Source: an uncultured Bacilli bacterium (GTDB lineage Bacteria; Bacillota_I; Bacilli_A; ML615J-28; CAG-313). From it: 62,962 nucleotides of DNA. The stretch is taken from positions 1 through 62,962 of the forward strand of contig CANQDG010000008.1 in assembly GCA_947591495.1 (NCBI GenBank), given 5' to 3'. Below, in pieces: positions 1-62,962 of the stretch (position 1 is its first letter; each line of letters starts with the position of its first letter). The notes beneath the pieces are model-generated. The model was given only the letters and a program-made list of their open reading frames with translations. It had not been told where the DNA came from and searched no databases. The position numbers were made by a program, and so were the translations under genes.

Positions 1-30
1 AGGTAGAATCGACATAAATCGATTTCTACC
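1..30. repeat. Inverted repeat at the window edge
   Basis: GGTAGAATCGA at 2-12 pairs with TCGATTTCTACC at 19-30, leaving a 6-base loop and one bulged T. It lies directly behind the stop codon of the minus-strand lipoprotein gene, so it may be that gene's terminator, but the window ends before a T-run could be seen. It could also be the edge of a dispersed repeat. Confidence 0.5.
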
Positions 31-31
31 A

Positions 32-412
32 TTAATTGTGCCACACAAAATAAACTGTAAAACTCAGGTTATACCATGCATTTAAATTTTTTATCTTAAC
101 TTCCTTAAGGTTATTACAACCATTAAAAGCACTATCTCCTATATTGGTTATAGATTCAGGAATAGTTATACTTTCTAGTTTAAGACAACCCTTAAATGCA
201 TTGTTACCTATATGTGTAACATATTTATTGTTATAAAATTGAGGTATATTAATAGATTGTGACTCGATTGTTGCTTTTTCTAATTCATAAGTATTATCTT
301 CTAATAATTTATATCGTAATACATCTTCTTTTTTGCATCCTAGTAAATTAAGCATTATTACAAAAACAATAAAAACAACAATTATTTTTAAAATGTTCTT
401 TAATTTCATCAC
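32..412 (-). CDS. Short BspA-like leucine-rich-repeat lipoprotein, probably a truncated relic
   Basis: This encodes a 126-residue exported lipoprotein. Residues 1-26 form a lysine-led hydrophobic signal ending in the lipobox LNLLGC, so Cys26 should be lipidated. The rest has about one and a half LRR_5/BspA repeats (NAFKGCLKLESITIPESI, then SAFNGCNNLKEV). BspA-like surface proteins usually have many such repeats. Here the chain enters what looks like another repeat (LNAWYNLSF) and then stops after an unrelated tail, which suggests truncation or a frameshift. An AAGGGAAGAAG ribosome site precedes the ATG. A role in surface binding is only a family-level guess. Confidence 0.7.
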   Translation of the reverse strand: MMKLKNILKIIVVFIVFVIMLNLLGCKKEDVLRYKLLEDNTYELEKATIESQSINIPQFYNNKYVTHIGNNAFKGCLKLESITIPESITNIGDSAFNGCNNLKEVKIKNLNAWYNLSFTVYFVWHN

Positions 413-510
413 TTCTTCCCTTCTTTAATTTGTATAAAAAGGTATACTTTTTTTGACTAGTTTACTTTTGATACAAATTATCATTTTTTTATAATAATTT
501 ATATAAATAC

Positions 511-539
511 TTGCAAAAAGTGAGTATAAATGATAAAAT
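511..539 (+). promoter_or_regulatory. Sigma-A-like promoter with no gene behind it
   Basis: TTGCAA (511-516), a 17-base spacer and TAAAAT (534-539). The 20 bases at 530-549 recur exactly at 41472-41491, in the promoter of the ABC transporter operon. Transcription would run about 100 nt into the terminator at 601-646. Confidence 0.55.
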
Positions 540-545
540 ATTTAT

Positions 546-646
546 GTTTTAAAAAAGTATAAAAAAGTATACATTTTTATACTTTTTGTTAGTTTAATAA
601 AAAAGACTATTAAAAACCAATAGGTAATTAATAGTCTTTTTTTTTG
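546..646 (+). ncRNA. Possible small RNA of about 100 nt
   Basis: The stretch between the promoter at 511-539 and the strong terminator at 601-646 has no open frame with a ribosome site. It contains a self-complementary segment built from AAAAAGTATA and its complement (about 553-588). A short non-coding transcript is the simplest reading if the promoter is active. The rest of 413-702 shows only AT-rich spacer. Confidence 0.3.
601..646. terminator. Bidirectional terminator
   Basis: AAAAGACTATTAA (601-613) pairs perfectly with TTAATAGTCTTTT (628-640), with T-runs on both sides. On the minus strand it ends the mfd-spoVT transcript; on the plus strand it would end the possible small RNA. Confidence 0.85.
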
Positions 647-702
647 CACCACGCAACTGTAAAAGTTTTTGCGTAATGATTATTAACTTTTTTATTTACT
701 TT

Positions 703-1230
703 TTATCCTTCTAAGTATCGGCCCATAAACATACCACCAAATTCCGCAAGTGATTTTTCGACATCTGTAATTGCATCACTTAAAACAATTACAGCACCGG
801 AAATATCACCCATAACGTTAATTGGTTTAATGATTGCGGCCTTATCAATAGGATAGTTTTCTAAGAATTCAAAGTTTTCAGCTTTATCAATTAGTTGTGT
901 TTGCCTTTTACTAATTTTTTCTTCTAAGCGCATTGATATTCTTTTGTTATTTAAGTCATTTTTAAAGTTTCCCGCATATGCGATAACTTTTTCATTATCG
1001 GTAATTATAATATCTTTTTTATTAGATGCATATACACTTTCAACAAATTCTTCAACAAAATCATTTACATTTTGGACTGGAGAGTATTTTTTTAATATAA
1101 TACGGTCTGTTCCGTCTGTATATATTTCGAGTGATTCGCCTTCTTTTATCCGCATCGTTCTTCTTAATTCTTTAGGTAAGACAATTCGACCTAAATCATC
1201 AATTCTTCTTACTACTCCTGTTGCTTTCAA
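703..1230 (-). CDS. spoVT: Stage V sporulation transcription regulator SpoVT
   Basis: A 175-residue protein. Residues 1-50 form an AbrB-type swapped-hairpin DNA-binding domain (MKATGVVRRIDDLGRIVLPK, then ELRRTMRIKEGESLEIY). Residues 55-175 form the GAF-like sensor domain. In Bacillus, SpoVT modulates sigma-G genes in the forespore; it is 178 residues there, so this is full length. The start is TTG at 1228-1230 with GGAGG at 1238-1242. It lies after mfd as in Bacillus, and the inverted repeat at 1238-1275 contains its ribosome site. Confidence 0.95.
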   Translation of the reverse strand: MKATGVVRRIDDLGRIVLPKELRRTMRIKEGESLEIYTDGTDRIILKKYSPVQNVNDFVEEFVESVYASNKKDIIITDNEKVIAYAGNFKNDLNNKRISMRLEEKISKRQTQLIDKAENFEFLENYPIDKAAIIKPINVMGDISGAVIVLSDAITDVEKSLAEFGGMFMGRYLEG

Positions 1231-1237
1231 AATAAAA

Positions 1238-1275
1238 CCTCCATAATAACATATTATCTAATATTATTATGGAGG
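1238..1275 (-). promoter_or_regulatory. Hairpin covering the spoVT ribosome-binding site
   Basis: In minus-strand RNA, CCUCCAUAAUAA (1275-1264) is perfectly complementary to UUAUUAUGGAGG (1249-1238), with a 14-nt loop. The 3' arm is the Shine-Dalgarno sequence of spoVT. Read-through RNA from mfd would hide the site. An RNA starting inside the loop would not. Confidence 0.65.
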
Positions 1276-1287
1276 AATTTTTATGGT

Positions 1288-4200
1288 TTATACTTTAATA
1301 TCTTTGATTTTTTCTAAAAATTTTGTTAAGTCATATATATAATTATTGCTTGATGCATGTGGATTGATTTTGACAATTATTCTTTTACTTTTGTAATCAA
1401 ATTTATATTTTAGTTTTAAATCAAGCGACAAAGTAAAGAGTTTTTGTAAGTTAATATGACTACTTGATGCTTCATCAAAATTAAAAGTTATTTCATATTC
1501 GGTTTCTTTAAAACTTTCAACTCCATTTTGTTTTAAAAGATATTCTAAATATTTTTCTTCCATATAAAGTCTTACATCACTACTCAAAGTTCCATAACGA
1601 TCAGTATATTCTTTAATTAAATCATCAATTTCTTGTCTTGATTTGATTTTATTAATAGATTTATGAATATCTATTCTTAAAGCATCTGCCCCTGCATAGT
1701 CTTCTTCGATGTGTCTTGAAATTGAAACATTATATTTACGAATGTTTTCTTTTTCTTGAACGATACCTTTTTCTTCATTAATTGCTTCGTTTAAAAGTTT
1801 CATATATAAATCCATGCCCACCGCATCGATATATCCAGATTGTTCACTACCTAAAATATCACCCGAACCACGAATAGCAAGGTCGCGCATCGCAATTTTA
1901 TAACCACTACCAAGTTCAGTAAATTCTTTAATAGCTTCTAATCTTTTAGTAGCATTATCGGTTAAAACGCTTTGCTTATCATACATTAAATAAGCATATG
2001 ATATGCGATCACTTCTTCCAACCCGTCCTCTAATTTGGTATAATTGTGCAAGGCCTAAAATGTTTGCACGTTCAATGATTAAAGTATTGGCATTAGGAAT
2101 ATCAATGCCTGTTTCAATGATGGTTGTACAAATTAAAATATCAAAGGCTTTATCTAAAAATTTGATTAGTTGATCTTCGATTTCATCTTTATCCATTTTG
2201 CCATGAATGATTCCTATTTTAGCATTTGGAACTAGTCTATTAATTTTTCTTCTAATAACATCAAGTTCTGATATGCGATTTAATAGATAGAAAACTTGAC
2301 CATGACGTCCCATTTCACGATTAATAGCCTCCCGAATAACTGAATCATTACTTTCTAGGACATATGTTTGAATAGGTAGACGATTAGTTGGTGGGGTTTC
2401 AATTAAAGATAAATCCCGAAGGCCTGATAATGCCATTTGTAAAGTTCTAGGAATAGGGGTAGCAGAAAGGGTTAAAACATCAACCATTGATTTCATTAGT
2501 TTGATTTTTTCTTTGTGTTCAACGCCAAAGCGTTGTTCTTCATCAATAATTAAAAGACCTAAATCTTTAAATTTAATATCATCGGATAAAATACGATGAG
2601 TGCCAATGACAATATCAACATAACCATTTTTTAGGCCCTTAATGATATTTGTTTGCATAGAAGGGCTAACAAAACGATTTAAAAGTTCAACCCGCACACC
2701 AAATTTTTCAAAGCGATCTTTAAAAGTATAAAAATGTTGTCTTGTTAAAACGGTTGTAGGTGCAAGATATGCTACTTGTTTGCCATTATCAACTGCTTTA
2801 AAAGCAGCACGCATGGCTACTTCGGTTTTACCAAAGCCTACATCACCACAAATTAGACGGTCTAATGGGCGAGGTGATTCCATATCTTTTTTGACTTCTT
2901 CGATTGCCTTTTTTTGGTCAGGGGTTTCGGTATATAAAAAATCATTTTCAAATTCTAGTTGTTCAATGCTATCACTTTTATAAACAAAGCCTTTTTTAAG
3001 TTCTCTTTCGGCTTGCACTTTAATGAGTCTTTTCGCAACATCTTTGGTTTTTTCTTTAATCTTAGCTTTCTTTTTTTGCCATTCTTTGGAATTAAGATTA
3101 TTTAGTTTAGGTAGTTTATCTTTAGAACCAACATATTTTTCTAAAACATATATATTTTCGACTGGAATATAAAGAGTTGAGCCTTCGGCGTATTCAACGC
3201 ATAAGTAGTCATTTATTGTATTTCGCAATTCTCTTGTTTTAATACCTAGATATTTACCAATTCCATAATCTTGATGAACAACATAGTCGCCAGGGCTTAT
3301 TTCATCTTTGCTATATATTTTGATGGAATCTTTGAAAAACTTTTGATATTTAGAACTGCGCACAATTTTATCAGGAGAAAATTCATTAGGAGTAATTATT
3401 TCGATGTTTTGGCTTAAATCTTTAAAGCCATAAGCATTAGGAATAATTGCAAGATAAATTCCATTATGATTAAAATCAGTGATTTTATCTATTACTTGAT
3501 ATGTTATATTATTAGCTTTAAAAGTTTCTTCTAAAAAGTTTAATTTAGTTAAATCAAGATGAGTAATGAGATATTTTTTATTTTCGTTTGCTTTTAAGTC
3601 TTCTATCATAGCTTTGATATTGTTATTATATTCAAAGCAATTAGTTGTTTGCATGGAAAAATGTTCATCTAAATAAATATCATTTAATGATTGGCGAAAT
3701 AGATTAGTAAAAATGTTGATTTTATTTTTAGTAAGGCAATCATTTAGGCTAATAAAATAATCTTTTGGAAAGAAATATCCAACATTAGTTAAATATTCAC
3801 TAATTTCAATAAGAGTTGTTTTTTCATGTTCAAGGCAACTTTGATAGTCTTCATATATACAAATAGGATCGTTAAATAGTTCAATAAATGGTTGATAGTG
3901 ATTAACAATTAGTGGTAGATATATATATAATTGTTCTAAATTTTGATAATTTTCAAGGTTTTCAAGAGCCAAATTTGTTTTATCATTTAAAGGAAAATGA
4001 TCAAGAATTTTTTGTTTTATGTCATTAATTTTTTCTTTGGGATAAAAAATTTCATATACTGGAAAAATTTTAACACTATTAATTTTTTCAATTGACATTT
4101 GGGTTTCACTATCAATTTTTTTAATTGTTTCTATTTCGTTATCAAAAAAATTGATTCTAATAGGCGTATTTTCATTAATTGGAAAAACATCAATTAAACT

Positions 4201-4743
4201 TCCCCGCACACTAAAAGTGCCACTAACAGAAGTAATGGTCACTTTTTTATAACCTCTAATCACTAATTCTTCGACTAAATGATCTCTTGTAATGACATCA
4301 TTTACTTGATAATTTAAAATAGCATCATTTAGATTTTGTTTATCCATTAGTTGTCTTGTGATACCTTCAGTATTTGTAACAATAATTTGAGGAATATCGT
4401 TAGTTATATTAGCAATTGTTAGCATTCTTGCTAATCTAAAAGCATCAGTTGTTGCTACCATTTCGCTTGAAATAAACTCCTCAACGGGAAAAAAGCTTAC
4501 ATTCATACTACCAGCCATATCTGATAGGACTTCATAAGCTTTCGATGCTTCATATATTGATTGGGTTACATAGATAATGTTTTGATGTGTTTGATTAAAA
4601 TAAAACGTTGCAAGCATTTTACTGACGTTACTTGCGCATTCAGAAAGATAAATGTTCTTTTTAGTTTTATTATCAAGATTAATTAATTGATTGAAAACAT
4701 CTTTGTAATGCCCTTTTAATTTTAATAAATCTAAATAATCCAT
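1288..4743 (-). CDS. mfd: Transcription-repair coupling factor Mfd
   Basis: An 1151-residue translocase that removes RNA polymerase stalled at lesions and recruits UvrA. The N-terminal UvrB-like region is followed by the CarD-like polymerase-interaction domain near residue 485 (ISPGDYVVHQDYGIGKYLGI). The helicase motor follows, with Walker A GDVGFGKT near 634, the DEEQ box near 733 (IIDEEQRFGVEHKE) and the helicase C domain (GRVGRSDR). The C-terminal domain closes the chain. Length is normal for the family. It lies two bases after pth, so the two are probably co-transcribed. The order pth-mfd-spoVT matches Bacillus, without the small fin gene. Confidence 0.98.
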   Translation of the reverse strand: MDYLDLLKLKGHYKDVFNQLINLDNKTKKNIYLSECASNVSKMLATFYFNQTHQNIIYVTQSIYEASKAYEVLSDMAGSMNVSFFPVEEFISSEMVATTDAFRLARMLTIANITNDIPQIIVTNTEGITRQLMDKQNLNDAILNYQVNDVITRDHLVEELVIRGYKKVTITSVSGTFSVRGSLIDVFPINENTPIRINFFDNEIETIKKIDSETQMSIEKINSVKIFPVYEIFYPKEKINDIKQKILDHFPLNDKTNLALENLENYQNLEQLYIYLPLIVNHYQPFIELFNDPICIYEDYQSCLEHEKTTLIEISEYLTNVGYFFPKDYFISLNDCLTKNKINIFTNLFRQSLNDIYLDEHFSMQTTNCFEYNNNIKAMIEDLKANENKKYLITHLDLTKLNFLEETFKANNITYQVIDKITDFNHNGIYLAIIPNAYGFKDLSQNIEIITPNEFSPDKIVRSSKYQKFFKDSIKIYSKDEISPGDYVVHQDYGIGKYLGIKTRELRNTINDYLCVEYAEGSTLYIPVENIYVLEKYVGSKDKLPKLNNLNSKEWQKKKAKIKEKTKDVAKRLIKVQAERELKKGFVYKSDSIEQLEFENDFLYTETPDQKKAIEEVKKDMESPRPLDRLICGDVGFGKTEVAMRAAFKAVDNGKQVAYLAPTTVLTRQHFYTFKDRFEKFGVRVELLNRFVSPSMQTNIIKGLKNGYVDIVIGTHRILSDDIKFKDLGLLIIDEEQRFGVEHKEKIKLMKSMVDVLTLSATPIPRTLQMALSGLRDLSLIETPPTNRLPIQTYVLESNDSVIREAINREMGRHGQVFYLLNRISELDVIRRKINRLVPNAKIGIIHGKMDKDEIEDQLIKFLDKAFDILICTTIIETGIDIPNANTLIIERANILGLAQLYQIRGRVGRSDRISYAYLMYDKQSVLTDNATKRLEAIKEFTELGSGYKIAMRDLAIRGSGDILGSEQSGYIDAVGMDLYMKLLNEAINEEKGIVQEKENIRKYNVSISRHIEEDYAGADALRIDIHKSINKIKSRQEIDDLIKEYTDRYGTLSSDVRLYMEEKYLEYLLKQNGVESFKETEYEITFNFDEASSSHINLQKLFTLSLDLKLKYKFDYKSKRIIVKINPHASSNNYIYDLTKFLEKIKDIKV

Positions 4744-4745
4744 TT

Positions 4746-5315
4746 TTATTCACCATTATAATGATTCATAATATAGTCGATGCCATAAGTTAATAAATCA
4801 TCAATGATCCCAGGCATTTTATCAAGGGTTAGTGAAATGGTAGCTTGTTCTTTTTTAGAAAATTTTGATAATACATAAGTAATGGTATCTATTTCTTTTT
4901 CTTTAGCAATTCCGATGCGAAGACGGGCAAAATTTTCACTTTGTAATTCTTTGATGATTGATTTAACCCCATTATGACCGGCAGCACTACCACTTTTACG
5001 AATTCTAATACTTCCTAAAGGAAGTGCTAATTCATCATAGATAACAAAAAGGTCGCTTAAATCTTTTTTATAGTAATCAAGAATAGCTTTTATAGCTATT
5101 CCTGAATTATTCATATAAGTTGTCGGTTTAACCAATAAATGTTTAACGCCATCTTTTTGGTATTCTCCAATATATGCTTGGAATTTTTTTTCTAATAAAA
5201 ATTCAATTTTATTACTTTTGGCAATCGTATCAAGCGCCATAAAGCCCAAATTATGATGTGTCTTTTCATATTCTTTACCGATATTACCAAGTCCAACGAT
5301 AATCATTTTATTCAC
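4746..5315 (-). CDS. pth: Peptidyl-tRNA hydrolase
   Basis: A 189-residue cytosolic enzyme that frees tRNA from prematurely released peptidyl-tRNA. The family signatures are present: GLGNIGKEYEKTHHNLGF with the catalytic histidine near residue 20, the PTTYMNNSG segment, and the GHNGVKSI stretch. Length is typical. The first 8 bases overlap the end of folD and the stop lies 2 bases before mfd, so folD-pth-mfd-spoVT looks like one operon. Confidence 0.97.
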   Translation of the reverse strand: MNKMIIVGLGNIGKEYEKTHHNLGFMALDTIAKSNKIEFLLEKKFQAYIGEYQKDGVKHLLVKPTTYMNNSGIAIKAILDYYKKDLSDLFVIYDELALPLGSIRIRKSGSAAGHNGVKSIIKELQSENFARLRIGIAKEKEIDTITYVLSKFSKKEQATISLTLDKMPGIIDDLLTYGIDYIMNHYNGE

Positions 5316-6177
5316 CTTTTTTCGTTTTTAAAATATTTTCATATGCAATAAGCGTATTTTCTAAAAGCGTGCAAATAGTAAGTGGACCAACCCCTCCTGG
5401 AACTGGTGTTATATAAGAAGTTTTAGGAGCAACTTCCGCGAAATCTACATCACCATATAATTTACCATCAATACGATTGGTTCCAACATCAACAACCACA
5501 GCTCCTTCTTTGACCATATCGGCTTTGATGAAACGGTCTTTGCCAACTGCGACAATTAACAAATCAGCACGCTTTGTAATAGTTCCTAAATCTTTGGTTT
5601 TAGAGTGACATATTGTTACTGTTGCATTTTTATTAAGAAGCATTAGTGCCATTGGTTTACCAACAATGTTACTTCTTCCTACAACACATGCATTCATGCC
5701 CGTTAAATTAATTTTATATTCATCTAATAATTTAATAATGCCTTTAGGGGTTGCACTTTCCATAGCTTTCATCCCACAAAAAAGTTTACCTTTATTAATA
5801 GTTCCAAAGCCATCTACATCTTTAGCCTCATCAATTGTATCAATTATAGCTTGTTCATCAAGCCCTTTAGGTAAGGGAAGTTGCACAATAATGCCATGAA
5901 ACCGATCATCTTTGTTAAGTTTTTGAACGAGTTTGACAAGTTTTTCTTGTGATATATTTTCATCTTCTAAGAAAAGTTCGGCATAAATGTTACAAAAAGC
6001 AGCATCTTTTATTTTATTTCTTACATAAATTTGGCTAGCTGGATTATTCCCAACAAGCACAATTGCAAGGCCGGGTGTTACTTTATTTGTTTCAATTAAT
6101 TGTGTAGCTTTTATTTTTAAAGCTTCTTTGAGTTTTTTACTATATTGTTTTCCATCTAATAAAATCATTTTCTTCAC
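5308..6177 (-). CDS. folD: Methylenetetrahydrofolate dehydrogenase/cyclohydrolase FolD
   Basis: A 289-residue bifunctional enzyme that interconverts 5,10-methylene- and 10-formyl-tetrahydrofolate. The catalytic YVRNK segment near residue 52, VQLPLPKGL, the dinucleotide-binding GRSNIVGKPMALMLL and the C-terminal PVPGGVGPLTICTLLENT are all present. Length is normal. It heads the folD-pth-mfd-spoVT group and its 3' end overlaps pth by 8 bases. Location beside pth is not the Bacillus order, so this part of the cluster is rearranged. Confidence 0.97.
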   Translation of the reverse strand: MKKMILLDGKQYSKKLKEALKIKATQLIETNKVTPGLAIVLVGNNPASQIYVRNKIKDAAFCNIYAELFLEDENISQEKLVKLVQKLNKDDRFHGIIVQLPLPKGLDEQAIIDTIDEAKDVDGFGTINKGKLFCGMKAMESATPKGIIKLLDEYKINLTGMNACVVGRSNIVGKPMALMLLNKNATVTICHSKTKDLGTITKRADLLIVAVGKDRFIKADMVKEGAVVVDVGTNRIDGKLYGDVDFAEVAPKTSYITPVPGGVGPLTICTLLENTLIAYENILKTKKGE

Positions 6178-6217
6178 CTATTTGCTATATATATGCTTAA
6201 AACATTAGATTTATGAC

Positions 6218-6766
6218 CTAATGTTTTCTTTGGATTAATTGTTCTTTTTGCTTTTGATATTCATCTAAAGCGTTTTGAATAATTCGGATAGCTTTTTCTT
6301 TTGATTCAAGTTCAAAAATAGTTGTGTTTTTATGTTCTAAATTTTTATATACCATAAAGAAATGACGAATTTCATTAATAATATGTTCGGGAACATCTTC
6401 GATTTTTTTATAATGATTCATATTAGGATCATTAAAAGGCACCGCAATTATTTTATCATCATCATATTTACCATCAATCATTCTAATCACACCAATTGGG
6501 TAACATCTAACAAGGCTAAAAGGAATTAATGGTTCACTACAAAGAACTAAAACATCTAGTGGGTCTAAATCGTTTGCGTAAGTCAAAGGGATAAAACCAT
6601 AATTTGCTGGATAATGCGTAGATGTATATAAAATACGATCAAGCATAATCATCCCGGTTTTTTTATCTAATTCATATTTGTTTTTGCTACCTTTACTAAT
6701 TTCTACGACAGCAAAAAAATCATCATTTTTAATTCTTTCTTGATCCATATCATGCCATATATTCAT
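6218..6766 (-). CDS. ppa: Soluble inorganic pyrophosphatase, family I
   Basis: A 182-residue cytosolic enzyme that hydrolyses pyrophosphate. The family I core is clear: [20 protein letters not shown] followed by the metal-binding [11 protein letters not shown] signature (DxDPxD), and later [19 protein letters not shown]. Bacillus uses the unrelated family II enzyme; family I is the common form elsewhere. GGAGGTG precedes the ATG. It is separated from the restriction gene upstream by about 200 bases that hold two copies of TTTCTATATAA in minus-strand orientation and no gene. Confidence 0.95.
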
Positions 6767-6967
6767 AAATGTTCACCTCCAAAGTTTTAAAGTATTTTAT
6801 ATAGAAATTTTTTGTTATTATTTTATTATATAGAAACTTTAACAAAAAATATATCAGTTTTTTCAATTTAAAAAATCTTTTAAATTTATCTATATTTATG
6901 AAATATAACTTTATTATTTATACTTATTTTAATTAGCAAAAAACCAGTTTTTAATTATCTAAATTTT

Positions 6968-8206
6968 TTATTTTTCATTAAAAGCAATATATTCCATATT
7001 TATTAGTCTTATTAATTCCATAAAATTCATATTTTCTACATCTTCATATGAACCATTATCAAATCCAACTGATAAAACATAAGTAAAATTATCAAAAGAA
7101 TAAATTACTTCTTTACCACATCTGATATTTTCTTCAATATTACTAGCCTTTACTAATAAGCATATTTGTTGAAATCCCTTATCAACAATTCGAGTATTAC
7201 CATCCGGATGAGCTTTTTGCAAATGCTGACTTGGGGTTAAAGCAATTAAATTTTCTACATATCCACTAATTTCTTCAAACTCGTTTTCTGGAAATATGTG
7301 ATGCATATTGATTGCATGCCCGATTGCCAACTCATCTTTTATTTCAGACATTCCATTATTAAATGTATCGTTGAATGCTCTTAATAATTTTTTAGCCTTT
7401 GCAGATTGATATCTCATTAAATTAGTATTAGGTTTATCTTGCAAATAATAATAATATTCTGCTCTAGTCATTTCCTTTGGCTTATTGACATAAATATCTC
7501 TAAAATTATTTCTATTATACATTAGCATATCTTTGGTTATTTTATTTTTAGACATTCTACCTTTTTCAGTACCATATGTATTTTTCATAAAAGCCAAAGG
7601 ATTTAAAACTTTTGTAAAAATTCTATTACACTCTGTTTTCCCATTAATTGGTGTATTAAAAACTGTAAATCTTCCAAACTCATATTTCATTTTTTCATAT
7701 GTATTATTTGTTGGATTATTGAAAAAATTTTCAAAATATTCATATATACCACTATCTTTTAATACTTTTGTATTATATAATTCTATAAATTTCAATGCAT
7801 TCATTTCTCTTATAGATATAAATTCTAAAAGTTCCTTATTCCACATTTTATAGTAATTTCTATTTCCATCTTTTTTCTTCTGCAAAACACCAGCATTTGC
7901 AAGCATTTCCATAGGTTGTTGAAAAAATTTATCATATTCATTTCTAGCTTTTTGTTCATCTGGGTTAGGTTTTTTAAAAATTGATTCAACATTTTGTACA
8001 GTATAATTATTATGCCAAATGTCAAGTGAACTAAAAAATTCTTGTTGTGGATTAGAATTAGTAAACTCTAAAATACAATCTGCAATTATACATAAAACAT
8101 CAGGAGTACATTTTTGATCAATCCATCTAGCATTATGATTTTCCCTGATATCATAATTATAGTGTGTCATAAAATTTATAATCTGTTCTTCTGTTAACCA
8201 ATTCAT
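6968..8206 (-). CDS. HNH-type restriction endonuclease
   Basis: A 412-residue protein placed one base after the stop of the double methyltransferase gene, so it is almost certainly the paired endonuclease. Near residues 300-335 there is an HNH-like core: a paired histidine (MHHIFPENEFEE), then an asparagine (VENLIALTPSQH), then HPDGNTR. The N-terminal 290 residues have no motif I recognise and should hold target recognition and dimer contacts. The cleaved site cannot be read from the sequence. The gene uses more A/T-ending codons than the housekeeping genes around it, consistent with horizontal transfer. Confidence 0.8.
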   Translation of the reverse strand: MNWLTEEQIINFMTHYNYDIRENHNARWIDQKCTPDVLCIIADCILEFTNSNPQQEFFSSLDIWHNNYTVQNVESIFKKPNPDEQKARNEYDKFFQQPMEMLANAGVLQKKKDGNRNYYKMWNKELLEFISIREMNALKFIELYNTKVLKDSGIYEYFENFFNNPTNNTYEKMKYEFGRFTVFNTPINGKTECNRIFTKVLNPLAFMKNTYGTEKGRMSKNKITKDMLMYNRNNFRDIYVNKPKEMTRAEYYYYLQDKPNTNLMRYQSAKAKKLLRAFNDTFNNGMSEIKDELAIGHAINMHHIFPENEFEEISGYVENLIALTPSQHLQKAHPDGNTRIVDKGFQQICLLVKASNIEENIRCGKEVIYSFDNFTYVLSVGFDNGSYEDVENMNFMELIRLINMEYIAFNEK

Positions 8207-8207
8207 A

Positions 8208-10721
8208 TTAAGACTCCTTCAATTTTCCAAAAAAGAATACGGATGTTTTATCAATGTTCAAAGATCTAGTTTGATAATTTCTTGCTATTTTATAGAAATT
8301 TCTATATTCATTAGTTGAGTAAAATAGCATATCATTTTGAGTTAATCTAATACTATTTTTAGGTATTAATATTGCTACAGAACCATTTACTATTGTTCCG
8401 TTAGGTTTTCTACAAACTCTTGGTTTATATGACATATTAGGAGTGATATACACATTGCTATCATTCAAAAATTCATAAACATTATAATTTTTTATATCGT
8501 TTTCATCAACATATTGATCATAATTTTTTATATGTTTTATTTCAGTAGCATCGTCATTTATATTTCGTGATTTGATAACCCATATTTCTTTTTTACTTTT
8601 TGAACTATTATTATTAGTAATTTGTCTATCTCTAAATACATCAAATAAGTCAAAATCCATTTTACTAAATAAATTATCAAATTCACTATTACGATATATA
8701 ATCCAATATGGCAATTTTTTATCAATAATATATTTTTGCTTTTGATTTATTTCTTGTTTAAGTGTTATGGATAATACTTTAGTGTTATCTATTTTGTTAC
8801 AAGTATTAACATTTATACATATGGTTTCAATTAATACTCCTTCAAAACCTTTTTCACCAAAATCGATTATAGATTTTATATTTAAATGAGAAAGATAATC
8901 TCTTGTCATTGAATATTCGCTTGTATTTAACAAAAATTTAGGCATAACCATAACAACATTATCTGCTATCATTAAGGATTTTTCTAAAAAATATGAGGCT
9001 GTATTATTTGATTCATTATTGATACAATTTTCTCTATATTTATTAAGCAATTTATTACTAGAATGCATTTTCATAAATGGTGGGTTGCCAGTTATAACAT
9101 CATACCTATTTTCAAAATTATGCAAAAGATAATCATCGCATATATAATTTATGGTTATATTTTCAGGTATATCAATTATTTTTAATAATTCTTTTAACAC
9201 ACTTAATGAATAATTATTTATGTCAACAACATCAATTATCAATTCTTCGGCATAACTATATTTTGCAATTATATATGGTATAAAATTACCTACTCCAACT
9301 GATGGTTCAAGCACTCTAATTCGTTTTTTATTAATATTAGGTAATTCTTTATAAATATAATTCAATAATTTTTTATTTGTATAAAATGCCTCTTCGTTAT
9401 TCCTTTCAGCATTTGATAATTCTGCAATTTTGGATAAAGTAGTAACAGATAATATTTCCTTATTTGATTTTATAAAATAATTTAGATTCCCATTATTCAA
9501 TAAATCATTATCTTTAATTAATTTATTAATTTCTTTTAATGAATAATTTTTTCTATTTAAATTGTCTTTTATATTGATTGCAATTTGATGAAATATTTCA
9601 GTAGGTACTGCTTCACCAATAGATTGACGAATATTGATTTCTTCTTTTTTCAAAAAGTTTCTTTTTTCTTCAAAAGTCAATTTATTTAATTCTTTTTCAT
9701 CTAATTCAACCCATTTAAAAGATTTTGGAATGGTCATTATATTCATTAATTCTCTAATACTAAAGACTCTATCGTCAGATGGGTGAATAGTATTTTGACT
9801 AGCCAGTTGATCATTTCTTGTATGAATACAAGGAGCGACCTTATCCCAATATTGTCTTTTGTATTTATCACCAGTTTTATTTATATTTATTTTAATTTTA
9901 CCATCTACAATAGTATGTGGTTTTTTATTATCATCTTTTTGATCAAAAGCAGATTCTCCCTCTTTTAAATCGTGAATCCAAAAGCGCATATGTTTGGGAT
10001 ATATTCTAAAAAAATGATAAATATCATCACTACTTATTTCACCAAATTCGGTTAATGGCTTTAATTTCCCAATAACCTGCCTTAAAGTTTTTTCTTTTCT
10101 TTTTTTTGGAAACAAATCTATCGGAGAAATGTAATCTTCTAAATCTAGCCTAACACCTATCACAAGTGTTCTAGTTCTGCTTGAATTTGAACCATAATCT
10201 TTGAAATTAATTACTCGATTCATTATTACATAATCATTATCTAAATTATTATTTATCGCTAATTCAATTGATTTAATTTCATTGTCCATATCAATACAAG
10301 CTGTTTTTAAAAACGCCGATACATTTTCAAATATAAAAATTTTAGGTCTAATTTTTTTAATAATTTTAATAGATTCTATAACAAGCGAATTTCTATTAAT
10401 TTCATTATTCTTTTTTAAATTAGCTACTGACATACCTTGACAAGGTGGTGTTGCAATTACAACATCTATATTATCAATATTTTCTTTTTTACTCCAAAAC
10501 TTTATTTCATTAAATAATTTATTTTTTGTATCATCTAAAGTTATATCTCCACATATATAGCCAGATTCATATTTACATTTATGATTGACTCTTTGAATAT
10601 TTAGTCTTCTTTCTATAAGTTCATTAGTAGCAACACATTCAAAATTTTCCATTTTAAAGCCATAGCACCCAATACCTGCACTACTAAACAAACTAATATA
10701 AGTATACTTTTTACTTTTCAT
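8208..10721 (-). CDS. Fused C5-cytosine and N6-adenine DNA methyltransferase
   Basis: An 837-residue fusion of two modification enzymes. Residues 1-390 are a complete C5-cytosine methyltransferase in standard motif order: FSSAGIGCYGF (AdoMet site), PPCQG with catalytic Cys94, FENV near 131, SSRTRTLVIGVR, and GEAVP near 370. Residues 430-837 are a gamma-class N6-adenine methyltransferase: VLEPSVGVGNF near 474 and NPPF near 547. Both active sites look intact. Separate C5 and N6 activities for one endonuclease usually mean an asymmetric target with one modified base per strand; that is inference. RBS GGAGGT precedes the ATG, and the endonuclease gene follows. Confidence 0.92.
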   Translation of the reverse strand: MKSKKYTYISLFSSAGIGCYGFKMENFECVATNELIERRLNIQRVNHKCKYESGYICGDITLDDTKNKLFNEIKFWSKKENIDNIDVVIATPPCQGMSVANLKKNNEINRNSLVIESIKIIKKIRPKIFIFENVSAFLKTACIDMDNEIKSIELAINNNLDNDYVIMNRVINFKDYGSNSSRTRTLVIGVRLDLEDYISPIDLFPKKRKEKTLRQVIGKLKPLTEFGEISSDDIYHFFRIYPKHMRFWIHDLKEGESAFDQKDDNKKPHTIVDGKIKININKTGDKYKRQYWDKVAPCIHTRNDQLASQNTIHPSDDRVFSIRELMNIMTIPKSFKWVELDEKELNKLTFEEKRNFLKKEEINIRQSIGEAVPTEIFHQIAINIKDNLNRKNYSLKEINKLIKDNDLLNNGNLNYFIKSNKEILSVTTLSKIAELSNAERNNEEAFYTNKKLLNYIYKELPNINKKRIRVLEPSVGVGNFIPYIIAKYSYAEELIIDVVDINNYSLSVLKELLKIIDIPENITINYICDDYLLHNFENRYDVITGNPPFMKMHSSNKLLNKYRENCINNESNNTASYFLEKSLMIADNVVMVMPKFLLNTSEYSMTRDYLSHLNIKSIIDFGEKGFEGVLIETICINVNTCNKIDNTKVLSITLKQEINQKQKYIIDKKLPYWIIYRNSEFDNLFSKMDFDLFDVFRDRQITNNNSSKSKKEIWVIKSRNINDDATEIKHIKNYDQYVDENDIKNYNVYEFLNDSNVYITPNMSYKPRVCRKPNGTIVNGSVAILIPKNSIRLTQNDMLFYSTNEYRNFYKIARNYQTRSLNIDKTSVFFFGKLKES

Positions 10722-10890
10722 GTGCTCTACCTCCTATAATTATTATCATTAAAATAAAATATTAAATAAACAATTTGAATAATACATAAATATATTTTTT
10801 ATTTATTATTATAAATATAAATTCTCAAATCTATCTTTGTGATAATGGTTTAGATACTAATAAAAAAATTACTTAAAGTAAATCTTTTTT

Positions 10891-10927
10891 AAAAGAAAAA
10901 GCAACAAGACCTCTCTCAACTTGCTGC
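10891..10927 (-). terminator. Minus-strand terminator upstream of the methyltransferase gene
   Basis: Read on the minus strand, GCAGCAAG (10927-10920) pairs with CTTGTTGC (10908-10901) with one G-U pair and an 11-nt loop, followed by TTTTTCTTTT. It lies 170 bases before the methyltransferase start, so it ends a short RNA or attenuates the operon. Confidence 0.75.
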
Positions 10928-11007
10928 GCCTATTCTATTGCTTGTTCTAACAAACTTATTAAATTATTTATTATATGAATAAAATAGAAATTGCTTTTTA
11001 ACTAAGA
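10892..11007 (-). ncRNA. Probable small RNA or attenuated leader of the restriction operon
   Basis: A consensus promoter at 11014-11042 and the terminator at 10891-10927 define a minus-strand transcript of about 115 nt. No convincing open frame is present: ATGCGTCTTAGTTAA near the start would give four codons. It resembles no RNA family I know. If termination is incomplete, the same transcript continues into the methyltransferase and endonuclease genes. The rest of 10722-11234 holds the cwlJ upstream region and AT-rich spacer. Confidence 0.5.
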
Positions 11008-11013
11008 CGCATT

Positions 11014-11042
11014 ATTTTAACATATTAATAAATAATTTTCAA
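11014..11042 (-). promoter_or_regulatory. Sigma-A promoter
   Basis: On the minus strand TTGAAA (11042-11037), a 17-base spacer and TAAAAT (11019-11014). It drives the short leader or small RNA that ends at 10891. Confidence 0.65.
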
Positions 11043-11188
11043 CTTATTAGTCATCTTAATAGTTTTCTTTAGGTGACAAGTTTTTTTTCACTCGTTGTGT
11101 ATTTATTTACAACTATGAGTTTTTTATTATCTTTTTACTTTATTATTTATGATTTATTATATACTATCTTGTTTTTTTTTGCAATTAA

Positions 11189-11218
11189 TTATATTTTTAT
11201 CTATTTTTTCATAAACTA
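11189..11218 (+). promoter_or_regulatory. Sigma-E-like promoter of cwlJ-gerQ
   Basis: TTATATT (11189-11195), a 14-base spacer and CATAAACTA (11210-11218) resemble the sigma-E/sigma-K pattern (CATAnnnTA at -10). Bacillus cwlJ is sigma-E dependent. The start point would fall about 10 bases before the ATG, right at the ribosome site, which is unusually close. Confidence 0.45.
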
Positions 11219-11234
11219 TTCATGGGTGATAGAT

Positions 11235-11657
11235 ATGTCAATTATTTCTTATAATAATCAAGAATTAAAATTACTAGCCCGCTTAATGCGAGCAGAAGCC
11301 GAAAGTGAAGGTGATTTAGGAATGCTCATGGTGGGTAATGTTGGGGTTAATCGCGTTTTAGCTAATTGTTTAGATTTTAAAAACATTACATCTATTGAAC
11401 AAATGATTTATCAACATCCTGGTGGCTTTGAATCTACGCTTTATTCATATTTTTATGAAGCACCAAGGCAAAAAGATATTAATCTTGCCAAAAGAGTTTT
11501 AAAAGGTGAAAAATTTCATCCTGCATCTTTAGCTTTATGGTTTTATAACGCAAATGAGGAAGATTGTATGGCTAAATGGTGGGGCCAGTGGAATAGTGGG
11601 CGCTATAAATCACATTGTTTTTATAGTCCTGTTGAAAGTGAAAATTGTTATGTATAA
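11235..11657 (+). CDS. cwlJ: Spore cortex-lytic enzyme CwlJ
   Basis: A 140-residue SleB/CwlJ-family cell-wall hydrolase that degrades spore cortex during germination. The family core is intact: LLARLMRAEAESEGDLGML, VGNVGVNRVLANC, MIYQHPGGFES, and the C-terminal RYKSHCFY. I start it at ATG 11235, preceded by GGGTGAT, because that gives CwlJ's usual length (about 142 in Bacillus). An in-frame GTG at 11073 would add 54 very hydrophobic residues that CwlJ lacks. CwlJ normally has no signal peptide and is deposited in the coat with GerQ, encoded next. Confidence 0.95.
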   Translation: MSIISYNNQELKLLARLMRAEAESEGDLGMLMVGNVGVNRVLANCLDFKNITSIEQMIYQHPGGFESTLYSYFYEAPRQKDINLAKRVLKGEKFHPASLALWFYNANEEDCMAKWWGQWNSGRYKSHCFYSPVESENCYV

Positions 11658-11702
11658 AATTTATTCTTGTTTATATAATGTAGTGTACATGAAAGGAGCT
11701 AT

Positions 11703-12062
11703 ATGACAATTAATTATCAATTTCCTTATTATCCTTACAACCAATTTCCACCCCAAAATGGTTGTAATCAGTTTGGGGCAATGGCGATGAATTACCCTAA
11801 TCAACAAGCCTTTAGAGGATTCGAAAATTCCTATATTGAAAATATTTTACGGCTTAATTTAGGTAAAACCGCTACTATTTATATGAATTTTGAAAATAGT
11901 CAATGGGGTTCTAAAATATTTAAAGGTGAATTAGTGGGGGCAGGTCGCGATCATATTTTAATTAAAGATAATCAAACTAATGTAACTTATTTACTACTTA
12001 GAATTTATTTATCTTATGTTAGTTTTGATGAAGATATCGAATATGAATATCCATTTGCTTAA
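11703..12062 (+). CDS. gerQ: Spore coat protein GerQ
   Basis: A 119-residue coat protein needed to localise CwlJ in Bacillus. The N-terminus is Tyr/Pro/Asn-rich (about residues 1-40). The conserved domain follows: SYIENILRLNLGKTATIYMN, then AGRDHILIKD and the closing YLSYVSFDEDIEYEYPF. Bacillus GerQ is about 180 residues; this one has a shorter N-terminal tail. It lies 45 bases after cwlJ with AAAGGAG before its ATG, and the pairing supports both calls. In Bacillus it is cross-linked by a transglutaminase. Confidence 0.93.
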   Translation: MTINYQFPYYPYNQFPPQNGCNQFGAMAMNYPNQQAFRGFENSYIENILRLNLGKTATIYMNFENSQWGSKIFKGELVGAGRDHILIKDNQTNVTYLLLRIYLSYVSFDEDIEYEYPFA

Positions 12063-12118
12063 AGTCTTTACTAATTAATTATTTTATGATACAATATTTT
12101 TATCACGGAGGTAAAAAT

Positions 12119-12517
12119 ATGTGTGTATTTTGTAAAATTATTAATAACGAAATTCCTTCATATACCATTTATGAAGATGAATATGTTAAATGTTTCTTAG
12201 ATATTTCTCAAGCAACTAAGGGTCATACTTTAATTGTTCCAAAAAAACATCTTCAAGACGTTTTTGCTTTAGAAGAACCATTCACATCAGCAGTTTTAAA
12301 TGCTGCTGTAAAAGTATCTAATCTTTTAAAAGAAAAATTAGGTGTTACTAATATTAATTTATTAAATAACTCTGGTAGTCTTGCGGGGCAAACAGTAATG
12401 CATTTTCATTTACATGTATTACCACGTTATGGCAATGATGAAATTGATTTTCATCAAGTAGAGCATGAACCTGATTTTGCAAAACTAGATGAACTTTATA
12501 AAAAAATTAGTTCTTAA
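12119..12517 (+). CDS. hit: HIT-family nucleotide hydrolase
   Basis: A 132-residue protein of the histidine triad family, which hydrolyses nucleoside phosphoramidates and similar adenylated compounds. The N-terminus carries CVFCKIINNEIPS with a zinc-binding-type CxxC. The catalytic triad is HFHLHVLPR near the C-terminus. ATG 12119 is chosen because GGAGG lies at 12107-12111. An ATG at 12086 is in frame, but it sits inside the promoter-like stretch with TACAAT. The biological substrate cannot be inferred. Confidence 0.95.
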   Translation: MCVFCKIINNEIPSYTIYEDEYVKCFLDISQATKGHTLIVPKKHLQDVFALEEPFTSAVLNAAVKVSNLLKEKLGVTNINLLNNSGSLAGQTVMHFHLHVLPRYGNDEIDFHQVEHEPDFAKLDELYKKISS

Positions 12518-12541
12518 AATCTTAAGAACTAATTTTTTTTA
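12506..12541. terminator. Bidirectional terminator between hit and serS
   Basis: ATTAGTTCTTAA (12506-12517) pairs perfectly with TTAAGAACTAAT (12522-12533), loop AATC, followed by eight T. The stem includes the hit stop codon. On the minus strand it ends serS. Confidence 0.9.
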
Positions 12542-13831
<1,290 letters not shown>

Positions 13832-13846
13832 TTATCTTCCTTTCCA

Positions 13847-14090
13847 TATAAAAATCCCTGTTACAAAGGATTTTTTTCTTTTGTAACAGGGACGAACCAT
13901 TTTTAAAGTCCGCGGTGCCACCCTGATTAGAGCATGCTCTCGCTTTAGTGAAGGATAACGGCTTCGACCGAAAGTATTTTTTGGCTTTTCCTCCTTGGTA
14001 GATTCACTAAATTAATATCTTGATTTACACCAACCATCAAGTCTCTAAAATATTATTTTTAGTTACTAGTCCAATTCATCGGATTTCAAC
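13847..14090 (-). promoter_or_regulatory. T-box leader of serS
   Basis: The T-box sequence AGGGTGGCACCGCGG lies near 13909-13924 on the minus strand. The TGGC fits a tRNA with G73, as expected for tRNA-Ser. A TCT triplet at 14002-14000, in a GAA-TCT-ACC context, is the likely serine specifier. The intrinsic terminator is TTTGTAACAGGGA (13892-13880 region) pairing with its complement at 13855-13867, then T-rich. Low charging should favour the antiterminator. Confidence 0.9.
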
Positions 14091-14094
14091 TATT

Positions 14095-14122
14095 ATTATA
14101 GTTGTTTATTTTATTTTGTCAA
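14095..14122 (-). promoter_or_regulatory. Promoter of the serS leader
   Basis: TTGACA (14122-14117), 16-base spacer and TATAAT (14100-14095) on the minus strand, beginning 13 bases after the gyrA stop. Confidence 0.85.
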
Positions 14123-14134
14123 GAAATCCAAAAA

Positions 14135-16861
14135 TTATTCTTCTGATAAATCGTCATCATCTTCGTTTTCAACTAAATCTTCACTATTATTTTCGCCTTC
14201 TTCATCTTCGATTAGGCTATCTAAATGAGCTAATTTTTCACTCATCTTTTCTTCAACTACTACATCTTCTTCTTCAACTTCTTCTTGATGAGGCACAACC
14301 GCAATCGCTGAAACAAGATGACCTTCATTTAATTTAATTAATTTAACACCTTGTGTATCTCGACCAATTAAAGATACATCGGCTAAATATGTTCTAATAA
14401 CCATTCCTTTATCTGTAATAATCATTAAATCATCATCTTTAGTTGATAAAGCAAGGCTAACAGGACGACCACTCTTTTCGGTAATATTCATATATTTAAC
14501 ACCTTTACCGTTTCTTCCTTTAATCTTAAAGTCACTAGTTGGTGTTCTTTTACCGAAACCATTTTCTGTTACAACGGTAATTTCATCTTCATCGCCGTTA
14601 ACTACGACAAGGCCAATTGCTTTTTCGCCTTCTGCAACTCTAATACCTTTAACACCGCTTGCGGCGCGATTAGTAGCACGAACAGTTGCTTCATTAAAGC
14701 AAGCAGCTTTACCATTTGATGCACCAAAGATAACATCTTGAGCACCATTTGTTCGTGATACACCAATTAATTCATCACCTTCATTAAGAATTAAAGCTCT
14801 AATACCGGTGCTACGAATATTTTTATATTGAATTAATTCGGTCTTTTTGATAACTCCGTTTTTTGTACCAAAGATCAAATAGCCTGGTTCTTCAAGTGAT
14901 TTAACATTAATAACAGCAGCTAAGCGCTCGCCTTCGGTAAATTTTAGTAAATTAACAATTGGAAGACCTTTAGAAGTTCGGCTTGCGGCCGGAATTTGGA
15001 AGGCTTTTAATAAGTAAACTTGACCAAAATTACTAAAGAAAAGAAGATTATCATGGGTCGAAGTATAAATAACTTTTTCGATAAAATCGTCTTCTTGCAT
15101 TTTGCTACCAGTTATACCTTTACCACCTCTTCTTTGAGCACGGTATGTATCAACTGTCATTCGTTTAATGTATCCACGATTTGTGATTGTAATAATTACA
15201 TCTTCTTCTGGTATTAAATCAGCATCTTCAACTTCTAGATCTTCACTTAAATCAATATCTGAACGTCTATCATCACCATATTTTCTTTGAATTTCAACAA
15301 GTTCTGAAACAATTACATCCATTAATTTATTATGATCTGCAAGAATACTTTCTAAATATTCAACAATATCTTCTAATTCTTTCTTTTCTTGTTCTAGTTT
15401 TTCAATTTCAAGACCTGTTAGACGTTGAAGCCTCATATCAAGAATTGCTTTAGCTTGAATTTCTGTTAATAAAAACTTACGAACAAGTTCACTAATAGCC
15501 TCATCAGTCGTTTTTGATGCTTTAATTGTTGCAACAACTTCATCGATATTAGCAAGGGCAATTAATAAACCTTCAACAATATGATATCTTGCTTTAGCTT
15601 TATCTAAATCATATTGAGTTCTTCTTGTAACAACTTCTATTTGGTGTTTAACATAGCACTCTAAGATTTGTTTTAAATTTAAAACTTTAGGTTGACCATG
15701 ATCTAAGGCAATCATATTGATACTATAAGTCGTTTGCATTTGCGTATGTTTATATAAATTATTTAATATTACATTTACATTAGCATCACGTCTTAATTCA
15801 ATAATTATTCTCATACCTTTACGGTTTGATTCATCTCTTAAATCAGTAATACCATCAATTATTTTATCTTTAACAAGTTCAGCAATTCTTTCGATTAGTT
15901 TAGTTTTACTTACTTGATAAGGAATTTCAGTTACAACAATTTCTTTTTTGCCATTTTGTAAATTAACAATATTAACTTTAGCACGAACAGTTACTGCCCC
16001 CATACCAGTTTGATAAGCTGTTTTTACACTACTAAGCCCCATAATGGTTGCGCCAGTTGGGAAATCAGGTGCAGGAATATGTTCCATTAATTTTTCAACT
16101 GTAATATCAGGATTTTCAATAAGAGCTAAAGTACCATTAATAACCTCGGTTAAATTATGTGTAGGAATACTTGTTGCCATACCTACAGCAATACCTGATG
16201 CACCATTAACTAAAAGGCTTGGAAATCTTGCGGGCAAAATAGTAGGTTCTTTTTCAGTTCCATCATAGTTATCAATAAAATCAACCGTATTTTTGTTTAA
16301 ATCACGAAGCATTTCACTCGCAAATTTACTCATTCTTGCTTCTGTATAACGCATTGCGGCAGCTGGGTCACCATCAACAGAACCAAAATTACCGTGTCCA
16401 TCAACTAGAGGATAACGATAACTAAAATCTTGCGCCATTCTAACCATAGCCTCATATACTGCTGTATCACCATGTGGATGATACTTACCAATAACATCAC
16501 CGACGATACGAGCTGATTTTTTATGGGGCCTATCACTATAAACACCTAGTTCGTTCATCGCATAAAGGATTCTTCGATGAACCGGCTTCATACCATCTCT
16601 TACATCTGGTAATGCTCTTGAAACAATAACACTCATAGCATAGCTTAAGAATGAATTTTGCATTTCATCTGATAAATTGACAGGTTGTACTTTATCATAT
16701 TCGCCATTTTCATCTAAGAGGTTTTGATCTATTTTGGTTAATTCAGGATCAACATCAGGATTATTTTCTGATTCATTAGTGTCATTTTCGTCATCTTGAT
16801 CAAGTTCATCATCTAATTCTTCGTTTAATTCATCATCTATTTGATTGTCTTTTTCAGGCAT
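14135..16861 (-). CDS. gyrA: DNA gyrase subunit A
   Basis: A 908-residue gyrase subunit that breaks and rejoins DNA. The winged-helix domain has [12 protein letters not shown], with Thr where E. coli has Ser83, and the catalytic tyrosine in [11 protein letters not shown]. The C-terminal domain has the GyrA box QRRGGKG, so this is GyrA and not ParC. Both ends are unusual: about 55 acidic, Asn/Asp/Glu-rich residues precede the conserved core that starts near VNLSDEMQ, and about 50 acidic residues follow the beta-pinwheel. Start ATG 16861 has GGAGG upstream. It follows gyrB by 9 bases. Confidence 0.98.
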
Positions 16862-16870
16862 ATAAACCTC

Positions 16871-19892
<3,022 letters not shown>

Positions 19893-19893
<1 letters not shown>

Positions 19894-20105
19894 TATTCAA
19901 CCTCAATAACGAACTTTTTTCCATTAATTTCAACCAAATCACCCGGAAAAAGCTTTTTTCCACGTTGTTTTTCCTCGTTTTGATTAACTTTTATGCTCGA
20001 ATTTTCAATAAAATCTTTTACTTCGCCACCCATTGAAACTTCCCCAATAAACTTTAGGAATTGCCCTAATTTTATTGAATTTGTGGTAATTTTTACAACA
20101 GTCAT
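19893..20105 (-). CDS. yaaA: S4-domain RNA-binding protein YaaA
   Basis: A 70-residue S4-domain protein usually found between dnaN and recF in Bacilli. The S4 motif runs through IKLGQFLKFIGEVSMGGEVK, followed by GDLVEINGKKFVI. In Bacillus it is linked to ribosome assembly (also called RlbA). Here it has been separated from dnaN by 2.5 kb containing the RHH-ParA pair. It has its own promoter at 20129-20157. Confidence 0.93.
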
Positions 20106-20128
20106 AAAGCACCTCTTTTAATATCTTA

Positions 20129-20157
20129 ATTATACCATATTTTTTATCTTTTTTCAA
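20129..20157 (-). promoter_or_regulatory. Promoter of yaaA-recF-gyrB-gyrA
   Basis: TTGAAA (20157-20152), a 17-base spacer and TATAAT (20134-20129) with an extended TGG just before it. Confidence 0.85.
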
Positions 20158-20251
20158 TAATTTTGACCACTAATTTTTAACTTTTTTAAAACCTAAAAAA
20201 AATCACTTTTTAAGCCTCTTTTTTTAACCTTTTTTAATGTTTATTGTTTTT

Positions 20252-20275
20252 CGATTTTTTCCTATTAAAAAATCG
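20252..20275. repeat. Short perfect inverted repeat
   Basis: CGATTTTTT (20252-20260) and AAAAAATCG (20267-20275) around a 6-base loop. It might fold as a hairpin or act as a binding site; no function is assignable. Confidence 0.6.
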
Positions 20276-20358
20276 ACGTTTGCTAGTTTAAACCGCAAAA
20301 AACCCTAATTTTTATGTATTTATGTATATTCCTTATTTTATATATATAGTAAAAAATA

Positions 20359-20384
20359 AAAGTTTTAAATCGATTTAAAACTTT
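20359..20384. repeat. 26-bp perfect palindrome
   Basis: Each 13-base half reads AAAGTTTTAAATC from its own strand, centred on CG. Its outer part matches the AAAAGTTTT repeat found further along the tract. It is a plausible binding site for a symmetric dimer. Confidence 0.8.
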
Positions 20385-20860
20385 AAAATCAAAAGGTTAA
20401 AATTTAATTTTTTTTATAAAAAACGTCGTTTTTTTTAATACTTTTAATTTATAAGTTTTATATAATTATTTATAAGAATATAAAAATATTTATTTTTGTA
20501 TTCTTATAAATAATACAATATTTATTTTTGTATTTAATTATTTAATTAATAATATAAATATATATTTATTTATTCTTTTATGTATTTTTGTATATTTATT
20601 TATGTATATATTGGTTTATTGTTATAAATATTTACTTTTATATGTTTATATTTAATTATTTATAAAATATATTTTTATTTTAAAACCATTAATAAAATAC
20701 ATAATTGTTTTTATATTTTTATATGTAAAACAATATTTACGGCTAACGATTTTTGTATTTTTTACTTTTAAAATAAATACAATTACTTTTATTTTAAAAT
20801 TTATTTAAGTATTTTTATATTAAAATAAATATTTAATTTCAAAAAATATTATTTTAATAT

Positions 20861-21040
20861 AAAAGTTTATAGATAAAAATAGTTTTAAGTTAAAATTTAA
20901 AAGTTTGTTTTTTTAAACAATTTTGCAATTTTTATTTTTAATTTAAAAGTTTTTATATGTTTTTTATTTTACTATCAAATTTAAAAGTTTTAAATTAAAT
21001 GTAAATTAGTAGTTATTTTTATTTTAAAAATTAAAAGTTT
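20861..21040 (+). repeat. Iteron-like array of AAAAGTTT
   Basis: AAAAGTTT occurs in the same orientation at 20861, 20899, 20945, 20983 and 21033, with spacings of 38, 46, 38 and 50 bases. Four copies are extended on the left by TT(T). Most of the few G residues in this stretch belong to these copies, so the repetition is not just low complexity. Confidence 0.55.
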
Positions 21041-21412
21041 TAGAGTAAAAACTTTTTAAAACGTGCTTTAATTTGGTTTGCTGTTTATCTATATGGTTTT
21101 ATTTATTTATGGTTTGTTACACAAGCTTTTTAGAATTCGAAAATGTGTCGAATTTTTCGTGTTTTTGACCTCTTCGAAAAAACGCCATTTTTTTGATTTT
21201 GACCCCCGGGGGACGAATAATTTTCAAACTTTTTTTGAAAAATTAATTTTTGCCTTGTTTTTTGGGCTCATTTTTCAATCTAACTTGTTTTTTGGAATTC
21301 ATTTTTTTAATTTTTTTGGTTTGAACTATTTTTGACTATTTTTTTAAAACCTGATTAAAAATGTATTTATGGTTATATTTAAATAGTTATGTAAATAAAT
21401 ATTGCAAATAAT

Positions 21413-21441
21413 TTGCGGGTTTTTTAAGGGTGTGGTATACT
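21413..21441 (+). promoter_or_regulatory. Promoter of the RHH-ParA operon
   Basis: TTGCGG (21413-21418), a 17-base spacer and an extended TGG-TATACT -10 (21433-21441). The start would be near 21448, about 20 bases before the first ATG. Confidence 0.8.
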
Positions 21442-21467
21442 ATTGTTGTAAGTTAGGAGGTAACGAA

Positions 21468-21830
21468 ATGAATAATCAACCAATTAAAAGAAGAAATCCT
21501 TTTGACACGATAAAAGTAGTCGAAGAGGAAGAAAAACAAGAAGTTGTTAATGAGGAAGTAGAAAATTTTCAAGAAACACCAGTTTATGAGGAACCTAAAC
21601 CGGTTGTTAGAACACAAATTCGTCAACAACCTGTTCAAAGACCTGTTAGAACTTCACAAAGACAACAATATTATCAACCAGATGATTTAAATAGAGAAAA
21701 GTATACTTCAACAATGGATGTAACACTAAGAAGACAAATAAAAATCGCTTGTGCAACACGTGGAATTATGTTTGCTAAATTTGTAGAGGATGCTTGTAGA
21801 GAAAAATTAGAGAGAGAAGGTGTTAGATAA
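21468..21830 (+). CDS. Ribbon-helix-helix DNA-binding protein, likely ParA partner
   Basis: A 120-residue protein. Residues 1-75 are disordered-looking, rich in Glu, Gln, Pro and Arg. The C-terminal 45 residues fit a ribbon-helix-helix fold: a short strand (STMDVTLRRQ), helix (IKIACATRGI) and helix (FAKFVEDACREKLERE). Disordered tail plus RHH domain is the build of ParG-type centromere-binding proteins, whose tails stimulate the ParA ATPase. ATG 21468 is chosen for the AGGAGG at 21455-21460. It overlaps parA by one base (TAATG). No ParB/Spo0J domain is present. Confidence 0.8.
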   Translation: MNNQPIKRRNPFDTIKVVEEEEKQEVVNEEVENFQETPVYEEPKPVVRTQIRQQPVQRPVRTSQRQQYYQPDDLNREKYTSTMDVTLRRQIKIACATRGIMFAKFVEDACREKLEREGVR

Positions 21831-22618
21831 TGCCAATTATTTCAGCATTCTGTAAAAAGGGTGGTGTAGGCAAGACTACATTCCTTGGTTATCTTGCACA
21901 TTATCATGCAACGCAAGGAAAAACAGTTTTAGTTATTAGCGCTGATGATCAAAATAGTATTTTTAAAATTTTCGGCGTTGACAATTTTGTTAATGATCGT
22001 GACGATGATTTTTTCGAACATTTACTTGTAGGTGAAAAACAGCCTCAAGACATCACTTTTGAAGCAAGAATAAATATGTATTTAATGAAAACCTTAAATA
22101 CAGACAGACTTTCTTTGAATTTGACGCTAAAAAGGTCTGAAGAAAAGCATTTAAGGCAAATTATTGAGAGTTTTAACCAATATTTTGACTATATTTTTAT
22201 TGATTTTCCGCCTTCAAGCAGCAGATTGAGCGAAATTTTACTTGACATCAGTCAATCAATTTTAATTGTTGTCGGCTTAGACACGCTTGGATTGCAAGGT
22301 TTTTCGAATACAATTCAATATTTTGTTGATACTGACATCGATTTGGCCAAAATTAAGTACGTTGTACCGGTCGGATACATCAAAGGAAGACGTGCTCCGA
22401 TAAAGTGTTTGAAAGACTTAAAAGATCAAGCAAAAATGCTCACTCCAAACGCTATAATTACCACTCCAGTTAAGGATAAAGCCGAAATCAAAAATATTCA
22501 AACTGAAGGTATTTCAATCTTTGATAATCAGCCAATGAAGGATAGATTTCATCAAAAGAACTTCGACGAGATAAAAAAAGACCTAATTTCTATCTTTAAA
22601 GAGATAAATTTAGACTAA
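21830..22618 (+). CDS. parA: ParA-family partition ATPase
   Basis: A 262-residue ATPase of the MinD/ParA group. The deviant Walker A, CKKGGVGKTTF, is at residues 8-18. Walker A'/B follows at IFIDFPPSS near residue 123. There is no N-terminal DNA-binding extension, which matches the small type Ib ParA proteins (ParF-like) and also Soj. The RHH gene directly upstream favours type Ib. Its likely job is moving the origin region or positioning it on the nucleoid; this is inference. Both genes oppose the fork moving left from dnaN-dnaA, unlike their neighbours. Confidence 0.92.
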   Translation: MPIISAFCKKGGVGKTTFLGYLAHYHATQGKTVLVISADDQNSIFKIFGVDNFVNDRDDDFFEHLLVGEKQPQDITFEARINMYLMKTLNTDRLSLNLTLKRSEEKHLRQIIESFNQYFDYIFIDFPPSSSRLSEILLDISQSILIVVGLDTLGLQGFSNTIQYFVDTDIDLAKIKYVVPVGYIKGRRAPIKCLKDLKDQAKMLTPNAIITTPVKDKAEIKNIQTEGISIFDNQPMKDRFHQKNFDEIKKDLISIFKEINLD

Positions 22619-22624
22619 AAAAGA

Positions 22625-22655
22625 CAAAAAAAGCACAAATTTGTGCTTTTTTTGT
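22625..22655. terminator. Bidirectional terminator between parA and dnaN
   Basis: AAAAAAGCACAAA and TTTGTGCTTTTTT form a perfect palindrome with T-runs on both sides, closing parA from the left and dnaN from the right. Confidence 0.9.
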
Positions 22656-22664
22656 TGGTTTTTT

Positions 22665-23786
22665 TTAATAAACTCTTACAGGAAGTAACAATTGAGTTAA
22701 ACTGTCGTTTTCTTTATCTTTTATTAAAGCAGGTTTGATTTCACCGGTAAAATTAAACATTATCGTTTCATTTTCAAAAGCTCTTAAAGCATCTAAAAGG
22801 TTCTTTGAACTGAAAGCTACTTGAAAATTAACTGCTTCTGTTTGATTAACTATAGAAATTTCTTCTACAACTTTACCGATTTCTGAAGAATTTGATGAAA
22901 TTTCAGCTTTGTTATCACCTGAAAAGACGAATTTTACAATGCTTAAATTCTCTAAATTACTAAATAATGAAGTTCGATCTACTGCATTTATTAGCTCGTT
23001 TCGGTTAAATTCAGCACTAAATAAAAATTCTTTCGGAATCAAGTGAGAAGTGTCTGGATAATTACCTTCAATTAATCTTGAAACAAAAACAATATTTTTG
23101 TATTCAAAAGTGACTTTGCTATTTTCTAAATACATCTTTATAAGGGTTGATTCATCGCCTAAAATCTTGCTAAATTCGTCCAAAGACTTGCTTGGAATAT
23201 TAGCCATAATTTCGGCCTCTTTTGCGATTTTAGAAATCTTCTTAGCAATTCTGAAACTATCGGTTGCCGTGACCTCTAAGAGCCCATTTTTGGCTTTAAA
23301 ATTTAATCCTGTTAAAACGATTCGAGTTTCTGAAGTTGCACATGCAAAACTTGTTTCTTTAACGATTTGTTTTAATTCTTTGCTATCGATTATGATTGGC
23401 TCTGAAGAAGCTACAAAATTAGTTTTTGGATAATCATCTTTTTCGTAAGCTACTAAAGTAAAGTCTGATTTATCAGAAATAATTTTTATTGAATTTTTTT
23501 CAAAGAGTGTAAAGTCAACATCTTTACCTTCAACCTTCTTTGCAATTTCACAAAAGTATTTACCAGGAACAACACAATCGCCGGCTTCGTATAATCGTAC
23601 CTTTTCGTTTCTTTCTAATTTAACTTGTACAGCAATTTCTTTATTTGTTGCAACAAAAGTAATATCATCATCAGTAACTACAATTTTAACACCTGTTAAA
23701 ATAGGCATTGGAGTTTTTTGCGATAAGCCTTTAGAAACGTGTTGAAGTGTTTCTAAAAGTAATTCACGATTTATTATAAATTTCAT
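22665..23786 (-). CDS. dnaN: DNA polymerase III sliding clamp
   Basis: A 373-residue beta clamp, the normal length for its three domains. Typical segments include GKYFCEIAKKV, the domain-2 stretch FACATSETRIVLTGLNF, and the C-terminal hydrophobic-pocket strand ending LLLPVRVY. GAGGTC precedes the ATG. The gene is 117 bases after dnaA. That gap carries the best oriC unwinding candidate in the window. Confidence 0.98.
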   Translation of the reverse strand: MKFIINRELLLETLQHVSKGLSQKTPMPILTGVKIVVTDDDITFVATNKEIAVQVKLERNEKVRLYEAGDCVVPGKYFCEIAKKVEGKDVDFTLFEKNSIKIISDKSDFTLVAYEKDDYPKTNFVASSEPIIIDSKELKQIVKETSFACATSETRIVLTGLNFKAKNGLLEVTATDSFRIAKKISKIAKEAEIMANIPSKSLDEFSKILGDESTLIKMYLENSKVTFEYKNIVFVSRLIEGNYPDTSHLIPKEFLFSAEFNRNELINAVDRTSLFSNLENLSIVKFVFSGDNKAEISSNSSEIGKVVEEISIVNQTEAVNFQVAFSSKNLLDALRAFENETIMFNFTGEIKPALIKDKENDSLTQLLLPVRVY

Positions 23787-23903
23787 ATTTTTGACCTCTT
23801 TGTTAATTATTTATTTTTTATTTATTTATTATTATTAGTAGTGTGGATAAGTGGATAACTTTTTAAAACTAAGCTTTTCTAGTCCTTATATTATAAAGAA
23901 AAA
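23787..23903. other. Likely oriC unwinding region between dnaA and dnaN
   Basis: On the minus strand two DnaA boxes lie head to tail, TTATCCACT (23858-23850) and TTATCCACA (23850-23842), sharing one base. They are followed by CTACTA and then ATAATAATA leading into a long A/T tract. Paired boxes next to CTA-type trinucleotides (DnaA-trios) and an AT-rich duplex match the basal unwinding system described for Bacillus subtilis. The dnaN promoter probably overlaps this region. Confidence 0.8.
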
Positions 23904-25280
23904 TTATTTATCAAGTTTAGCAATTAGATTATTAACATCTTGTTTTACAAAGTCATCTTTTTTTACTTCATCTTCAATTTTATCAATTGCATGAGCAACT
24001 GTTGCGTGATCACGGTCACCTAAAAATTCGCCAATCTTTTTTAAAGCAATATTATATTTTGTTCTTAAAAGATAAATAGCAACACTTCTTGCGTACACAA
24101 TATCTTGCTTTCTAGATGCTCCAACCAAATCTTTAACGGTAATATTAAAATATGAAGCAACAGCATTTTTGACATTTTCTGCATTTTGCTTGATAGAATC
24201 TGAAAACGTATTGGCTGAAGGCATAATAGATTCAAGGGCTATTTTGGCATTTTCAACTGTATATTCAAAGTTAAATGCTACACAATAACTAATAAATCGA
24301 CGAAGAGCACCTTCAAGTTCACGGACATTTTCTTCAAAATTACAAGCAATATAATCCAAAACATCATCAGAAACAACATCGGGATTTTCGATAAGCGTAG
24401 CTAATTTCTTTTTTAAAATAGCTTTTCGTAAATCTTGATTAGGTTTTCTAACATCTACTTGAATCCCCCAAGTAAAACGAGATTTTAAACGATCCATAAT
24501 GTCTAATTTACTGGCATTTCGATCAGAAGTAACAATTATTTGCTTTTTATTTTCATTTAAATACTCAAATAATTTAAAAAATTCATCTTGAGATCCTTGA
24601 CGATCAGCTAAATATTGAATATCATCAACTAGTAAAACATCAGCGCTTCGATAATATTCATCAAATCGTAAGGAAGCATCAGTTGATTTTTGATTTTTGT
24701 TTTTTGATTTAAAATAATCTTCCACAAATTGTTGAGCTGTAGTATAAACAATATTAGTTTTTAAATCATTTTCTCGAATGTAATGACCAATAGCCATCAT
24801 TAAATGAGTTTTCCCAAGCCCAACATCACCAAAGATGAAAAAAGGGTTGTAAATATTAGGATTTTGAGCAACCTTTACAGCGAACGTAAAAGCCTCACGA
24901 TTTGCTTCACCTATAACAAAATTATTAAAAGTATATTCTGGTCTTAATACGCGTTGACCTATTGTTTTTTCAATTGGATTAGCGTTTTGATAAGAAGCAT
25001 TACTTTTAGCTTTATCTAAATCATCTGCTTCTTTTGGTAAAATAAGTTTAAATTGCATAGGTTCGGTTGTAAAAGTATTCAAAACACTATTCATATCATT
25101 TAAATAAAGTCGCTCTAAGCGAAATTTATCAAAAGGATTGGTGACAATTAAATAAATTGAATTGTTTTTTACTTCATATATTTCGTTAAGATTTTCAAAA
25201 TTAGTTGTATATTGTGCTTCTGGAAATTTATTTTTTAATTCTTCTTTTACTTTGTTTAGTAAAGAATACGCTTGTTCCAT
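23904..25280 (-). CDS. dnaA: Chromosomal replication initiator DnaA
   Basis: A 458-residue initiator. Domain I is at residues 1-90. The AAA+ core has Walker A GDVGLGKTHLM near 150 and Walker B VLLVDDIQYLAD near 213. Domain IV ends with the DNA-binding signature GDRDHATVAHAIDKI, close to the canonical GGRDHTTVxHA. It follows a cluster of five DnaA-box-like sequences and is read away from rpmH, the usual Bacilli layout. GAGGTG lies before the ATG. Autoregulation by DnaA is likely given the upstream boxes. Confidence 0.99.
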   Translation of the reverse strand: MEQAYSLLNKVKEELKNKFPEAQYTTNFENLNEIYEVKNNSIYLIVTNPFDKFRLERLYLNDMNSVLNTFTTEPMQFKLILPKEADDLDKAKSNASYQNANPIEKTIGQRVLRPEYTFNNFVIGEANREAFTFAVKVAQNPNIYNPFFIFGDVGLGKTHLMMAIGHYIRENDLKTNIVYTTAQQFVEDYFKSKNKNQKSTDASLRFDEYYRSADVLLVDDIQYLADRQGSQDEFFKLFEYLNENKKQIIVTSDRNASKLDIMDRLKSRFTWGIQVDVRKPNQDLRKAILKKKLATLIENPDVVSDDVLDYIACNFEENVRELEGALRRFISYCVAFNFEYTVENAKIALESIMPSANTFSDSIKQNAENVKNAVASYFNITVKDLVGASRKQDIVYARSVAIYLLRTKYNIALKKIGEFLGDRDHATVAHAIDKIEDEVKKDDFVKQDVNNLIAKLDK

Positions 25281-25343
25281 ATAATCACCTCTGAAATATC
25301 ATATCATAAATTGCTAAAAAATAAAAGTAGATAGTTAAATTTC

Positions 25344-25428
25344 TTTTCCACACAGTTATCAACATTTTATCCACATAAAAAACGTCTAATATTTCAACAA
25401 ATTATCAACATGATTATCATGTGGATAA
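25344..25428. promoter_or_regulatory. DnaA-box cluster upstream of dnaA
   Basis: Five boxes are readable: TTTTCCACA (25344), TTATCAACA (25356), TTATCCACA (25367), TTATCAACA (25402) and a reversed TTATCCACA (25420-25428). Together with the pair between dnaA and dnaN this gives the two-part origin typical of Bacilli. Both dnaA and the divergent gene at 25506 could be controlled from here. Confidence 0.9.
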
Positions 25429-25455
25429 AAAAAACAGATGTTTTTGTTATTTAAC

Positions 25456-25485
25456 TTGCAAAAAAACTAAAGAATATGGTATAAT
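25456..25485 (+). promoter_or_regulatory. Promoter of the gene at 25506
   Basis: TTGCAA (25456-25461), an 18-base spacer and TATAAT (25480-25485) with an extended TGG. Confidence 0.8.
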
Positions 25486-25505
25486 AAAAAATAATGAGGT
25501 GGATT

Positions 25506-26642
25506 ATGAATAATAAAGCATTACCAACAAAAATAAAAATAATTATAATTATTGCTTTCACAATCGTATTATTCGGTTTAATATTATTAATTTTTGGTAG
25601 AACCAAAGATAAAAGATTTGAAAGTTATAGCAGCACTCCTTATGATGAACACATAGGAGTAATACTTAGAGAAGTTGAAAAAAGACAATCAACTTTACAA
25701 ACAGGAAGTTCAAGTACTAAAACTGAAGGTGAACATGAGAAATCAGTTTATGATTTACAAATATTACTTGTTAGAAATCAAGAAAATGATGATATAGATA
25801 ATATTAGAATTTATGTTGCTGGAAAAAATAAAAACAATTATACTTATTTTGATTACTCATCTTATACCAAATCAATGACTGGTTCTACAATGCATAGTTT
25901 AACATCTGCTACTTCGTTTGCTTCAAAAGAATTTATAAATAGACATAGTCATGGTCCAAATGGTGAAGAAATAGATGAAAGCACGTTGTTAGATGAATCT
26001 CCAATTGAATTTTTTATTCTTGTAACATATACCACAAAAGAAACAGAACATTCTTTTGCTTATAGAACTTCAACATTAGATTTTAATTTAAATAAAAAAT
26101 TCAAAAAAGCTGAAAAAAGAGAAGTTAAAGGAAGTTACATTGATTATAAAGAAGATCCGATCAAAATAAGAATAACTAAAGATTTAGCAGAAAGTGAAAG
26201 TACAATTAAAGAAGTACAAAAAGATGAATTTTCAATTGAATGTGTATGGGATAGTAATAATTTAGATGCATTTAAATATTCAAGTGATGTTTTAGAAGGA
26301 TTTAATTTAAGGCAGCATGAAATTTCTAATCCAAAAGATAAAGAAGCTTGGGATGTTAATCCAGAAATTGTTGATATAAAATTAGAAATTTATGCTAAAA
26401 TAACTAATAAAGATGAAGATTTTTCTAATTATGTAAAAGTTTATTCTTTATATGGATTTTATTCAAGACATCGTAATTTATCTATTTATGATTTAGAAAT
26501 TGATGAATCATTAAATCTTGAAAGTTTTTATATTTATGCGGAATTAAAAATAGATAATGGTACAAATGGTAATAAAACTAAATTATTAAAAAAACCTTTT
26601 GAATATAATATGTTATATTATGTAACAGTAGATGAACTATAA
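25506..26642 (+). CDS. Membrane-anchored protein of unknown function
   Basis: A 378-residue protein with one N-terminal membrane segment (residues about 10-30, IKIIIIIAFTIVLFGLILL) after a short positive tail. The remaining 345 residues are hydrophilic, with many beta-like stretches, and should face outside. I recognise no domain. ATG 25506 is preferred over ATG 25494 because GAGGTGG then serves as ribosome site. It sits between the DnaA boxes and rpmH, which are normally adjacent, so it is an insertion in a very conserved junction. Confidence 0.8.
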   Translation: MNNKALPTKIKIIIIIAFTIVLFGLILLIFGRTKDKRFESYSSTPYDEHIGVILREVEKRQSTLQTGSSSTKTEGEHEKSVYDLQILLVRNQENDDIDNIRIYVAGKNKNNYTYFDYSSYTKSMTGSTMHSLTSATSFASKEFINRHSHGPNGEEIDESTLLDESPIEFFILVTYTTKETEHSFAYRTSTLDFNLNKKFKKAEKREVKGSYIDYKEDPIKIRITKDLAESESTIKEVQKDEFSIECVWDSNNLDAFKYSSDVLEGFNLRQHEISNPKDKEAWDVNPEIVDIKLEIYAKITNKDEDFSNYVKVYSLYGFYSRHRNLSIYDLEIDESLNLESFYIYAELKIDNGTNGNKTKLLKKPFEYNMLYYVTVDEL

Positions 26643-26662
26643 AAAAATAAAAGTATTATTAC

Positions 26663-26691
26663 TTGACAAAAAGTGATTATTATAGTACAAT
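26663..26691 (+). promoter_or_regulatory. Promoter of rpmH
   Basis: TTGACA (26663-26668), a 17-base spacer and TACAAT (26686-26691). Confidence 0.9.
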
Positions 26692-26724
26692 AAAAAAGCA
26701 TGGTTTTTAATAGGAGGTGCTCAT

Positions 26725-26859
26725 ATGAAAAGAACATACCAACCTAACAAACGTAAACATAGTAAAACTCATGGTTTCCGTGCTCGTATGGCTACAGTAG
26801 GCGGAAGAAAAGTATTAGCACGTAGACGTTCTAAAGGTAGAGCTGTATTAACAGCATAA
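26725..26859 (+). CDS. rpmH: Ribosomal protein bL34
   Basis: A 44-residue, highly basic large-subunit protein: [18 protein letters not shown], then [17 protein letters not shown] and SKGRAVLTA. This is a full-length, textbook bL34. AGGAGGTG precedes the ATG. It is followed by its own terminator and then rnpA, the usual order. Confidence 0.98.
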
Positions 26860-26877
26860 TTTAATATAAAATACTTC

Positions 26878-26920
26878 GACCACTTCAGTCAATAACTAGA
26901 GTGGTCATTTATTTTTTATT
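26878..26920 (+). terminator. Terminator or attenuator after rpmH
   Basis: GACCACT (26878-26884) pairs with AGTGGTC (26900-26906), followed by a T-rich run. Partial read-through would feed rnpA, for which no other promoter is evident. Confidence 0.75.
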
Positions 26921-26930
26921 GAGGTAGTGT

Positions 26931-27278
26931 ATGAAAAAAAAATATCGAATAAAAAAGAATCAAGAAATTGCTTCAATTGTAAATGCTAAAAACAAAGTAA
27001 TAGGTAATAATTTTATTATTTATTATCAAATTAGTTCTATAGAAAATATTAGAGTTGCTTTTTCGGTTTCAAAAAAATATGGTAAAGCGTTTGAACGAAA
27101 CAAAGCAAAAAGAATTGCTCGAAGCCTTTTTCAAGACTATACGAAAGAATATTTAAAATTAAACTTGGTTGTAGTAATAAAACCAGCATTGAAAAAGACT
27201 GTTTATTTAGAACTAAAAAAAGAAGTTGATTTTTTGATGAAACTTATCAGTAAAAAAACAAAGGAGAAAAGTGCGTGA
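26931..27278 (+). CDS. rnpA: Ribonuclease P protein component
   Basis: A 115-residue basic protein that helps the RNase P RNA process tRNA 5' ends. It starts KKKYRIKKNQEIASIV and carries the conserved basic helix GKAFERNKAKRIARSLF, matching the RNR motif region. The stop TGA overlaps the GTG start of yidC by 4 bases, so the two are probably translated together. Confidence 0.97.
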   Translation: MKKKYRIKKNQEIASIVNAKNKVIGNNFIIYYQISSIENIRVAFSVSKKYGKAFERNKAKRIARSLFQDYTKEYLKLNLVVVIKPALKKTVYLELKKEVDFLMKLISKKTKEKSA

Positions 27279-28765
27279 TTAAAAAATATTATAAAAGATT
27301 TTTTCTAATAGGTATTTTGTTTTTACTAATATTTATTACATCTTGTAGTTGTAGCAACAACGGATATAAAACAAAATTCGCTGAAGATGCAGCAACCGCA
27401 TCAGAAGATGAAAATTTAAATCTAATTAAATGGGTTAATAAAAAACTAAACGATGCAGTATCAGCTGAAATAGAAGCTAAAAAAGAAGCAACTGGTTCTG
27501 AGGTTGAATTAACTGAGGCAGAAAAGCTTCAAATAAAAAAAGATGCAGCAATTAAGCTTATCGAAGATTATACTAATTACGATGTTGTAACAAATGGTGG
27601 TAAACAAAAATACCAATATCGAGAAGTTATTATAAAATGTGATGTTGAAGATTACAAAAAATTAATTGATAAAGCACAAAAATCAGTTGATACGGATGAA
27701 AGCCCTGATGGTAAATGGGTTAAGGCCGCAACGTTTGTTCGAAGTTGTACAGATGCATCAAATGGTGATGCTAATTCATTAATCAAAGATACAGAAAAAT
27801 ATTTAGAAAATTTAGATGAAAAAACCGATGAAGAGTTAAAAGACTTAAATTTAAACGATATTGTTTGTGCTTTTGGTTTAAAAGTAGAAGATCGTACGCA
27901 AAATCAAGAAACTGAACCAATCGTTTTTCATGGCAAAACAGCAGGTGACTTCTTTAGTCATTTGTTCAATAATCTTTTAGTTTTTCCAATTGCATGGCTA
28001 ATTGTTCATTTATCAAAACTTTTTGGTGGTTTATATATTATAGGATTGATTTTAGCTACAATTCTTGTTCGTACAATTGCATGGCCAATTTACGCTAAAA
28101 CAAACGATATGTCTTTAAAAATGCAATTAATGCAACCAGAATTAAGTAAAATTCAAGAAAAGTATGGTAATAAACAAGATGAAAGATCAAAGCAGATGCA
28201 GCAGATGGAAATGGCTAGATTATATAAAAAGTATAAAATAGGTCTTGGTGGATGCTTAATGCCGATTATTCAGTTCCCAATCTTCATGGCTATCTTTAGA
28301 GCAATTTCTAGAATTCCTTATACAATTGCATATGAAGGCACCATTTATCAAAACAATTGGGCTAATGAAATAAATTCCAAATTATTTAATTTTGATTTAT
28401 TTGAAGATAGAACGGCCGGAACAGGTCAATTAATTGGAATTATTATTTTAATGATAATAGTTGTTGGAACACAATTTTTAAGTCAATGGCTTTCCCAAAG
28501 AAGACAAAAGAAAACACAACAAGAATCGCAAGCTGACATCCCAGCATATCGTAGACAAGCATACGAACAAACTAAAAATAGTTCACAGAGCACAATGAAG
28601 ATTATGATGTATATGATGATATTAATGATGGGACTATTTGTCTTTACAAGTAAGGCTGGTCTTGGTGTTTATTGGTGTATTGGTAACTTATATTCAATGG
28701 CTCAAATGTATATCAATAGTAAAACTAGTGCCAACCGTTTAGAAAAAATTAAGAAAAAATTATAA
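27275..28765 (+). CDS. yidC: YidC/Oxa1/SpoIIIJ membrane protein insertase with a large extracellular domain
   Basis: A 496-residue insertase. The signal peptide ends in the lipobox FITSC (Cys24), as in Bacillus SpoIIIJ. The conserved Oxa1 core begins near residue 235: TILVRTIAWPIYAKTND with the key arginine, then the cytoplasmic loop with QEKYGNKQDERSKQMQQMEM, then GCLMPIIQFPIFMAIFRAI. Between them lie about 200 acidic, mostly helical-looking residues not present in SpoIIIJ (about 260 residues in all). GTG start, with AAGGAG upstream. It works with Jag, encoded next, in the usual way. Confidence 0.95.
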   Translation: MIKKYYKRFFLIGILFLLIFITSCSCSNNGYKTKFAEDAATASEDENLNLIKWVNKKLNDAVSAEIEAKKEATGSEVELTEAEKLQIKKDAAIKLIEDYTNYDVVTNGGKQKYQYREVIIKCDVEDYKKLIDKAQKSVDTDESPDGKWVKAATFVRSCTDASNGDANSLIKDTEKYLENLDEKTDEELKDLNLNDIVCAFGLKVEDRTQNQETEPIVFHGKTAGDFFSHLFNNLLVFPIAWLIVHLSKLFGGLYIIGLILATILVRTIAWPIYAKTNDMSLKMQLMQPELSKIQEKYGNKQDERSKQMQQMEMARLYKKYKIGLGGCLMPIIQFPIFMAIFRAISRIPYTIAYEGTIYQNNWANEINSKLFNFDLFEDRTAGTGQLIGIIILMIIVVGTQFLSQWLSQRRQKKTQQESQADIPAYRRQAYEQTKNSSQSTMKIMMYMMILMMGLFVFTSKAGLGVYWCIGNLYSMAQMYINSKTSANRLEKIKKKL

Positions 28766-28779
28766 AAAGGAAGAGTAAT

Positions 28780-29406
28780 ATGAAAGAAAAAATGTATATA
28801 GGCAAAAGCTTAGAAGAAATTGAAGAATTAGCTGTCAAGGAATTAGGTGTTGCTAAAGAAGATATGTATTTTGATGTAATTAGTGAAAACGTCGGCCAAA
28901 GAGAAGAAATTCAAGTTCAAGTTATGGTTGATGCTAATCCGGTCAAAAAAGGAAAGGATTTTCTTGAAAACTTTTTAAAAGAAGCTCAAATCGAAGGTCT
29001 TATCGAAAGAAGAATGCGTGATAATGTTGTTGAATACAACATTAATACGGCTGACGCTAACGCAGTATTAATCGGTCATAATTCTCAAACATTAGCAGCT
29101 TTACAACAATTAACATCATTAATTGTCAATCAATATTTTGATCATGAAACGGAAAATGGTCTAATTGTTAAAGTAGATGTTGGCGATTATCGTAAAAATC
29201 GTGATGATAAATTAGAAAAAATGGCAGTTAGAATTGCAAGAGATGTTGCAAAAACTAAAATACCAGTTAAATTAAGATATATGAATGCTTATGAAAGAAA
29301 AGTTATTCACACTAAACTTGCAAATTGGAAAGATGTAACAACTCATTCAGAAGGCGTTGAACCAAGAAGATATTTAGTAATTGAACCTAAAAATAAGCAA
29401 GAATAA
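28780..29406 (+). CDS. jag: RNA-binding protein Jag (KhpB/EloR)
   Basis: A 208-residue protein with the N-terminal Jag domain (IGKSLEEIEELAVKELGV), a KH domain around residues 75-135 (INTADANAVLIGHNSQTLAALQ) and a C-terminal R3H domain (RYMNAYERKVIHTKLANW with the arginine-histidine pair, ending GVEPRRYLVIEP). In Gram-positives it influences cell elongation and division through RNA binding. It follows yidC by 14 bases. Confidence 0.96.
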   Translation: MKEKMYIGKSLEEIEELAVKELGVAKEDMYFDVISENVGQREEIQVQVMVDANPVKKGKDFLENFLKEAQIEGLIERRMRDNVVEYNINTADANAVLIGHNSQTLAALQQLTSLIVNQYFDHETENGLIVKVDVGDYRKNRDDKLEKMAVRIARDVAKTKIPVKLRYMNAYERKVIHTKLANWKDVTTHSEGVEPRRYLVIEPKNKQE

Positions 29407-29414
29407 AATAAAAA

Positions 29415-29455
29415 AGAAAATACTTACCACAAGCAGATGGTAAGTATTTTCTTTT
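29415..29455 (+). terminator. Terminator after jag
   Basis: AGAAAATACTTACCA pairs with TGGTAAGTATTTTCT around an 8-base loop, followed by TTT. Confidence 0.85.
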
Positions 29456-29490
29456 AAAAAGAAACGAGAATTGAATAAAAATTAAGGATT

Positions 29491-29524
29491 CTCTTTGTAA
29501 TCATGGTAGGAATATCACAAAGAG
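29491..29524. repeat. Unexplained inverted repeat between jag and mnmE
   Basis: CTCTTTGT (29491-29498) pairs with ACAAAGAG (29517-29524) around 18 bases. No T-run follows on either strand. The 278-base gap otherwise holds the jag terminator and the mnmE promoter region. Confidence 0.5.
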
Positions 29525-29684
29525 CACTTATATTATAATATTTTTTATACTTTAATAATTAAGCATTTGCTTTTGAAAATGTTTACAACATTTAGGAAAC
29601 TAAATTATAATAACAAAAAGAAAGTTTTTTGTAAGTAAAAAAGCATAGCTTATGATATAATAAAAATATAAAAAGAGGTGCAAT

Positions 29685-31046
29685 ATGAATAATTTCGATG
29701 ACACAATAATAGGTATAGCAACCGCCCAAAGTCAAAGCGCTATTTCAATTATTAGAGTAAGTGGCATTAAAGCAATCGAAATCGTTAATAAAGTCTTTAA
29801 AGGATGCAATCTTACGAAAGTAAAAAGTCATACTATTAATTACGGTCATATTATTGATCCTACTACTAAACAAATAATTGATGAAGTATTAGTTTCGGTT
29901 TTTCGCCATCCTAAATCATATACATGTGAAGATGTTGTAGAAATTAATTGTCATGGAGGATTGTTTGTTACTAATCAAATCTATGAATTATTAGTACTAA
30001 ATGGCACAAGACCTGCTACCCCAGGTGAATTTACCAAAAGAGCGTTTTTAAATGGTCGAATTGATTTAACTAAAGCTGAGGCTGTAATGGATGTAATTAG
30101 TGCCGAAAATAAAGAAGCTTTAAAAATTGCTTCCTATGCTCTTAACGGTAAAACTAATAGTTTTGTTACAACTTTAAGACAAAAATTATTAGATGTAATT
30201 GCTAATATTGCGGTCAATATCGATTATCCTGAATATGATGATGTAGAAGAATTGACTAATACACAAATTTTGCCTGTTATTAACGAGGTAATTGATCAGT
30301 TAAAAAAAGTGCTTGATGAATCATTAAGCGCTAAGATGTTAAAAAATGGTATAAATACTGTCATTGTAGGGAAACCTAATGTAGGTAAAAGCAGCCTTTT
30401 AAATACCTTTTTAAATGAACAAAAAGCGATTGTTACAGATATTCCTGGCACTACAAGAGATATTGTTGAGGCTCAAATTCAATTAAAGAACGTTACTTTA
30501 AATTTAATTGATACAGCAGGGATTAGAAAAACTGCCGATGTAGTAGAAAAAATTGGTGTAGAAAAATCACTTGATGCGATAAATAAAGCAGATCTTATTA
30601 TTTTCCTACTTGATGGAAGTAATAAGTTTACTAAAGAAGATGAAGAAATATTAAGTTATTTAAAAGATAAAACATATATAATGGTAGTAAATAAGGCCGA
30701 TTTAGAACAAAAGATTAATCTTCAAGGCCATGATTTTGTTTTAATAAGCACCAAAGAAAATCAAGGACTTGAAGAATTAGAAAAAGCTATTATCGAAAAA
30801 CTACATTTAAACAATATTACAAATAAAGATATCACTTATATTAGTAATGCAAGACAAATTGAAAAAATAAATAATGCATATCTTGCTTTAAAAGATGCCT
30901 TAGATGTTATAAATGATGGTTATCAAATCGATATAGTTGATATGTATATTAAAAAAGCTTGGCTTTATTTAGGAGAAATTATTGGAGAAGCATCAACTGA
31001 TAATTTATTAGATGAGTTATTTTCAAAGTTTTGTTTAGGAAAATAA
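29685..31046 (+). CDS. mnmE: tRNA modification GTPase MnmE
   Basis: A 453-residue GTPase that, with MnmG, installs the cmnm5 group at the wobble uridine of tRNAs. The N-terminal tetrahydrofolate-binding domain begins DTIIGIATAQSQSAISIIRVSG. The inserted G domain has GKPNVGKSSLLN, DIPGTTRDIV, DTAG and NKAD. The C-terminal FCLGK motif supplies the essential cysteine. An extended -10 (TGA-TATAAT, 29653-29661) lies upstream. mnmG, normally next, is replaced here by asnS. Confidence 0.98.
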   Translation: MNNFDDTIIGIATAQSQSAISIIRVSGIKAIEIVNKVFKGCNLTKVKSHTINYGHIIDPTTKQIIDEVLVSVFRHPKSYTCEDVVEINCHGGLFVTNQIYELLVLNGTRPATPGEFTKRAFLNGRIDLTKAEAVMDVISAENKEALKIASYALNGKTNSFVTTLRQKLLDVIANIAVNIDYPEYDDVEELTNTQILPVINEVIDQLKKVLDESLSAKMLKNGINTVIVGKPNVGKSSLLNTFLNEQKAIVTDIPGTTRDIVEAQIQLKNVTLNLIDTAGIRKTADVVEKIGVEKSLDAINKADLIIFLLDGSNKFTKEDEEILSYLKDKTYIMVVNKADLEQKINLQGHDFVLISTKENQGLEELEKAIIEKLHLNNITNKDITYISNARQIEKINNAYLALKDALDVINDGYQIDIVDMYIKKAWLYLGEIIGEASTDNLLDELFSKFCLGK

Positions 31047-31058
31047 TAATCGATGTAT

Positions 31059-31088
31059 TTGACAAATTAATAAAAAATATAATATAAT
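31059..31088 (+). promoter_or_regulatory. Promoter of the asnS leader
   Basis: TTGACA (31059-31064), an 18-base spacer and TATAAT (31083-31088). Confidence 0.88.
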
Positions 31089-31093
31089 TATTT

Positions 31094-31376
31094 ATATAAT
31101 TAGCGTTGATAAAGAAAAGTAAATAAATATTTTTAAAAAAGTGACCTATTGATAGTGAAAAGATAGGAAAAATTTTTATTGAAAGAACCCTTTAGAGCTA
31201 GTAGAAGAAAAATAATAAAGTTAAAATGATTTTATTATTTAGTAGAACTACTCGTATTTCTTGCGTTAAAAGAAAAAAAGTTGCAAAGATTTATTAATTA
31301 ATAATCTTTGAACTAAGGTGGTACCGCGGTTATAAATTCGTCCTTAGGCTTAGGCCTAGGGATTATTTTTTTAGGA
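31094..31376 (+). promoter_or_regulatory. T-box leader of asnS
   Basis: The T-box AAGGTGGTACCGCGG lies near 31315-31329. The terminator is TCCTTAGGC paired with GCCTAGGGA (one G-U), then ATTATTTTTTT. AAC at 31186-31188 is a possible asparagine specifier, but its placement is not certain. The variable base is T (TGGT), which fits A73 best, whereas tRNA-Asn usually has G73; a G-U pair would be needed. Confidence 0.88.
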
Positions 31377-31383
31377 GGTTTAT

Positions 31384-32769
31384 ATGAAAAGAACAAAAAT
31401 AAAAGAATTGTTTGAAAAAAAAGAAGCATCTAGCGAAGAAATTGTAATTTGTGGATGGGTAAGAAGTAACCGTTCTCAAGCCCAATTTGGTTTTTTAAAT
31501 GTTAACGATGGATCATTCTTTGAATCCCTTCAAGTTGTATATAGTGATGATTTAGCTAATTTTGCGGAAATATCTAAATTTAGAGTGGGAACTTCGGTAA
31601 TGGTAAAAGGTCTTATTAAGTTAACACCGGAGTTAAAACAACCACTTGAATTACATGCAACAACAGTTGAAATGTTAGGAGATTGTCCAGAAAGCTATCC
31701 TATTCAACCAAAAAGGCATACCCGTGAATTTTTAAGAGAAGTTGCTCATTTAAGACCAAGAACAAATCTATTTTCCGCAGCATTTAGAGTAAGAAGCGTT
31801 GCGGCATACGCTATTCATACTTATTTTCAAGAAAGAGGATATGTATATGTCCATACCCCTTTAATTACTTGTGCTGATTGTGAAGGATCAGATCAAATGT
31901 TTAAAATAACAACGCTTAATATGAATGATTTACCTCGGACTAAAGAAGGTAGCGTTGATTATTCAAAAGATTTATTTGGTAAACAAGCTTTTATTACAGG
32001 ATCTGGTCAATTACAAGGTGAAACTTTTGCGATGGCATTTTCGGATATATATACTTTTGGACCAACCTTTAGAACTGAAAACTCTAATACTAAAATACAT
32101 GCTAATGAATTCTGGATGATTGAACCCGAAATGGCTTTTTGTGATTTAGATGGTTTAATGGATATTGAAGAAGAAATGTTAAAATTTGTTGTTCAATTTG
32201 TTGTTGAAAAATGTCCAAAAGAAATTGATTTCTTTGATAACTTTGTTGAAAAAGGACTAAAAAAGAAAATTGATAACTTGTTAAATAGTAAATTTGTAAG
32301 AATTAGTCATCATGATGTGGTTGATATTTTAAAAAATGCTAAAATAAAATGGGAGTTTGAACCAAGTTATACCGAAGATATAGCTAAAGAACATGAAAAA
32401 TATATCACAGAATATTTTAATGGTCCTGTTTTTATTACTAACTGGCCAAAAGATATAAAAGCATATTATATGAAATTAAACGATGATAATAAAACGGTTG
32501 CGGCCGTTGATCTTGTTGTGCCTGGTGCAGGTGAACTTATGGGTGGATCTCAAAGAGAAGAAAATTTAGAAAAACTTCTAAAAAGAATGGATGAAATGCA
32601 TGTTGATAAAGCAGGAATTGACTGGTATTTAGATACAAGAAGATATGGAGGATGTGTACATTCTGGTTTTGGAATGGGATTTGAAAGATTAATTATGTAT
32701 TTAACAGGCATTGAAAATATTAGAGATGTTATTCCTTTCCCAAGAACACCAAAAAATTGTGAATTTTAA
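31384..32769 (+). CDS. asnS: Asparaginyl-tRNA synthetase
   Basis: A 461-residue class IIb synthetase. The OB-fold anticodon domain comes first (VICGWVRSNRSQAQFGFLNV). The core has motif 2 (TFRTENSNTKIHANEFWM) and motif 3 (GFGMGFERLIMYLTG), ending in PRTPKNCEF, typical of AsnRS and not AspRS. Length is normal. AGGAGG lies before the ATG. Its T-box leader makes it respond to tRNA-Asn charging. Confidence 0.98.
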   Translation: MKRTKIKELFEKKEASSEEIVICGWVRSNRSQAQFGFLNVNDGSFFESLQVVYSDDLANFAEISKFRVGTSVMVKGLIKLTPELKQPLELHATTVEMLGDCPESYPIQPKRHTREFLREVAHLRPRTNLFSAAFRVRSVAAYAIHTYFQERGYVYVHTPLITCADCEGSDQMFKITTLNMNDLPRTKEGSVDYSKDLFGKQAFITGSGQLQGETFAMAFSDIYTFGPTFRTENSNTKIHANEFWMIEPEMAFCDLDGLMDIEEEMLKFVVQFVVEKCPKEIDFFDNFVEKGLKKKIDNLLNSKFVRISHHDVVDILKNAKIKWEFEPSYTEDIAKEHEKYITEYFNGPVFITNWPKDIKAYYMKLNDDNKTVAAVDLVVPGAGELMGGSQREENLEKLLKRMDEMHVDKAGIDWYLDTRRYGGCVHSGFGMGFERLIMYLTGIENIRDVIPFPRTPKNCEF

Positions 32770-32773
32770 TATA

Positions 32774-32812
32774 AAAAAAATAAGAGTAAGAAAATTTACT
32801 CTTATTTTTTAT
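32774..32812. terminator. Bidirectional terminator of convergent genes
   Basis: TAAGAGTAA (32781-32789) pairs with TTACTCTTA (32796-32804), with A- and T-runs extending the stem. It overlaps the end of the minus-strand gene at 32802. Confidence 0.85.
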
Positions 32813-33899
32813 TTTTCTTATTTGATTTTTTTTGGTTAGATGTACTTTTAGCATTAGTAGGATCATATAACCATAATACCGCAAGCACAGTACTTAACAC
32901 ACCAACAATTAAGAAAGTGATTAAACCAGTTAAAGCAATCTTTGGTGCAATGAAGGAATTGTAACTTTCTTGATAAAATTCAGCGTTATATCCTTTAATA
33001 GTATTACTATCATTTATAAATTTATCACTATCTAAATTTTGATCTCCAGCCTCAAATGTTCCTTCAACAATATAATCAATCTTATCATCATGATCCGGAT
33101 CAATATGATATACAATAAAGTCCCATTTTTTAACATCTGCGATATCTTTATCATGTTCAAAGAAATCATATCTAGGAAGAACACGATGAATGTAGTAATA
33201 ATTTGTTTCATCTTTATCTTCGTAAGTATCTTCATAATCATTATCATATACACCATAACTTGCTTTACTTGCTCCATCATCACCTAATAAAGCATAGGTA
33301 AGAACGCTTGTTGTGCTTGTTGATGTATCAAGAGTTTCACCATTATTTAAAGCTTCTTTTACATCTTCAAGGGTTTTTTCTCCGCTTGCATCAATAAAAG
33401 CAAAATTAATGTTAGCTGGTGAAAAGTTTTGAATTGTATTATAATTAATTGATGATAAGTAGAAACAGTAAGTAATTGTATTAGTAATTTCTTTAGTATC
33501 AGGATTCTTATATTGGGTTACATATTGATATAAGTTAATATCAAAAAATTTTGGAAGGTATAAAGTTTTAGTTCCATCATCAAAATGAGCATCAACATTT
33601 AAAGCATTACCCGATGTAACGTGTTCGCCGGTAATTTCTTCACCAGTTTCAGGATCACGATAGACAACATTAAGTTTATTACTATAATGACTTGCTTGAA
33701 ATTTCAAGAACTTATCAAGTTTATCTTGATTATTTGAGCGATTTAATTCATCAAAATAATCATCTAGATAATCAACTTTATATTTAACATAACCAAAATA
33801 ATTATAGCAACAAATACCAATTGTTATACCTAGTGTTACAAAAGCACCAATCAATATTACAATCAAGGTTTTTATTGTTTTTGATTTGCTATTATTCAT
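32802..33899 (-). CDS. Two-pass membrane protein of unknown function
   Basis: A 365-residue protein with a membrane helix near each end (about residues 10-30, IVILIGAFVTLGITIGI, and 320-345, IALTGLITFLIVGVLSTVL). Between them is an acidic domain of about 285 residues, presumably outside the cell. The tail is Ser/Asn/Lys-rich. I recognise no domain. It is one of the few genes pointing towards the origin in this arm, and it has its own promoter. Confidence 0.85.
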   Translation of the reverse strand: MNNSKSKTIKTLIVILIGAFVTLGITIGICCYNYFGYVKYKVDYLDDYFDELNRSNNQDKLDKFLKFQASHYSNKLNVVYRDPETGEEITGEHVTSGNALNVDAHFDDGTKTLYLPKFFDINLYQYVTQYKNPDTKEITNTITYCFYLSSINYNTIQNFSPANINFAFIDASGEKTLEDVKEALNNGETLDTSTSTTSVLTYALLGDDGASKASYGVYDNDYEDTYEDKDETNYYYIHRVLPRYDFFEHDKDIADVKKWDFIVYHIDPDHDDKIDYIVEGTFEAGDQNLDSDKFINDSNTIKGYNAEFYQESYNSFIAPKIALTGLITFLIVGVLSTVLAVLWLYDPTNAKSTSNQKKSNKKNKK

Positions 33900-33920
33900 A
33901 ATAAACCTCCAGTGATTATT

Positions 33921-33949
33921 ATTATAACAAAAATGATAAAAAATAGCAA
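33921..33949 (-). promoter_or_regulatory. Promoter of the gene ending at 33899
   Basis: TTGCTA (33949-33944), a 17-base spacer and TATAAT (33926-33921), extended by TGT. Confidence 0.75.
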
Positions 33950-34031
33950 TTAAAAAAGATTAAGTTCAGTAAAATATCAGAAAAGTTTAGTTTGAATTTA
34001 GATACACTAAAATACATTTTATACATTTTTG

Positions 34032-34060
34032 TTGACAAAATACATAAAAGCGTATATAAT
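34032..34060 (+). promoter_or_regulatory. Promoter of the NfeD-SPFH operon
   Basis: TTGACA (34032-34037), a 17-base spacer and TATAAT (34055-34060), 20 bases before the first ATG. Confidence 0.9.
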
Positions 34061-34080
34061 ATTAAATGAGGAGGTAAATA

Positions 34081-34467
34081 ATGAGTATAGAATGGATTAA
34101 TAAAGAGAAAAATACGAATGCTGTGACAATTTATATTAATAACATAACACTTAGCAAGCAAGCAACTTCTATGTTTGATAATGCAATAGGTGTAGTCGTT
34201 GGCTTTGATACAGCCAATAAAAATATTGTTATAAAAAAAGTGACTAAAGATGAATTAGAAAAAAAAGAAATTAATAAAGATGATATCTATGAATTGACAA
34301 TCAAGCCTAGCTTTGGTAGGATTAATAACAAAAAATTAATTGATCAGTTAGCCAAGCATTTAGATATCGATTTTCAAAAGCAAGTTTCTTATAAATTTTC
34401 AGCTGTTTGGAATACAGGGTTAAAAATGTTAATAGTTGATACAAAGGAGGTTGCAAAAAATGCTTAA
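34081..34467 (+). CDS. Small soluble protein of unknown function, first gene of the NfeD-SPFH operon
   Basis: A 128-residue protein without membrane segments. It begins MSIEWINKEKNTNAVTIYIN and has a beta-rich first half (IGVVVGFDTANKNIVIKKV) and a more helical second half. I do not recognise it. Its last bases overlap the NfeD gene, and it has the operon's promoter and an AGGAGG site, so it probably acts with the membrane proteins that follow. Confidence 0.85.
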   Translation: MSIEWINKEKNTNAVTIYINNITLSKQATSMFDNAIGVVVGFDTANKNIVIKKVTKDELEKKEINKDDIYELTIKPSFGRINNKKLIDQLAKHLDIDFQKQVSYKFSAVWNTGLKMLIVDTKEVAKNA

Positions 34468-34936
34468 CTTTATGGCTCTTACAAGTTTAAATATCACAAT
34501 GATTATTATATGGGCAATTATCGTTATTGGTGCAATCATTATTGAATTTGAAACAGCTAATCTTGTTTCAATTTGGTTTGCGGCAGGCGGAATTGTCGGC
34601 ATTGTTTGTGCTATCTTTGATTTACCAATTTGGGCACAAATTATCATTTTTGCGGTTGTCAGTTTACTTTTTGTTATTGCGACAAGACCTTTTGTCAAAA
34701 AAGTTAGTGACAATCAAACCATTCTAACAAACGTTGATCGTTTTATTGGAATGACCGCAACCGTTGTTAAAGATATTAAACCTGGAGAAAAAGGGGAAGT
34801 AAAAATTGAATTCCAAACTTGGCCAGCAATTTGTAATAAAGAATTATCCTTTAATGTAGGTGATAAAGTTTTAATTACAGGAATTGTTGGCAATAAATTA
34901 ATTGTCGATGTTGTCGAAGAAATTAGAATAGATTAA
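34460..34936 (+). CDS. NfeD-like membrane protein
   Basis: A 158-residue protein. Three membrane stretches (residues about 10-75, including IIIWAIIVIGAIIIEFETANL and FDLPIWAQIIIFAVVSLLFVIAT) are followed by an OB-fold C-terminal domain with GMTATVVKDIKPGEKGEVKI and VGDKVLITGIVGNKLIV, typical of NfeD. ATG 34460 is used since AAAGGAGG lies just before it. NfeD proteins partner SPFH proteins, and such a gene follows 18 bases later. Confidence 0.92.
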   Translation: MLNFMALTSLNITMIIIWAIIVIGAIIIEFETANLVSIWFAAGGIVGIVCAIFDLPIWAQIIIFAVVSLLFVIATRPFVKKVSDNQTILTNVDRFIGMTATVVKDIKPGEKGEVKIEFQTWPAICNKELSFNVGDKVLITGIVGNKLIVDVVEEIRID

Positions 34937-34954
34937 ATAAGAAGGAGAAGAAAA

Positions 34955-35995
34955 ATGAAAAATTTATTTAATTTTTTAGCAGGAAGTCAAGATGTTGGAG
35001 CAATCTTTGCGATTGTTATGGGGATTATTCTCATAGTTGTTATTTTAATTGTTATTAGAGGAATTAAAATTGTTTCTCAAACTCAAGTTTATGTTATTGA
35101 AAGACTTGGTAAATATTATAAAACATGGGGAACAGGTGTGCACTTTTTATGGCCTTTCATTGATCGAATTGCCTCAGATCCAAATGCACCTGCAGCTGGT
35201 GGAAAACTTGATACACCAAGACTTATTGGTAAAGTTAGTTTAAAAGAACAAGTTATTGATTTTGATCCACAACCAGTTATTACAAAAGATAATGTAACAA
35301 TGCAAATAGATACCGTTATTTATTATCAAATTAGCGATGCTAAATCATATGTATATGGTGTTTCAAAACCATTAAGAGCACTTGATAATTTAGCTACAAC
35401 AACGCTTCGTAATATAATTGGATCTTTGGATCTTGACCAATCATTAACAAGTAGAAATTTAATTAATGAACAAATGTGTCAAATCTTAGATGAAGCAACT
35501 GACCCTTGGGGAATAAAAGTATTTAGAGTAGAAGTTAAAAACATTATGCCTCCAAAAGATATTAGAGAAGCTATGGAAAAGCAAATGCGAGCTGAACGTG
35601 AAAGACGTGAAGCAATCCTTCTTGCTGAAGGTGAAAAAAGATCAGCTATTTTAAAAGCCGAAGGTATCAAAGAATCAGAAATCTTAAAAGCTGAGGCCGA
35701 AAAAGAAGCCGCAATTCTAAGAGCAGAAGCCGAAAAAGAAGCAACAATTAAAAAGGCTGAAGGTAATGCTGAGGCAATCTTAAAAATTAACGAAGCTCAA
35801 GCAGCTGGTTTAAAAATGATTAAAGATGTTGATGTTAATAAAGGTGTACTTACTTTAAAAGCATATGAATCACTAGAAAAAGTTGCTGACGGAAAAGCTA
35901 CTAAAATTATTATTCCATCGGAATTACAAGGTTTAGCAGGTCTTACTTTATCTGCAAGCGAAGTATTTAAAGAAGGCAAAAAAGACCAAGAATAA
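34955..35995 (+). CDS. SPFH/band 7 (stomatin-like) membrane protein
   Basis: A 346-residue protein with an N-terminal membrane helix (about residues 14-36), then the SPFH domain (VIERLGKYYKTWGTGVHFLWPFIDR, EQVIDFDPQPVITKDNVTMQ). A long charged helix follows, with the repeated EAEKEAAILRAEAEKEA pattern that drives oligomer formation. It most resembles the stomatin/QmcA group. The usual role is membrane microdomain organisation or protease regulation; the NfeD partner upstream fits this. Confidence 0.95.
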   Translation: MKNLFNFLAGSQDVGAIFAIVMGIILIVVILIVIRGIKIVSQTQVYVIERLGKYYKTWGTGVHFLWPFIDRIASDPNAPAAGGKLDTPRLIGKVSLKEQVIDFDPQPVITKDNVTMQIDTVIYYQISDAKSYVYGVSKPLRALDNLATTTLRNIIGSLDLDQSLTSRNLINEQMCQILDEATDPWGIKVFRVEVKNIMPPKDIREAMEKQMRAERERREAILLAEGEKRSAILKAEGIKESEILKAEAEKEAAILRAEAEKEATIKKAEGNAEAILKINEAQAAGLKMIKDVDVNKGVLTLKAYESLEKVADGKATKIIIPSELQGLAGLTLSASEVFKEGKKDQE

Positions 35996-36007
35996 CTATA
36001 AAGTAAA

Positions 36008-36047
36008 AAAGAAGTGGTTAAGATTAAAAAACACTTCTTTTTATTTT
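36008..36047 (+). terminator. Terminator of the NfeD-SPFH operon
   Basis: AAAGAAGTG (36008-36016) pairs with CACTTCTTT (36032-36040), followed by a T-rich tail. Confidence 0.8.
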
Positions 36048-36155
36048 GTTTAAAGATATATATAATTGTTAAAAAATAAACATTTTTTGCTTTAAATGAA
36101 GTAGTTTTTTATATATAATAAAAAATGAAAAAGATAGAAAGGATAAAAAAGCAAA

Positions 36156-37160
36156 ATGGATAAAAGAGATGCAATAGCATTTGCCCAAGTAGAAATTTCG
36201 GCAGTAGTAAATACGATTAAAAATTTAGGCTATGATGTTTTAGAAGAACAAGATGGCACTAAAGCAACAAATTTAGGAAATTATAAACTAATTGCAAAAA
36301 GCCAAGAATATAATACAACTGAAACCCGCTATGAAACAATAAAACACGAACCAACTACATATGAAGGTAGAATTGGTGGTGAAAAAATAGTCTTAAGAGG
36401 TAATGATGGATGGACTGAAGAAGTAAAAAAAGAAGTAGATGTCACAAAAACTACATATCAAAAGCTTTATATTAAAATTTTGCAAAAGGATTCTAAAAAC
36501 ATAGTCAAACAAATAGAATCAAGTATTGTAGATGATATTCCTATCTATAATGCCATCAAAGGTTTTAAAAAAAGAGAAAAATCAATCAAAAAGCCCAAAG
36601 CATGTCTTGCTTTAGCATTTATTAATCGGTTATTATTTTTTATAATAGCGCTTTGTGGTTTGTTAACTATTTTTATTTTTGGTGAAGAAAAAAGATGGGA
36701 TATTATTTTAGCAATTGTTTGTATAAATTTATTTCTTTATATTATAAATATTATATTACATAAAAAGCTGATTAAATTTGGAGATGGTTATGGAGGTGTT
36801 CTTATATATCTTTATGCTATTAACTTAATAAGTATGGTTATTTTTTATGCTGCGATGACTGGCGAATACAATTTTTTTATGAATGTTTTAAAAGTATTTG
36901 GTATCATCTATTTTATTAGTTTGTTAGTAATACTTTATGGTGCTTTTCGTATTTTTAAAGAATCAAAAGCAATTAATGAAGCAATTAAAAAAAGAAAAGA
37001 AATGATTGAAAGCAATAGATATGTAGAAATTGATGAATGTTATAATGAGGCTAAACGTTATCTTGCATATGATGATTTTGATACTAAAATGCTAGAAAAT
37101 TTTCTTCTAGGAAGGGTCGATCAAACAACTTTTATAAATAATTATAAAAAAATAAAGTAG
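36156..37160 (+). CDS. Four-helix membrane protein of unknown function
   Basis: A 334-residue protein. The first 145 residues are soluble and charged, with threonine-rich beta-like segments (ETIKHEPTTYEGRIGGEKIV). Four hydrophobic helices lie between about 150 and 265, and a basic helical tail ends the chain. I recognise no family. AAAGGA precedes the ATG at a normal distance. It stands alone between two terminators. Confidence 0.82.
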   Translation: MDKRDAIAFAQVEISAVVNTIKNLGYDVLEEQDGTKATNLGNYKLIAKSQEYNTTETRYETIKHEPTTYEGRIGGEKIVLRGNDGWTEEVKKEVDVTKTTYQKLYIKILQKDSKNIVKQIESSIVDDIPIYNAIKGFKKREKSIKKPKACLALAFINRLLFFIIALCGLLTIFIFGEEKRWDIILAIVCINLFLYIINIILHKKLIKFGDGYGGVLIYLYAINLISMVIFYAAMTGEYNFFMNVLKVFGIIYFISLLVILYGAFRIFKESKAINEAIKKRKEMIESNRYVEIDECYNEAKRYLAYDDFDTKMLENFLLGRVDQTTFINNYKKIK

Positions 37161-37164
37161 TATT

Positions 37165-37210
37165 AAAAAGAATAAAAACGATATTTATATATGTTTTTTA
37201 TTCTTTTTAT
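37165..37210. terminator. Terminator before dnaX
   Basis: AAAAAGAATAAAAA (37165-37178) pairs with TTTTTATTCTTTTT (37195-37208). Confidence 0.75.
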
Positions 37211-37309
37211 TTTATAAAATTAATTAATTATTAATAATATTGATAAATTAAAAAAGTTATCTTATAAAATCAAGCATCTTTTATCTCTTTATCTTTTTAT
37301 ATAAATAGT

Positions 37310-37338
37310 TTGCCTTTTTTTTTGAATTATGGTATAAT
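37310..37338 (+). promoter_or_regulatory. Promoter of dnaX-ebfC-recR
   Basis: TTGCCT (37310-37315), a 17-base spacer and TATAAT (37333-37338), extended by TGG. Confidence 0.82.
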
Positions 37339-37377
37339 AAATTAAAATGTTATAGATATAAAGAAGGGAGAATTTTT

Positions 37378-40152
37378 ATGTCTTATGTTGCCTTATATAG
37401 AAGTTACAGGCCATCGACTTTTAAAGAAGTAATTGGTCAAAAACATGTTGTAAAAACTTTAAAAAACGCCGTAATGGAAAATAAAACATCACATGCATAT
37501 ATATTTAGTGGATTAAGAGGTATTGGTAAAACCACAATTGCAAGAATTCTTGCCAAAGCTGTTAACTGTGAAAATCCAATTGATGGTGAACCATGTAATC
37601 AATGTAAGAATTGCCTTGCAATTATTAATAACGAAACAACCGATATTATTGAACTTGATGCCGCAAGCAATAATGGTGTTGATGAAATGCGTGACATTTT
37701 GGAAAAAGTCAATTTCTTACCAAGTTATTTACGTCAAAAAGTATATATCATTGATGAAGCACATATGCTAAGTACAGCTGCTTTTAATGCTTTATTAAAA
37801 ACGCTTGAAGAACCACCTGCATATGTAATGTTTATTCTTGCAACAACAGAACCACATAAAATCCCTGCTACTATTTTATCAAGATGTCAAAGATTTGATT
37901 TTCAACAATTTACATTAGATGAATTAAAAGAAGAAATTAATTATATATGTGAAAAAGAACAAATTAAAATTAAACCAAATGCAGTTTCGGCTATTGCAGA
38001 GGCGGCAGATGGCGGTATGCGTGATGCTTTAAGTATTTTAGATCAAGCTAGTGTTTTTGCCAGTGATACAATAACAGTTGGTGATGTTAATAGCGTAACC
38101 GGAATGCTTTCTAGTTATAAATTAATTGATCTAATTACTAATTTGAAAAATCGTAACGCCACAAGAAGTATTGAAATAGTTAACGAATTAATTAATTCAG
38201 GTAAAGAAGTTGGTCGAATCGTTAGTGGTATTATTCAATTTTGTCGTGATATTTTGTTATATCAAAACGTTAATGATGCAACTGTACATAAATATATATA
38301 TGAAAACGAAGATTTTAAAAAGTTAGCTAGTGAAATCGATGGTAAAGAATTATTTTATTATATTGATGTATTAGTCGATGTTCAAAATAAAATCCGCTTT
38401 ACTAATTCTCAAAAGATTTATTTAGAAGTTGGAATTATGAAAATTATTAATTCCGCAAGCGATGATCTTAATATTTTAAATAAAGTAAATAAACTAGAAG
38501 AATTAGTGGGTGGTAGTGCTCAATTAGAAAATAATATATATAATCAAGATGTAGATGGTAAAATAAATACTTTAGATAATAAAATAAAGAAAATAAATGC
38601 TGACTTAGAAAAAGCTAAACTTGATGAATTTAAAGAAAAGATTGAAGCTAAATTAGAACTTTTAGAAGATGTATCATCGAAAAATGCTGCTTTACCAACT
38701 GATTTAAGTTTCCGTCTTGATGATATTGAAGATAAAATTAGAGTTATAAGTAGCACAAGTACTTCTAGTAACACTTTAGATGGTGAAACTCTTAATCAAA
38801 TTAAAACTAAATTAGCTGAATTAGAAGAAAAAATTCAAACAGAAGCACCTATGCAAGATTATAACACACAAGATTACAATGCTCTTAATGCTAAAATAGA
38901 AGCGTTACATCAAAAACTAGATGCTATAGAGATGAATAAAACACCTGTATCAAATGAAACAGATTATTCTAATACATACGAAGAAAGATTAAAAAACATT
39001 GAAGAATCATTAGAAAATCTTTCCCAAAATGCAAGCAATACTCCTATGAATATTGATGATACACTACTTAAAGAAATCGAAGAACTAAAAGAAAATTATT
39101 TTATTTTAGTTAAAAATCTTAATACAAATAAAGTTGATGCCTCACTATCAGAAGAACTTGGCTTTGATGTTGTAGATGATATGCCGAAAAAAGATGATAA
39201 TACTGATCAAATGATTAACGAATTAATGGCTAATATTAATCGTATTGCAAGTAGACTTCAAGAAAATGAAGAAAAGATGACTTCAATGAATGATGAAATC
39301 ATTACAATCAAAGATCTTGATAAAGCTCAAAATGAAAGCATTAGTAAAGTAGAAGAAAGTATTGCTCAAATTAATCAAAATAATAAAAATAATATATATG
39401 ACGAAAAGTTAGCTAAAATTGATGAAAAGATTAATTTATTAGAAACAGAAAGCACCAAAGCAAAAGAAGAAATAACAAAAGTAAAACAAGTTATTCAAGG
39501 TAGTAGAACAATTATTCCAACCCCTAAAGCACCAGTTGAGGCTAAGCCTAATAACGATGTTGCCAGTAAACCAGAATATCAAAGACCAGAAATTCAAAGA
39601 GTTGTGGAAAGTAATGCTTCTAAAACCCTTCAAACAATTAAAAACGTCTATGATATTAATGTAATTGAAAATATTTTACATGAAGCAAGAGAACGCGAAT
39701 GTCGAGAAGAAAAAGCTCGTATCTTAAGTTTATGGTCTAAACTTGATGATAAAGTAGGATATGCATATGCGCCAATTGCTAAAATGTTATCAGATGGCAC
39801 AATGGTTGCTAATGGTCACAAAGAAGTTTTAATTACTTACAAAAGTGCCAGTGTATGCAATCATTTAATGGAACCTAAAAATTACAATGAAGCAAAACAA
39901 GTTTTAAGAATTCATTTAGGTAAAGATTATGATTTTATTGCTTTACCTGAAAATACTTGGCAAGAAAAACGTAATGAATATATAGGTCAATTTAGTATAG
40001 GTATTAAAAGGCCTAAACTTACACCGATTAATAATCCGGAGTTAAATGTTGTTAGTGTTAATTATAACCAAATAAATCGTGCCAAAAGTCCTTCCCAAAT
40101 TGCTAAAGAAGCTTTTGGATATAATAAAGTTGAAAAGGAGATTGAACAATAA
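37378..40152 (+). CDS. dnaX: DNA polymerase III subunit gamma/tau, unusually long
   Basis: A 924-residue clamp-loader subunit. The AAA+ core is at residues 1-220: GLRGIGKTTIARILAKAVNC, the zinc cysteines (CNQCKNC), Walker B IIDEAHML and the SRC motif (ILSRCQRFDF). Domain III follows to about 365. A low-complexity, strongly helical stretch of about 330 residues then interrupts the chain (about 375-720), before a conserved-looking C-terminal domain. Bacillus DnaX has about 560 residues. It overlaps ebfC by one base. Confidence 0.96.
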   Translation: MSYVALYRSYRPSTFKEVIGQKHVVKTLKNAVMENKTSHAYIFSGLRGIGKTTIARILAKAVNCENPIDGEPCNQCKNCLAIINNETTDIIELDAASNNGVDEMRDILEKVNFLPSYLRQKVYIIDEAHMLSTAAFNALLKTLEEPPAYVMFILATTEPHKIPATILSRCQRFDFQQFTLDELKEEINYICEKEQIKIKPNAVSAIAEAADGGMRDALSILDQASVFASDTITVGDVNSVTGMLSSYKLIDLITNLKNRNATRSIEIVNELINSGKEVGRIVSGIIQFCRDILLYQNVNDATVHKYIYENEDFKKLASEIDGKELFYYIDVLVDVQNKIRFTNSQKIYLEVGIMKIINSASDDLNILNKVNKLEELVGGSAQLENNIYNQDVDGKINTLDNKIKKINADLEKAKLDEFKEKIEAKLELLEDVSSKNAALPTDLSFRLDDIEDKIRVISSTSTSSNTLDGETLNQIKTKLAELEEKIQTEAPMQDYNTQDYNALNAKIEALHQKLDAIEMNKTPVSNETDYSNTYEERLKNIEESLENLSQNASNTPMNIDDTLLKEIEELKENYFILVKNLNTNKVDASLSEELGFDVVDDMPKKDDNTDQMINELMANINRIASRLQENEEKMTSMNDEIITIKDLDKAQNESISKVEESIAQINQNNKNNIYDEKLAKIDEKINLLETESTKAKEEITKVKQVIQGSRTIIPTPKAPVEAKPNNDVASKPEYQRPEIQRVVESNASKTLQTIKNVYDINVIENILHEARERECREEKARILSLWSKLDDKVGYAYAPIAKMLSDGTMVANGHKEVLITYKSASVCNHLMEPKNYNEAKQVLRIHLGKDYDFIALPENTWQEKRNEYIGQFSIGIKRPKLTPINNPELNVVSVNYNQINRAKSPSQIAKEAFGYNKVEKEIEQ

Positions 40153-40448
40153 TGAATCAAGCAATGATTAGAAAAATGCAACAAATGAAAAAAGATATGG
40201 AAAGAGCTCAAGAAGAAATTATCAACACCGAGTTTAAAACAACTTGTGGGGTTGTAACAATCGTAATGATGGGTGATCATTCTTTAAAAGAAGTAAGTTT
40301 TGAAGAAGGATTCGAAGCCACTACAAAAGATGATTTAGAAATGTTAGGTGATATGATTGTTGCCGCAACCCGTCAAGCTGGTGATGAAATTGAAAAATTT
40401 ACGGCTGAAAAGATGGCTAAATTCCAAAGCTTATTAGGTGGATTTTAA
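40152..40448 (+). CDS. ebfC: Nucleoid-associated protein EbfC/YbaB
   Basis: A 98-residue DNA-binding protein of the YbaB family, almost always found between dnaX and recR. It shows the N-terminal helix (IRKMQQMKKDMERAQEEI) and the central strands (TCGVVTIVMMGDHSLKEVSF), and ends with KFQSLLGGF. It works as a dimer; the precise role is still unclear. Confidence 0.95.
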   Translation: MNQAMIRKMQQMKKDMERAQEEIINTEFKTTCGVVTIVMMGDHSLKEVSFEEGFEATTKDDLEMLGDMIVAATRQAGDEIEKFTAEKMAKFQSLLGGF

Positions 40449-40483
40449 AAGATAATTTTGTTATATAATAAGGAAATACAAAA

Positions 40484-41089
40484 ATGAGTGATATTAAATT
40501 CCTAGATGATCTAGCAAAACATTTTGAGAAACTTCCTAGTGTTGGTAAAAAAACGGCTGAAAGATATGCATATCATATTGTAGAAAAACTATCATTAGAA
40601 GATGTTCAAAGTTTCGCTGAAAGTCTGATAAAAACCAAAGAAGCAACTAAACACTGTACTATTTGTGGTATGTTATCTGACCAAGATGTTTGCCCAATTT
40701 GTAGTAGCAATTATCGAACAAAAGAACAAATAATGGTTGTGAAAGATACAAAAGATGTTCTAGCTATTGAAAAGACTAATCAATATAATGGTTTATATCA
40801 TGTTCTTGGTGGATTAATATCACCCCTTGATGGTATTTCCCCGGATGAACTTAATATTGATAGTTTAGAAAAAAGGTTAGATAATACTAAAGAAGTTATT
40901 TTAGCCACAAGTTTTACACCAAATGGTGAAACAACAGCTTTATATCTTGAAAAAATATTAGCCAAAGATGGCTTAATCATTTCAAGAATTGGTTATGGAC
41001 TACCTGCTGGTGGTGATATAGAATATGTTGATGAATTAACTTTAAAAAGAGCGATTGATTCGCGAAAAATTAACCAAAAGGAGAACTAA
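40484..41089 (+). CDS. recR: Recombination mediator RecR
   Basis: A 201-residue protein that acts with RecF and RecO in gap repair. It has the helix-hairpin-helix (LPSVGKKTAERYAYHIV), the four-cysteine zinc site (CTICGMLSDQDVCPIC), and the Toprim domain (ILATSFTPNGETTALYL, RIGYGLPAGGDIEYVDE). Order dnaX-ebfC-recR is universal in Bacilli, and recF is present at 18817. Confidence 0.97.
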   Translation: MSDIKFLDDLAKHFEKLPSVGKKTAERYAYHIVEKLSLEDVQSFAESLIKTKEATKHCTICGMLSDQDVCPICSSNYRTKEQIMVVKDTKDVLAIEKTNQYNGLYHVLGGLISPLDGISPDELNIDSLEKRLDNTKEVILATSFTPNGETTALYLEKILAKDGLIISRIGYGLPAGGDIEYVDELTLKRAIDSRKINQKEN

Positions 41090-41090
41090 A

Positions 41091-41324
41091 ATGTTTAGAG
41101 GAATTATTGATTGGATAAATAATTTAGGTAATCAACTTGTTGAATATATCTTATATCCTTTATTACATTTACCAGGGTTATTAAAATTTTTATTAGTTAT
41201 TGCAATTGCCTTTTTAACAATTATCGGTCTAATTAGAGTTGCACGTAAGATGTTAAAGTTAGTAATCGGGGTTGCGGGAGCATTTATTATTTTATTGATT
41301 TTGTGGTTAATATTCTTTAGATAG
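41091..41324 (+). CDS. Small membrane protein
   Basis: A 77-residue protein with one amphipathic start (FRGIIDWINNLGNQLVEYIL) and two hydrophobic helices (LLKFLLVIAIAFLTIIGLI and LVIGVAGAFIILLILWLIFF). ATG 41091 has AAGGAG upstream and lies one base after the recR stop. Bacillus has a different small gene (yaaL) at this place. I do not recognise this one. Confidence 0.75.
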   Translation: MFRGIIDWINNLGNQLVEYILYPLLHLPGLLKFLLVIAIAFLTIIGLIRVARKMLKLVIGVAGAFIILLILWLIFFR

Positions 41325-41336
41325 GAAAAAATTATT

Positions 41337-41378
41337 AAGTAAAATAGCGAAATTTTATTCGTTGTTTTACTTTTTTTA
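41337..41378 (+). terminator. Terminator of the dnaX-recR operon
   Basis: A 15-bp stem (two G-U pairs) from AAGTAAAATAGCGAA and TTCGTTGTTTTACTT, followed by TTTTT. Confidence 0.85.
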
Positions 41379-41452
41379 TTTTAATCTGTAAAAAAAGAAA
41401 ACTAATTCTTTTTAACGTTTTTTAAATTGTTTTACAAATATAATCTAAATAA

Positions 41453-41481
41453 TTGCAAAAAAAAGCTATTTATGATAAAAT
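41453..41481 (+). promoter_or_regulatory. Promoter of the ABC transporter and nuclease operon
   Basis: TTGCAA (41453-41458), a 17-base spacer and TAAAAT (41476-41481). From 41472 to 41491 it is identical to 530-549. Confidence 0.8.
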
Positions 41482-41536
41482 ATTTATGTTTAATAAAAAG
41501 TTTTGTCAAATTTGAAATTAGGAGGATAAAAATTTT

Positions 41537-42598
41537 ATGGACATTCGTTTAGTTAATTTAACTAAAATATTTGCCGATAAAACTTCCGAAGTAAGAGCAG
41601 TAGATAATTTAGATATTGTCATCCCTTCTGGAAAATTAATCGGTTTACTTGGCCCTTCAGGATGTGGTAAATCAACAACGCTTTACATGATTGCAGGATT
41701 GTTAGAACCAACTTCGGGCCAAATTTTTTTTGGAGAAGAAGATGTAACATCTTTATCAGCTGAAAAAAGAGGAATAGGCCTTGTTTTTCAAAACTATGCC
41801 CTTTACCCTCATATGACTGTTAAACAAAATATTATGTTTCCTTTACAAAACATGCATCTTCCAAAAGCTGAAATTCTTGAAAGAACTCAAAAATATGCTA
41901 AACTTGTTGGCATTGAAGATTTGTTAGATCGTAAACCTAAACAATTATCAGGTGGTCAACAACAACGTGTAGCAATTGCTAGAGCCCTTGTTAAAGAACC
42001 AAAAGTATTATTACTTGATGAACCTCTTTCAAATTTAGATGCAAGACTTCGTTTACAAACAAGAGAGGAAATTAAAAGAATTCAAAGAAGAACAGGTATT
42101 ACAACCATCTTTGTTACCCATGACCAAGAAGAAGCTATGAGTATCTCTGATGAAATCGTTGTAATGAAAACAGGAGTTGAACAACAAAGAGGAAAACCTC
42201 AAGATGTTTATGAAAACCCTGTAAATCAATTTGTTGCAAAATTCTTAGGAACTCCTCCTATTAATATTTTTACTGGTAAAATTGAAAATGGTGGTTTATA
42301 TATTGGAGAAGAAAAAATTGGTGAAAGCAGTTTAGATGATCAAGAAGTTACAATTGGTGTAAGACCAGAAGGCTTTATCGTATCAGATGAAGGACCTTTA
42401 AAGGTTGTTATCAAACATGTTGAACATATCGGTCGTGATATTTCGGTTGTTGCAACTCATCCTAATTCTGAAAAAGAAACTTTCCGCTTTATTGTTGAAT
42501 CAGAAATTAAATTAGAAGAAGAAAGTGAAGCTCACCTTGCAATAAAACCTGCTAAGTGTTATGTTTTCGACAAAATAACTGAAGAAAGAGTGCAATAA
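41537..42598 (+). CDS. ABC transporter ATPase, MalK/UgpC type
   Basis: A 353-residue ATPase. Walker A is GPSGCGKSTT near residue 38, the signature is LSGGQQQRVAIARAL near 137, and Walker B is VLLLDEPLSNLDAR. The C-terminal 120 residues form the MalK-like TOBE regulatory domain. It powers the two permeases encoded next. AGGAGG lies before the ATG. The family is classed as carbohydrate importer, but in Mollicutes a similar set stands beside a nuclease, so the substrate is open. Confidence 0.96.
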   Translation: MDIRLVNLTKIFADKTSEVRAVDNLDIVIPSGKLIGLLGPSGCGKSTTLYMIAGLLEPTSGQIFFGEEDVTSLSAEKRGIGLVFQNYALYPHMTVKQNIMFPLQNMHLPKAEILERTQKYAKLVGIEDLLDRKPKQLSGGQQQRVAIARALVKEPKVLLLDEPLSNLDARLRLQTREEIKRIQRRTGITTIFVTHDQEEAMSISDEIVVMKTGVEQQRGKPQDVYENPVNQFVAKFLGTPPINIFTGKIENGGLYIGEEKIGESSLDDQEVTIGVRPEGFIVSDEGPLKVVIKHVEHIGRDISVVATHPNSEKETFRFIVESEIKLEEESEAHLAIKPAKCYVFDKITEERVQ

Positions 42599-42599
42599 T

Positions 42600-43574
42600 A
42601 TGGTTGAAGGCAAAAAAGGTATCAATTTTTTAAAAGCGCTGCTTTACTTATCTCCTGCAATTATTTTAATGGCAATTTTTACCTTCTATCCTTTAATTAA
42701 TACTTTTATAATATCATTTAAATTAGATTACAATGATTTAACTGGTGATTATAGTGGATGGGGCTTTGCCAATTATGTTAAAGTATTATCGTCAGCCGTT
42801 TATAAAACAGCTTTGGTAAATACAGTTATTATTGCTTTTGTTTCTGTACCTTTATCAATAATTTTATCATTGTTAATTTCGGTTGCTTTAAACTCAATTA
42901 AGCCTTTGCAAAAATTCTTTCAAACCGTCTTTTTCTTACCATATGTAACAAATACAATTGCAATTGGTATGGTATTTTCAGTTATGTTTACCTCGGCTGA
43001 TAAAGGCTTAATTAATACGATTATTAATTCGTTAGGAGGACAATCAGTTAACTGGCTTGGTGGGAACAATAATGGTATTACCCTTTTACCTAATGTTTTT
43101 AATCCAAATAATCAAGTATTTAGTTCCCAATGGTTTACTTCAATGCTTGTTTTAATGTTTTATATCATTTGGAACTCACTACCATTTAAAATTTTGATTT
43201 TATTAAGTGCTTTACAATCAATTGACAAACAATATTATCAAGCAGCTCAAATTGATGGAGCATCAAAAGGAAGAATTTTAACTAAAATTACAATTCCACT
43301 TTTATCTCCTCAAATATTCTATTTATTAATTACATCATTTATTGGAGCCTTTAAAGAATATACCTCGGTTGTTGCAATCTTTGGTGATCAAGCACAACCA
43401 GTTGGTGGAAGACATAATATAGCAACCGTAGTTTGGTTTATTTATGACAAAATGGGTGATGCATCGATTGGTGCAATGGGACTTGCTTCTGCAGGAGCAG
43501 TTATCTTATTTGTTATCATCTTAGTATTAACTCTTTTCAACAATTTGGTTGCTAAGAAGAAAGTTCATTATTAG
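42600..43574 (+). CDS. ABC transporter permease, MalF/UgpA type
   Basis: A 324-residue membrane protein with about six helices and the EAA loop YYQAAQIDGASKGRILTKI that docks on the ATPase. A sizeable loop rich in Asn and Gly lies between helices 3 and 4 (residues about 140-180). It starts one base after the ATPase stop. Confidence 0.95.
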   Translation: MVEGKKGINFLKALLYLSPAIILMAIFTFYPLINTFIISFKLDYNDLTGDYSGWGFANYVKVLSSAVYKTALVNTVIIAFVSVPLSIILSLLISVALNSIKPLQKFFQTVFFLPYVTNTIAIGMVFSVMFTSADKGLINTIINSLGGQSVNWLGGNNNGITLLPNVFNPNNQVFSSQWFTSMLVLMFYIIWNSLPFKILILLSALQSIDKQYYQAAQIDGASKGRILTKITIPLLSPQIFYLLITSFIGAFKEYTSVVAIFGDQAQPVGGRHNIATVVWFIYDKMGDASIGAMGLASAGAVILFVIILVLTLFNNLVAKKKVHY

Positions 43575-43583
43575 AGGTGAAGT

Positions 43584-44600
43584 ATGCTTATCTTAATTGT
43601 TTTAATAATTGCAATTGCGTTAGTTTTTAAACTTCTTAAGAAAAAAGAAGATAAAACAATTGAAAACCTTGAACGTTGTAACAATAAAGAATATATCGAA
43701 ACTTCTGATGAATTAATTCGTAAAGAAAAAACCATCAAAAGAACAAGATATGCTATATCCTATACATTTTTAACAATCCTTGCGCTTTTTATGATTTTGC
43801 CATTCTATTGGATGATTATTACAGCTTTAAAAACACAAGCGGAAATAGATTTGTTTAAACCAACCTTTTTTCCAAAAAGTCCAACCTTTGAGAATTTCAA
43901 ATATATTCTTAATACTAAATATCAATTAGCTGTTTCAGGTTCTAGTACTTTAAGATTTAATTTATGGCGCTTAATGTTTAATACAATTGTTGTTGGTGTT
44001 TTTTCTACAATAGGTACACTTGTAACAACTGTTATGGCAGCTTTTGCTTTTTCAAGAATTAAGTTTCCAGGTCGTGATTTTATCTTTACTATTTTCCTAG
44101 CAACAATGATGATTCCAGGTGAAATGATGGTCGTTTCTAATTATATTATTGTTGTTGGGCGTCTTCATGGATTAAATCACTACTGGGCAATGATTGTTCC
44201 GTTTTTAATTAGTGTGTATTACATCTATCTTCTTCGCCAAAATTTCAGACAAATTCCTGATGAATTATATTATGCGGCTAAAGTAGATGGTACAAGTAAT
44301 CTCAAATATTTATTTAAAATTATGATTCCAATTGCAACCCCAACTTTAATTACCATTAGTATTTTAAAATTAATGGGTTCATGGAATGCTTATGTATGGC
44401 CTATGATGGTTACAACCGTTGATGAAATGCGTTTAATTAGTAATGGTTTAATGACCGCTTTTTCAAGCTCTGATGGTAGAGCTAACCAAGGCCAACAAAT
44501 GGCAGCAGCTACGGCAGTTTTAATTCCACTATTATTAGTATTTATTTTCTTACGTAAATACATTATGCGTGGTGTATCACGTAGCGGTATTAAGGGCTAA
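43584..44600 (+). CDS. ABC transporter permease, MalG/UgpE type
   Basis: A 338-residue membrane protein. An extra N-terminal helix and charged stretch (residues 1-55) precede the six-helix permease core, and the EAA loop is LYYAAKVDGTSNLKYLFKI. It ends GVSRSGIKG, typical of the family. GAGGTGA precedes the ATG. It forms the translocation pore with the upstream permease. Confidence 0.95.
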   Translation: MLILIVLIIAIALVFKLLKKKEDKTIENLERCNNKEYIETSDELIRKEKTIKRTRYAISYTFLTILALFMILPFYWMIITALKTQAEIDLFKPTFFPKSPTFENFKYILNTKYQLAVSGSSTLRFNLWRLMFNTIVVGVFSTIGTLVTTVMAAFAFSRIKFPGRDFIFTIFLATMMIPGEMMVVSNYIIVVGRLHGLNHYWAMIVPFLISVYYIYLLRQNFRQIPDELYYAAKVDGTSNLKYLFKIMIPIATPTLITISILKLMGSWNAYVWPMMVTTVDEMRLISNGLMTAFSSSDGRANQGQQMAAATAVLIPLLLVFIFLRKYIMRGVSRSGIKG

Positions 44601-44663
44601 AACAAACGATGAAAGTTGTTTTAGAGATATATAAAAATAAAAAAAATAAAAAGGAGAAAAAAA

Positions 44664-46058
44664 ATGAAAAAAATTAGTAAGATGCTTGTTGTCTTATTAC
44701 TTATGGTTTTTGGCTTTATCCTAACATCATGTACAACCAACAATAATAGCGATACAGTCACAATCAAATTCTGGATCTATAATGGTGCAGAAATTAAAAG
44801 TTTATTAGAAGAATTCAAAGACGAATTTGTTAAACAATATGATGGCAAATATGATGTAGAAATTGTTTCTTATGGAAATGCTGATACATTAAGAAAACAA
44901 ATATCTCAATCAATTAAAGGTGGTGTAGGACCTACTGTTGCACAAGTTTATCCTGACCATGTTGCCGCATACCTTCAAGGAAATGCTGTATTACCACTTG
45001 ATTCTTTCATTAATGATCCAGTAGAAGGATTATCAAAAGAAGAACAAGATCAATTTATTTCACAATTCTGGGCTGAAGGAACTGTTTATGATAAAGCAGG
45101 TACAAGATATTCACTTCCATTTAACAAATCAACTGAACTTATGTATTATAACAAAACTTTATTTGAAGCTGAAGGTTGGGATGTTCCTAAAACTTGGGAA
45201 GAAGTTGTAGAAATTTCTAATAAATGGAAACAAACAACTAATTATCAAACAGCTGCTAAAACTTATGGCGAAGATTTACTTTATACATTAGGTTATGACT
45301 CAGAAGCTAATTTATTTATTACTTTAACTCAACAATGGGGTGCTACTTATACTTCATTTGATAATGATAACAATGGTGTATTTAACGCTTTTGGTGAAAA
45401 CACTGATGATACTTTAAAATCAAAACAAGCTCTTTCTTGGTTTAGTGATGCATTTAAAGAACATCATGTTGGAACATCAACCGCTTTTGGTGCTGATTAT
45501 TGTTCAACCGCTTTCCAAAATGGTCAATGTATTATGACAATTGGTTCATCAGCTGGTTCAAGTTATAATGATGGACTAACAGGCAATGCTAATTTTACAA
45601 CAGGTGTATCAACAGTTCCTCAACATAGTATGGATAATCCTCAAGTAATTCAACAAGGTACAAATATTGCTTTATTTAGACGTAATAATGCTGATGAAGA
45701 ACTTGCAGGTTGGAGATGGATGAAGTTCTTAACAAGTAAAGAAATTGCTCTTGAATGGGCTATTAATACAGCTTATTTCCCAATTAGATATGACGTATTA
45801 AACAGCCAAGAATTTCAAGATCATGTAAAAGGTAAAATCGTTGATGAACAAGGTCATGAAATTTTCGAACCTACACTAGAGGCAATCGCAAAAGCAGCTG
45901 GTCTAGAACAACAAAACTGGTTCTATACAAATGTAGCTTTCCCTAAATCAAGTAGTGCTCGTACAAATGCTGAAATTATTGTTCAAAATATATTATATGG
46001 TAACAAAACAATTGATACTGCATATGCAGATGCATTAAATTCTATTTATAATGATTAA
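44664..46058 (+). CDS. Extracellular solute-binding lipoprotein
   Basis: A 464-residue binding protein of the MalE/UgpB type. The signal ends in the lipobox FILTSC (Cys23). The mature part starts VTIKFWIYNGAEIK, and the family's central region includes ALSWFSDAFKEHHVGTS and the glycine-rich IGSSAGSSY. AAAAGGAG precedes the ATG. It should deliver substrate to the two permeases. Whether that is a sugar or a nucleic-acid product cannot be read off. Confidence 0.95.
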   Translation: MKKISKMLVVLLLMVFGFILTSCTTNNNSDTVTIKFWIYNGAEIKSLLEEFKDEFVKQYDGKYDVEIVSYGNADTLRKQISQSIKGGVGPTVAQVYPDHVAAYLQGNAVLPLDSFINDPVEGLSKEEQDQFISQFWAEGTVYDKAGTRYSLPFNKSTELMYYNKTLFEAEGWDVPKTWEEVVEISNKWKQTTNYQTAAKTYGEDLLYTLGYDSEANLFITLTQQWGATYTSFDNDNNGVFNAFGENTDDTLKSKQALSWFSDAFKEHHVGTSTAFGADYCSTAFQNGQCIMTIGSSAGSSYNDGLTGNANFTTGVSTVPQHSMDNPQVIQQGTNIALFRRNNADEELAGWRWMKFLTSKEIALEWAINTAYFPIRYDVLNSQEFQDHVKGKIVDEQGHEIFEPTLEAIAKAAGLEQQNWFYTNVAFPKSSSARTNAEIIVQNILYGNKTIDTAYADALNSIYND

Positions 46059-46088
46059 TAAAAATTTTTAAGATATAGGTAACGAAAA

Positions 46089-47435
46089 ATGAAAAAGATT
46101 TGGTTAGCTTTATTATTATTAGTAGGTATGTTTATTTGCACAAGTTGTACAACAACAGATAATCCACCAGTATCAAGTGATGATTATGATTTTAAGACTC
46201 CTCAAACAGATGCATTAAAACTTACCGAAAGTTATGAAGGTAAAGAATTCATCAAAGATGGTATTGGTGTTGTAACACCAGTAAGATACATTGATGGTGA
46301 TACAAGTGTATTTAGAAGTGGTAGCACAGAATTTACAGTTCGTTATAATGGTGTTAACACTCCTGAATCAACTTATAGAATTGAACCTTGGGGTTTTGTA
46401 GCTTCTAAATTTAACAAAAAGGCTTTCGCAGAAGCTCTTGCGCAAGGCGCTAAAGTTGTTTTACAAACAGAAGATATGAGCAATCGTTTAGATTCAACTA
46501 ATGTTAGATATCTTGCATGGGTATGGTTTGTATATCCAAATGGCGATAGTCGTCTTTTAAACTTAGATATTGTTGAACATGCTTTAGGTCAAGACAAATC
46601 AAGCCAAACTCAATATGAACAATATTTTTCTAATGCAACCTTCGATGTTGCACAAAAGAAACTTCGAATCTATGGTGAAATTGATAAAGATTTCGATTAT
46701 AGTACTGATGCTAAAGAAATTACAATTAGAGAAATTAGAGAAAAATATGGTACAGAAGAAGCTGTTAATCAAGCAAGAGAATCTTTTGCGCCACCACTAA
46801 TTAAAGTTAGCGGTGTTGTAGTAAGAAAGAATGGACCATATAGTGCTTATATTCAACAATATGATGAAGAAACTAATCAATATTATGGTATATATGTATA
46901 TGGTGGATTTGGTGGTATTTCTAAATTAAGATTAAATTCTTCCGTACAAATTACAGCTAAAATTGGTTATTATTATGGTTCTTTACAAATTACAGATGTT
47001 AAAGATAGCAAAATAAAAGTATATAGTTTTGATGAAGCTGATTCAGTTAATATTTCTGAAGAAACATGTGATGCAATTAATGATATCTATGCTTATGAAA
47101 AAATTGGTACTTTAGTTAAAGTTTCTGACTTAACCGTAACTGGTGGTAAAAATTCAGATAATAACACTGCATTTACTATTTATTGCTCATATACTGATGC
47201 AAATGGTAAATCACAAAGATTAAATATTAGAGTCGATCAAAATATTGCTTTATATGATCCAAGCAATCCATCAACCAGAATTACAGGATGGGAATACTTT
47301 AATGGTAAAACAATTGAATCAATTATTGGTATCGTAGCTTATTATAATGGTGCAACTAGTGAACCTGATAACGATTATGCCAATGGTCATATTCAACTTG
47401 CTTTAACATCAATGGATGATATAGTTTTAAAATAA
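46089..47435 (+). CDS. Lipoprotein with staphylococcal-nuclease-like and OB-fold domains
   Basis: A 448-residue lipoprotein (lipobox FICTSC, Cys20). Residues about 60-205 resemble the thermonuclease fold: YIDGDTSVF, then VRYNGVNTPES, then NVRYLAWVWF. Compared with staphylococcal nuclease, the Asp21, Arg35, Thr41, Glu43 and Arg87 equivalents look present, but Asp40 is Asn (NTPES for DTPET). Residues 235-330 look like an OB fold (IKVSGVVVRKNGPYSAYIQQ). It would act outside the membrane on DNA or RNA. Its place after a binding protein suggests it feeds the transporter. Confidence 0.85.
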   Translation: MKKIWLALLLLVGMFICTSCTTTDNPPVSSDDYDFKTPQTDALKLTESYEGKEFIKDGIGVVTPVRYIDGDTSVFRSGSTEFTVRYNGVNTPESTYRIEPWGFVASKFNKKAFAEALAQGAKVVLQTEDMSNRLDSTNVRYLAWVWFVYPNGDSRLLNLDIVEHALGQDKSSQTQYEQYFSNATFDVAQKKLRIYGEIDKDFDYSTDAKEITIREIREKYGTEEAVNQARESFAPPLIKVSGVVVRKNGPYSAYIQQYDEETNQYYGIYVYGGFGGISKLRLNSSVQITAKIGYYYGSLQITDVKDSKIKVYSFDEADSVNISEETCDAINDIYAYEKIGTLVKVSDLTVTGGKNSDNNTAFTIYCSYTDANGKSQRLNIRVDQNIALYDPSNPSTRITGWEYFNGKTIESIIGIVAYYNGATSEPDNDYANGHIQLALTSMDDIVLK

Positions 47436-47480
47436 TTAACAAATAACTATTAACTCATAATAAGTTATTTGTTAATAGTT
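47436..47480 (+). terminator. Overlapping alternative hairpins between the nuclease and surface lipoprotein genes
   Basis: TTAACAAATAACT (47436-47448) pairs perfectly with AGTTATTTGTTAA (47463-47475). AACTATTAAC (47445-47454) pairs with GTTAATAGTT (47471-47480). The two stems exclude each other. A modest T-rich stretch follows. This is a weak terminator or an RNA switch. Confidence 0.5.
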
Positions 47481-47565
47481 ATAGTTTTATTATCTAACTT
47501 AGGTTTAACTTTTCTTAAAAAGAAAAATTAAATATAATCAATAAAAAATAGGAGGAAACAAACAA

Positions 47566-50388
47566 ATGAAACTTACCGCTTTCGGTAAAAGATTTATGGC
47601 TGTTTTAGCATTCTTATGTTTAGGATTTGTTTTAGCAGGTTGTTTAACAACTGATAATTCAAAAGCTACAAAAGCTCAAGCACAAGCAAACATTAACGAT
47701 GCTTTAAGCCGCATTTATTTTGATGATAGTATTACTGAAAATGTAGCATTACCTAGCTCTTTTGCTGCATACCCTGACCTTAAATATGAATGGTCAAGTA
47801 GCGAAGAAGATCTTATTAAAATTGAAAATGTAGACACAACTAGTTATACAGGTTTACAAGGTACTGTAACAAGACCTGCTTTAGATGACGTAAGAGTTAA
47901 AGATGGTAACGATTATGTTGAAGTTGTTTTAACTGTTGTTCTTTCTCATGATTCAACAGAAGGTGTAGTTGAATCAAGAAAAGCATTTACTGTTAAAGTT
48001 AAATGTCAAACTTATGATGCAATGGGAACAATTACAGAAGTAAGACGTGCATTCTTAGAAAAAATGGTATCAGAAAAATGGTCTGTTAAAGACAATGGCT
48101 ATAAGCATGCACAAAGCTGCACAACTTATGGACGTGTTGTATTAGTATTAGATGATCAAAATGTTGTATTATCAGATGGTCAAAATGGTATTATCTTATA
48201 CAGTAGAGATGCTAAATATACTGAAGAATTTGCTGTTAACGATTTAGTACAAGTTACTGGTCCATTATTCTCATATTTTGGATGCTTAGAAGTAGCATAT
48301 GCATCCGGAACAGATGTTTCATATACAAAATTAGATGAAAGTAGTCCTTATGCAGCTTCTTGCAAACTTCCTACATTTGAAAAAGAAGAAATTAGTACAT
48401 TATTAGCTTCATTTGAAGGAATGTATGGCACAACAGGTATTCTTACTGATGCTGATGCCGCAATGAACGTTGGCGGTCATGCTTATAATGTATATGCAAA
48501 ATTAACAAAAGATGTACCTGATAATGGTAGCGAACACATTAGTGCTAAGTATGCATTAGAAGATCCTTATACTGGTGAAACTATTATACTTTATAACAAG
48601 AGCACAAATAATTACACTACTACACTTGATAAATATGTAGGTCAATATGTTAACATTGATATTATTACTCATGATATAGTTGCTGGAACACCTGATTTAT
48701 TTAGAGCATTATATGCTGGTAACGAACCAACTGCAGCTGAAGCTCCTACATTAAGTGATAAAGAAAAAGTTGAATTAGTAAAAACTCAACTTACAAATTA
48801 TACTTTAAAAGAAACATATTACAATGGCGATGAATTAACATTACCTACAACTGGTTTCCCTGAAGGCGTAACAGTTGTATGGGCTGCTGATCCTGCTGCA
48901 GCTTATGTTGATGGTAAAGTTGTTGCAACAGCTGATGGAACATTAAAGTTAACCGCAACAATTACTTGCAACACAGAAAATGCTACAGTAGAAAGAACCG
49001 TTAAAATTGCTAAAGAATTAAAAATTAATACAATTGCTGAAGTTGTTAAATTAGCAGATGAAGCTACATTTACAATTGAATGTACAATTGATTGTATTTT
49101 TATGAGTAGTAGCTATCGTAATGGTTTTGTTTATGATGAAACTGGTAGTATAATGTGTTATGCTAATTTAGCATATGAACCAGGTACAAAAGTTAGAATT
49201 ACAGGTGTTAAAGGCTCATATAATGGTACCCCACAAATCAAAACTATTACGACAATTGAAGTAATAGAAGAAGGTTCATGGAAAATGAGAACTCCTGTTG
49301 AGACTACAATTGCTGAAATAAATGAATGGACTGCTGAAACTGCTAAATTTGGTCAATATTTAAAAGTAACAGGTATTTTAGAAAAAGATGGCAATTACTA
49401 TCAATTAACAAAAGATGGCAAATCAATTAGTTTATATAATTCAGTAGTTGAAGGTATATTAGCTGAATTAGCAAATAGTGGTTTACAAAAAGAAGTTACA
49501 TTAAATGTTTATTTCTATGGAAATCAATCAAAGGATTTTTCTGGCGCATATAGAGTAGTATTTGTTGGAAGAGAAGGCGAATATGTACTTCCTGAATTAT
49601 CAGATGAAGAAACTGTAAATCTTTTCTGGAATACAATAGAAGTAGCTGAAACTGCTACAGGTGATTTTGCTCTTCCATCTGCTACAGATTTAGTATGGTC
49701 TGTTAAAACTGGTACTGCTATTAAAGTTGAAGGTAACACTGCTACAGTAACAAGACCTGCTGCAGGTCAAGATGACGCAACAGTTGTTTTACTTGCAACT
49801 TATACATATAAAGGTAAACAATATACAAAAGAATTTACTGTTACAGTAAAAGCTTCTGTTGATGCAAGTGATACAACTCACGCCGAACTTAATTTTACAA
49901 CTAATTTTACAACATACGCAAAGGATTGGACTTCATCATATAGCGCTAAAAGTATAACAGCAGAAAATTTAGGTGTTTATGATGTTCAGGCTACAATTGA
50001 TTTTACTTATGTAGCTAAACAAACACAAACAATTAAAGATCGTCCTGTTTTTGCTGGTAGTAGTAGTTCTAAAACTGAATATGTTACTATCACATTAACT
50101 GATGCTACATTTACAAGTATCAAATTTAATTTCCAAGAATGGACAGAAAAGAAAAAATTTGCTAGTTTTACTTTAGAATATACAACAGATGGTTCTAGTT
50201 GGATAGATGCTCAACCTGAAGGTTGTATTACTAGTAGTTCTAGTTCTAATCGTTGCCCTGCAAGTTTAGAAATCAAAGAACTTCCTGCTAATGTTAAAGC
50301 TGTACGTGTAGCTGTTGTTGGTTTTTATGCTGATGGTAATCAACAAGTTGGTTTAACAAGTATTGTATTTGATTGCAAAAATAACTAA
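47566..50388 (+). CDS. Large multidomain surface lipoprotein
   Basis: A 940-residue lipoprotein (lipobox VLAGC, Cys27). Several beta-rich units follow: Ig-like segments with the pattern 'YEWSSSEEDLIKIE' and 'TVVWAADPAAAYVDG', alternating with OB-fold-like units around residues 155-265 (YGRVVLVLDDQNVVLSDGQN), 495-570 (GFVYDETGSIMCYANL) and 580-690. The final 150 residues look like a separate beta-sandwich. OB units echo the preceding nuclease gene. It may bind nucleic acid or another polymer at the surface; that is inference. AGGAGG precedes the ATG. Confidence 0.85.
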   Translation: MKLTAFGKRFMAVLAFLCLGFVLAGCLTTDNSKATKAQAQANINDALSRIYFDDSITENVALPSSFAAYPDLKYEWSSSEEDLIKIENVDTTSYTGLQGTVTRPALDDVRVKDGNDYVEVVLTVVLSHDSTEGVVESRKAFTVKVKCQTYDAMGTITEVRRAFLEKMVSEKWSVKDNGYKHAQSCTTYGRVVLVLDDQNVVLSDGQNGIILYSRDAKYTEEFAVNDLVQVTGPLFSYFGCLEVAYASGTDVSYTKLDESSPYAASCKLPTFEKEEISTLLASFEGMYGTTGILTDADAAMNVGGHAYNVYAKLTKDVPDNGSEHISAKYALEDPYTGETIILYNKSTNNYTTTLDKYVGQYVNIDIITHDIVAGTPDLFRALYAGNEPTAAEAPTLSDKEKVELVKTQLTNYTLKETYYNGDELTLPTTGFPEGVTVVWAADPAAAYVDGKVVATADGTLKLTATITCNTENATVERTVKIAKELKINTIAEVVKLADEATFTIECTIDCIFMSSSYRNGFVYDETGSIMCYANLAYEPGTKVRITGVKGSYNGTPQIKTITTIEVIEEGSWKMRTPVETTIAEINEWTAETAKFGQYLKVTGILEKDGNYYQLTKDGKSISLYNSVVEGILAELANSGLQKEVTLNVYFYGNQSKDFSGAYRVVFVGREGEYVLPELSDEETVNLFWNTIEVAETATGDFALPSATDLVWSVKTGTAIKVEGNTATVTRPAAGQDDATVVLLATYTYKGKQYTKEFTVTVKASVDASDTTHAELNFTTNFTTYAKDWTSSYSAKSITAENLGVYDVQATIDFTYVAKQTQTIKDRPVFAGSSSSKTEYVTITLTDATFTSIKFNFQEWTEKKKFASFTLEYTTDGSSWIDAQPEGCITSSSSSNRCPASLEIKELPANVKAVRVAVVGFYADGNQQVGLTSIVFDCKNN

Positions 50389-50406
50389 TATTAAATAACA
50401 TTTTTT

Positions 50407-50440
50407 GAGTAGAACAAAATAATTTGTTCTACTCTTTTTT
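50407..50440. terminator. Terminator of the lipoprotein genes
   Basis: GAGTAGAACAAA (50407-50418) pairs perfectly with TTTGTTCTACTC (50423-50434), followed by six T. Confidence 0.92.
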
Positions 50441-50448
50441 CATTAAGT

Positions 50449-50477
50449 TTGACAACTTGCCATTTGTATAGTAAAAT
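50449..50477 (+). promoter_or_regulatory. Promoter of the ATPase/Toprim operon
   Basis: TTGACA (50449-50454), a 17-base spacer and TAAAAT (50472-50477). Confidence 0.8.
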
Positions 50478-50508
50478 AAATTTAAGGAAAAAAATGTAAG
50501 GTGATAAG

Positions 50509-51618
50509 ATGTTAAAAAAGTTTGCTGTACAAAATTTTATGGGGTTTACTAATAAATTAGAATTAGATTTATCAAAAGTATATGATTATGACTTTAATCA
50601 AAATTATATTAAAAATAAGCTTGTTAATAAAGCTTTAATATATGGTAAAAATGGTGTTGGTAAATCTAATTTAGGTTTAGCTATTTTTGATATTACGACT
50701 CATTTAAAAGATGATAAGCCCCTTGATTTAATAGAAGGACTTGAAAATATATATATCAATGGTAACTTGCCTAAGGGTAGTAGTGTTTATTTTAAATATA
50801 CTTTCTTGTTTGATCAAGATGAAGTTGTTTATGAATATGAAAAATATAGCCCTGATACTTTTAAACAAGAAACACTTTTCATTAATGGGGAAAAACTTAT
50901 TTATTTTGATCATCTAAATCATCAGGATAATTTTGTATTACTAACTGAGTGTCAAAACTTAAATATTGATTTGTTAAAAAATAATATGTCCATTGTTAGA
51001 TATATCTATTATAATAGTAATTTAGATACTAAACATCTTATTTGTCAATTAATTGATTTTGTTAATCGAATGTTATTCTTTTCAACTTCATCAACAAGCA
51101 ACTATGATGGCTTAATTAATCAATCAAAGTTTTTAACAGAATCATTAACTAAAGTAGAAAACTTAGATAAGTTTAGTCAGTTCTTAAAAGAAAACGGATT
51201 AAACTTTGATTTATCAATTGAAGAAAATCCTTTAAATAATACCAAAATGATTGTCGCTAATTATAAATATAAAAAAGTACCACTTCATTTAATTACATCA
51301 GATGGCACCGATGCTTTAATTCTTTATTTTTGTTGGTCACTTAACTTTGATAATTTAAGTTTTCTATATCTAGATGAATTTGATTCACATTATCATTATG
51401 AAACATCAGAAAAAATCTTAAAATTAATTAATGAACAAAATAGTTTTCAAACCATTTTAACAACCCATAATACCACTTTAATGAAAAACTATCTAACAAG
51501 ACCAGATTGTTGTTTCATTTTAGAAAATGGTCAAATTAGAAGCCTTGCCTCATCAACAGAAAAAGAAATTAAAGAAGTTCATAATTTAGAGAAAATGTAT
51601 CGTAATGGAGCGTTTTAG
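50509..51618 (+). CDS. AAA/ABC-type ATPase of the OLD/AbiLi/RloA group, likely phage defence
   Basis: A 369-residue ATPase. Residues 1-25 resemble the start of SMC/RecF-like ATPases (LKKFAVQNFMGFTNKLELDL). Walker A is YGKNGVGKSNL at 45-55, Walker B is LSFLYLDEFDSHYHYE near 283, and the H-loop is LTTHNTTLMKN. This set is typical of ATPases paired with a Toprim nuclease in abortive-infection systems such as AbiL and PARIS. The partner gene follows with one base of overlap. Which named system it belongs to cannot be decided by eye. Confidence 0.85.
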   Translation: MLKKFAVQNFMGFTNKLELDLSKVYDYDFNQNYIKNKLVNKALIYGKNGVGKSNLGLAIFDITTHLKDDKPLDLIEGLENIYINGNLPKGSSVYFKYTFLFDQDEVVYEYEKYSPDTFKQETLFINGEKLIYFDHLNHQDNFVLLTECQNLNIDLLKNNMSIVRYIYYNSNLDTKHLICQLIDFVNRMLFFSTSSTSNYDGLINQSKFLTESLTKVENLDKFSQFLKENGLNFDLSIEENPLNNTKMIVANYKYKKVPLHLITSDGTDALILYFCWSLNFDNLSFLYLDEFDSHYHYETSEKILKLINEQNSFQTILTTHNTTLMKNYLTRPDCCFILENGQIRSLASSTEKEIKEVHNLEKMYRNGAF

Positions 51619-52364
51619 TGAAAAAGATATTATTAATTGTTGAAGGGGCTAAAACGGAAGTTGATTTGTTTAGTCGTTTAGGTGATATATATGGTGATTT
51701 AGGAGATAAGTTTAGTTTCTTTTCTTACAATACTAATATTTATCAATTATATCGTAATATTATTGCTTATGGTAAAGATTTTGTTGATACACAAGATGTT
51801 TTAAAAAAGATGTGTAAAACTAATTCAGAAAAAGAAATGCTTAATCAAAAATTTGCTTATATATATTTAATCTTTGATTATGATGCGCAAGATCCTAGTT
51901 ATGATAGTGACAAATTAAAAGAGTTAATTGACCTCTTTGATGAAGAAACCGAAAGAGGGCTTCTCTTTTTAAATTATCCAATGATGGAATCTTATTTAGA
52001 TCATCAAAATTATAATTTTAATAAATACAAGAAAAATGAGATTGCGCTTCAAAAACTAAATGGGAAATATTATAAAGCTTTAGTTAAAAAACGGGGCTTT
52101 AAAAAACCTTTAATAAAATATGATGAAATAGATTTTGAAAATTTAATGAAACTAAATCTCAAGAAAGCCTTTTGGCTTGTTAATTGTAATGATTTAACAT
52201 ATTATAATTATTTGAATAAATTAACCAATATACATATATTAGAAATTATTTTAGAAAAAGTTGTAACCGAAAATAAGATTCCCGTTTTAAATACTTCTGT
52301 TTATTTTTTGGTTAGTTATTATGGTAAAAAGTATTTTAACAAGCTGTTTAATATTTTAGAATAA
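51618..52364 (+). CDS. Toprim-like (AbiLii/RloB-type) nuclease subunit
   Basis: A 248-residue protein with GTG start overlapping the ATPase stop. The beginning ILLIVEGAKTEVDLF carries the Toprim-type glutamate (Glu9). YLIFDYDAQD near residue 84-92 has the DxD pair (Asp87, Asp89). A further acidic residue lies in MMESYLD (Glu124). This matches the AbiLii/RloB type of protein better than OLD nucleases, which are fused to their ATPase. The expected role is the effector that cuts nucleic acid once the ATPase senses infection. Confidence 0.75.
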   Translation: MKKILLIVEGAKTEVDLFSRLGDIYGDLGDKFSFFSYNTNIYQLYRNIIAYGKDFVDTQDVLKKMCKTNSEKEMLNQKFAYIYLIFDYDAQDPSYDSDKLKELIDLFDEETERGLLFLNYPMMESYLDHQNYNFNKYKKNEIALQKLNGKYYKALVKKRGFKKPLIKYDEIDFENLMKLNLKKAFWLVNCNDLTYYNYLNKLTNIHILEIILEKVVTENKIPVLNTSVYFLVSYYGKKYFNKLFNILE

Positions 52365-52401
52365 TAGTTTTGATAATTTGTAAAACTTTAGGAGATAAAA
52401 G

Positions 52402-53343
52402 ATGTTTTTAAAAATATTTAATAAAATTAGAGAATATAATACAATTATTATTCATCGTCATTTAAGACCCGATGGTGATGCGCTAGGTTCGCAAATAGGG
52501 CTCAAATTAGCCATTCAAGCGACTTTTCCTAGTAAATGCGTAAAAGTAGTAGGGGATACAAGTGAACGCTATAATTGGATAGGTTTAATGGATGAGGTAG
52601 AAGATACTCTTTATCAAGATGCCTTAGTTATTGTTGTTGATACCGGATGTGAAAAATTAATTAGTGATACAAGATATAAAAAGGCTAAATATGTAATCAA
52701 AATTGATCATCATCTTCCTCAAGGTGAATATGGCGATTTAGCTTATATTGATACAAATGCTGACTCTTGTGCAACCATTATCACAGAGTTAATTAAAGAA
52801 ACCCCACTTCTTATTAATAAGGATGTAGCAACCAGTTTATTTACCGGAATTGTTACAGATAGTGGCCGTTTTCGTTATTCCCAAACTAATGCGAAAACTT
52901 TTGGCCTTACTTCATATTTACTTGGATATGGTGTTAATATGGAAGATGTATATAGCCATCTTTATACCGAAAAACTATCAACTGTTAAACTTAGAGCTTA
53001 TCTTATTACTAAATTTAAAGTAACTTCTAAAGGTCTTGCCTATTTAATTAACAAAAAAACTGATGTTGAAAAATATCAAATTCCTATCTTTGATTTATCA
53101 AGAGGAATGGTTAATATCATGGCTGGAATTGAAGGTATTACGGTTTGGGCCAATTTTACGGAAGCTGAAAATGGTGAGGTATATTGTGAATTTCGTTCTA
53201 GTGGTAAAAACGTTAATAAAGTTGCCACGATGTTTGGCGGTGGTGGCCACTTACAAGCAAGTGGATGCACTCTTAGTAGCATTTTAGCAGTTAAAGATGT
53301 TATCAATGAATTAAATAAACTAGCAGGAGAAAAAGATGATTGA
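52402..53343 (+). CDS. nrnA: DHH-family nanoRNase/pAp phosphatase, NrnA-like (copy 1)
   Basis: A 313-residue DHH/DHHA1 phosphoesterase that in Bacillus degrades short oligonucleotides and pAp. Motifs: HRHLRPDGDALGSQ, VVDTG, the DHH box IDHHLPQG, and TDSGRFRYS. The DHHA1 end has GGGGHLQASGC. All catalytic residues look intact. AGGAG lies before the ATG. A second paralogue overlaps its end by 8 bases. No terminator separates it from the defence pair, so they may share a transcript. Confidence 0.93.
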   Translation: MFLKIFNKIREYNTIIIHRHLRPDGDALGSQIGLKLAIQATFPSKCVKVVGDTSERYNWIGLMDEVEDTLYQDALVIVVDTGCEKLISDTRYKKAKYVIKIDHHLPQGEYGDLAYIDTNADSCATIITELIKETPLLINKDVATSLFTGIVTDSGRFRYSQTNAKTFGLTSYLLGYGVNMEDVYSHLYTEKLSTVKLRAYLITKFKVTSKGLAYLINKKTDVEKYQIPIFDLSRGMVNIMAGIEGITVWANFTEAENGEVYCEFRSSGKNVNKVATMFGGGGHLQASGCTLSSILAVKDVINELNKLAGEKDD

Positions 53344-54334
53344 TCAAATTTTAGAAAAAATTAAAGAATATCAAAAAATTATTATTCATCGCCATATTAG
53401 ACCAGATGGCGATTGCATTGGATGTCAAAGAGCTTTAAAAGAAGCCATTTTATTAAACTTCCCAGATAAAGAAGTATACGCTGTTGGTGATGTCATCCCT
53501 GAATTTATTAAAGAATATGGTGTAATTGATAAAGTTCAAAAAGAAGACTATCAAGGTGCTTTAGTCATTGTTGTTGATACTGGAACAAGAGTTCGAATTT
53601 GTGATGAAAATTATCAATTAGGTGATTTTATTATCAAAATTGATCATCACGATGATGGTGATGATTATGGTAACATTAATTATGTTGATAATTTAGCACC
53701 TGCTTGTGCTTCAATTATGGTTAGATTATTTAGAAAATGGCATTTTAAATTAAATCAAGCAATTGCTACATACTTATATCTTGCTATTGCCACAGATACA
53801 GGACGCTTTAGATATCGTGGTGTCAATAAAGAAGTTTTTGAAAATGCCGCCTATCTATTAGAATATGGTGTTGATATTGAAAGACTATACACTAATATAT
53901 ATATCAAAGAAGATGTCACTTTTAAACTACAAGGATATTTATATCAAAATTTCAAAAAAACCAAAAATGGTGTAGCTTATATTCATTTTACCAAAGAACT
54001 AATGGAAAAATTTCAAGTAACTAAAGAAGATGCAGCCAATTTAGTTAATGCTTTAGATAGCATTAGAGGATCGCTAATTTGGGTAGCATTTGTTGACCAA
54101 ATGTATGAACACCGCCCAGCAGATTGCCCTCAAGATGATCCAGGTAATGAAATAAGAGTTAGAATTCGTTCACGCTTTATCCCAATTAATGAAATTGCCA
54201 CCCATTATCGTGGTGGTGGTCACTTAATGGCAGCGGGTGCTACGATTTATTCTTTAGAAGAAAAAAAGGCCTTATTAAAAGAATTAGATACAAGCCTAAA
54301 GAAATTTAAGAAAGGTCACCCAGACTTATTTTAA
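53336..54334 (+). CDS. DHH-family nanoRNase/pAp phosphatase, NrnA-like (copy 2)
   Basis: A 332-residue paralogue of the gene before it. Motifs: HRHIRPDGDCIGCQ, VVDTGTR, IDHHDDGDDYG, TDTGRFRYR, and the DHHA1 glycine box RGGGHLMAAGAT. An extra segment of about 15 residues (YEHRPADCPQDDPGNEIR) lies before the end. Divergence at several equivalent positions suggests different substrate preferences rather than a recent duplication. It is followed by surE after 2 bases. Confidence 0.92.
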   Translation: MIDQILEKIKEYQKIIIHRHIRPDGDCIGCQRALKEAILLNFPDKEVYAVGDVIPEFIKEYGVIDKVQKEDYQGALVIVVDTGTRVRICDENYQLGDFIIKIDHHDDGDDYGNINYVDNLAPACASIMVRLFRKWHFKLNQAIATYLYLAIATDTGRFRYRGVNKEVFENAAYLLEYGVDIERLYTNIYIKEDVTFKLQGYLYQNFKKTKNGVAYIHFTKELMEKFQVTKEDAANLVNALDSIRGSLIWVAFVDQMYEHRPADCPQDDPGNEIRVRIRSRFIPINEIATHYRGGGHLMAAGATIYSLEEKKALLKELDTSLKKFKKGHPDLF

Positions 54335-54336
54335 TT

Positions 54337-55053
54337 ATGAAATTACTTGTAACAAATGATGATGGTATTAATAGTGTTGGTCTATTAGAAATGACCAAAC
54401 TTTTAAAAGAAGCAGGTCATGAAATAATGGTTGTTGCCCCTAGTAAAGAAATGAGTGCAACTTCACAAAAATTAACCCTAAGAGAAGGTTTAAAAATTAC
54501 TAAAATAACCCCAATCATAAAAGATGTTGCTACTTATACGGTAGATGGAACGCCTGCTGATTGTGTAAAGGTGGCAATTCATTTATTAGGTTATATGCCT
54601 GATGCGCTTTTTTCTGGAGTTAATAATGGATATAATATCGGTAGTGATATTTTATATTCGGGAACGATTGCGGCGGCATTTGAGGCTAATTTATATGGTA
54701 TTAAGGCTTTATCATTTTCTTGTGAAAAAGATAATTTAGAAGGTTTAAAATATTTTACTAGTATTGTTAATTATTTATTTGATACCAAAATTTTTCAAAA
54801 TGCTCAAATCTTAAATATCAATATTCCTAAAAATCCTTCTACTCTTACAATTACTCATCAAGGCGTTTTTCCTTTTGATGTAGAGTATGAACAAAAAGAA
54901 GATGGTCTATATTATATCAAAGCATCACCCTTAGGCTTTAAGGTATATAATAGTCCTACAAGTGATGTGGTGGCAATCAAAAATAATCAAATTTCAGTTA
55001 CCCCATTAACTACTAATCGGACCGATTTAGAAATCTTTGAAAAATATAAATAA
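54337..55053 (+). CDS. surE: 5'-nucleotidase SurE
   Basis: A 238-residue metal-dependent nucleotidase that releases phosphate from nucleoside monophosphates. The N-terminus LVTNDDGINSVGL provides the metal-binding Asp pair. VDGTPADCV and SGVNNGYNIGSDILYSGT are signature segments. Its place directly behind two nanoRNases would let the mononucleotides they make be converted to nucleosides; this is inference. The family is not part of the usual Bacillus core. Confidence 0.94.
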   Translation: MKLLVTNDDGINSVGLLEMTKLLKEAGHEIMVVAPSKEMSATSQKLTLREGLKITKITPIIKDVATYTVDGTPADCVKVAIHLLGYMPDALFSGVNNGYNIGSDILYSGTIAAAFEANLYGIKALSFSCEKDNLEGLKYFTSIVNYLFDTKIFQNAQILNINIPKNPSTLTITHQGVFPFDVEYEQKEDGLYYIKASPLGFKVYNSPTSDVVAIKNNQISVTPLTTNRTDLEIFEKYK

Positions 55054-55057
55054 AAAA

Positions 55058-55087
55058 ACATATAAAAAAAAGATCACTCATATGATA
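55058..55087 (+). promoter_or_regulatory. Sigma-E-like promoter of bofA
   Basis: ACATATA (55058-55064), a 14-base spacer and CATATGATA (55079-55087) fit the CATAnnnTA pattern of mother-cell sigma factors. As at cwlJ, the start point falls just before the ribosome site. Confidence 0.4.
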
Positions 55088-55103
55088 AAGTGGGTGATTA
55101 TTC

Positions 55104-55292
55104 ATGAAAGTATTAAAAGTTATCAAGTGGCTTATTCAAGCGGTTGTTTTAGGGCTTGCCATAATTTTTATTTTTAACATTATTGGTGCTCATTTTAATC
55201 TTAATATTCCCGTTAATATATATACTATCTTGTTAGTTGGTGCTTTAAGAATCCCTGGCCTTGTGATGATTTTAATCTTTCTTATGCTTTAA
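55104..55292 (+). CDS. bofA: Pro-sigma-K processing inhibitor BofA-like protein
   Basis: A 62-residue two-helix membrane protein with the BofA pattern: helix 1 (IQAVVLGLAIIFIFNIIGAHF), then NLNIPVNIYTILLVGALRIPGLVMILI. In Bacillus BofA restrains the SpoIVFB protease until sigma-K is needed. In Bacillus bofA lies just after recR; here it is 14 kb away. A GGGTGA site lies before ATG 55104. Confidence 0.85.
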   Translation: MKVLKVIKWLIQAVVLGLAIIFIFNIIGAHFNLNIPVNIYTILLVGALRIPGLVMILIFLML

Positions 55293-55347
55293 AAACTTTT
55301 TAAAGATAGTTAACTATTAGCATATTATAAATTAAAAACAATATAAT

Positions 55348-55376
55348 TTGCAAAAAAATCCAAAATATAGTATAAT
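55348..55376 (+). promoter_or_regulatory. Promoter of rpoE
   Basis: TTGCAA (55348-55353), a 17-base spacer and TATAAT (55371-55376). Confidence 0.88.
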
Positions 55377-55415
55377 ACTAAACAACCAATAAGAAAAAAA
55401 TATGGGAGGATCTAT

Positions 55416-55991
55416 ATGGCTAGTAAAGATAAAGAAAAATCACTCTTAGAAATTGCGATTGAACTTTTAGATATGAAAAAGAAGCCCCAAAAAATCATGA
55501 CCATTTTAAAAGAAGTTATGGAAATAAAAGGTCTTAAAGCCTCAGTTGCAAAAGAAGTTGCGCCACAATTTTTATTAGATTTTATGCAATCAGGCTATTT
55601 TGTATATTGTGGTGATGAATGTTGGGATTTAAAAGATCGTCAACCTACTTCTGTTCTTGATAAAGAAGGCGGAGATTACGAAGACATTTACGAAGATGAT
55701 GAAGACGTTAAGAAAAACGAACTTAAAGACGATATGTTTGAAGATAATATTTTATCAGATAAAGATAAAGATGACGACGACGATGATGAAGATAATGATG
55801 TAAATAGTGCTGAAAAAGAAATGGACGATGATCTTGCGAAAGCATTTGAAGATTATGATGATCAATATGATGCCGGACTTGTTGAAATCAAAGAAGATGA
55901 TGATTTTGAATCAAATGATGACGATGATGACGACGATGATGATGATAACGACTTTGATTTTGATGATGATGATTTTTCTACTATAAAATAA
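55416..55991 (+). CDS. rpoE: RNA polymerase delta subunit
   Basis: A 191-residue protein. The N-terminal HARE-HTH domain (residues 8-75, ending CGDECWDLKDRQP) is followed by a very acidic disordered tail of about 100 residues with runs of Asp. This is the build of RpoE/delta in Firmicutes, which speeds RNA polymerase recycling. GGGAGG precedes the ATG. Confidence 0.93.
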   Translation: MASKDKEKSLLEIAIELLDMKKKPQKIMTILKEVMEIKGLKASVAKEVAPQFLLDFMQSGYFVYCGDECWDLKDRQPTSVLDKEGGDYEDIYEDDEDVKKNELKDDMFEDNILSDKDKDDDDDDEDNDVNSAEKEMDDDLAKAFEDYDDQYDAGLVEIKEDDDFESNDDDDDDDDDDNDFDFDDDDFSTIK

Positions 55992-55999
55992 ATTAAAAG

Positions 56000-56027
56000 A
56001 CTCTGCTATTAAAAGCAGAGTTTTTGT
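56000..56027 (+). terminator. Terminator after rpoE
   Basis: ACTCTGCT (56000-56007) pairs with AGCAGAGT (56014-56021), followed by TTTTGT. Confidence 0.9.
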
Positions 56028-56041
56028 ATAGTTGAAAATAG

Positions 56042-56070
56042 TTGTATTTTTTAGATGCCTATGTTATAAT
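56042..56070 (+). promoter_or_regulatory. Promoter of rsmA
   Basis: TTGTAT (56042-56047), a 17-base spacer and TATAAT (56065-56070), extended by TGT. Confidence 0.8.
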
Positions 56071-56093
56071 AAACATAAGTAAGGTAAAAGATT

Positions 56094-56945
56094 ATGAAAA
56101 AATATGAAGCACAACAAATCTTAGAAAAACATCATCTAGTAGCACAAAAAAAATATGGTCAAAATTTTTTAATTGATGATAATATTTTAAAAAAAATCGT
56201 TGAAAGTGCTAATATTACAAAAGATGATTATGTTATCGAAATAGGTCCAGGCCTTGGATCTTTAACCGATTACTTATCGCTTGAAGCAAAACATGTTATA
56301 TGTTATGAGATAGATAAGAAAATGGTGGAAGTTTTAAATCAAAAAGCTTATCCTAATGTAACTATTTTACAACAAGATTTTTTAAAAGCATCCTTAGAAG
56401 ATGATATTAAGACTTTCGCAAACAATCAAAAAGTTAAAATTGTTGCTAATTTACCATATTATATTACCACTCCAATTTTGTTAAAAATCTTAAAAGAACC
56501 ATCTTTAATTGATTTAATTTTAGTTATGGTTCAAAAAGAAGTAGCAGCTAGACTAAGTGGTGCACCTTTTACAAAAGATTATAATGCTTTAAGTGTTTTA
56601 ATTCAATATTTTACGATTCCTCAAATTTTATTTGATGTTTTACCCCAAGCATTTTTACCAAGTCCTAGTGTAAATAGTAGTGTTCTTGCAATGAGGTTTC
56701 GCCAAACAAAAGCAGTAGAAGCCCTTGATATAGATTATTTTTATGCTTTTAATCGCAACATTTTTGCGAAAAGACGTAAAACTCTTTTAAATAATATCCA
56801 ATGTGCTTACCCTTTTAGTAAAGAAGTTATTTTAGGTATATTAGATAAACTATCTATTAGTAAGACTGTTCGGGCCGAAGAATTAACGGTTGATGAAATC
56901 GTTATTTTAGCGAATGAATTTTATCTTTTAACAAAAAACCACTGA
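56094..56945 (+). CDS. rsmA: 16S rRNA dimethyladenosine transferase
   Basis: A 283-residue methyltransferase (KsgA) that dimethylates two adjacent adenines near the 3' end of 16S rRNA. Motifs: KKYGQNFLIDDNILKKIV, the AdoMet site VIEIGPGLGSLTDYL, and the catalytic NLPYYITTPIL. Length is normal. It ends in TGA, evidence that TGA is a stop here. It precedes yabG as in Bacillus. Confidence 0.97.
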   Translation: MKKYEAQQILEKHHLVAQKKYGQNFLIDDNILKKIVESANITKDDYVIEIGPGLGSLTDYLSLEAKHVICYEIDKKMVEVLNQKAYPNVTILQQDFLKASLEDDIKTFANNQKVKIVANLPYYITTPILLKILKEPSLIDLILVMVQKEVAARLSGAPFTKDYNALSVLIQYFTIPQILFDVLPQAFLPSPSVNSSVLAMRFRQTKAVEALDIDYFYAFNRNIFAKRRKTLLNNIQCAYPFSKEVILGILDKLSISKTVRAEELTVDEIVILANEFYLLTKNH

Positions 56946-56972
56946 CAACTTTTATGCTTAACACATATAATA
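56945..56972 (+). promoter_or_regulatory. Sigma-K-like promoter of yabG
   Basis: AC (56945-56946), 17 bases, then CATATAATA (56964-56972), matching the sigma-K pattern AC-N16/17-CATAnnnTA. Bacillus yabG is sigma-K dependent. Confidence 0.5.
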
Positions 56973-56987
56973 TAAATAGGTGGTTTT

Positions 56988-57758
56988 GTGGAATTCAAAG
57001 TAAAAGATTATGTGTTAATTAAAAATGATGATAAAATATATATAATAGAAGACATAAAAGATGATTTAGCTTATCTTAAATGTTTAACATATCGTTTTAA
57101 AATGGTTGAAAAAATTGATAATCTTTTAGTCGCAAATCCAGTAGAGGTAGATAGTATCCTTGCTAAACAAAACGATATGCTTGATAAACTAAAAATTGCA
57201 ACTAAACAAAGATCTTATCGCAAAATGCTTTACGGAACAATTTTACATATTGATGGTGATGAAGAATATTTGAATAGTTGTATGCAGTTATATAAAGAAA
57301 TGAACATTTTTGCTAACGGGATATATCTCAAAGAAGAAAATATTAAAAACCAAATTGAAAAACTTGTTTTAGATTTAACCCCTGATATTGTGGTTATTAC
57401 TGGTCATGATTTATATAATGGTAAAGGTCTTAAAGATCTCAATAATTATGCCAATACAAAATATTATATGGAAGCCGTTCGGTGCTTAAGAAGACATTTT
57501 ACCGCTGATGCTTTAACTATTATTGTGGGTGCATGTGGTTCAAATTTTGAGGCTTTAATTGCATCAGGTGCTAATTTTTCTTCTTCCCCTAAAAGAATAA
57601 ACATTCATACATATGATCCCGCTGTGATTGCGATTAAAGTTGCCACAACTTCGATTAATCAAAATGTTGATTTTAATCAAGCATTAAAATATATAGAAAA
57701 TAAAAAAGATGCCTTTGGTGGAATTGAAACTAAAGGTAAAATGAAAATATTGTTGTAG
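56988..57758 (+). CDS. yabG: Sporulation-specific protease YabG
   Basis: A 256-residue spore coat-processing protease. The family-typical segments are VVITGHDLYNGKGL, YMEAVRCLRR, and the conserved GACGSNFEALIASGANFSSSP followed by RINIHTYDP. GTG start at 56988, with AGGTGG upstream. Bacillus YabG (about 290 residues) trims coat proteins late in spore formation. It supports the view that spore assembly genes are kept as a set. Confidence 0.93.
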   Translation: MEFKVKDYVLIKNDDKIYIIEDIKDDLAYLKCLTYRFKMVEKIDNLLVANPVEVDSILAKQNDMLDKLKIATKQRSYRKMLYGTILHIDGDEEYLNSCMQLYKEMNIFANGIYLKEENIKNQIEKLVLDLTPDIVVITGHDLYNGKGLKDLNNYANTKYYMEAVRCLRRHFTADALTIIVGACGSNFEALIASGANFSSSPKRINIHTYDPAVIAIKVATTSINQNVDFNQALKYIENKKDAFGGIETKGKMKILL

Positions 57759-57769
57759 AGGATAAAAAA

Positions 57770-58600
57770 ATGAAGTTAAAAGCTTTTGCAAAAATTAATT
57801 TTTGGTTAAAAGTTGTAGGACTTGCCGAAAATGGTTATCATAATTTACAAATGCTAAATGCCAAAATAGATTTATATGATGAGATTTTAATTACAAAAAA
57901 TCAGTTAGGAATTGATACTTTAAGTTTTTTAAATAGTCCCCTTAATCCTACTAAAGATGATTTAGTCTTAAAAGCCTTTAGCTTTGTCAAAGATCTTTAT
58001 GGTATTAATGATACTTTTGACATACAAATTACTAAACATATTCCCATCGGAGCAGGTCTTGGTGGTGGAAGTGCAGATGCCGGATGTGTTATTAAATATC
58101 TTTTAGATATATATCACATTGCTTATGATGAAGATGAATTAAATGATAAACTTAAAAATATAAGTGCTGATTTACCTTATGCTTTATGGGAAAACAAAGC
58201 TTTTGTTGAAAATATCGGTGAAAAAATTACTAAGGTTGATTGGGAAATACCACAAGAAGTTATAATCGTTTATCCTAATATTGTTTTATCTACTAAAGAT
58301 GTTTTTAATACAAATACTATCATTTCCAAAGCTAAAAGTAAAAAGCACTATCAACAAATATTGAAAGAAAAAGGCTTTAAGGCTTTTGAAAATGATTTAA
58401 CTAGTGCTGCTTTTAAATTAAGCCCTAAACTCGAAAAACTTTATTTAGAGCTCAAAAGTCAAGCATTTTGTGTAATGAGTGGCAGTGGTTCTTCATTTAT
58501 TTTAATTAGTGAAAACCTTGATGATATATATCACAAGCTTAAAAAAGAATATAAAGACTATTTTATAAGAAAGGTAAAGGTGTTAGATAATGGAAAATAA
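57770..58600 (+). CDS. ispE: 4-diphosphocytidyl-2-C-methyl-D-erythritol kinase
   Basis: A 276-residue GHMP kinase of the non-mevalonate isoprenoid pathway. It has the N-terminal AKINFWLKVVG segment, the ATP loop PIGAGLGGGSADAG and the C-terminal MSGSGSSF motif. It follows yabG by 11 bases; veg and sspF, present here in Bacillus, are missing. It overlaps the next gene by 11 bases. Confidence 0.96.
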   Translation: MKLKAFAKINFWLKVVGLAENGYHNLQMLNAKIDLYDEILITKNQLGIDTLSFLNSPLNPTKDDLVLKAFSFVKDLYGINDTFDIQITKHIPIGAGLGGGSADAGCVIKYLLDIYHIAYDEDELNDKLKNISADLPYALWENKAFVENIGEKITKVDWEIPQEVIIVYPNIVLSTKDVFNTNTIISKAKSKKHYQQILKEKGFKAFENDLTSAAFKLSPKLEKLYLELKSQAFCVMSGSGSSFILISENLDDIYHKLKKEYKDYFIRKVKVLDNGK

Positions 58601-59201
58601 TGAATCTAAAATTAATGAACAAATTGATGTTGAAAAGGAAAATAATGAAGAAAATAACGAATTTAAAATTAGTGAAATAATTAATATAAAAAAAGATGAT
58701 TTATATAAATATAATTACTATTTAGCATCTTTAAATAAAAATTTAGGAATGCTTATTGCTTCACTTTTCATTTTAGGCTTTGGTATATATGGCATTATCG
58801 CCGATGAAAAAGATGCTAAACATTTAGTTGTTAATAGTTTATTTATTGCTTTAGGAGTTTTAGGAATCTTATTAGTTTTTGTTTTTTCCAAACTTATTAT
58901 CAAAAAAAAGGTTGATAAATTAAAATTAGAAGACTTAGAACCAGTTGAAGTGACTTTAAGTAAAGAAGGAATTTTATATAAATTTGTTAATGAAACTCAA
59001 AATGAAGGCCAAACGATTCAACCATTTACTTGGAATGAAGTATCAAGAGCTGTTTTAAAAGATGAATATATATATATTCATATGGTTGATCATGTTAATG
59101 TGCTTTTAATTACAAGACGAGATTTAACAAATCCAGATTTTATTAAATACTTAGAAGATATGCTTGCACCTAAAAAACGTTTCTTTGATAAAACAAAATA
59201 A
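58590..59201 (+). CDS. Two-helix membrane protein with YcxB-like C-terminal domain
   Basis: A 203-residue protein. A 45-residue acidic/Asn-rich cytosolic tail precedes two membrane helices (MLIASLFILGFGIYGII and LFIALGVLGILLVFVFSKLII). The C-terminal domain (VEVTLSKEGILYKF, QPFTWNEVSRAVLKDEYIYIH, LITRRDL) resembles YcxB-like/PH-type membrane domains. Function unknown. It is translated from within the ispE end. Confidence 0.75.
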   Translation: MENNESKINEQIDVEKENNEENNEFKISEIINIKKDDLYKYNYYLASLNKNLGMLIASLFILGFGIYGIIADEKDAKHLVVNSLFIALGVLGILLVFVFSKLIIKKKVDKLKLEDLEPVEVTLSKEGILYKFVNETQNEGQTIQPFTWNEVSRAVLKDEYIYIHMVDHVNVLLITRRDLTNPDFIKYLEDMLAPKKRFFDKTK

Positions 59202-59211
59202 TAAAAAACAA

Positions 59212-59235
59212 GGTCGGTAATAATACCGACCATTT
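59212..59235 (+). terminator. Hairpin after the YcxB-like gene
   Basis: GGTCGGTA (59212-59219) pairs with TACCGACC (59224-59231), loop of four. The following T-run is weak. Confidence 0.65.
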
Positions 59236-59329
59236 ATATATAAAGATAATTTTTGCAAATTATCTTGCACTATATTGTATGATAAAAAATTAAAAATAAT
59301 ACTAAAAAATAAAAAAATTATTATTTTAC

Positions 59330-59358
59330 TTTACGAAAACGTTTTCAAGTGATACAAT
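59330..59358 (+). promoter_or_regulatory. spoVG promoter with a cre-like operator in the spacer
   Basis: TTTACG (59330-59335), a 17-base spacer and TACAAT (59353-59358). The palindrome GAAAACGTTTTC (59335-59346) fills the spacer, and CGAAAACGTTTTCA matches the CcpA box at 13 of 14 positions by my count. A bound repressor would block polymerase. Confidence 0.55.
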
Positions 59359-59399
59359 ATAATCATAAGAAGAAACAAAGGAGACAAAAGGAGATAAAA

Positions 59400-59657
59400 A
59401 TGAAGATTACAGATATTAGAATCAGAAAACTCGAAACTGAAAACAGACTTAGAGCTGTAGTTTCAATTACAATTGATGATTGTTTCGCTGTTCATGAACT
59501 AAGAGTCATCGAAGGTAAAGATGGATTATTCGTTGCAATGCCTAGCCGTAAAGTAGGTAATGATGGCTTTAGAGATGTTGCTCATCCAATCAATGCTGAA
59601 ACAAGAAAGATGATTGAAGACGAAGTTATCGCCAAATACAAAGAAGAATGCCAATAA
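59400..59657 (+). CDS. spoVG: Regulator SpoVG
   Basis: An 85-residue nucleic-acid-binding regulator. Conserved start MKITDIRIRKLETENRLRAV and the core FVAMPSRKVGNDGFRDVAHP are unmistakable. In Bacillus it affects asymmetric septation; in other Firmicutes it controls virulence or capsule. ATG 59400 has AGGAG upstream; a longer in-frame start at 59349 lies in the promoter. Confidence 0.97.
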   Translation: MKITDIRIRKLETENRLRAVVSITIDDCFAVHELRVIEGKDGLFVAMPSRKVGNDGFRDVAHPINAETRKMIEDEVIAKYKEECQ

Positions 59658-59676
59658 AATAAATTATGGTATTTAA

Positions 59677-59708
59677 AAATTATACCCCTTAGGGTATAAT
59701 TTTTTTTG
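59677..59708 (+). terminator. Terminator after spoVG
   Basis: AAATTATACCC pairs with GGGTATAATTT around CTTA, with a run of eight T. Confidence 0.9.
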
Positions 59709-59728
59709 CACTTTTTTAATCTTTATAT

Positions 59729-59757
59729 GTGCAAAAAAAAGCAAAACGTGTTATACT
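59729..59757 (+). promoter_or_regulatory. Promoter of the transketolase genes
   Basis: GTGCAA (59729-59734), a 17-base spacer and TATACT (59752-59757), extended by TGT. Confidence 0.75.
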
Positions 59758-59791
59758 ATATTTATCTAATTATCAAGGAGAAAATAATAAT

Positions 59792-60595
59792 ATGGATATG
59801 CAAAAAATTGCTAAAGAAATCCGTGGTCTTACCTTACGGTGTGTTGCCTCTGTTGGTCAAGGTCACCTTGGTGGAAGTATGTCGATTGTTGATGTGCTTA
59901 CAGTTTTATATTATAAGCAGATGAATGTAGATGTTAAAAATCCTAAAATGATTGCAAGAGACCGGCTCGTTTTATCAAAAGGTCATGCGGGACCTGCTCT
60001 TTATGCTACTCTTTGTCATAAAGGATATATATCTTTAGAAGAATTGCTGACTTTAAATAAATTTAAAACTAATTTACCAAGCCATTGTGATATGAATAAA
60101 ACCCCCGGAATTGATATGACAACTGGTTCACTAGGTCAAGGTATCTCATGTGCAGTGGGAATGGCAATTGCTTCAAAACTTGCCAAAGATCAAGCATATA
60201 TATATTGCATTATTGGTGATGGTGAATCCCAAGAAGGTCAAGTATGGGAAGCAAGTATGTATGCTAGTCAAAAACAACTTGATAATTTTATTTTATTTTT
60301 AGATAATAATAATATGCAAATTGATAACTATACAAGCAAAATTAATTCATTAATTAATCCTAAACTTAAATGGGAAAGCTTTGGTTTTTTTGTTCAAAGT
60401 ATTGATGGTAATAATATTGAAGAAATTGATCAAGCAATTACAAAAGCTAAACAAAATAAAGGATGTCCTTCAATGATTATTTTAAATACCATTAAAGGTA
60501 AGGGTGTATCTTTTATTGAAGAAGCTGGAGTTAGTAATCATTCAATGCCAATTACAACTGAACAACTGGCAAAAGCTTTAGAAGAATTAAAATAG
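59792..60595 (+). CDS. Transketolase, N-terminal subunit
   Basis: A 267-residue subunit binding thiamine diphosphate: the GHLGGSMSIVDVL start, KGHAGPALYATL, and the ThDP motif GDGESQEGQVWEAS ... DNNNMQ. It represents the first half of a classical transketolase. ATG 59792 has AAGGAG upstream; the longer frame from 59729 starts inside the promoter. With the next gene it makes a split enzyme of the pentose phosphate pathway, which feeds ribose phosphate to Prs. Confidence 0.95.
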   Translation: MDMQKIAKEIRGLTLRCVASVGQGHLGGSMSIVDVLTVLYYKQMNVDVKNPKMIARDRLVLSKGHAGPALYATLCHKGYISLEELLTLNKFKTNLPSHCDMNKTPGIDMTTGSLGQGISCAVGMAIASKLAKDQAYIYCIIGDGESQEGQVWEASMYASQKQLDNFILFLDNNNMQIDNYTSKINSLINPKLKWESFGFFVQSIDGNNIEEIDQAITKAKQNKGCPSMIILNTIKGKGVSFIEEAGVSNHSMPITTEQLAKALEELK

Positions 60596-60604
60596 GAGGT
60601 TTTT

Positions 60605-61528
60605 ATGGAATTTCGTCAAGCCTTAGAAAAAACTCTGGAAAAATTAATGGAAGAAGATCAAAAAATTTGTATATTAGATGCGGATTTATCCAAACCCAAT
60701 GGCACAGCGCCACTATATCAAAAATTTCCTGATCGATGTTTTGATGTAGGAATTCAAGAGGCCAATATGATTGGGGTTGCGGCAGGCCTTGCTGCATATG
60801 GTTTTAAACCAATTGCCTTATCATTTGCTCCTTTTGCAACTAGAAGAGTTTGTGATCAAATTGCCGTATCGGTAAGTTATGCCAAACAAAATGTAAAAAT
60901 TATTGGAACAGACCCCGGGATTACTGCTGAATTAAATGGTGGGACTCATATGAGTTTTGAAGATATAGCTGTTTTAAGAAGCATTCCTGATATGACAATT
61001 TATGATGCAGTTGATGCTAATCAATTAGCACAAGCCTTACCACAAATTATGGCTTATGAAAAATGTGTTTATATTAGAATGCCAAGAAAATTATCTTATA
61101 GTGTCTTTGATGATCAATATCAATTTAAACTTTTTAAAGCTGATGTTATTACTAAAGGAAATGATATCACTTTACTTGCGAGTGGTATAATGGTCTATGA
61201 GGCACTAAAAGCTGTTCAAATATTGCAAGAAGCAAATATTAGTGTAGAACTCATTAGTGTTAATACAATTAAACCATTAGATGAAGAAACAATTTTACAA
61301 TCAGTTAAAAAAACTAACCATGTTGTAACATGTGAAAATCATAATGTTATTGGTGGTTTATATTCAGCTGTTTGTGAATTGTTATCATCAAAATACCCTG
61401 TTAAAGTTGATGCAATAGGAATTAAGGATCGTTTTGGTCAAGTAGGAAAATATGACGATTTATTAAAAGAATATCAACTAACCAAAGATGATATTTGTCA
61501 AGCAGTAAAAAATAATTTAAATAAATAA
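60605..61528 (+). CDS. Transketolase, C-terminal subunit
   Basis: A 307-residue subunit with the pyrimidine-binding domain ([24 protein letters not shown]) and the C-terminal transketolase domain ([17 protein letters not shown]). It starts 9 bases after the N-terminal gene, with AGGAGG. Split transketolases are common in AT-rich Firmicutes. Confidence 0.95.
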
Positions 61529-61544
61529 AGGGGAAAAATTAAAA

Positions 61545-62513
61545 ATGGCAACTGTTCATGGTAAAAAAATTAAAATCTTTTCATTAAATTCAAACAGACA
61601 ACTAGCAGAAGAAATAGCAAGTCATCTTGGTATTTCACTTTCTGAATGTATTGTAAATCGTTTTTCTGATGGTGAGGTTCAAGTTAATATTGAAGAAACC
61701 GTTAGAGGACATATTGTCTTTGTTGTTCAATCAACTAATGCTCCAGTTAATGAAAATTATATGGAATTATTGATTATGATTGATGCATTAAAAAGAGCAT
61801 CAGCTGAACAAATCAATATTATTATGCCATATTATGGCTATTCAAGACAAGATCGTAAAGCTGCACCACGTCAACCAATTTCAGCAAAACTAATGGCTGA
61901 CTTATTACAAACAGCAGGTGCAACAAGATTAATGTGCTTAGATTTACATGCGGATCAAATTCAAGGATTTTTCAATATTCCCATTGATAACTTTCTAGCT
62001 CTACCAATTTTAGCCGACTACTTTGTGAAAGAACACTTAGAAGATGTTGTTGTTGTTGCTCCAGATCATGGTGGAACAACAAGAGCGCGCAAACTTGCAA
62101 TGGTTCTTGATGCACCGATGGCTATTATTGATAAAAGAAGACCACGACCAAATGTGGCTGAAGTTATGAATGTTATAGGTGATATTGAAAATAAAAATTG
62201 TATTATTATTGATGATATGATTGATACAGCTGGCACTTTATCAATTGTTGTTAAAACCCTTAAAGAACGAGGTGCTAAAACAGTTAGTGCTTGTTGTACT
62301 CATGCTTTATTATCAGGTGCTGCGATTGAAAGATTAAATAGTGTTCCACTTGAAAAATTAGTTGTTACTAACACGACCCAAATTACCGAACAAAAAAGGC
62401 GTGTTAATAATTTAGTTGTATTATCAGTTGCCAACCTTTTAGCAAGAGGTGTCTTAAATATTATTGATGATAAATCAGTAAGTGATTTATTTGTATATAC
62501 AAAAAGCGAATAA
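61545..62513 (+). CDS. prs: Ribose-phosphate pyrophosphokinase
   Basis: A 322-residue enzyme that makes PRPP from ribose 5-phosphate and ATP. Motifs: the flexible loop [35 protein letters not shown], and the PRPP-binding [14 protein letters not shown]. Normal length. In Bacillus prs follows spoVG-glmU; here the transketolase genes take the place of glmU, which makes metabolic sense. Confidence 0.98.
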
Positions 62514-62530
62514 TAAAAAGAGGTATAAGA

Positions 62531-62755
62531 ATGAATAACGCTGAATATAATAAAGAAGAAACAATTGTCGATGTTCCTTATTATACAAGAGATTTATGTA
62601 AAGATAATAAATTTCGTTTAGCTAAAAGGATCATTCGATCAGAAAACATTACAAAATATCGACAAACAATAAATGAAATTAATTTTGGTAAAGCATATTT
62701 TCAAACTCCTGCTTTGAAAACAACCGATGATAATGCCATTAGAATTTTAAAATAA
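62531..62755 (+). CDS. Small soluble protein of unknown function
   Basis: A 74-residue charged protein with a helical middle (RDLCKDNKFRLAKRIIRSEN, then ITKYRQTINEINFGKAYF). It has AAAGAGG upstream and lies 17 bases after prs, so it may be co-transcribed. No family recognised. Bacillus has ctc at this place, but this is far too short and unlike it. Confidence 0.7.
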   Translation: MNNAEYNKEETIVDVPYYTRDLCKDNKFRLAKRIIRSENITKYRQTINEINFGKAYFQTPALKTTDDNAIRILK

Positions 62756-62765
62756 GAAAAAATTT

Positions 62766-62806
62766 AAAGTTGAATCTCGATATTTTTGAGGTTCAACTTT
62801 TTTAAT
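62766..62806 (+). terminator. Terminator of the transketolase-prs operon
   Basis: AAAGTTGAATCTC pairs with GAGGTTCAACTTT (one G-U) around nine bases, followed by TTT. Confidence 0.88.
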
Positions 62807-62824
62807 AAATAAAAAAGTATATTA

Positions 62825-62854
62825 TTGGACAATAATAATAATATTTGCTATAAT
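62825..62854 (+). promoter_or_regulatory. Probable rRNA operon promoter P1
   Basis: TTGGAC (62825-62830), an 18-base spacer and TATAAT (62849-62854). Confidence 0.7.
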
Positions 62855-62897
62855 ATACAATGCTTTTAGGGAAAAAAGTTATATCAAATACAACTAC

Positions 62898-62926
62898 TTG
62901 ACAAAAGCGGAATAATTTGGTATAAT
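62898..62926 (+). promoter_or_regulatory. Probable rRNA operon promoter P2
   Basis: TTGACA (62898-62903), a 17-base spacer and TATAAT (62921-62926): a full consensus, as expected for rRNA. Confidence 0.85.
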
Positions 62927-62962
62927 AAAGAAGATACCGAAAGATAGATCTTTGAAAACTAA
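62927..62962 (+). other. Start of an rRNA operon leader
   Basis: The last bases, GATCTTTGAAAACTAA, resemble the boxA-like leader before 16S rRNA in Bacilli. The rRNA gene itself would lie beyond the window. Confidence 0.65.

What the first reader, a model, noticed from the sequence alone, without database searches (positions are those of the whole stretch)
6968..10721. Restriction system with a C5-cytosine/N6-adenine methyltransferase fused in one chain
Both methyltransferase halves appear complete, and the sole endonuclease candidate is an HNH protein. Two chemistries in one protein suggests an asymmetric target with 5-methylcytosine on one strand and N6-methyladenine on the other. Separate genes of these types are known for some type IIS systems; a single fused protein is rarer.
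Basis: partly seen in the sequence, partly recalled or inferred. Interest (0 to 1): 0.68.

Follow-up and report, generated by a model that had tools for sequence, protein, structure and literature searches.

The report
HpyAV-like restriction system, fused methylase
This is an ordinary bacterial DNA-defence cassette: a cutting enzyme plus one two-headed protein that marks both strands of the host's own sites, of a kind already characterised in Helicobacter pylori (HpyAV), here found in an uncultured Bacilli genome.

Summary
Window 8208-10721(-) encodes one intact 837-aa chain with a complete C5-cytosine methyltransferase (residues ~1-390) followed by a complete gamma-class N6-adenine methyltransferase (~441-837). 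Window 6968-8206(-), one base downstream, encodes a 412-aa HNH endonuclease. The system is not new in kind. It is a member of the HpyAV/Hin4II family of Type IIS restriction-modification systems (CCTTC 6/5). M.HpyAV of H. pylori is the same m5C-m6A fusion (Chan 2010), and SMRT sequencing showed m5C on CCTTC and m6A on the opposite GAAGG strand. The window MTase matches, over its full length, an 823-position library model whose length equals M.HpyAV (E 1e-277). The HNH residues H302/H303/N319/H328 align with HpyAV H294/H295/N311/H320 at a constant offset of 8. Target-recognition regions are as conserved as catalytic regions across 18 relatives, so CCTTC is the likely target, inferred and not shown. 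Fusion is the commonest form in the family, not a rarity. The cassette sits between ppa and a cell-wall hydrolase gene that are adjacent in all four sampled congeners, so it was probably acquired horizontally.

The parts
8208..10721 (-). fused DNA methyltransferase, 837 aa: N-terminal C5-cytosine MTase (res. ~1-390, incl. TRD ~191-318), linker (~390-440), gamma-class N6-adenine MTase (~441-665) with C-terminal TRD (~666-837)
6968..8206 (-). Type IIS-type HNH (beta-beta-alpha-Me) restriction endonuclease, 412 aa; catalytic H302, H303, N319, H328; N-terminal part predicted as winged-helix-like domains
   Evidence: PMC2816704
8204..8225 (-). M/R junction: AAATTGAAGGAGTCTTAATATG; M stop TAA one base before the R start ATG; R ribosome-binding site (GAAGGAG) lies inside the end of M, suggesting translational coupling
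   Evidence: sequence; coupling inferred
6767..11072 (.). approximate extent of the inserted cassette between ppa (6218-6766) and a SleB-like cell-wall hydrolase gene (11073-11657), which are adjacent in four congeneric genomes; exact ends not determined

Best explanation
A horizontally acquired Type II (IIS) restriction-modification system of the HpyAV/Hin4II family. The single 837-aa protein methylates both strands of one asymmetric site, most likely CCTTC/GAAGG: the N-terminal half adds m5C to a cytosine of CCTTC and the C-terminal half adds m6A to an adenine of GAAGG. The downstream HNH endonuclease recognises the same unmethylated site and cuts a few bases outside it (6/5 in HpyAV), destroying incoming unmethylated DNA. 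Two chemistries are needed because CCTTC contains no adenine and GAAGG no cytosine. Shown here: gene structure, motifs, family membership, catalytic residues, insertion. Inferred from HpyAV: target, cut position, which strand gets which mark.
For: Full-length match of the MTase (res. 4-836) to PADLOC PDLC03277 positions 6-822 of 823, E 1.3e-277. Its halves match PDLC03370 (387 positions, E 2e-167) and PDLC03382 (445, E 1e-113), lengths identical to M.HpyAV (823), M1.Hin4II (387) and M2.Hin4II (445) in Chan 2010 Table 2. REase to PDLC03488, E 1e-133. Catalytic HNH residues at a constant +8 offset to the mutagenised HpyAV residues, all four invariant in the 23-sequence alignment. M upstream of R, same direction, as in HpyAV. 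m5C TRD as conserved as the catalytic part (69.4% vs 69.1% mean identity to the window) and the m6A C-terminal TRD likewise (55.1% vs 51.7%) across 18 relatives, arguing for a shared target. M.HpyAV's m5C/m6A on CCTTC/GAAGG demonstrated by SMRT (PMC3936762). Flanking genes adjacent in 4 of 4 congeners, in which no PDLC03488-type REase is found, and cassette G+C 24.4% against 28-29% around it.
Against: The HpyAV and Hin4II protein sequences themselves were not in hand; the link runs through library models of matching length, the published residue numbers and gene order. The host genome sample shows no avoidance of CCTTC (obs/exp 1.01 over 463 kb; not lower than congeners), which neither supports nor excludes the target. 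No methylome or cleavage data for this organism.
Confidence: 0.9

Rival explanations
1. Same architecture and family, but a shifted target (for example one base different from CCTTC, or longer), so it is an HpyAV-like system with a new specificity.
For: Identity to relatives outside its own clade is only ~46-60%; the 2010 authors noted that distant homologues may recognise a site with a 1-bp difference (PMC2816704); no CCTTC avoidance.
Against: TRD regions are as conserved as catalytic regions, and the known isoschizomers HpyAV and Hin4II are themselves only 57%/56% (M) and 48% (R) identical.
Confidence: 0.1
2. Alw26I/Eco31I/Esp3I-type system (HNH endonuclease with m5C and m6A methylation, targets around GTCTC).
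For: From own knowledge these also combine an HNH endonuclease with m5C and m6A modification.
Against: The REase matches no relevant Pfam or NCBIfam model, while it matches a different PADLOC REase model nearly full-length with HpyAV's exact HNH spacing.
Confidence: 0.02
3. Decayed or solitary system: the methyltransferase is active but the endonuclease is not, or one methyltransferase half is inactive.
For: Inactive or truncated members exist (for example a frameshifted HNH gene in H. pylori G27, PMC2816704; a frame break in the m5C half of L008).
Against: Both window ORFs are full-length with all catalytic motifs intact, and both predicted structures are confident (mean pLDDT 87.9 and 86.8).
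Confidence: 0.06

Closest known systems
HpyAV R-M system, H. pylori 26695 (HP0053 R, HP0054 M; CCTTC 6/5; PMC2816704)
   Same: single m5C-m6A fused MTase of ~820-840 aa; HNH REase of ~410-420 aa with identical H-H-N-H spacing; M upstream of R in the same direction
   Different: different host phylum; diverged sequence; insertion site; target here not measured
Hin4II R-M system, Haemophilus influenzae RFL4 (CCTTC)
   Same: homologous m5C MTase, m6A MTase and HNH REase in the same order
   Different: m5C and m6A MTases are two separate genes (M1, M2) in Hin4II
AlwI (Type IIS; two MTases in one chain; PMC4081073) and MhoVII of Mycoplasma hominis (GATG/CATC; PMC12898733)
   Same: two strand-specific MTases joined in one chain for an asymmetric site
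   Different: MhoVII fuses two m6A enzymes and is not an m5C/m6A pair; the AlwI chain is described as two MTases for GGATC and GATCC; neither was compared by sequence here

Membership tests
HpyAV/Hin4II-type Type IIS R-M system | m5C MTase and gamma m6A MTase homologous to M.HpyAV / M1+M2.Hin4II | tested here: met
   PDLC03277 full length E 1.3e-277; PDLC03370 and PDLC03382 on the halves; lengths equal those in Chan 2010 Table 2. Identity of the models with these enzymes is inferred from length.
HpyAV/Hin4II-type Type IIS R-M system | HNH REase homologous to HpyAV with catalytic H294, H295, N311, H320 | tested here: met
   PDLC03488 E 1e-133; window H302/H303/N319/H328, constant +8 offset, invariant in the 23-sequence alignment
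HpyAV/Hin4II-type Type IIS R-M system | M gene immediately upstream of R, same orientation | tested here: met
   the same in most relatives
HpyAV/Hin4II-type Type IIS R-M system | Target CCTTC, m5C on CCTTC and m6A on GAAGG | tested here: inconclusive
   TRD conservation supports it; genome motif counts uninformative; no methylome
HpyAV/Hin4II-type Type IIS R-M system | Cleavage at N6/N5 downstream, preferring Mn/Co/Ni | not testable with these tools
   needs purified enzyme
Alw26I/Eco31I/Esp3I family | REase recognised by a curated model of that family | tested here: inconclusive
   no Pfam or NCBIfam match for the REase at E<=0.1 apart from an irrelevant weak HTH hit; whether those libraries hold such a model was not verified

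The most novel reading that the evidence does not exclude
The system is an HpyAV-family member with a new asymmetric specificity, in which the covalent fusion couples m5C and m6A deposition on the two strands of one site during a single binding event.
Probability: 0.08. Interest if true: 0.3.

Novelty: new member of a known kind. Interest (0 to 1): 0.14.

Why it matters
It adds a complete, probably recently acquired HpyAV-type system from an uncultured Bacilli lineage and shows that the m5C-m6A fusion is widespread (Bacillota, Pseudomonadota, Spirochaetota, Melainabacteria, Patescibacteria), not a curiosity of a few pathogens. It predicts a testable paired CCTTC/GAAGG methylome. The family also contains odder variants (see noticed in passing) that are more interesting than the window's own copy.

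Tried and rejected
CCTTC avoidance: 5-mer obs/exp with a maximal-order Markov model on 463 kb of the host and 200 kb of each of four congeners lacking the REase gave no depletion (ratio 1.01, rank 281 of 512); uninformative. Direct comparison with the HpyAV or Hin4II sequences was not possible: no such record was in the collections searched and none of the 14 control genomes matched the REase model. PDB sequence search of the REase gave nothing useful, and Foldseek of its model gave no significant hit, so no solved homologue was found. Alw26I/Eco31I/Esp3I considered and set aside. Target-site duplications at the insertion ends: no convincing repeat, AT-rich noise only. Promoter and terminator scans not clearly better than shuffles. 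MhoVII (PMC12898733) read and set aside as an m6A/m6A fusion.

Full report
What is there. Two intact, adjacent minus-strand genes lie exactly at the reported coordinates. The upstream one, 8208-10721, is an 837-aa protein; the downstream one, 6968-8206, is a 412-aa protein. M ends TAA one base before the ATG of R, and R's ribosome-binding site lies within the end of M, so the two are probably co-transcribed and translationally coupled (inference).

The methyltransferase. Residues 1-390 carry every C5-cytosine MTase motif in order (FSSAGIG 12, PPCQ 92, ENV 132, S-x-R-x-R 180, motif IX ~323, GEAV 369). Residues ~441-837 carry the gamma-class N6-adenine order X (AFYT 445), I (EPSVGVG 472), IV (NPPF 546), then a C-terminal TRD. 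Pfam agrees for both halves. AlphaFold (mean pLDDT 86.8, pTM 0.84) and Foldseek give adenine MTases CamA, M.TaqI and M.BseCI and cytosine MTases such as M.HaeIII among the best structures.

The endonuclease. No Pfam family matches, but the 23-sequence alignment has invariant H302, H303, N319 and H328 in the context MHHIFPEN...YVENLIALTPSQH, and the model (pLDDT 87.9) places them on strand 300-303, strand 320-323 and helix 325-332, a beta-beta-alpha-Me layout. Two helix-strand-strand units further upstream (85-121 and 189-222) look like winged helices; that these read the target is inference. Foldseek found no significant solved homologue.

What it is. Chan et al. 2010 (PMC2816704) characterised HpyAV of H. 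pylori 26695: CCTTC(6/5), an HNH REase (HP0053, 419 aa) with important H294, H295, N311 and H320, downstream of a fused C5-cytosine/N6-adenine MTase (HP0054, 823 aa), related to the split M1 (387 aa) and M2 (445 aa) of Hin4II. The window REase has the same four residues at a constant +8 offset. The window MTase matches full-length a PADLOC model of 823 positions (E 1.3e-277), and its halves match models of 387 and 445 positions; these lengths are those of M.HpyAV, M1.Hin4II and M2.Hin4II, so I take the models to be built on these enzymes (inference). As calibration, a Brachyspira relative scores 691 bits on PDLC03277 and the window 921; in the 2010 table another Brachyspira MTase is 43% identical to M.HpyAV, so the window protein is likely closer than that. 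SMRT sequencing of H. pylori assigned m5C on CCTTC and m6A on GAAGG to M.HpyAV (PMC3936762).

Is the target the same? Across 18 fused relatives the m5C TRD is as conserved as the m5C catalytic part (69.4% vs 69.1% mean identity to the window), and the m6A C-terminal region as conserved as its catalytic part (55.1% vs 51.7%); only the linker is loose (41%). Freely diversifying specificity would show the opposite. CCTTC is therefore the best guess, and it also explains why both chemistries are needed: one strand has no A, the other no C. Counts of CCTTC in 463 kb of the host show no avoidance, so the genome itself neither confirms nor denies it.

How it got here. In all four sampled congeners (and in G008/L113 of the same family) the sleB-like gene, ppa, folD, pth and mfd follow each other with sleB directly next to ppa. 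In the window the cassette separates ppa from sleB, its G+C is 24.4% against 28-29% around it, and no REase of this type is found in those congeners. The nearest relatives (91%, 85%) are in uncultured Bacilli MAGs; no window neighbour gene was detected around L002 and L004. Horizontal acquisition is the simplest reading; the ends could not be mapped to a duplication.

How common is the fusion? Among collected loci 21 carry the fused ORF and 4 have separate m5C and m6A genes (L022, L023, L035, L037), while five Bacteroidota loci have the m5C gene without an adjacent m6A gene. On the m5C tree the 'fused' label needs five changes, two of them forced by well-supported branches, so fusion or fission probably happened more than once. 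The fused form is the rule here, as the 2010 survey also found.

Verdict. Interest is low.

Noticed in passing
L025:6001-9353, L026:5391-8856, L027:1299-4687 (also L028:675-2563 without a detected REase): Bacteroidota variant: an m5C MTase ~60-64% identical to the window's N-terminal half is followed by a ~253-aa NOV_C-domain protein (PF13020, E ~1e-13), not by an adenine MTase, and then by an HpyAV-like HNH REase. No m6A MTase is adjacent, so how the second strand of an asymmetric site is protected is unexplained.
   Followed up: partly
L016:633-4371, L017:889-4627, L018:5989-9721: Three Clostridium MAG loci carry a fused HpyAV-like MTase (47% identical) followed by a ~440-aa HNH_2 endonuclease (PF13391) not detectably related to the HpyAV-like REase: possible endonuclease swap, testable for a shared target.
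   Followed up: partly
L021:5980-8460 (Patescibacteria UBA6164): A fused HpyAV-like MTase reads through only if TGA is glycine (code 25, 37 TGA codons in ~820), so the family has reached a lineage with a recoded stop codon.
   Followed up: yes
NZ_CP114603 (Acinetobacter towneri, L035), NZ_CP101116 (Acinetobacter sp. Z1, L037), NZ_MN657046 (Psychrobacter, L036): HpyAV-family systems on plasmids, split in Acinetobacter and fused in Psychrobacter (there with the REase on the opposite strand, separated by several genes), giving a plausible vehicle for spread.
   Followed up: partly
window 8204-8225: The REase ribosome-binding site (GAAGGAG) contains the predicted target GAAGG; probably a coincidence of Shine-Dalgarno composition, but methylation of that site could in principle affect the gene.
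   Followed up: no
L015:5995-8538: Acetatifactor MAG with a fused MTase (58% identical) but no detectable REase within 6 kb: candidate solitary MTase.
   Followed up: no

What the first reader, a model, noticed from the sequence alone, without database searches (positions are those of the whole stretch)
20106..22618. ParA plus ribbon-helix-helix partition module inside the dnaN-yaaA junction
A ParA ATPase and an RHH protein with a disordered tail (plasmid ParF/ParG-like build) are inserted in one of the most conserved gene orders in Bacilli, 1.2 kb from the likely oriC, preceded by 1.25 kb of repeat-rich non-coding DNA. No ParB/Spo0J gene is seen in the window, although soj-spo0J normally lies near oriC. 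In a spore former, origin segregation must work; a type Ib system may have replaced ParABS on the chromosome, or a plasmid/prophage partition locus has been captured.
Basis: partly seen in the sequence, partly recalled or inferred. Interest (0 to 1): 0.85.

Follow-up and report, generated by a model that had tools for sequence, protein, structure and literature searches.

The report
Plasmid-type chromosome segregation module near origin
A whole order of gut and sediment bacteria seems to have lost the standard protein that marks its chromosome origin for segregation, and carries in its place, beside the origin, a plasmid-style pair of genes with a repeat array that looks like a new kind of bacterial centromere.

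Summary
A ribbon-helix-helix (RHH) gene (21468-21830) and a short ParA gene (21830-22618) lie between yaaA and dnaN, behind a 1,362-bp tract. It is not a recent capture: ParA is in 38 of 43 genomes of the order (24 of 24 high-quality ones), always beside dnaN, with the RHH gene in 37 of 38, and its tree largely follows dnaA and dnaN. No ParB over cut-off and no SMC was found in 43 genomes; parS is absent from the window's genome; a Soj remains in 39 of 43. Elsewhere in Bacilli, 2 of 367 sampled genomes have this ParA.

New here: the tract holds TAYRTA hexamers in an 8-bp register (81% of close pairs at multiples of 8 bp; 15% expected). A model built from one family finds it in 7 of 7 gaps of the other. 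An RHH partition protein, omega, binds contiguous 7-bp repeats, so this is the likely centromere.

Best reading: a vertically inherited type Ib-like origin-partition system that replaced Spo0J-parS. Binding and segregation are inferred. In the window itself the register is weaker (a 12-bp step scores higher). Nine paper searches listed no earlier report.

The parts
20106..21467 (.). AT-rich tract without recognised gene between yaaA and the RHH gene; candidate centromere
   Evidence: 7 TACATA/TATGTA hexamers against a mean of 1.5 in 200 shuffles, whose maximum is also 7; sum of octad chains 132 bits against 6, 0 of 100 shuffles as high; a tract of 1.0-2.8 kb at the same place in the 30 loci where both ends are held, no ORF above the longest in shuffles in 30 of 30
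20459..20608 (.). best octad chain in the window's tract (24.4 bits, 19 steps of 8 bp)
   Evidence: highest of all 8-bp-step chains in the 63-kb window, and the next three are also in the tract; in the same tract step 12 reaches 28.4 and step 10 20.7, a result against a pure 8-bp register
20593..20662 (.). second octad chain, 20.6 bits
21360..21401 (.). octad chains (11.7 and 11.8 bits) upstream of the RHH gene; candidate self-regulating operator
   Evidence: a similar pair of sites lies before the RHH gene in L003; in several family-2 gaps the best chain ends within about 20-50 bp of the RHH start
21468..21830 (+). RHH DNA-binding protein, 120 aa: N-terminal KRRNPF motif, variable linker, C-terminal RHH domain
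21830..22618 (+). ParA ATPase, 262 aa, short type with deviant Walker A (CKKGGVGKTT)
22623..22656 (.). two-way intrinsic terminator between ParA and dnaN
22665..23786 (-). dnaN, convergent downstream neighbour
23842..23858 (-). two DnaA boxes in the dnaA-dnaN spacer (part of oriC region)
25344..25428 (.). five DnaA boxes (at most 1 mismatch) upstream of dnaA; main oriC candidate
   Evidence: cumulative GC skew of the window is lowest near 21 kb (-834) and 25 kb (-829)
19893..20105 (-). yaaA (S4 domain), upstream neighbour

Best explanation
This is a chromosomal, type Ib-like partition cassette that has taken over origin segregation from Spo0J-parS in one order of Bacilli. SHOWN by sequence: the cassette is old, single-copy, next to dnaN wherever it was found in the order, vertically inherited, and accompanied by a locus-specific array of 8-bp TAYRTAWW units in the yaaA-RHH tract, while ParB over cut-off and SMC were not found in the order. 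INFERRED: RHH dimers bind side by side on the octads, as omega does on its 7-bp heptads. The flexible N-terminus, whose one conserved element is a KR-x(1-2)-[NSD]-P-[FLM] motif, reaches out and stimulates ParA-ATP dimers bound non-specifically to the nucleoid. The array then follows the receding ParA, which pulls sister origins apart. Octads before the RHH gene would give self-regulation. The orphan Soj probably keeps another job, for example control of DnaA.
For: ParA (profile A1) is in 38 of 43 order genomes, 24 of 24 high-quality ones, one match each. 38 of 38 have dnaN downstream; 37 of 38 have the RHH gene directly upstream, 37 of 37 with the N-terminal motif; in G006 that stretch reads N. 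In a class sample of 394, 26 of 27 order members have ParA, against 2 of 367 others (at most 6 candidates per genome scored); in a phylum sample of 392 only order members and the same two. ParB (TIGR00180) over cut-off: 0 of 43 in the order, all candidates scored, against 253 of 367 other Bacilli. SMC: 0 of 43, with 11 of 14 controls positive (at most 12 candidates per genome scored). A Soj homologue is in 39 of 43; in the 2 genomes read, nothing like Spo0J follows it. ParA is more conserved than DnaN or DnaA (mean identity 0.62, 0.53, 0.52); its tree shares 19 of 33 splits with dnaN and 21 of 33 with dnaA, and 200 label permutations never came closer to dnaN than RF 0.94, against 0.42 observed. 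Array: TACATAAATA 123 times against 2.9 in shuffles, enriched in 23 of 27 gaps; 81% of 443 hexamer pairs 8-48 bp apart lie at multiples of 8 against 15% expected; a model trained on 20 family-2 gaps beats 100 of 100 shuffles in 7 of 7 family-1 gaps; the top chain of the locus is in the gap in 27 of 27. In whole genomes, 50 of 71 exact triple octads lie at this locus and 18 of the other 21 are (TA)n-like or (TATG)n repeats. Omega, an RHH partition protein, binds contiguous 7-bp repeats and needs four or more for full ParA activation (PMC9499535, passages).
Against: No binding, localisation or deletion data. In the window's own tract, step 12 scores higher than step 8 (28.4 against 24.4 bits), at least one of 200 shuffles also reaches its 7 hexamers, there is no exact triple octad, and the sister species G002 has 3 hexamers against 1.9 expected. 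The control (pattern read backwards) has 27 hits against 71, 16 of the 27 in G028, which also has 16 repeat hits outside the locus; places of control hits were not shown. Shuffles remove any simple repeat, so part of the array signal could be repeat slippage. Five of 43 genomes lack the ParA hit: four are incomplete (65-82%), but G013 is 95% complete with 6% contamination and was not explained. SMC absence rests on one profile search with capped scoring; ScpA and ScpB were not searched. Other Bacilli also lack ParB without this cassette.
Confidence: 0.75

Rival explanations
1. ParA-RHH is a replication-control module: it acts on DnaA or on dnaA-dnaN expression (as Soj does on DnaA) and does not move the origin.
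For: Fixed position between oriC, dnaN and yaaA; Soj mediates an effect on DnaA and replication initiation in B. subtilis (PMC7022226, passages).
Against: Up to 53 hexamers in one gap are more than a promoter or operator needs; a Soj is still present in 39 of 43 genomes for that task; the cassette is convergent with dnaN and dnaA, not in their operon.
Confidence: 0.12
2. A recently captured plasmid or prophage partition locus with no role for the host.
For: ParA with an RHH partner is known from plasmids (PMC9499535, passages); two genomes of another family (f10) carry a related ParA away from dnaN.
Against: Order-wide presence in one copy at one place, tree agreement; plasmid and phage matches listed below 30% identity; no relative among the viral contigs by a two-peptide scan; the neighbours are housekeeping genes.
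Confidence: 0.03
3. The octad array is only a low-complexity AT tract, such as an unwinding part of oriC, and the RHH protein is a simple self-repressor.
For: GC 11-31% in the gaps; in the window the 12-bp step scores higher than 8; TATATA is nearly as well phased as TACATA (0.79 and 0.81).
Against: The register is tied to TACATA (0.81 of 443 pairs, against a median of 0.24 over 35 hexamers); both orientations share it, unlike simple slippage; the motif carries over between two families and triples are mostly at this locus in whole genomes.
Confidence: 0.06

Closest known systems
pSM19035 delta-omega-parS (plasmid ParA with an RHH ParB)
   Same: RHH protein that contacts ParA through its N-terminus, contiguous short repeats, sites over the promoters of the partition genes (PMC9499535, passages); delta (2OZE) is among the sequence and fold matches of ParA
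   Different: plasmid, 7-bp WATCACW heptads in sets of 7-10; here chromosomal, 8-bp TAYRTAWW octads within 1.0-2.8 kb, linked to oriC and to absence of ParB; ParA identity 19% in the fold alignment
TP228 ParF-ParG
   Same: ParG (1P94) is a top but weak fold hit of the RHH model (rmsd 1.2, E 5.5); TP228 ParA structures (4E07, 5U1G) match ParA by fold
   Different: ParF was not among the PDB sequence matches at E up to 0.001; here the RHH gene comes first, in TP228 parF does (recalled)
SegAB of Sulfolobales (archaeal chromosome)
   Same: chromosomal ParA plus RHH protein with sites upstream of the genes; SegB wraps DNA (PMC12284271 and PMC9178275, passages); SegA (7DUT) is a weak sequence match and a fold match
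   Different: 13-bp palindromes scattered over the chromosome; the RHH profile found only 2KEL in the PDB at E up to 10; here a local 8-bp array beside the bacterial origin
Soj-Spo0J-parS (chromosomal ParABS)
   Same: presumed task and position near oriC
   Different: no HTH ParB over cut-off, no parS in the window's genome, RHH instead; Soj persists without Spo0J

Membership tests
Type Ib plasmid-type partition (ParA + RHH) | short ParA without N-terminal HTH domain | tested here: met
   262 aa, Walker A at residues 9-16, single AAA_31/ParA domain
Type Ib plasmid-type partition (ParA + RHH) | small RHH centromere-binding protein with flexible N-terminus, encoded beside parA | tested here: met
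   profile match to RHH protein 2KEL 1e-7; two helices and a low-confidence tail (strand not modelled); 37 of 38 loci
Type Ib plasmid-type partition (ParA + RHH) | array of short repeats at the cassette acting as centromere | tested here: inconclusive
   the array is there by sequence, weaker in the window itself; that RHH binds it and that it acts as centromere is not testable here
Type Ib plasmid-type partition (ParA + RHH) | RHH-array complex stimulates ParA ATPase and positions DNA | not testable with these tools
   needs biochemistry and imaging
Chromosomal ParABS (Soj-Spo0J-parS) | HTH ParB/Spo0J | tested here: not met
   0 of 43 genomes over the TIGR00180 cut-off; sub-threshold hits each cover only part of the model
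Chromosomal ParABS (Soj-Spo0J-parS) | 16-bp parS | tested here: not met
   0 sites with up to 2 mismatches in the window's genome; other genomes not tested
SegAB | SegB-like RHH protein by sequence | tested here: inconclusive
   no SegB chain among PDB matches of the RHH profile at E up to 10; SegA is a weak sequence and fold match of ParA among many
SegAB | dispersed 13-bp palindromic sites | not tested
   the SegB consensus was not searched; the octad array found here is of another kind and mostly local

The most novel reading that the evidence does not exclude
An entire order of Bacilli, at least one member with sporulation genes, segregates its chromosome origin without ParB, parS or SMC, using a new RHH protein and a new 8-bp-register centromere beside oriC. 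It would be the first RHH-type centromere of a bacterial chromosome and a natural replacement of the ParB-SMC axis.
Probability: 0.55. Interest if true: 0.92.

Novelty: new variant of a known kind. Interest (0 to 1): 0.86.

Why it matters
A review states that in bacteria the centromere-binding proteins of all chromosomal systems are of the HTH (ParB) class (PMC5002424, passages). This order would be an exception. [quoted passage not shown] RHH partition proteins do not spread along DNA, and how such a complex fits the diffusion-ratchet model is called unclear (PMC9499535, passages); this system would make that question testable at chromosome scale.

Tried and rejected
Recent capture: rejected by order-wide synteny, tree agreement and lack of close plasmid or phage relatives. 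Spo0J present but unnoticed: rejected by ParB_N in the own genome and TIGR00180 in the order; the one ParB_N protein of the genome (G000:C3) is 179 aa beside a PAPS-reductase/DUF3440 gene. My first motif model (EM) collapsed onto plain A/T runs and was dropped; k-mer enrichment, lag counts and a chain score replaced it. The exact triple-octad pattern is too strict for the window's family (0 hits in G000). The RHH fold search gave nothing below E 4 and is only a hint. A hidden gene in the tracts: in 30 of 30 gaps the longest ORF does not exceed the longest in 20 shuffles, and only 7 short (24-35 aa) matches join ORFs of different gaps. Gaps were defined in 30 of 38 loci; the other eight run off a contig, read N, or gave no yaaA hit. 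In the k-mer, lag-control and chain counts I dropped three gaps (L005, L093, L099) as near-duplicates, which leaves 27 of 30; one search used all 30. RHH starts in the gaps were set by script at the nearest ATG before the motif (in L095 at the ORF start), so gap ends are approximate in a few loci.
Full report
WHAT IS THERE. Between yaaA and dnaN the window carries an RHH gene (21468-21830) and a ParA gene (21830-22618) that overlap by one base, after a tract of 1,362 bp. The longest ORF of the tract (85 aa, TTG) is no longer than shuffles give. ParA is a Walker-type ATPase (AAA_31, 1.1e-23) with a good model (pLDDT 83, pTM 0.84) whose best fold matches are Soj, McdA and other ParA proteins, delta of pSM19035 and MinD; the fold does not say which subfamily it is. 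The RHH protein has no Pfam hit and no NCBIfam family over cut-off. Its alignment A2 matches the solved RHH protein 2KEL at 1e-7, and AlphaFold gives two helices at its C-terminus after a low-confidence tail. A two-way terminator separates ParA from dnaN. DnaA boxes lie at 23842-23858 (two) and 25344-25428 (five); two more perfect boxes lie inside gyrB at 18555 and 18588.

OLD AND FIXED. The 12 relatives of ParA found in the named genome collection all have dnaN and dnaA downstream. In the order, ParA is found in 38 of 43 genomes and in 24 of 24 that are at least 90% complete and at most 5% contaminated. Misses: G007 (70% complete), G012 (71%), G014 (65%), G026 (82%) and G013 (95%, 6% contaminated). 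I read the locus in 38 of 38: dnaN is downstream in all; the RHH gene is directly upstream in 37, and in G006 that stretch reads N. The N-terminal motif KR-x(1-2)-[NSD]-P-[FLM] is in 37 of 37. yaaA was recognised upstream in 30; in two more recF is there but yaaA gave no hit; six run off a contig or read N. In 36 genomes the ParA tree recovers the two families and shares 19 of 33 splits with dnaN and 21 of 33 with dnaA, while dnaN and dnaA share 25 of 33, so it agrees with them somewhat less than they do with each other. ParA changes more slowly than DnaN and DnaA (mean identity 0.62, 0.53, 0.52). The plasmid and phage matches listed are 24-29% identical; a two-peptide scan of viral contigs gave none.

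OUTSIDE THE ORDER. In a sample of 394 genomes of the class at least 90% complete, ParA was found in 28: 26 of the 27 order members, and G162 and G192, both of family f10. In f10 it is in 2 of 88; in a phylum sample of 392 only order members and these two have it. The class and phylum searches scored at most 6 first-look candidates a genome. I infer from the small genomes in f10 (0.3-0.9 Mb in one genus) that it is the phytoplasma and Acholeplasma family; no call names it. There the gene before ParA codes for a protein of 113-123 aa with two copies of a KRxSPLE/KRxNPLE motif, no dnaN is seen within 1.5 kb, and the genomes also have ParB. The shared motif in front of an otherwise different protein suggests that it is the part that touches ParA (inference).

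WHAT IS MISSING. TIGR00180 (ParB) exceeds its cut-off in 0 of 43 order genomes, all candidates scored, and in 253 of 367 other Bacilli (at most 8 candidates scored), so other Bacilli without ParB exist too. Sub-threshold order hits (13 in 9 genomes) cover model positions between 4 and 101 or between 102 and 149, none both. The window's genome has one ParB_N protein, of 179 aa, beside a PAPS-reductase/DUF3440 gene. parS: 0 sites with up to two mismatches in the window's genome. A Soj is kept at mnmG-rsmG, followed by a SpoIIE-like gene (G000; a gene of like size in G010) where spo0J would be expected; a Soj homologue is in 39 of 43 genomes. SMC (TIGR02168, E 1e-20) was found in 0 of 43, with B. 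subtilis and ten other of 14 controls positive. That is one search with at most 12 candidates scored per genome; ScpA and ScpB were not looked for. Sporulation genes are present in the window's genome: GerQ over cut-off and a SpoVT C-terminal domain; the SpoIIE-like protein is below its NCBIfam cut-off.

THE ARRAY. The yaaA-RHH gap is 1.0-2.8 kb with 11-31% GC in 30 loci, and in 30 of 30 no ORF exceeds the longest in shuffles. In 27 non-duplicate gaps TACATAAATA occurs 123 times against 2.9 in order-2 shuffles and is enriched in 23. TACATA and TATGTA sit in one 8-bp register, in both orientations: 81% of 443 pairs 8-48 bp apart are at multiples of 8 against 15% expected, and none of the other steps from 5 to 15 has more than 18%. 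The median over 35 common hexamers is 24%; TATATA (79% of 98 pairs) is the one close rival. Around an anchored hexamer the neighbours read TAYRTA with two W between (family 2, 314 sites). A hexamer model built from 20 family-2 gaps, with chains in steps of 8, beats all 100 shuffles in 7 of 7 family-1 gaps, which were not used to build it, and in 20 of 20 family-2 gaps, which were. In 27 of 27 loci the best chain lies in the gap; in the 63-kb window the top four do. In 43 whole genomes the exact triple has 71 places in 20 genomes: 46 within 3 kb upstream of ParA, 4 on its dnaN side, 21 elsewhere, of which 18 are (TA)n-like or (TATG)n repeats. The backward control pattern has 27 places, 16 of them in G028. 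Against: in the window, step 12 scores 28.4 and step 10 20.7 beside 24.4 for step 8; the window has 7 hexamers, a number that a shuffle also reached, and no triple; G002 has 3 against 1.9 expected. In the other six family-1 gaps step 8 is the best of steps 6 to 12.

HOW IT PROBABLY WORKS. Omega, the RHH protein of pSM19035, binds one 7-bp repeat per dimer, needs four or more contiguous repeats to activate ParA fully, and has its sites over promoters of the partition genes; RHH ParB proteins contact ParA through their N-terminus and do not spread (PMC9499535, passages). SegB, an archaeal chromosomal RHH protein, wraps DNA in a superhelix (PMC9178275, passages). By analogy the RHH protein here would coat the octads, and its N-terminal KR-x-NP motif (the only conserved part of the tail) would stimulate ParA on the nucleoid, pulling the origin region along. 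That an RHH protein can use an 8-bp repeat is known to me for MetJ from recall only; a paper search was listed and not read. Each of these steps is inferred.

NOVELTY. [quoted passage not shown] a 2020 review names groups without par genes and no RHH chromosomal system in the passages seen (PMC7022226). Nine paper searches listed no paper whose title or abstract start reports a bacterial chromosomal ParA-RHH origin system; of the papers listed, passages of six were read; preprints and most subscription papers are not held. The parts are of a known kind; the place, the centromere and the absence of ParB (and apparently SMC) are new to my knowledge.

Noticed in passing
L034 (G000:C4) 5702-9038: Soj behind mnmG-rsmG, followed by a SpoIIE-like gene instead of spo0J; a Soj homologue is in 39 of 43 order genomes. 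Its partner and task are unknown.
   Followed up: partly
43 genomes of the order: No SMC protein found by one profile search (at most 12 candidates scored per genome), although B. subtilis and ten other controls were found.
   Followed up: partly
L082 2284-2655 and L083 2277-2618: In two genomes of another family the gene before a related ParA has two copies of a KRxSPLE/KRxNPLE motif and no Pfam match at E up to 0.01.
   Followed up: partly
window 50509-52364: AAA ATPase plus weakly RloB-like gene pair that matches the candidate defence system PDC-M12 of PADLOC (2.6e-111 and 4.4e-47).
   Followed up: partly
window 6968-10721: Type II restriction enzyme (PADLOC) and an 837-aa double methyltransferase (C5-cytosine plus Eco57I-like domains).
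   Followed up: partly
window 25494-26642: Gene of 382 aa without a family over cut-off between dnaA and rnpA; found at the same place only in the genus and in G009 among the loci searched.
   Followed up: no
G028:C115 1157-1238: (TATG)n microsatellite away from the cassette.
   Followed up: no
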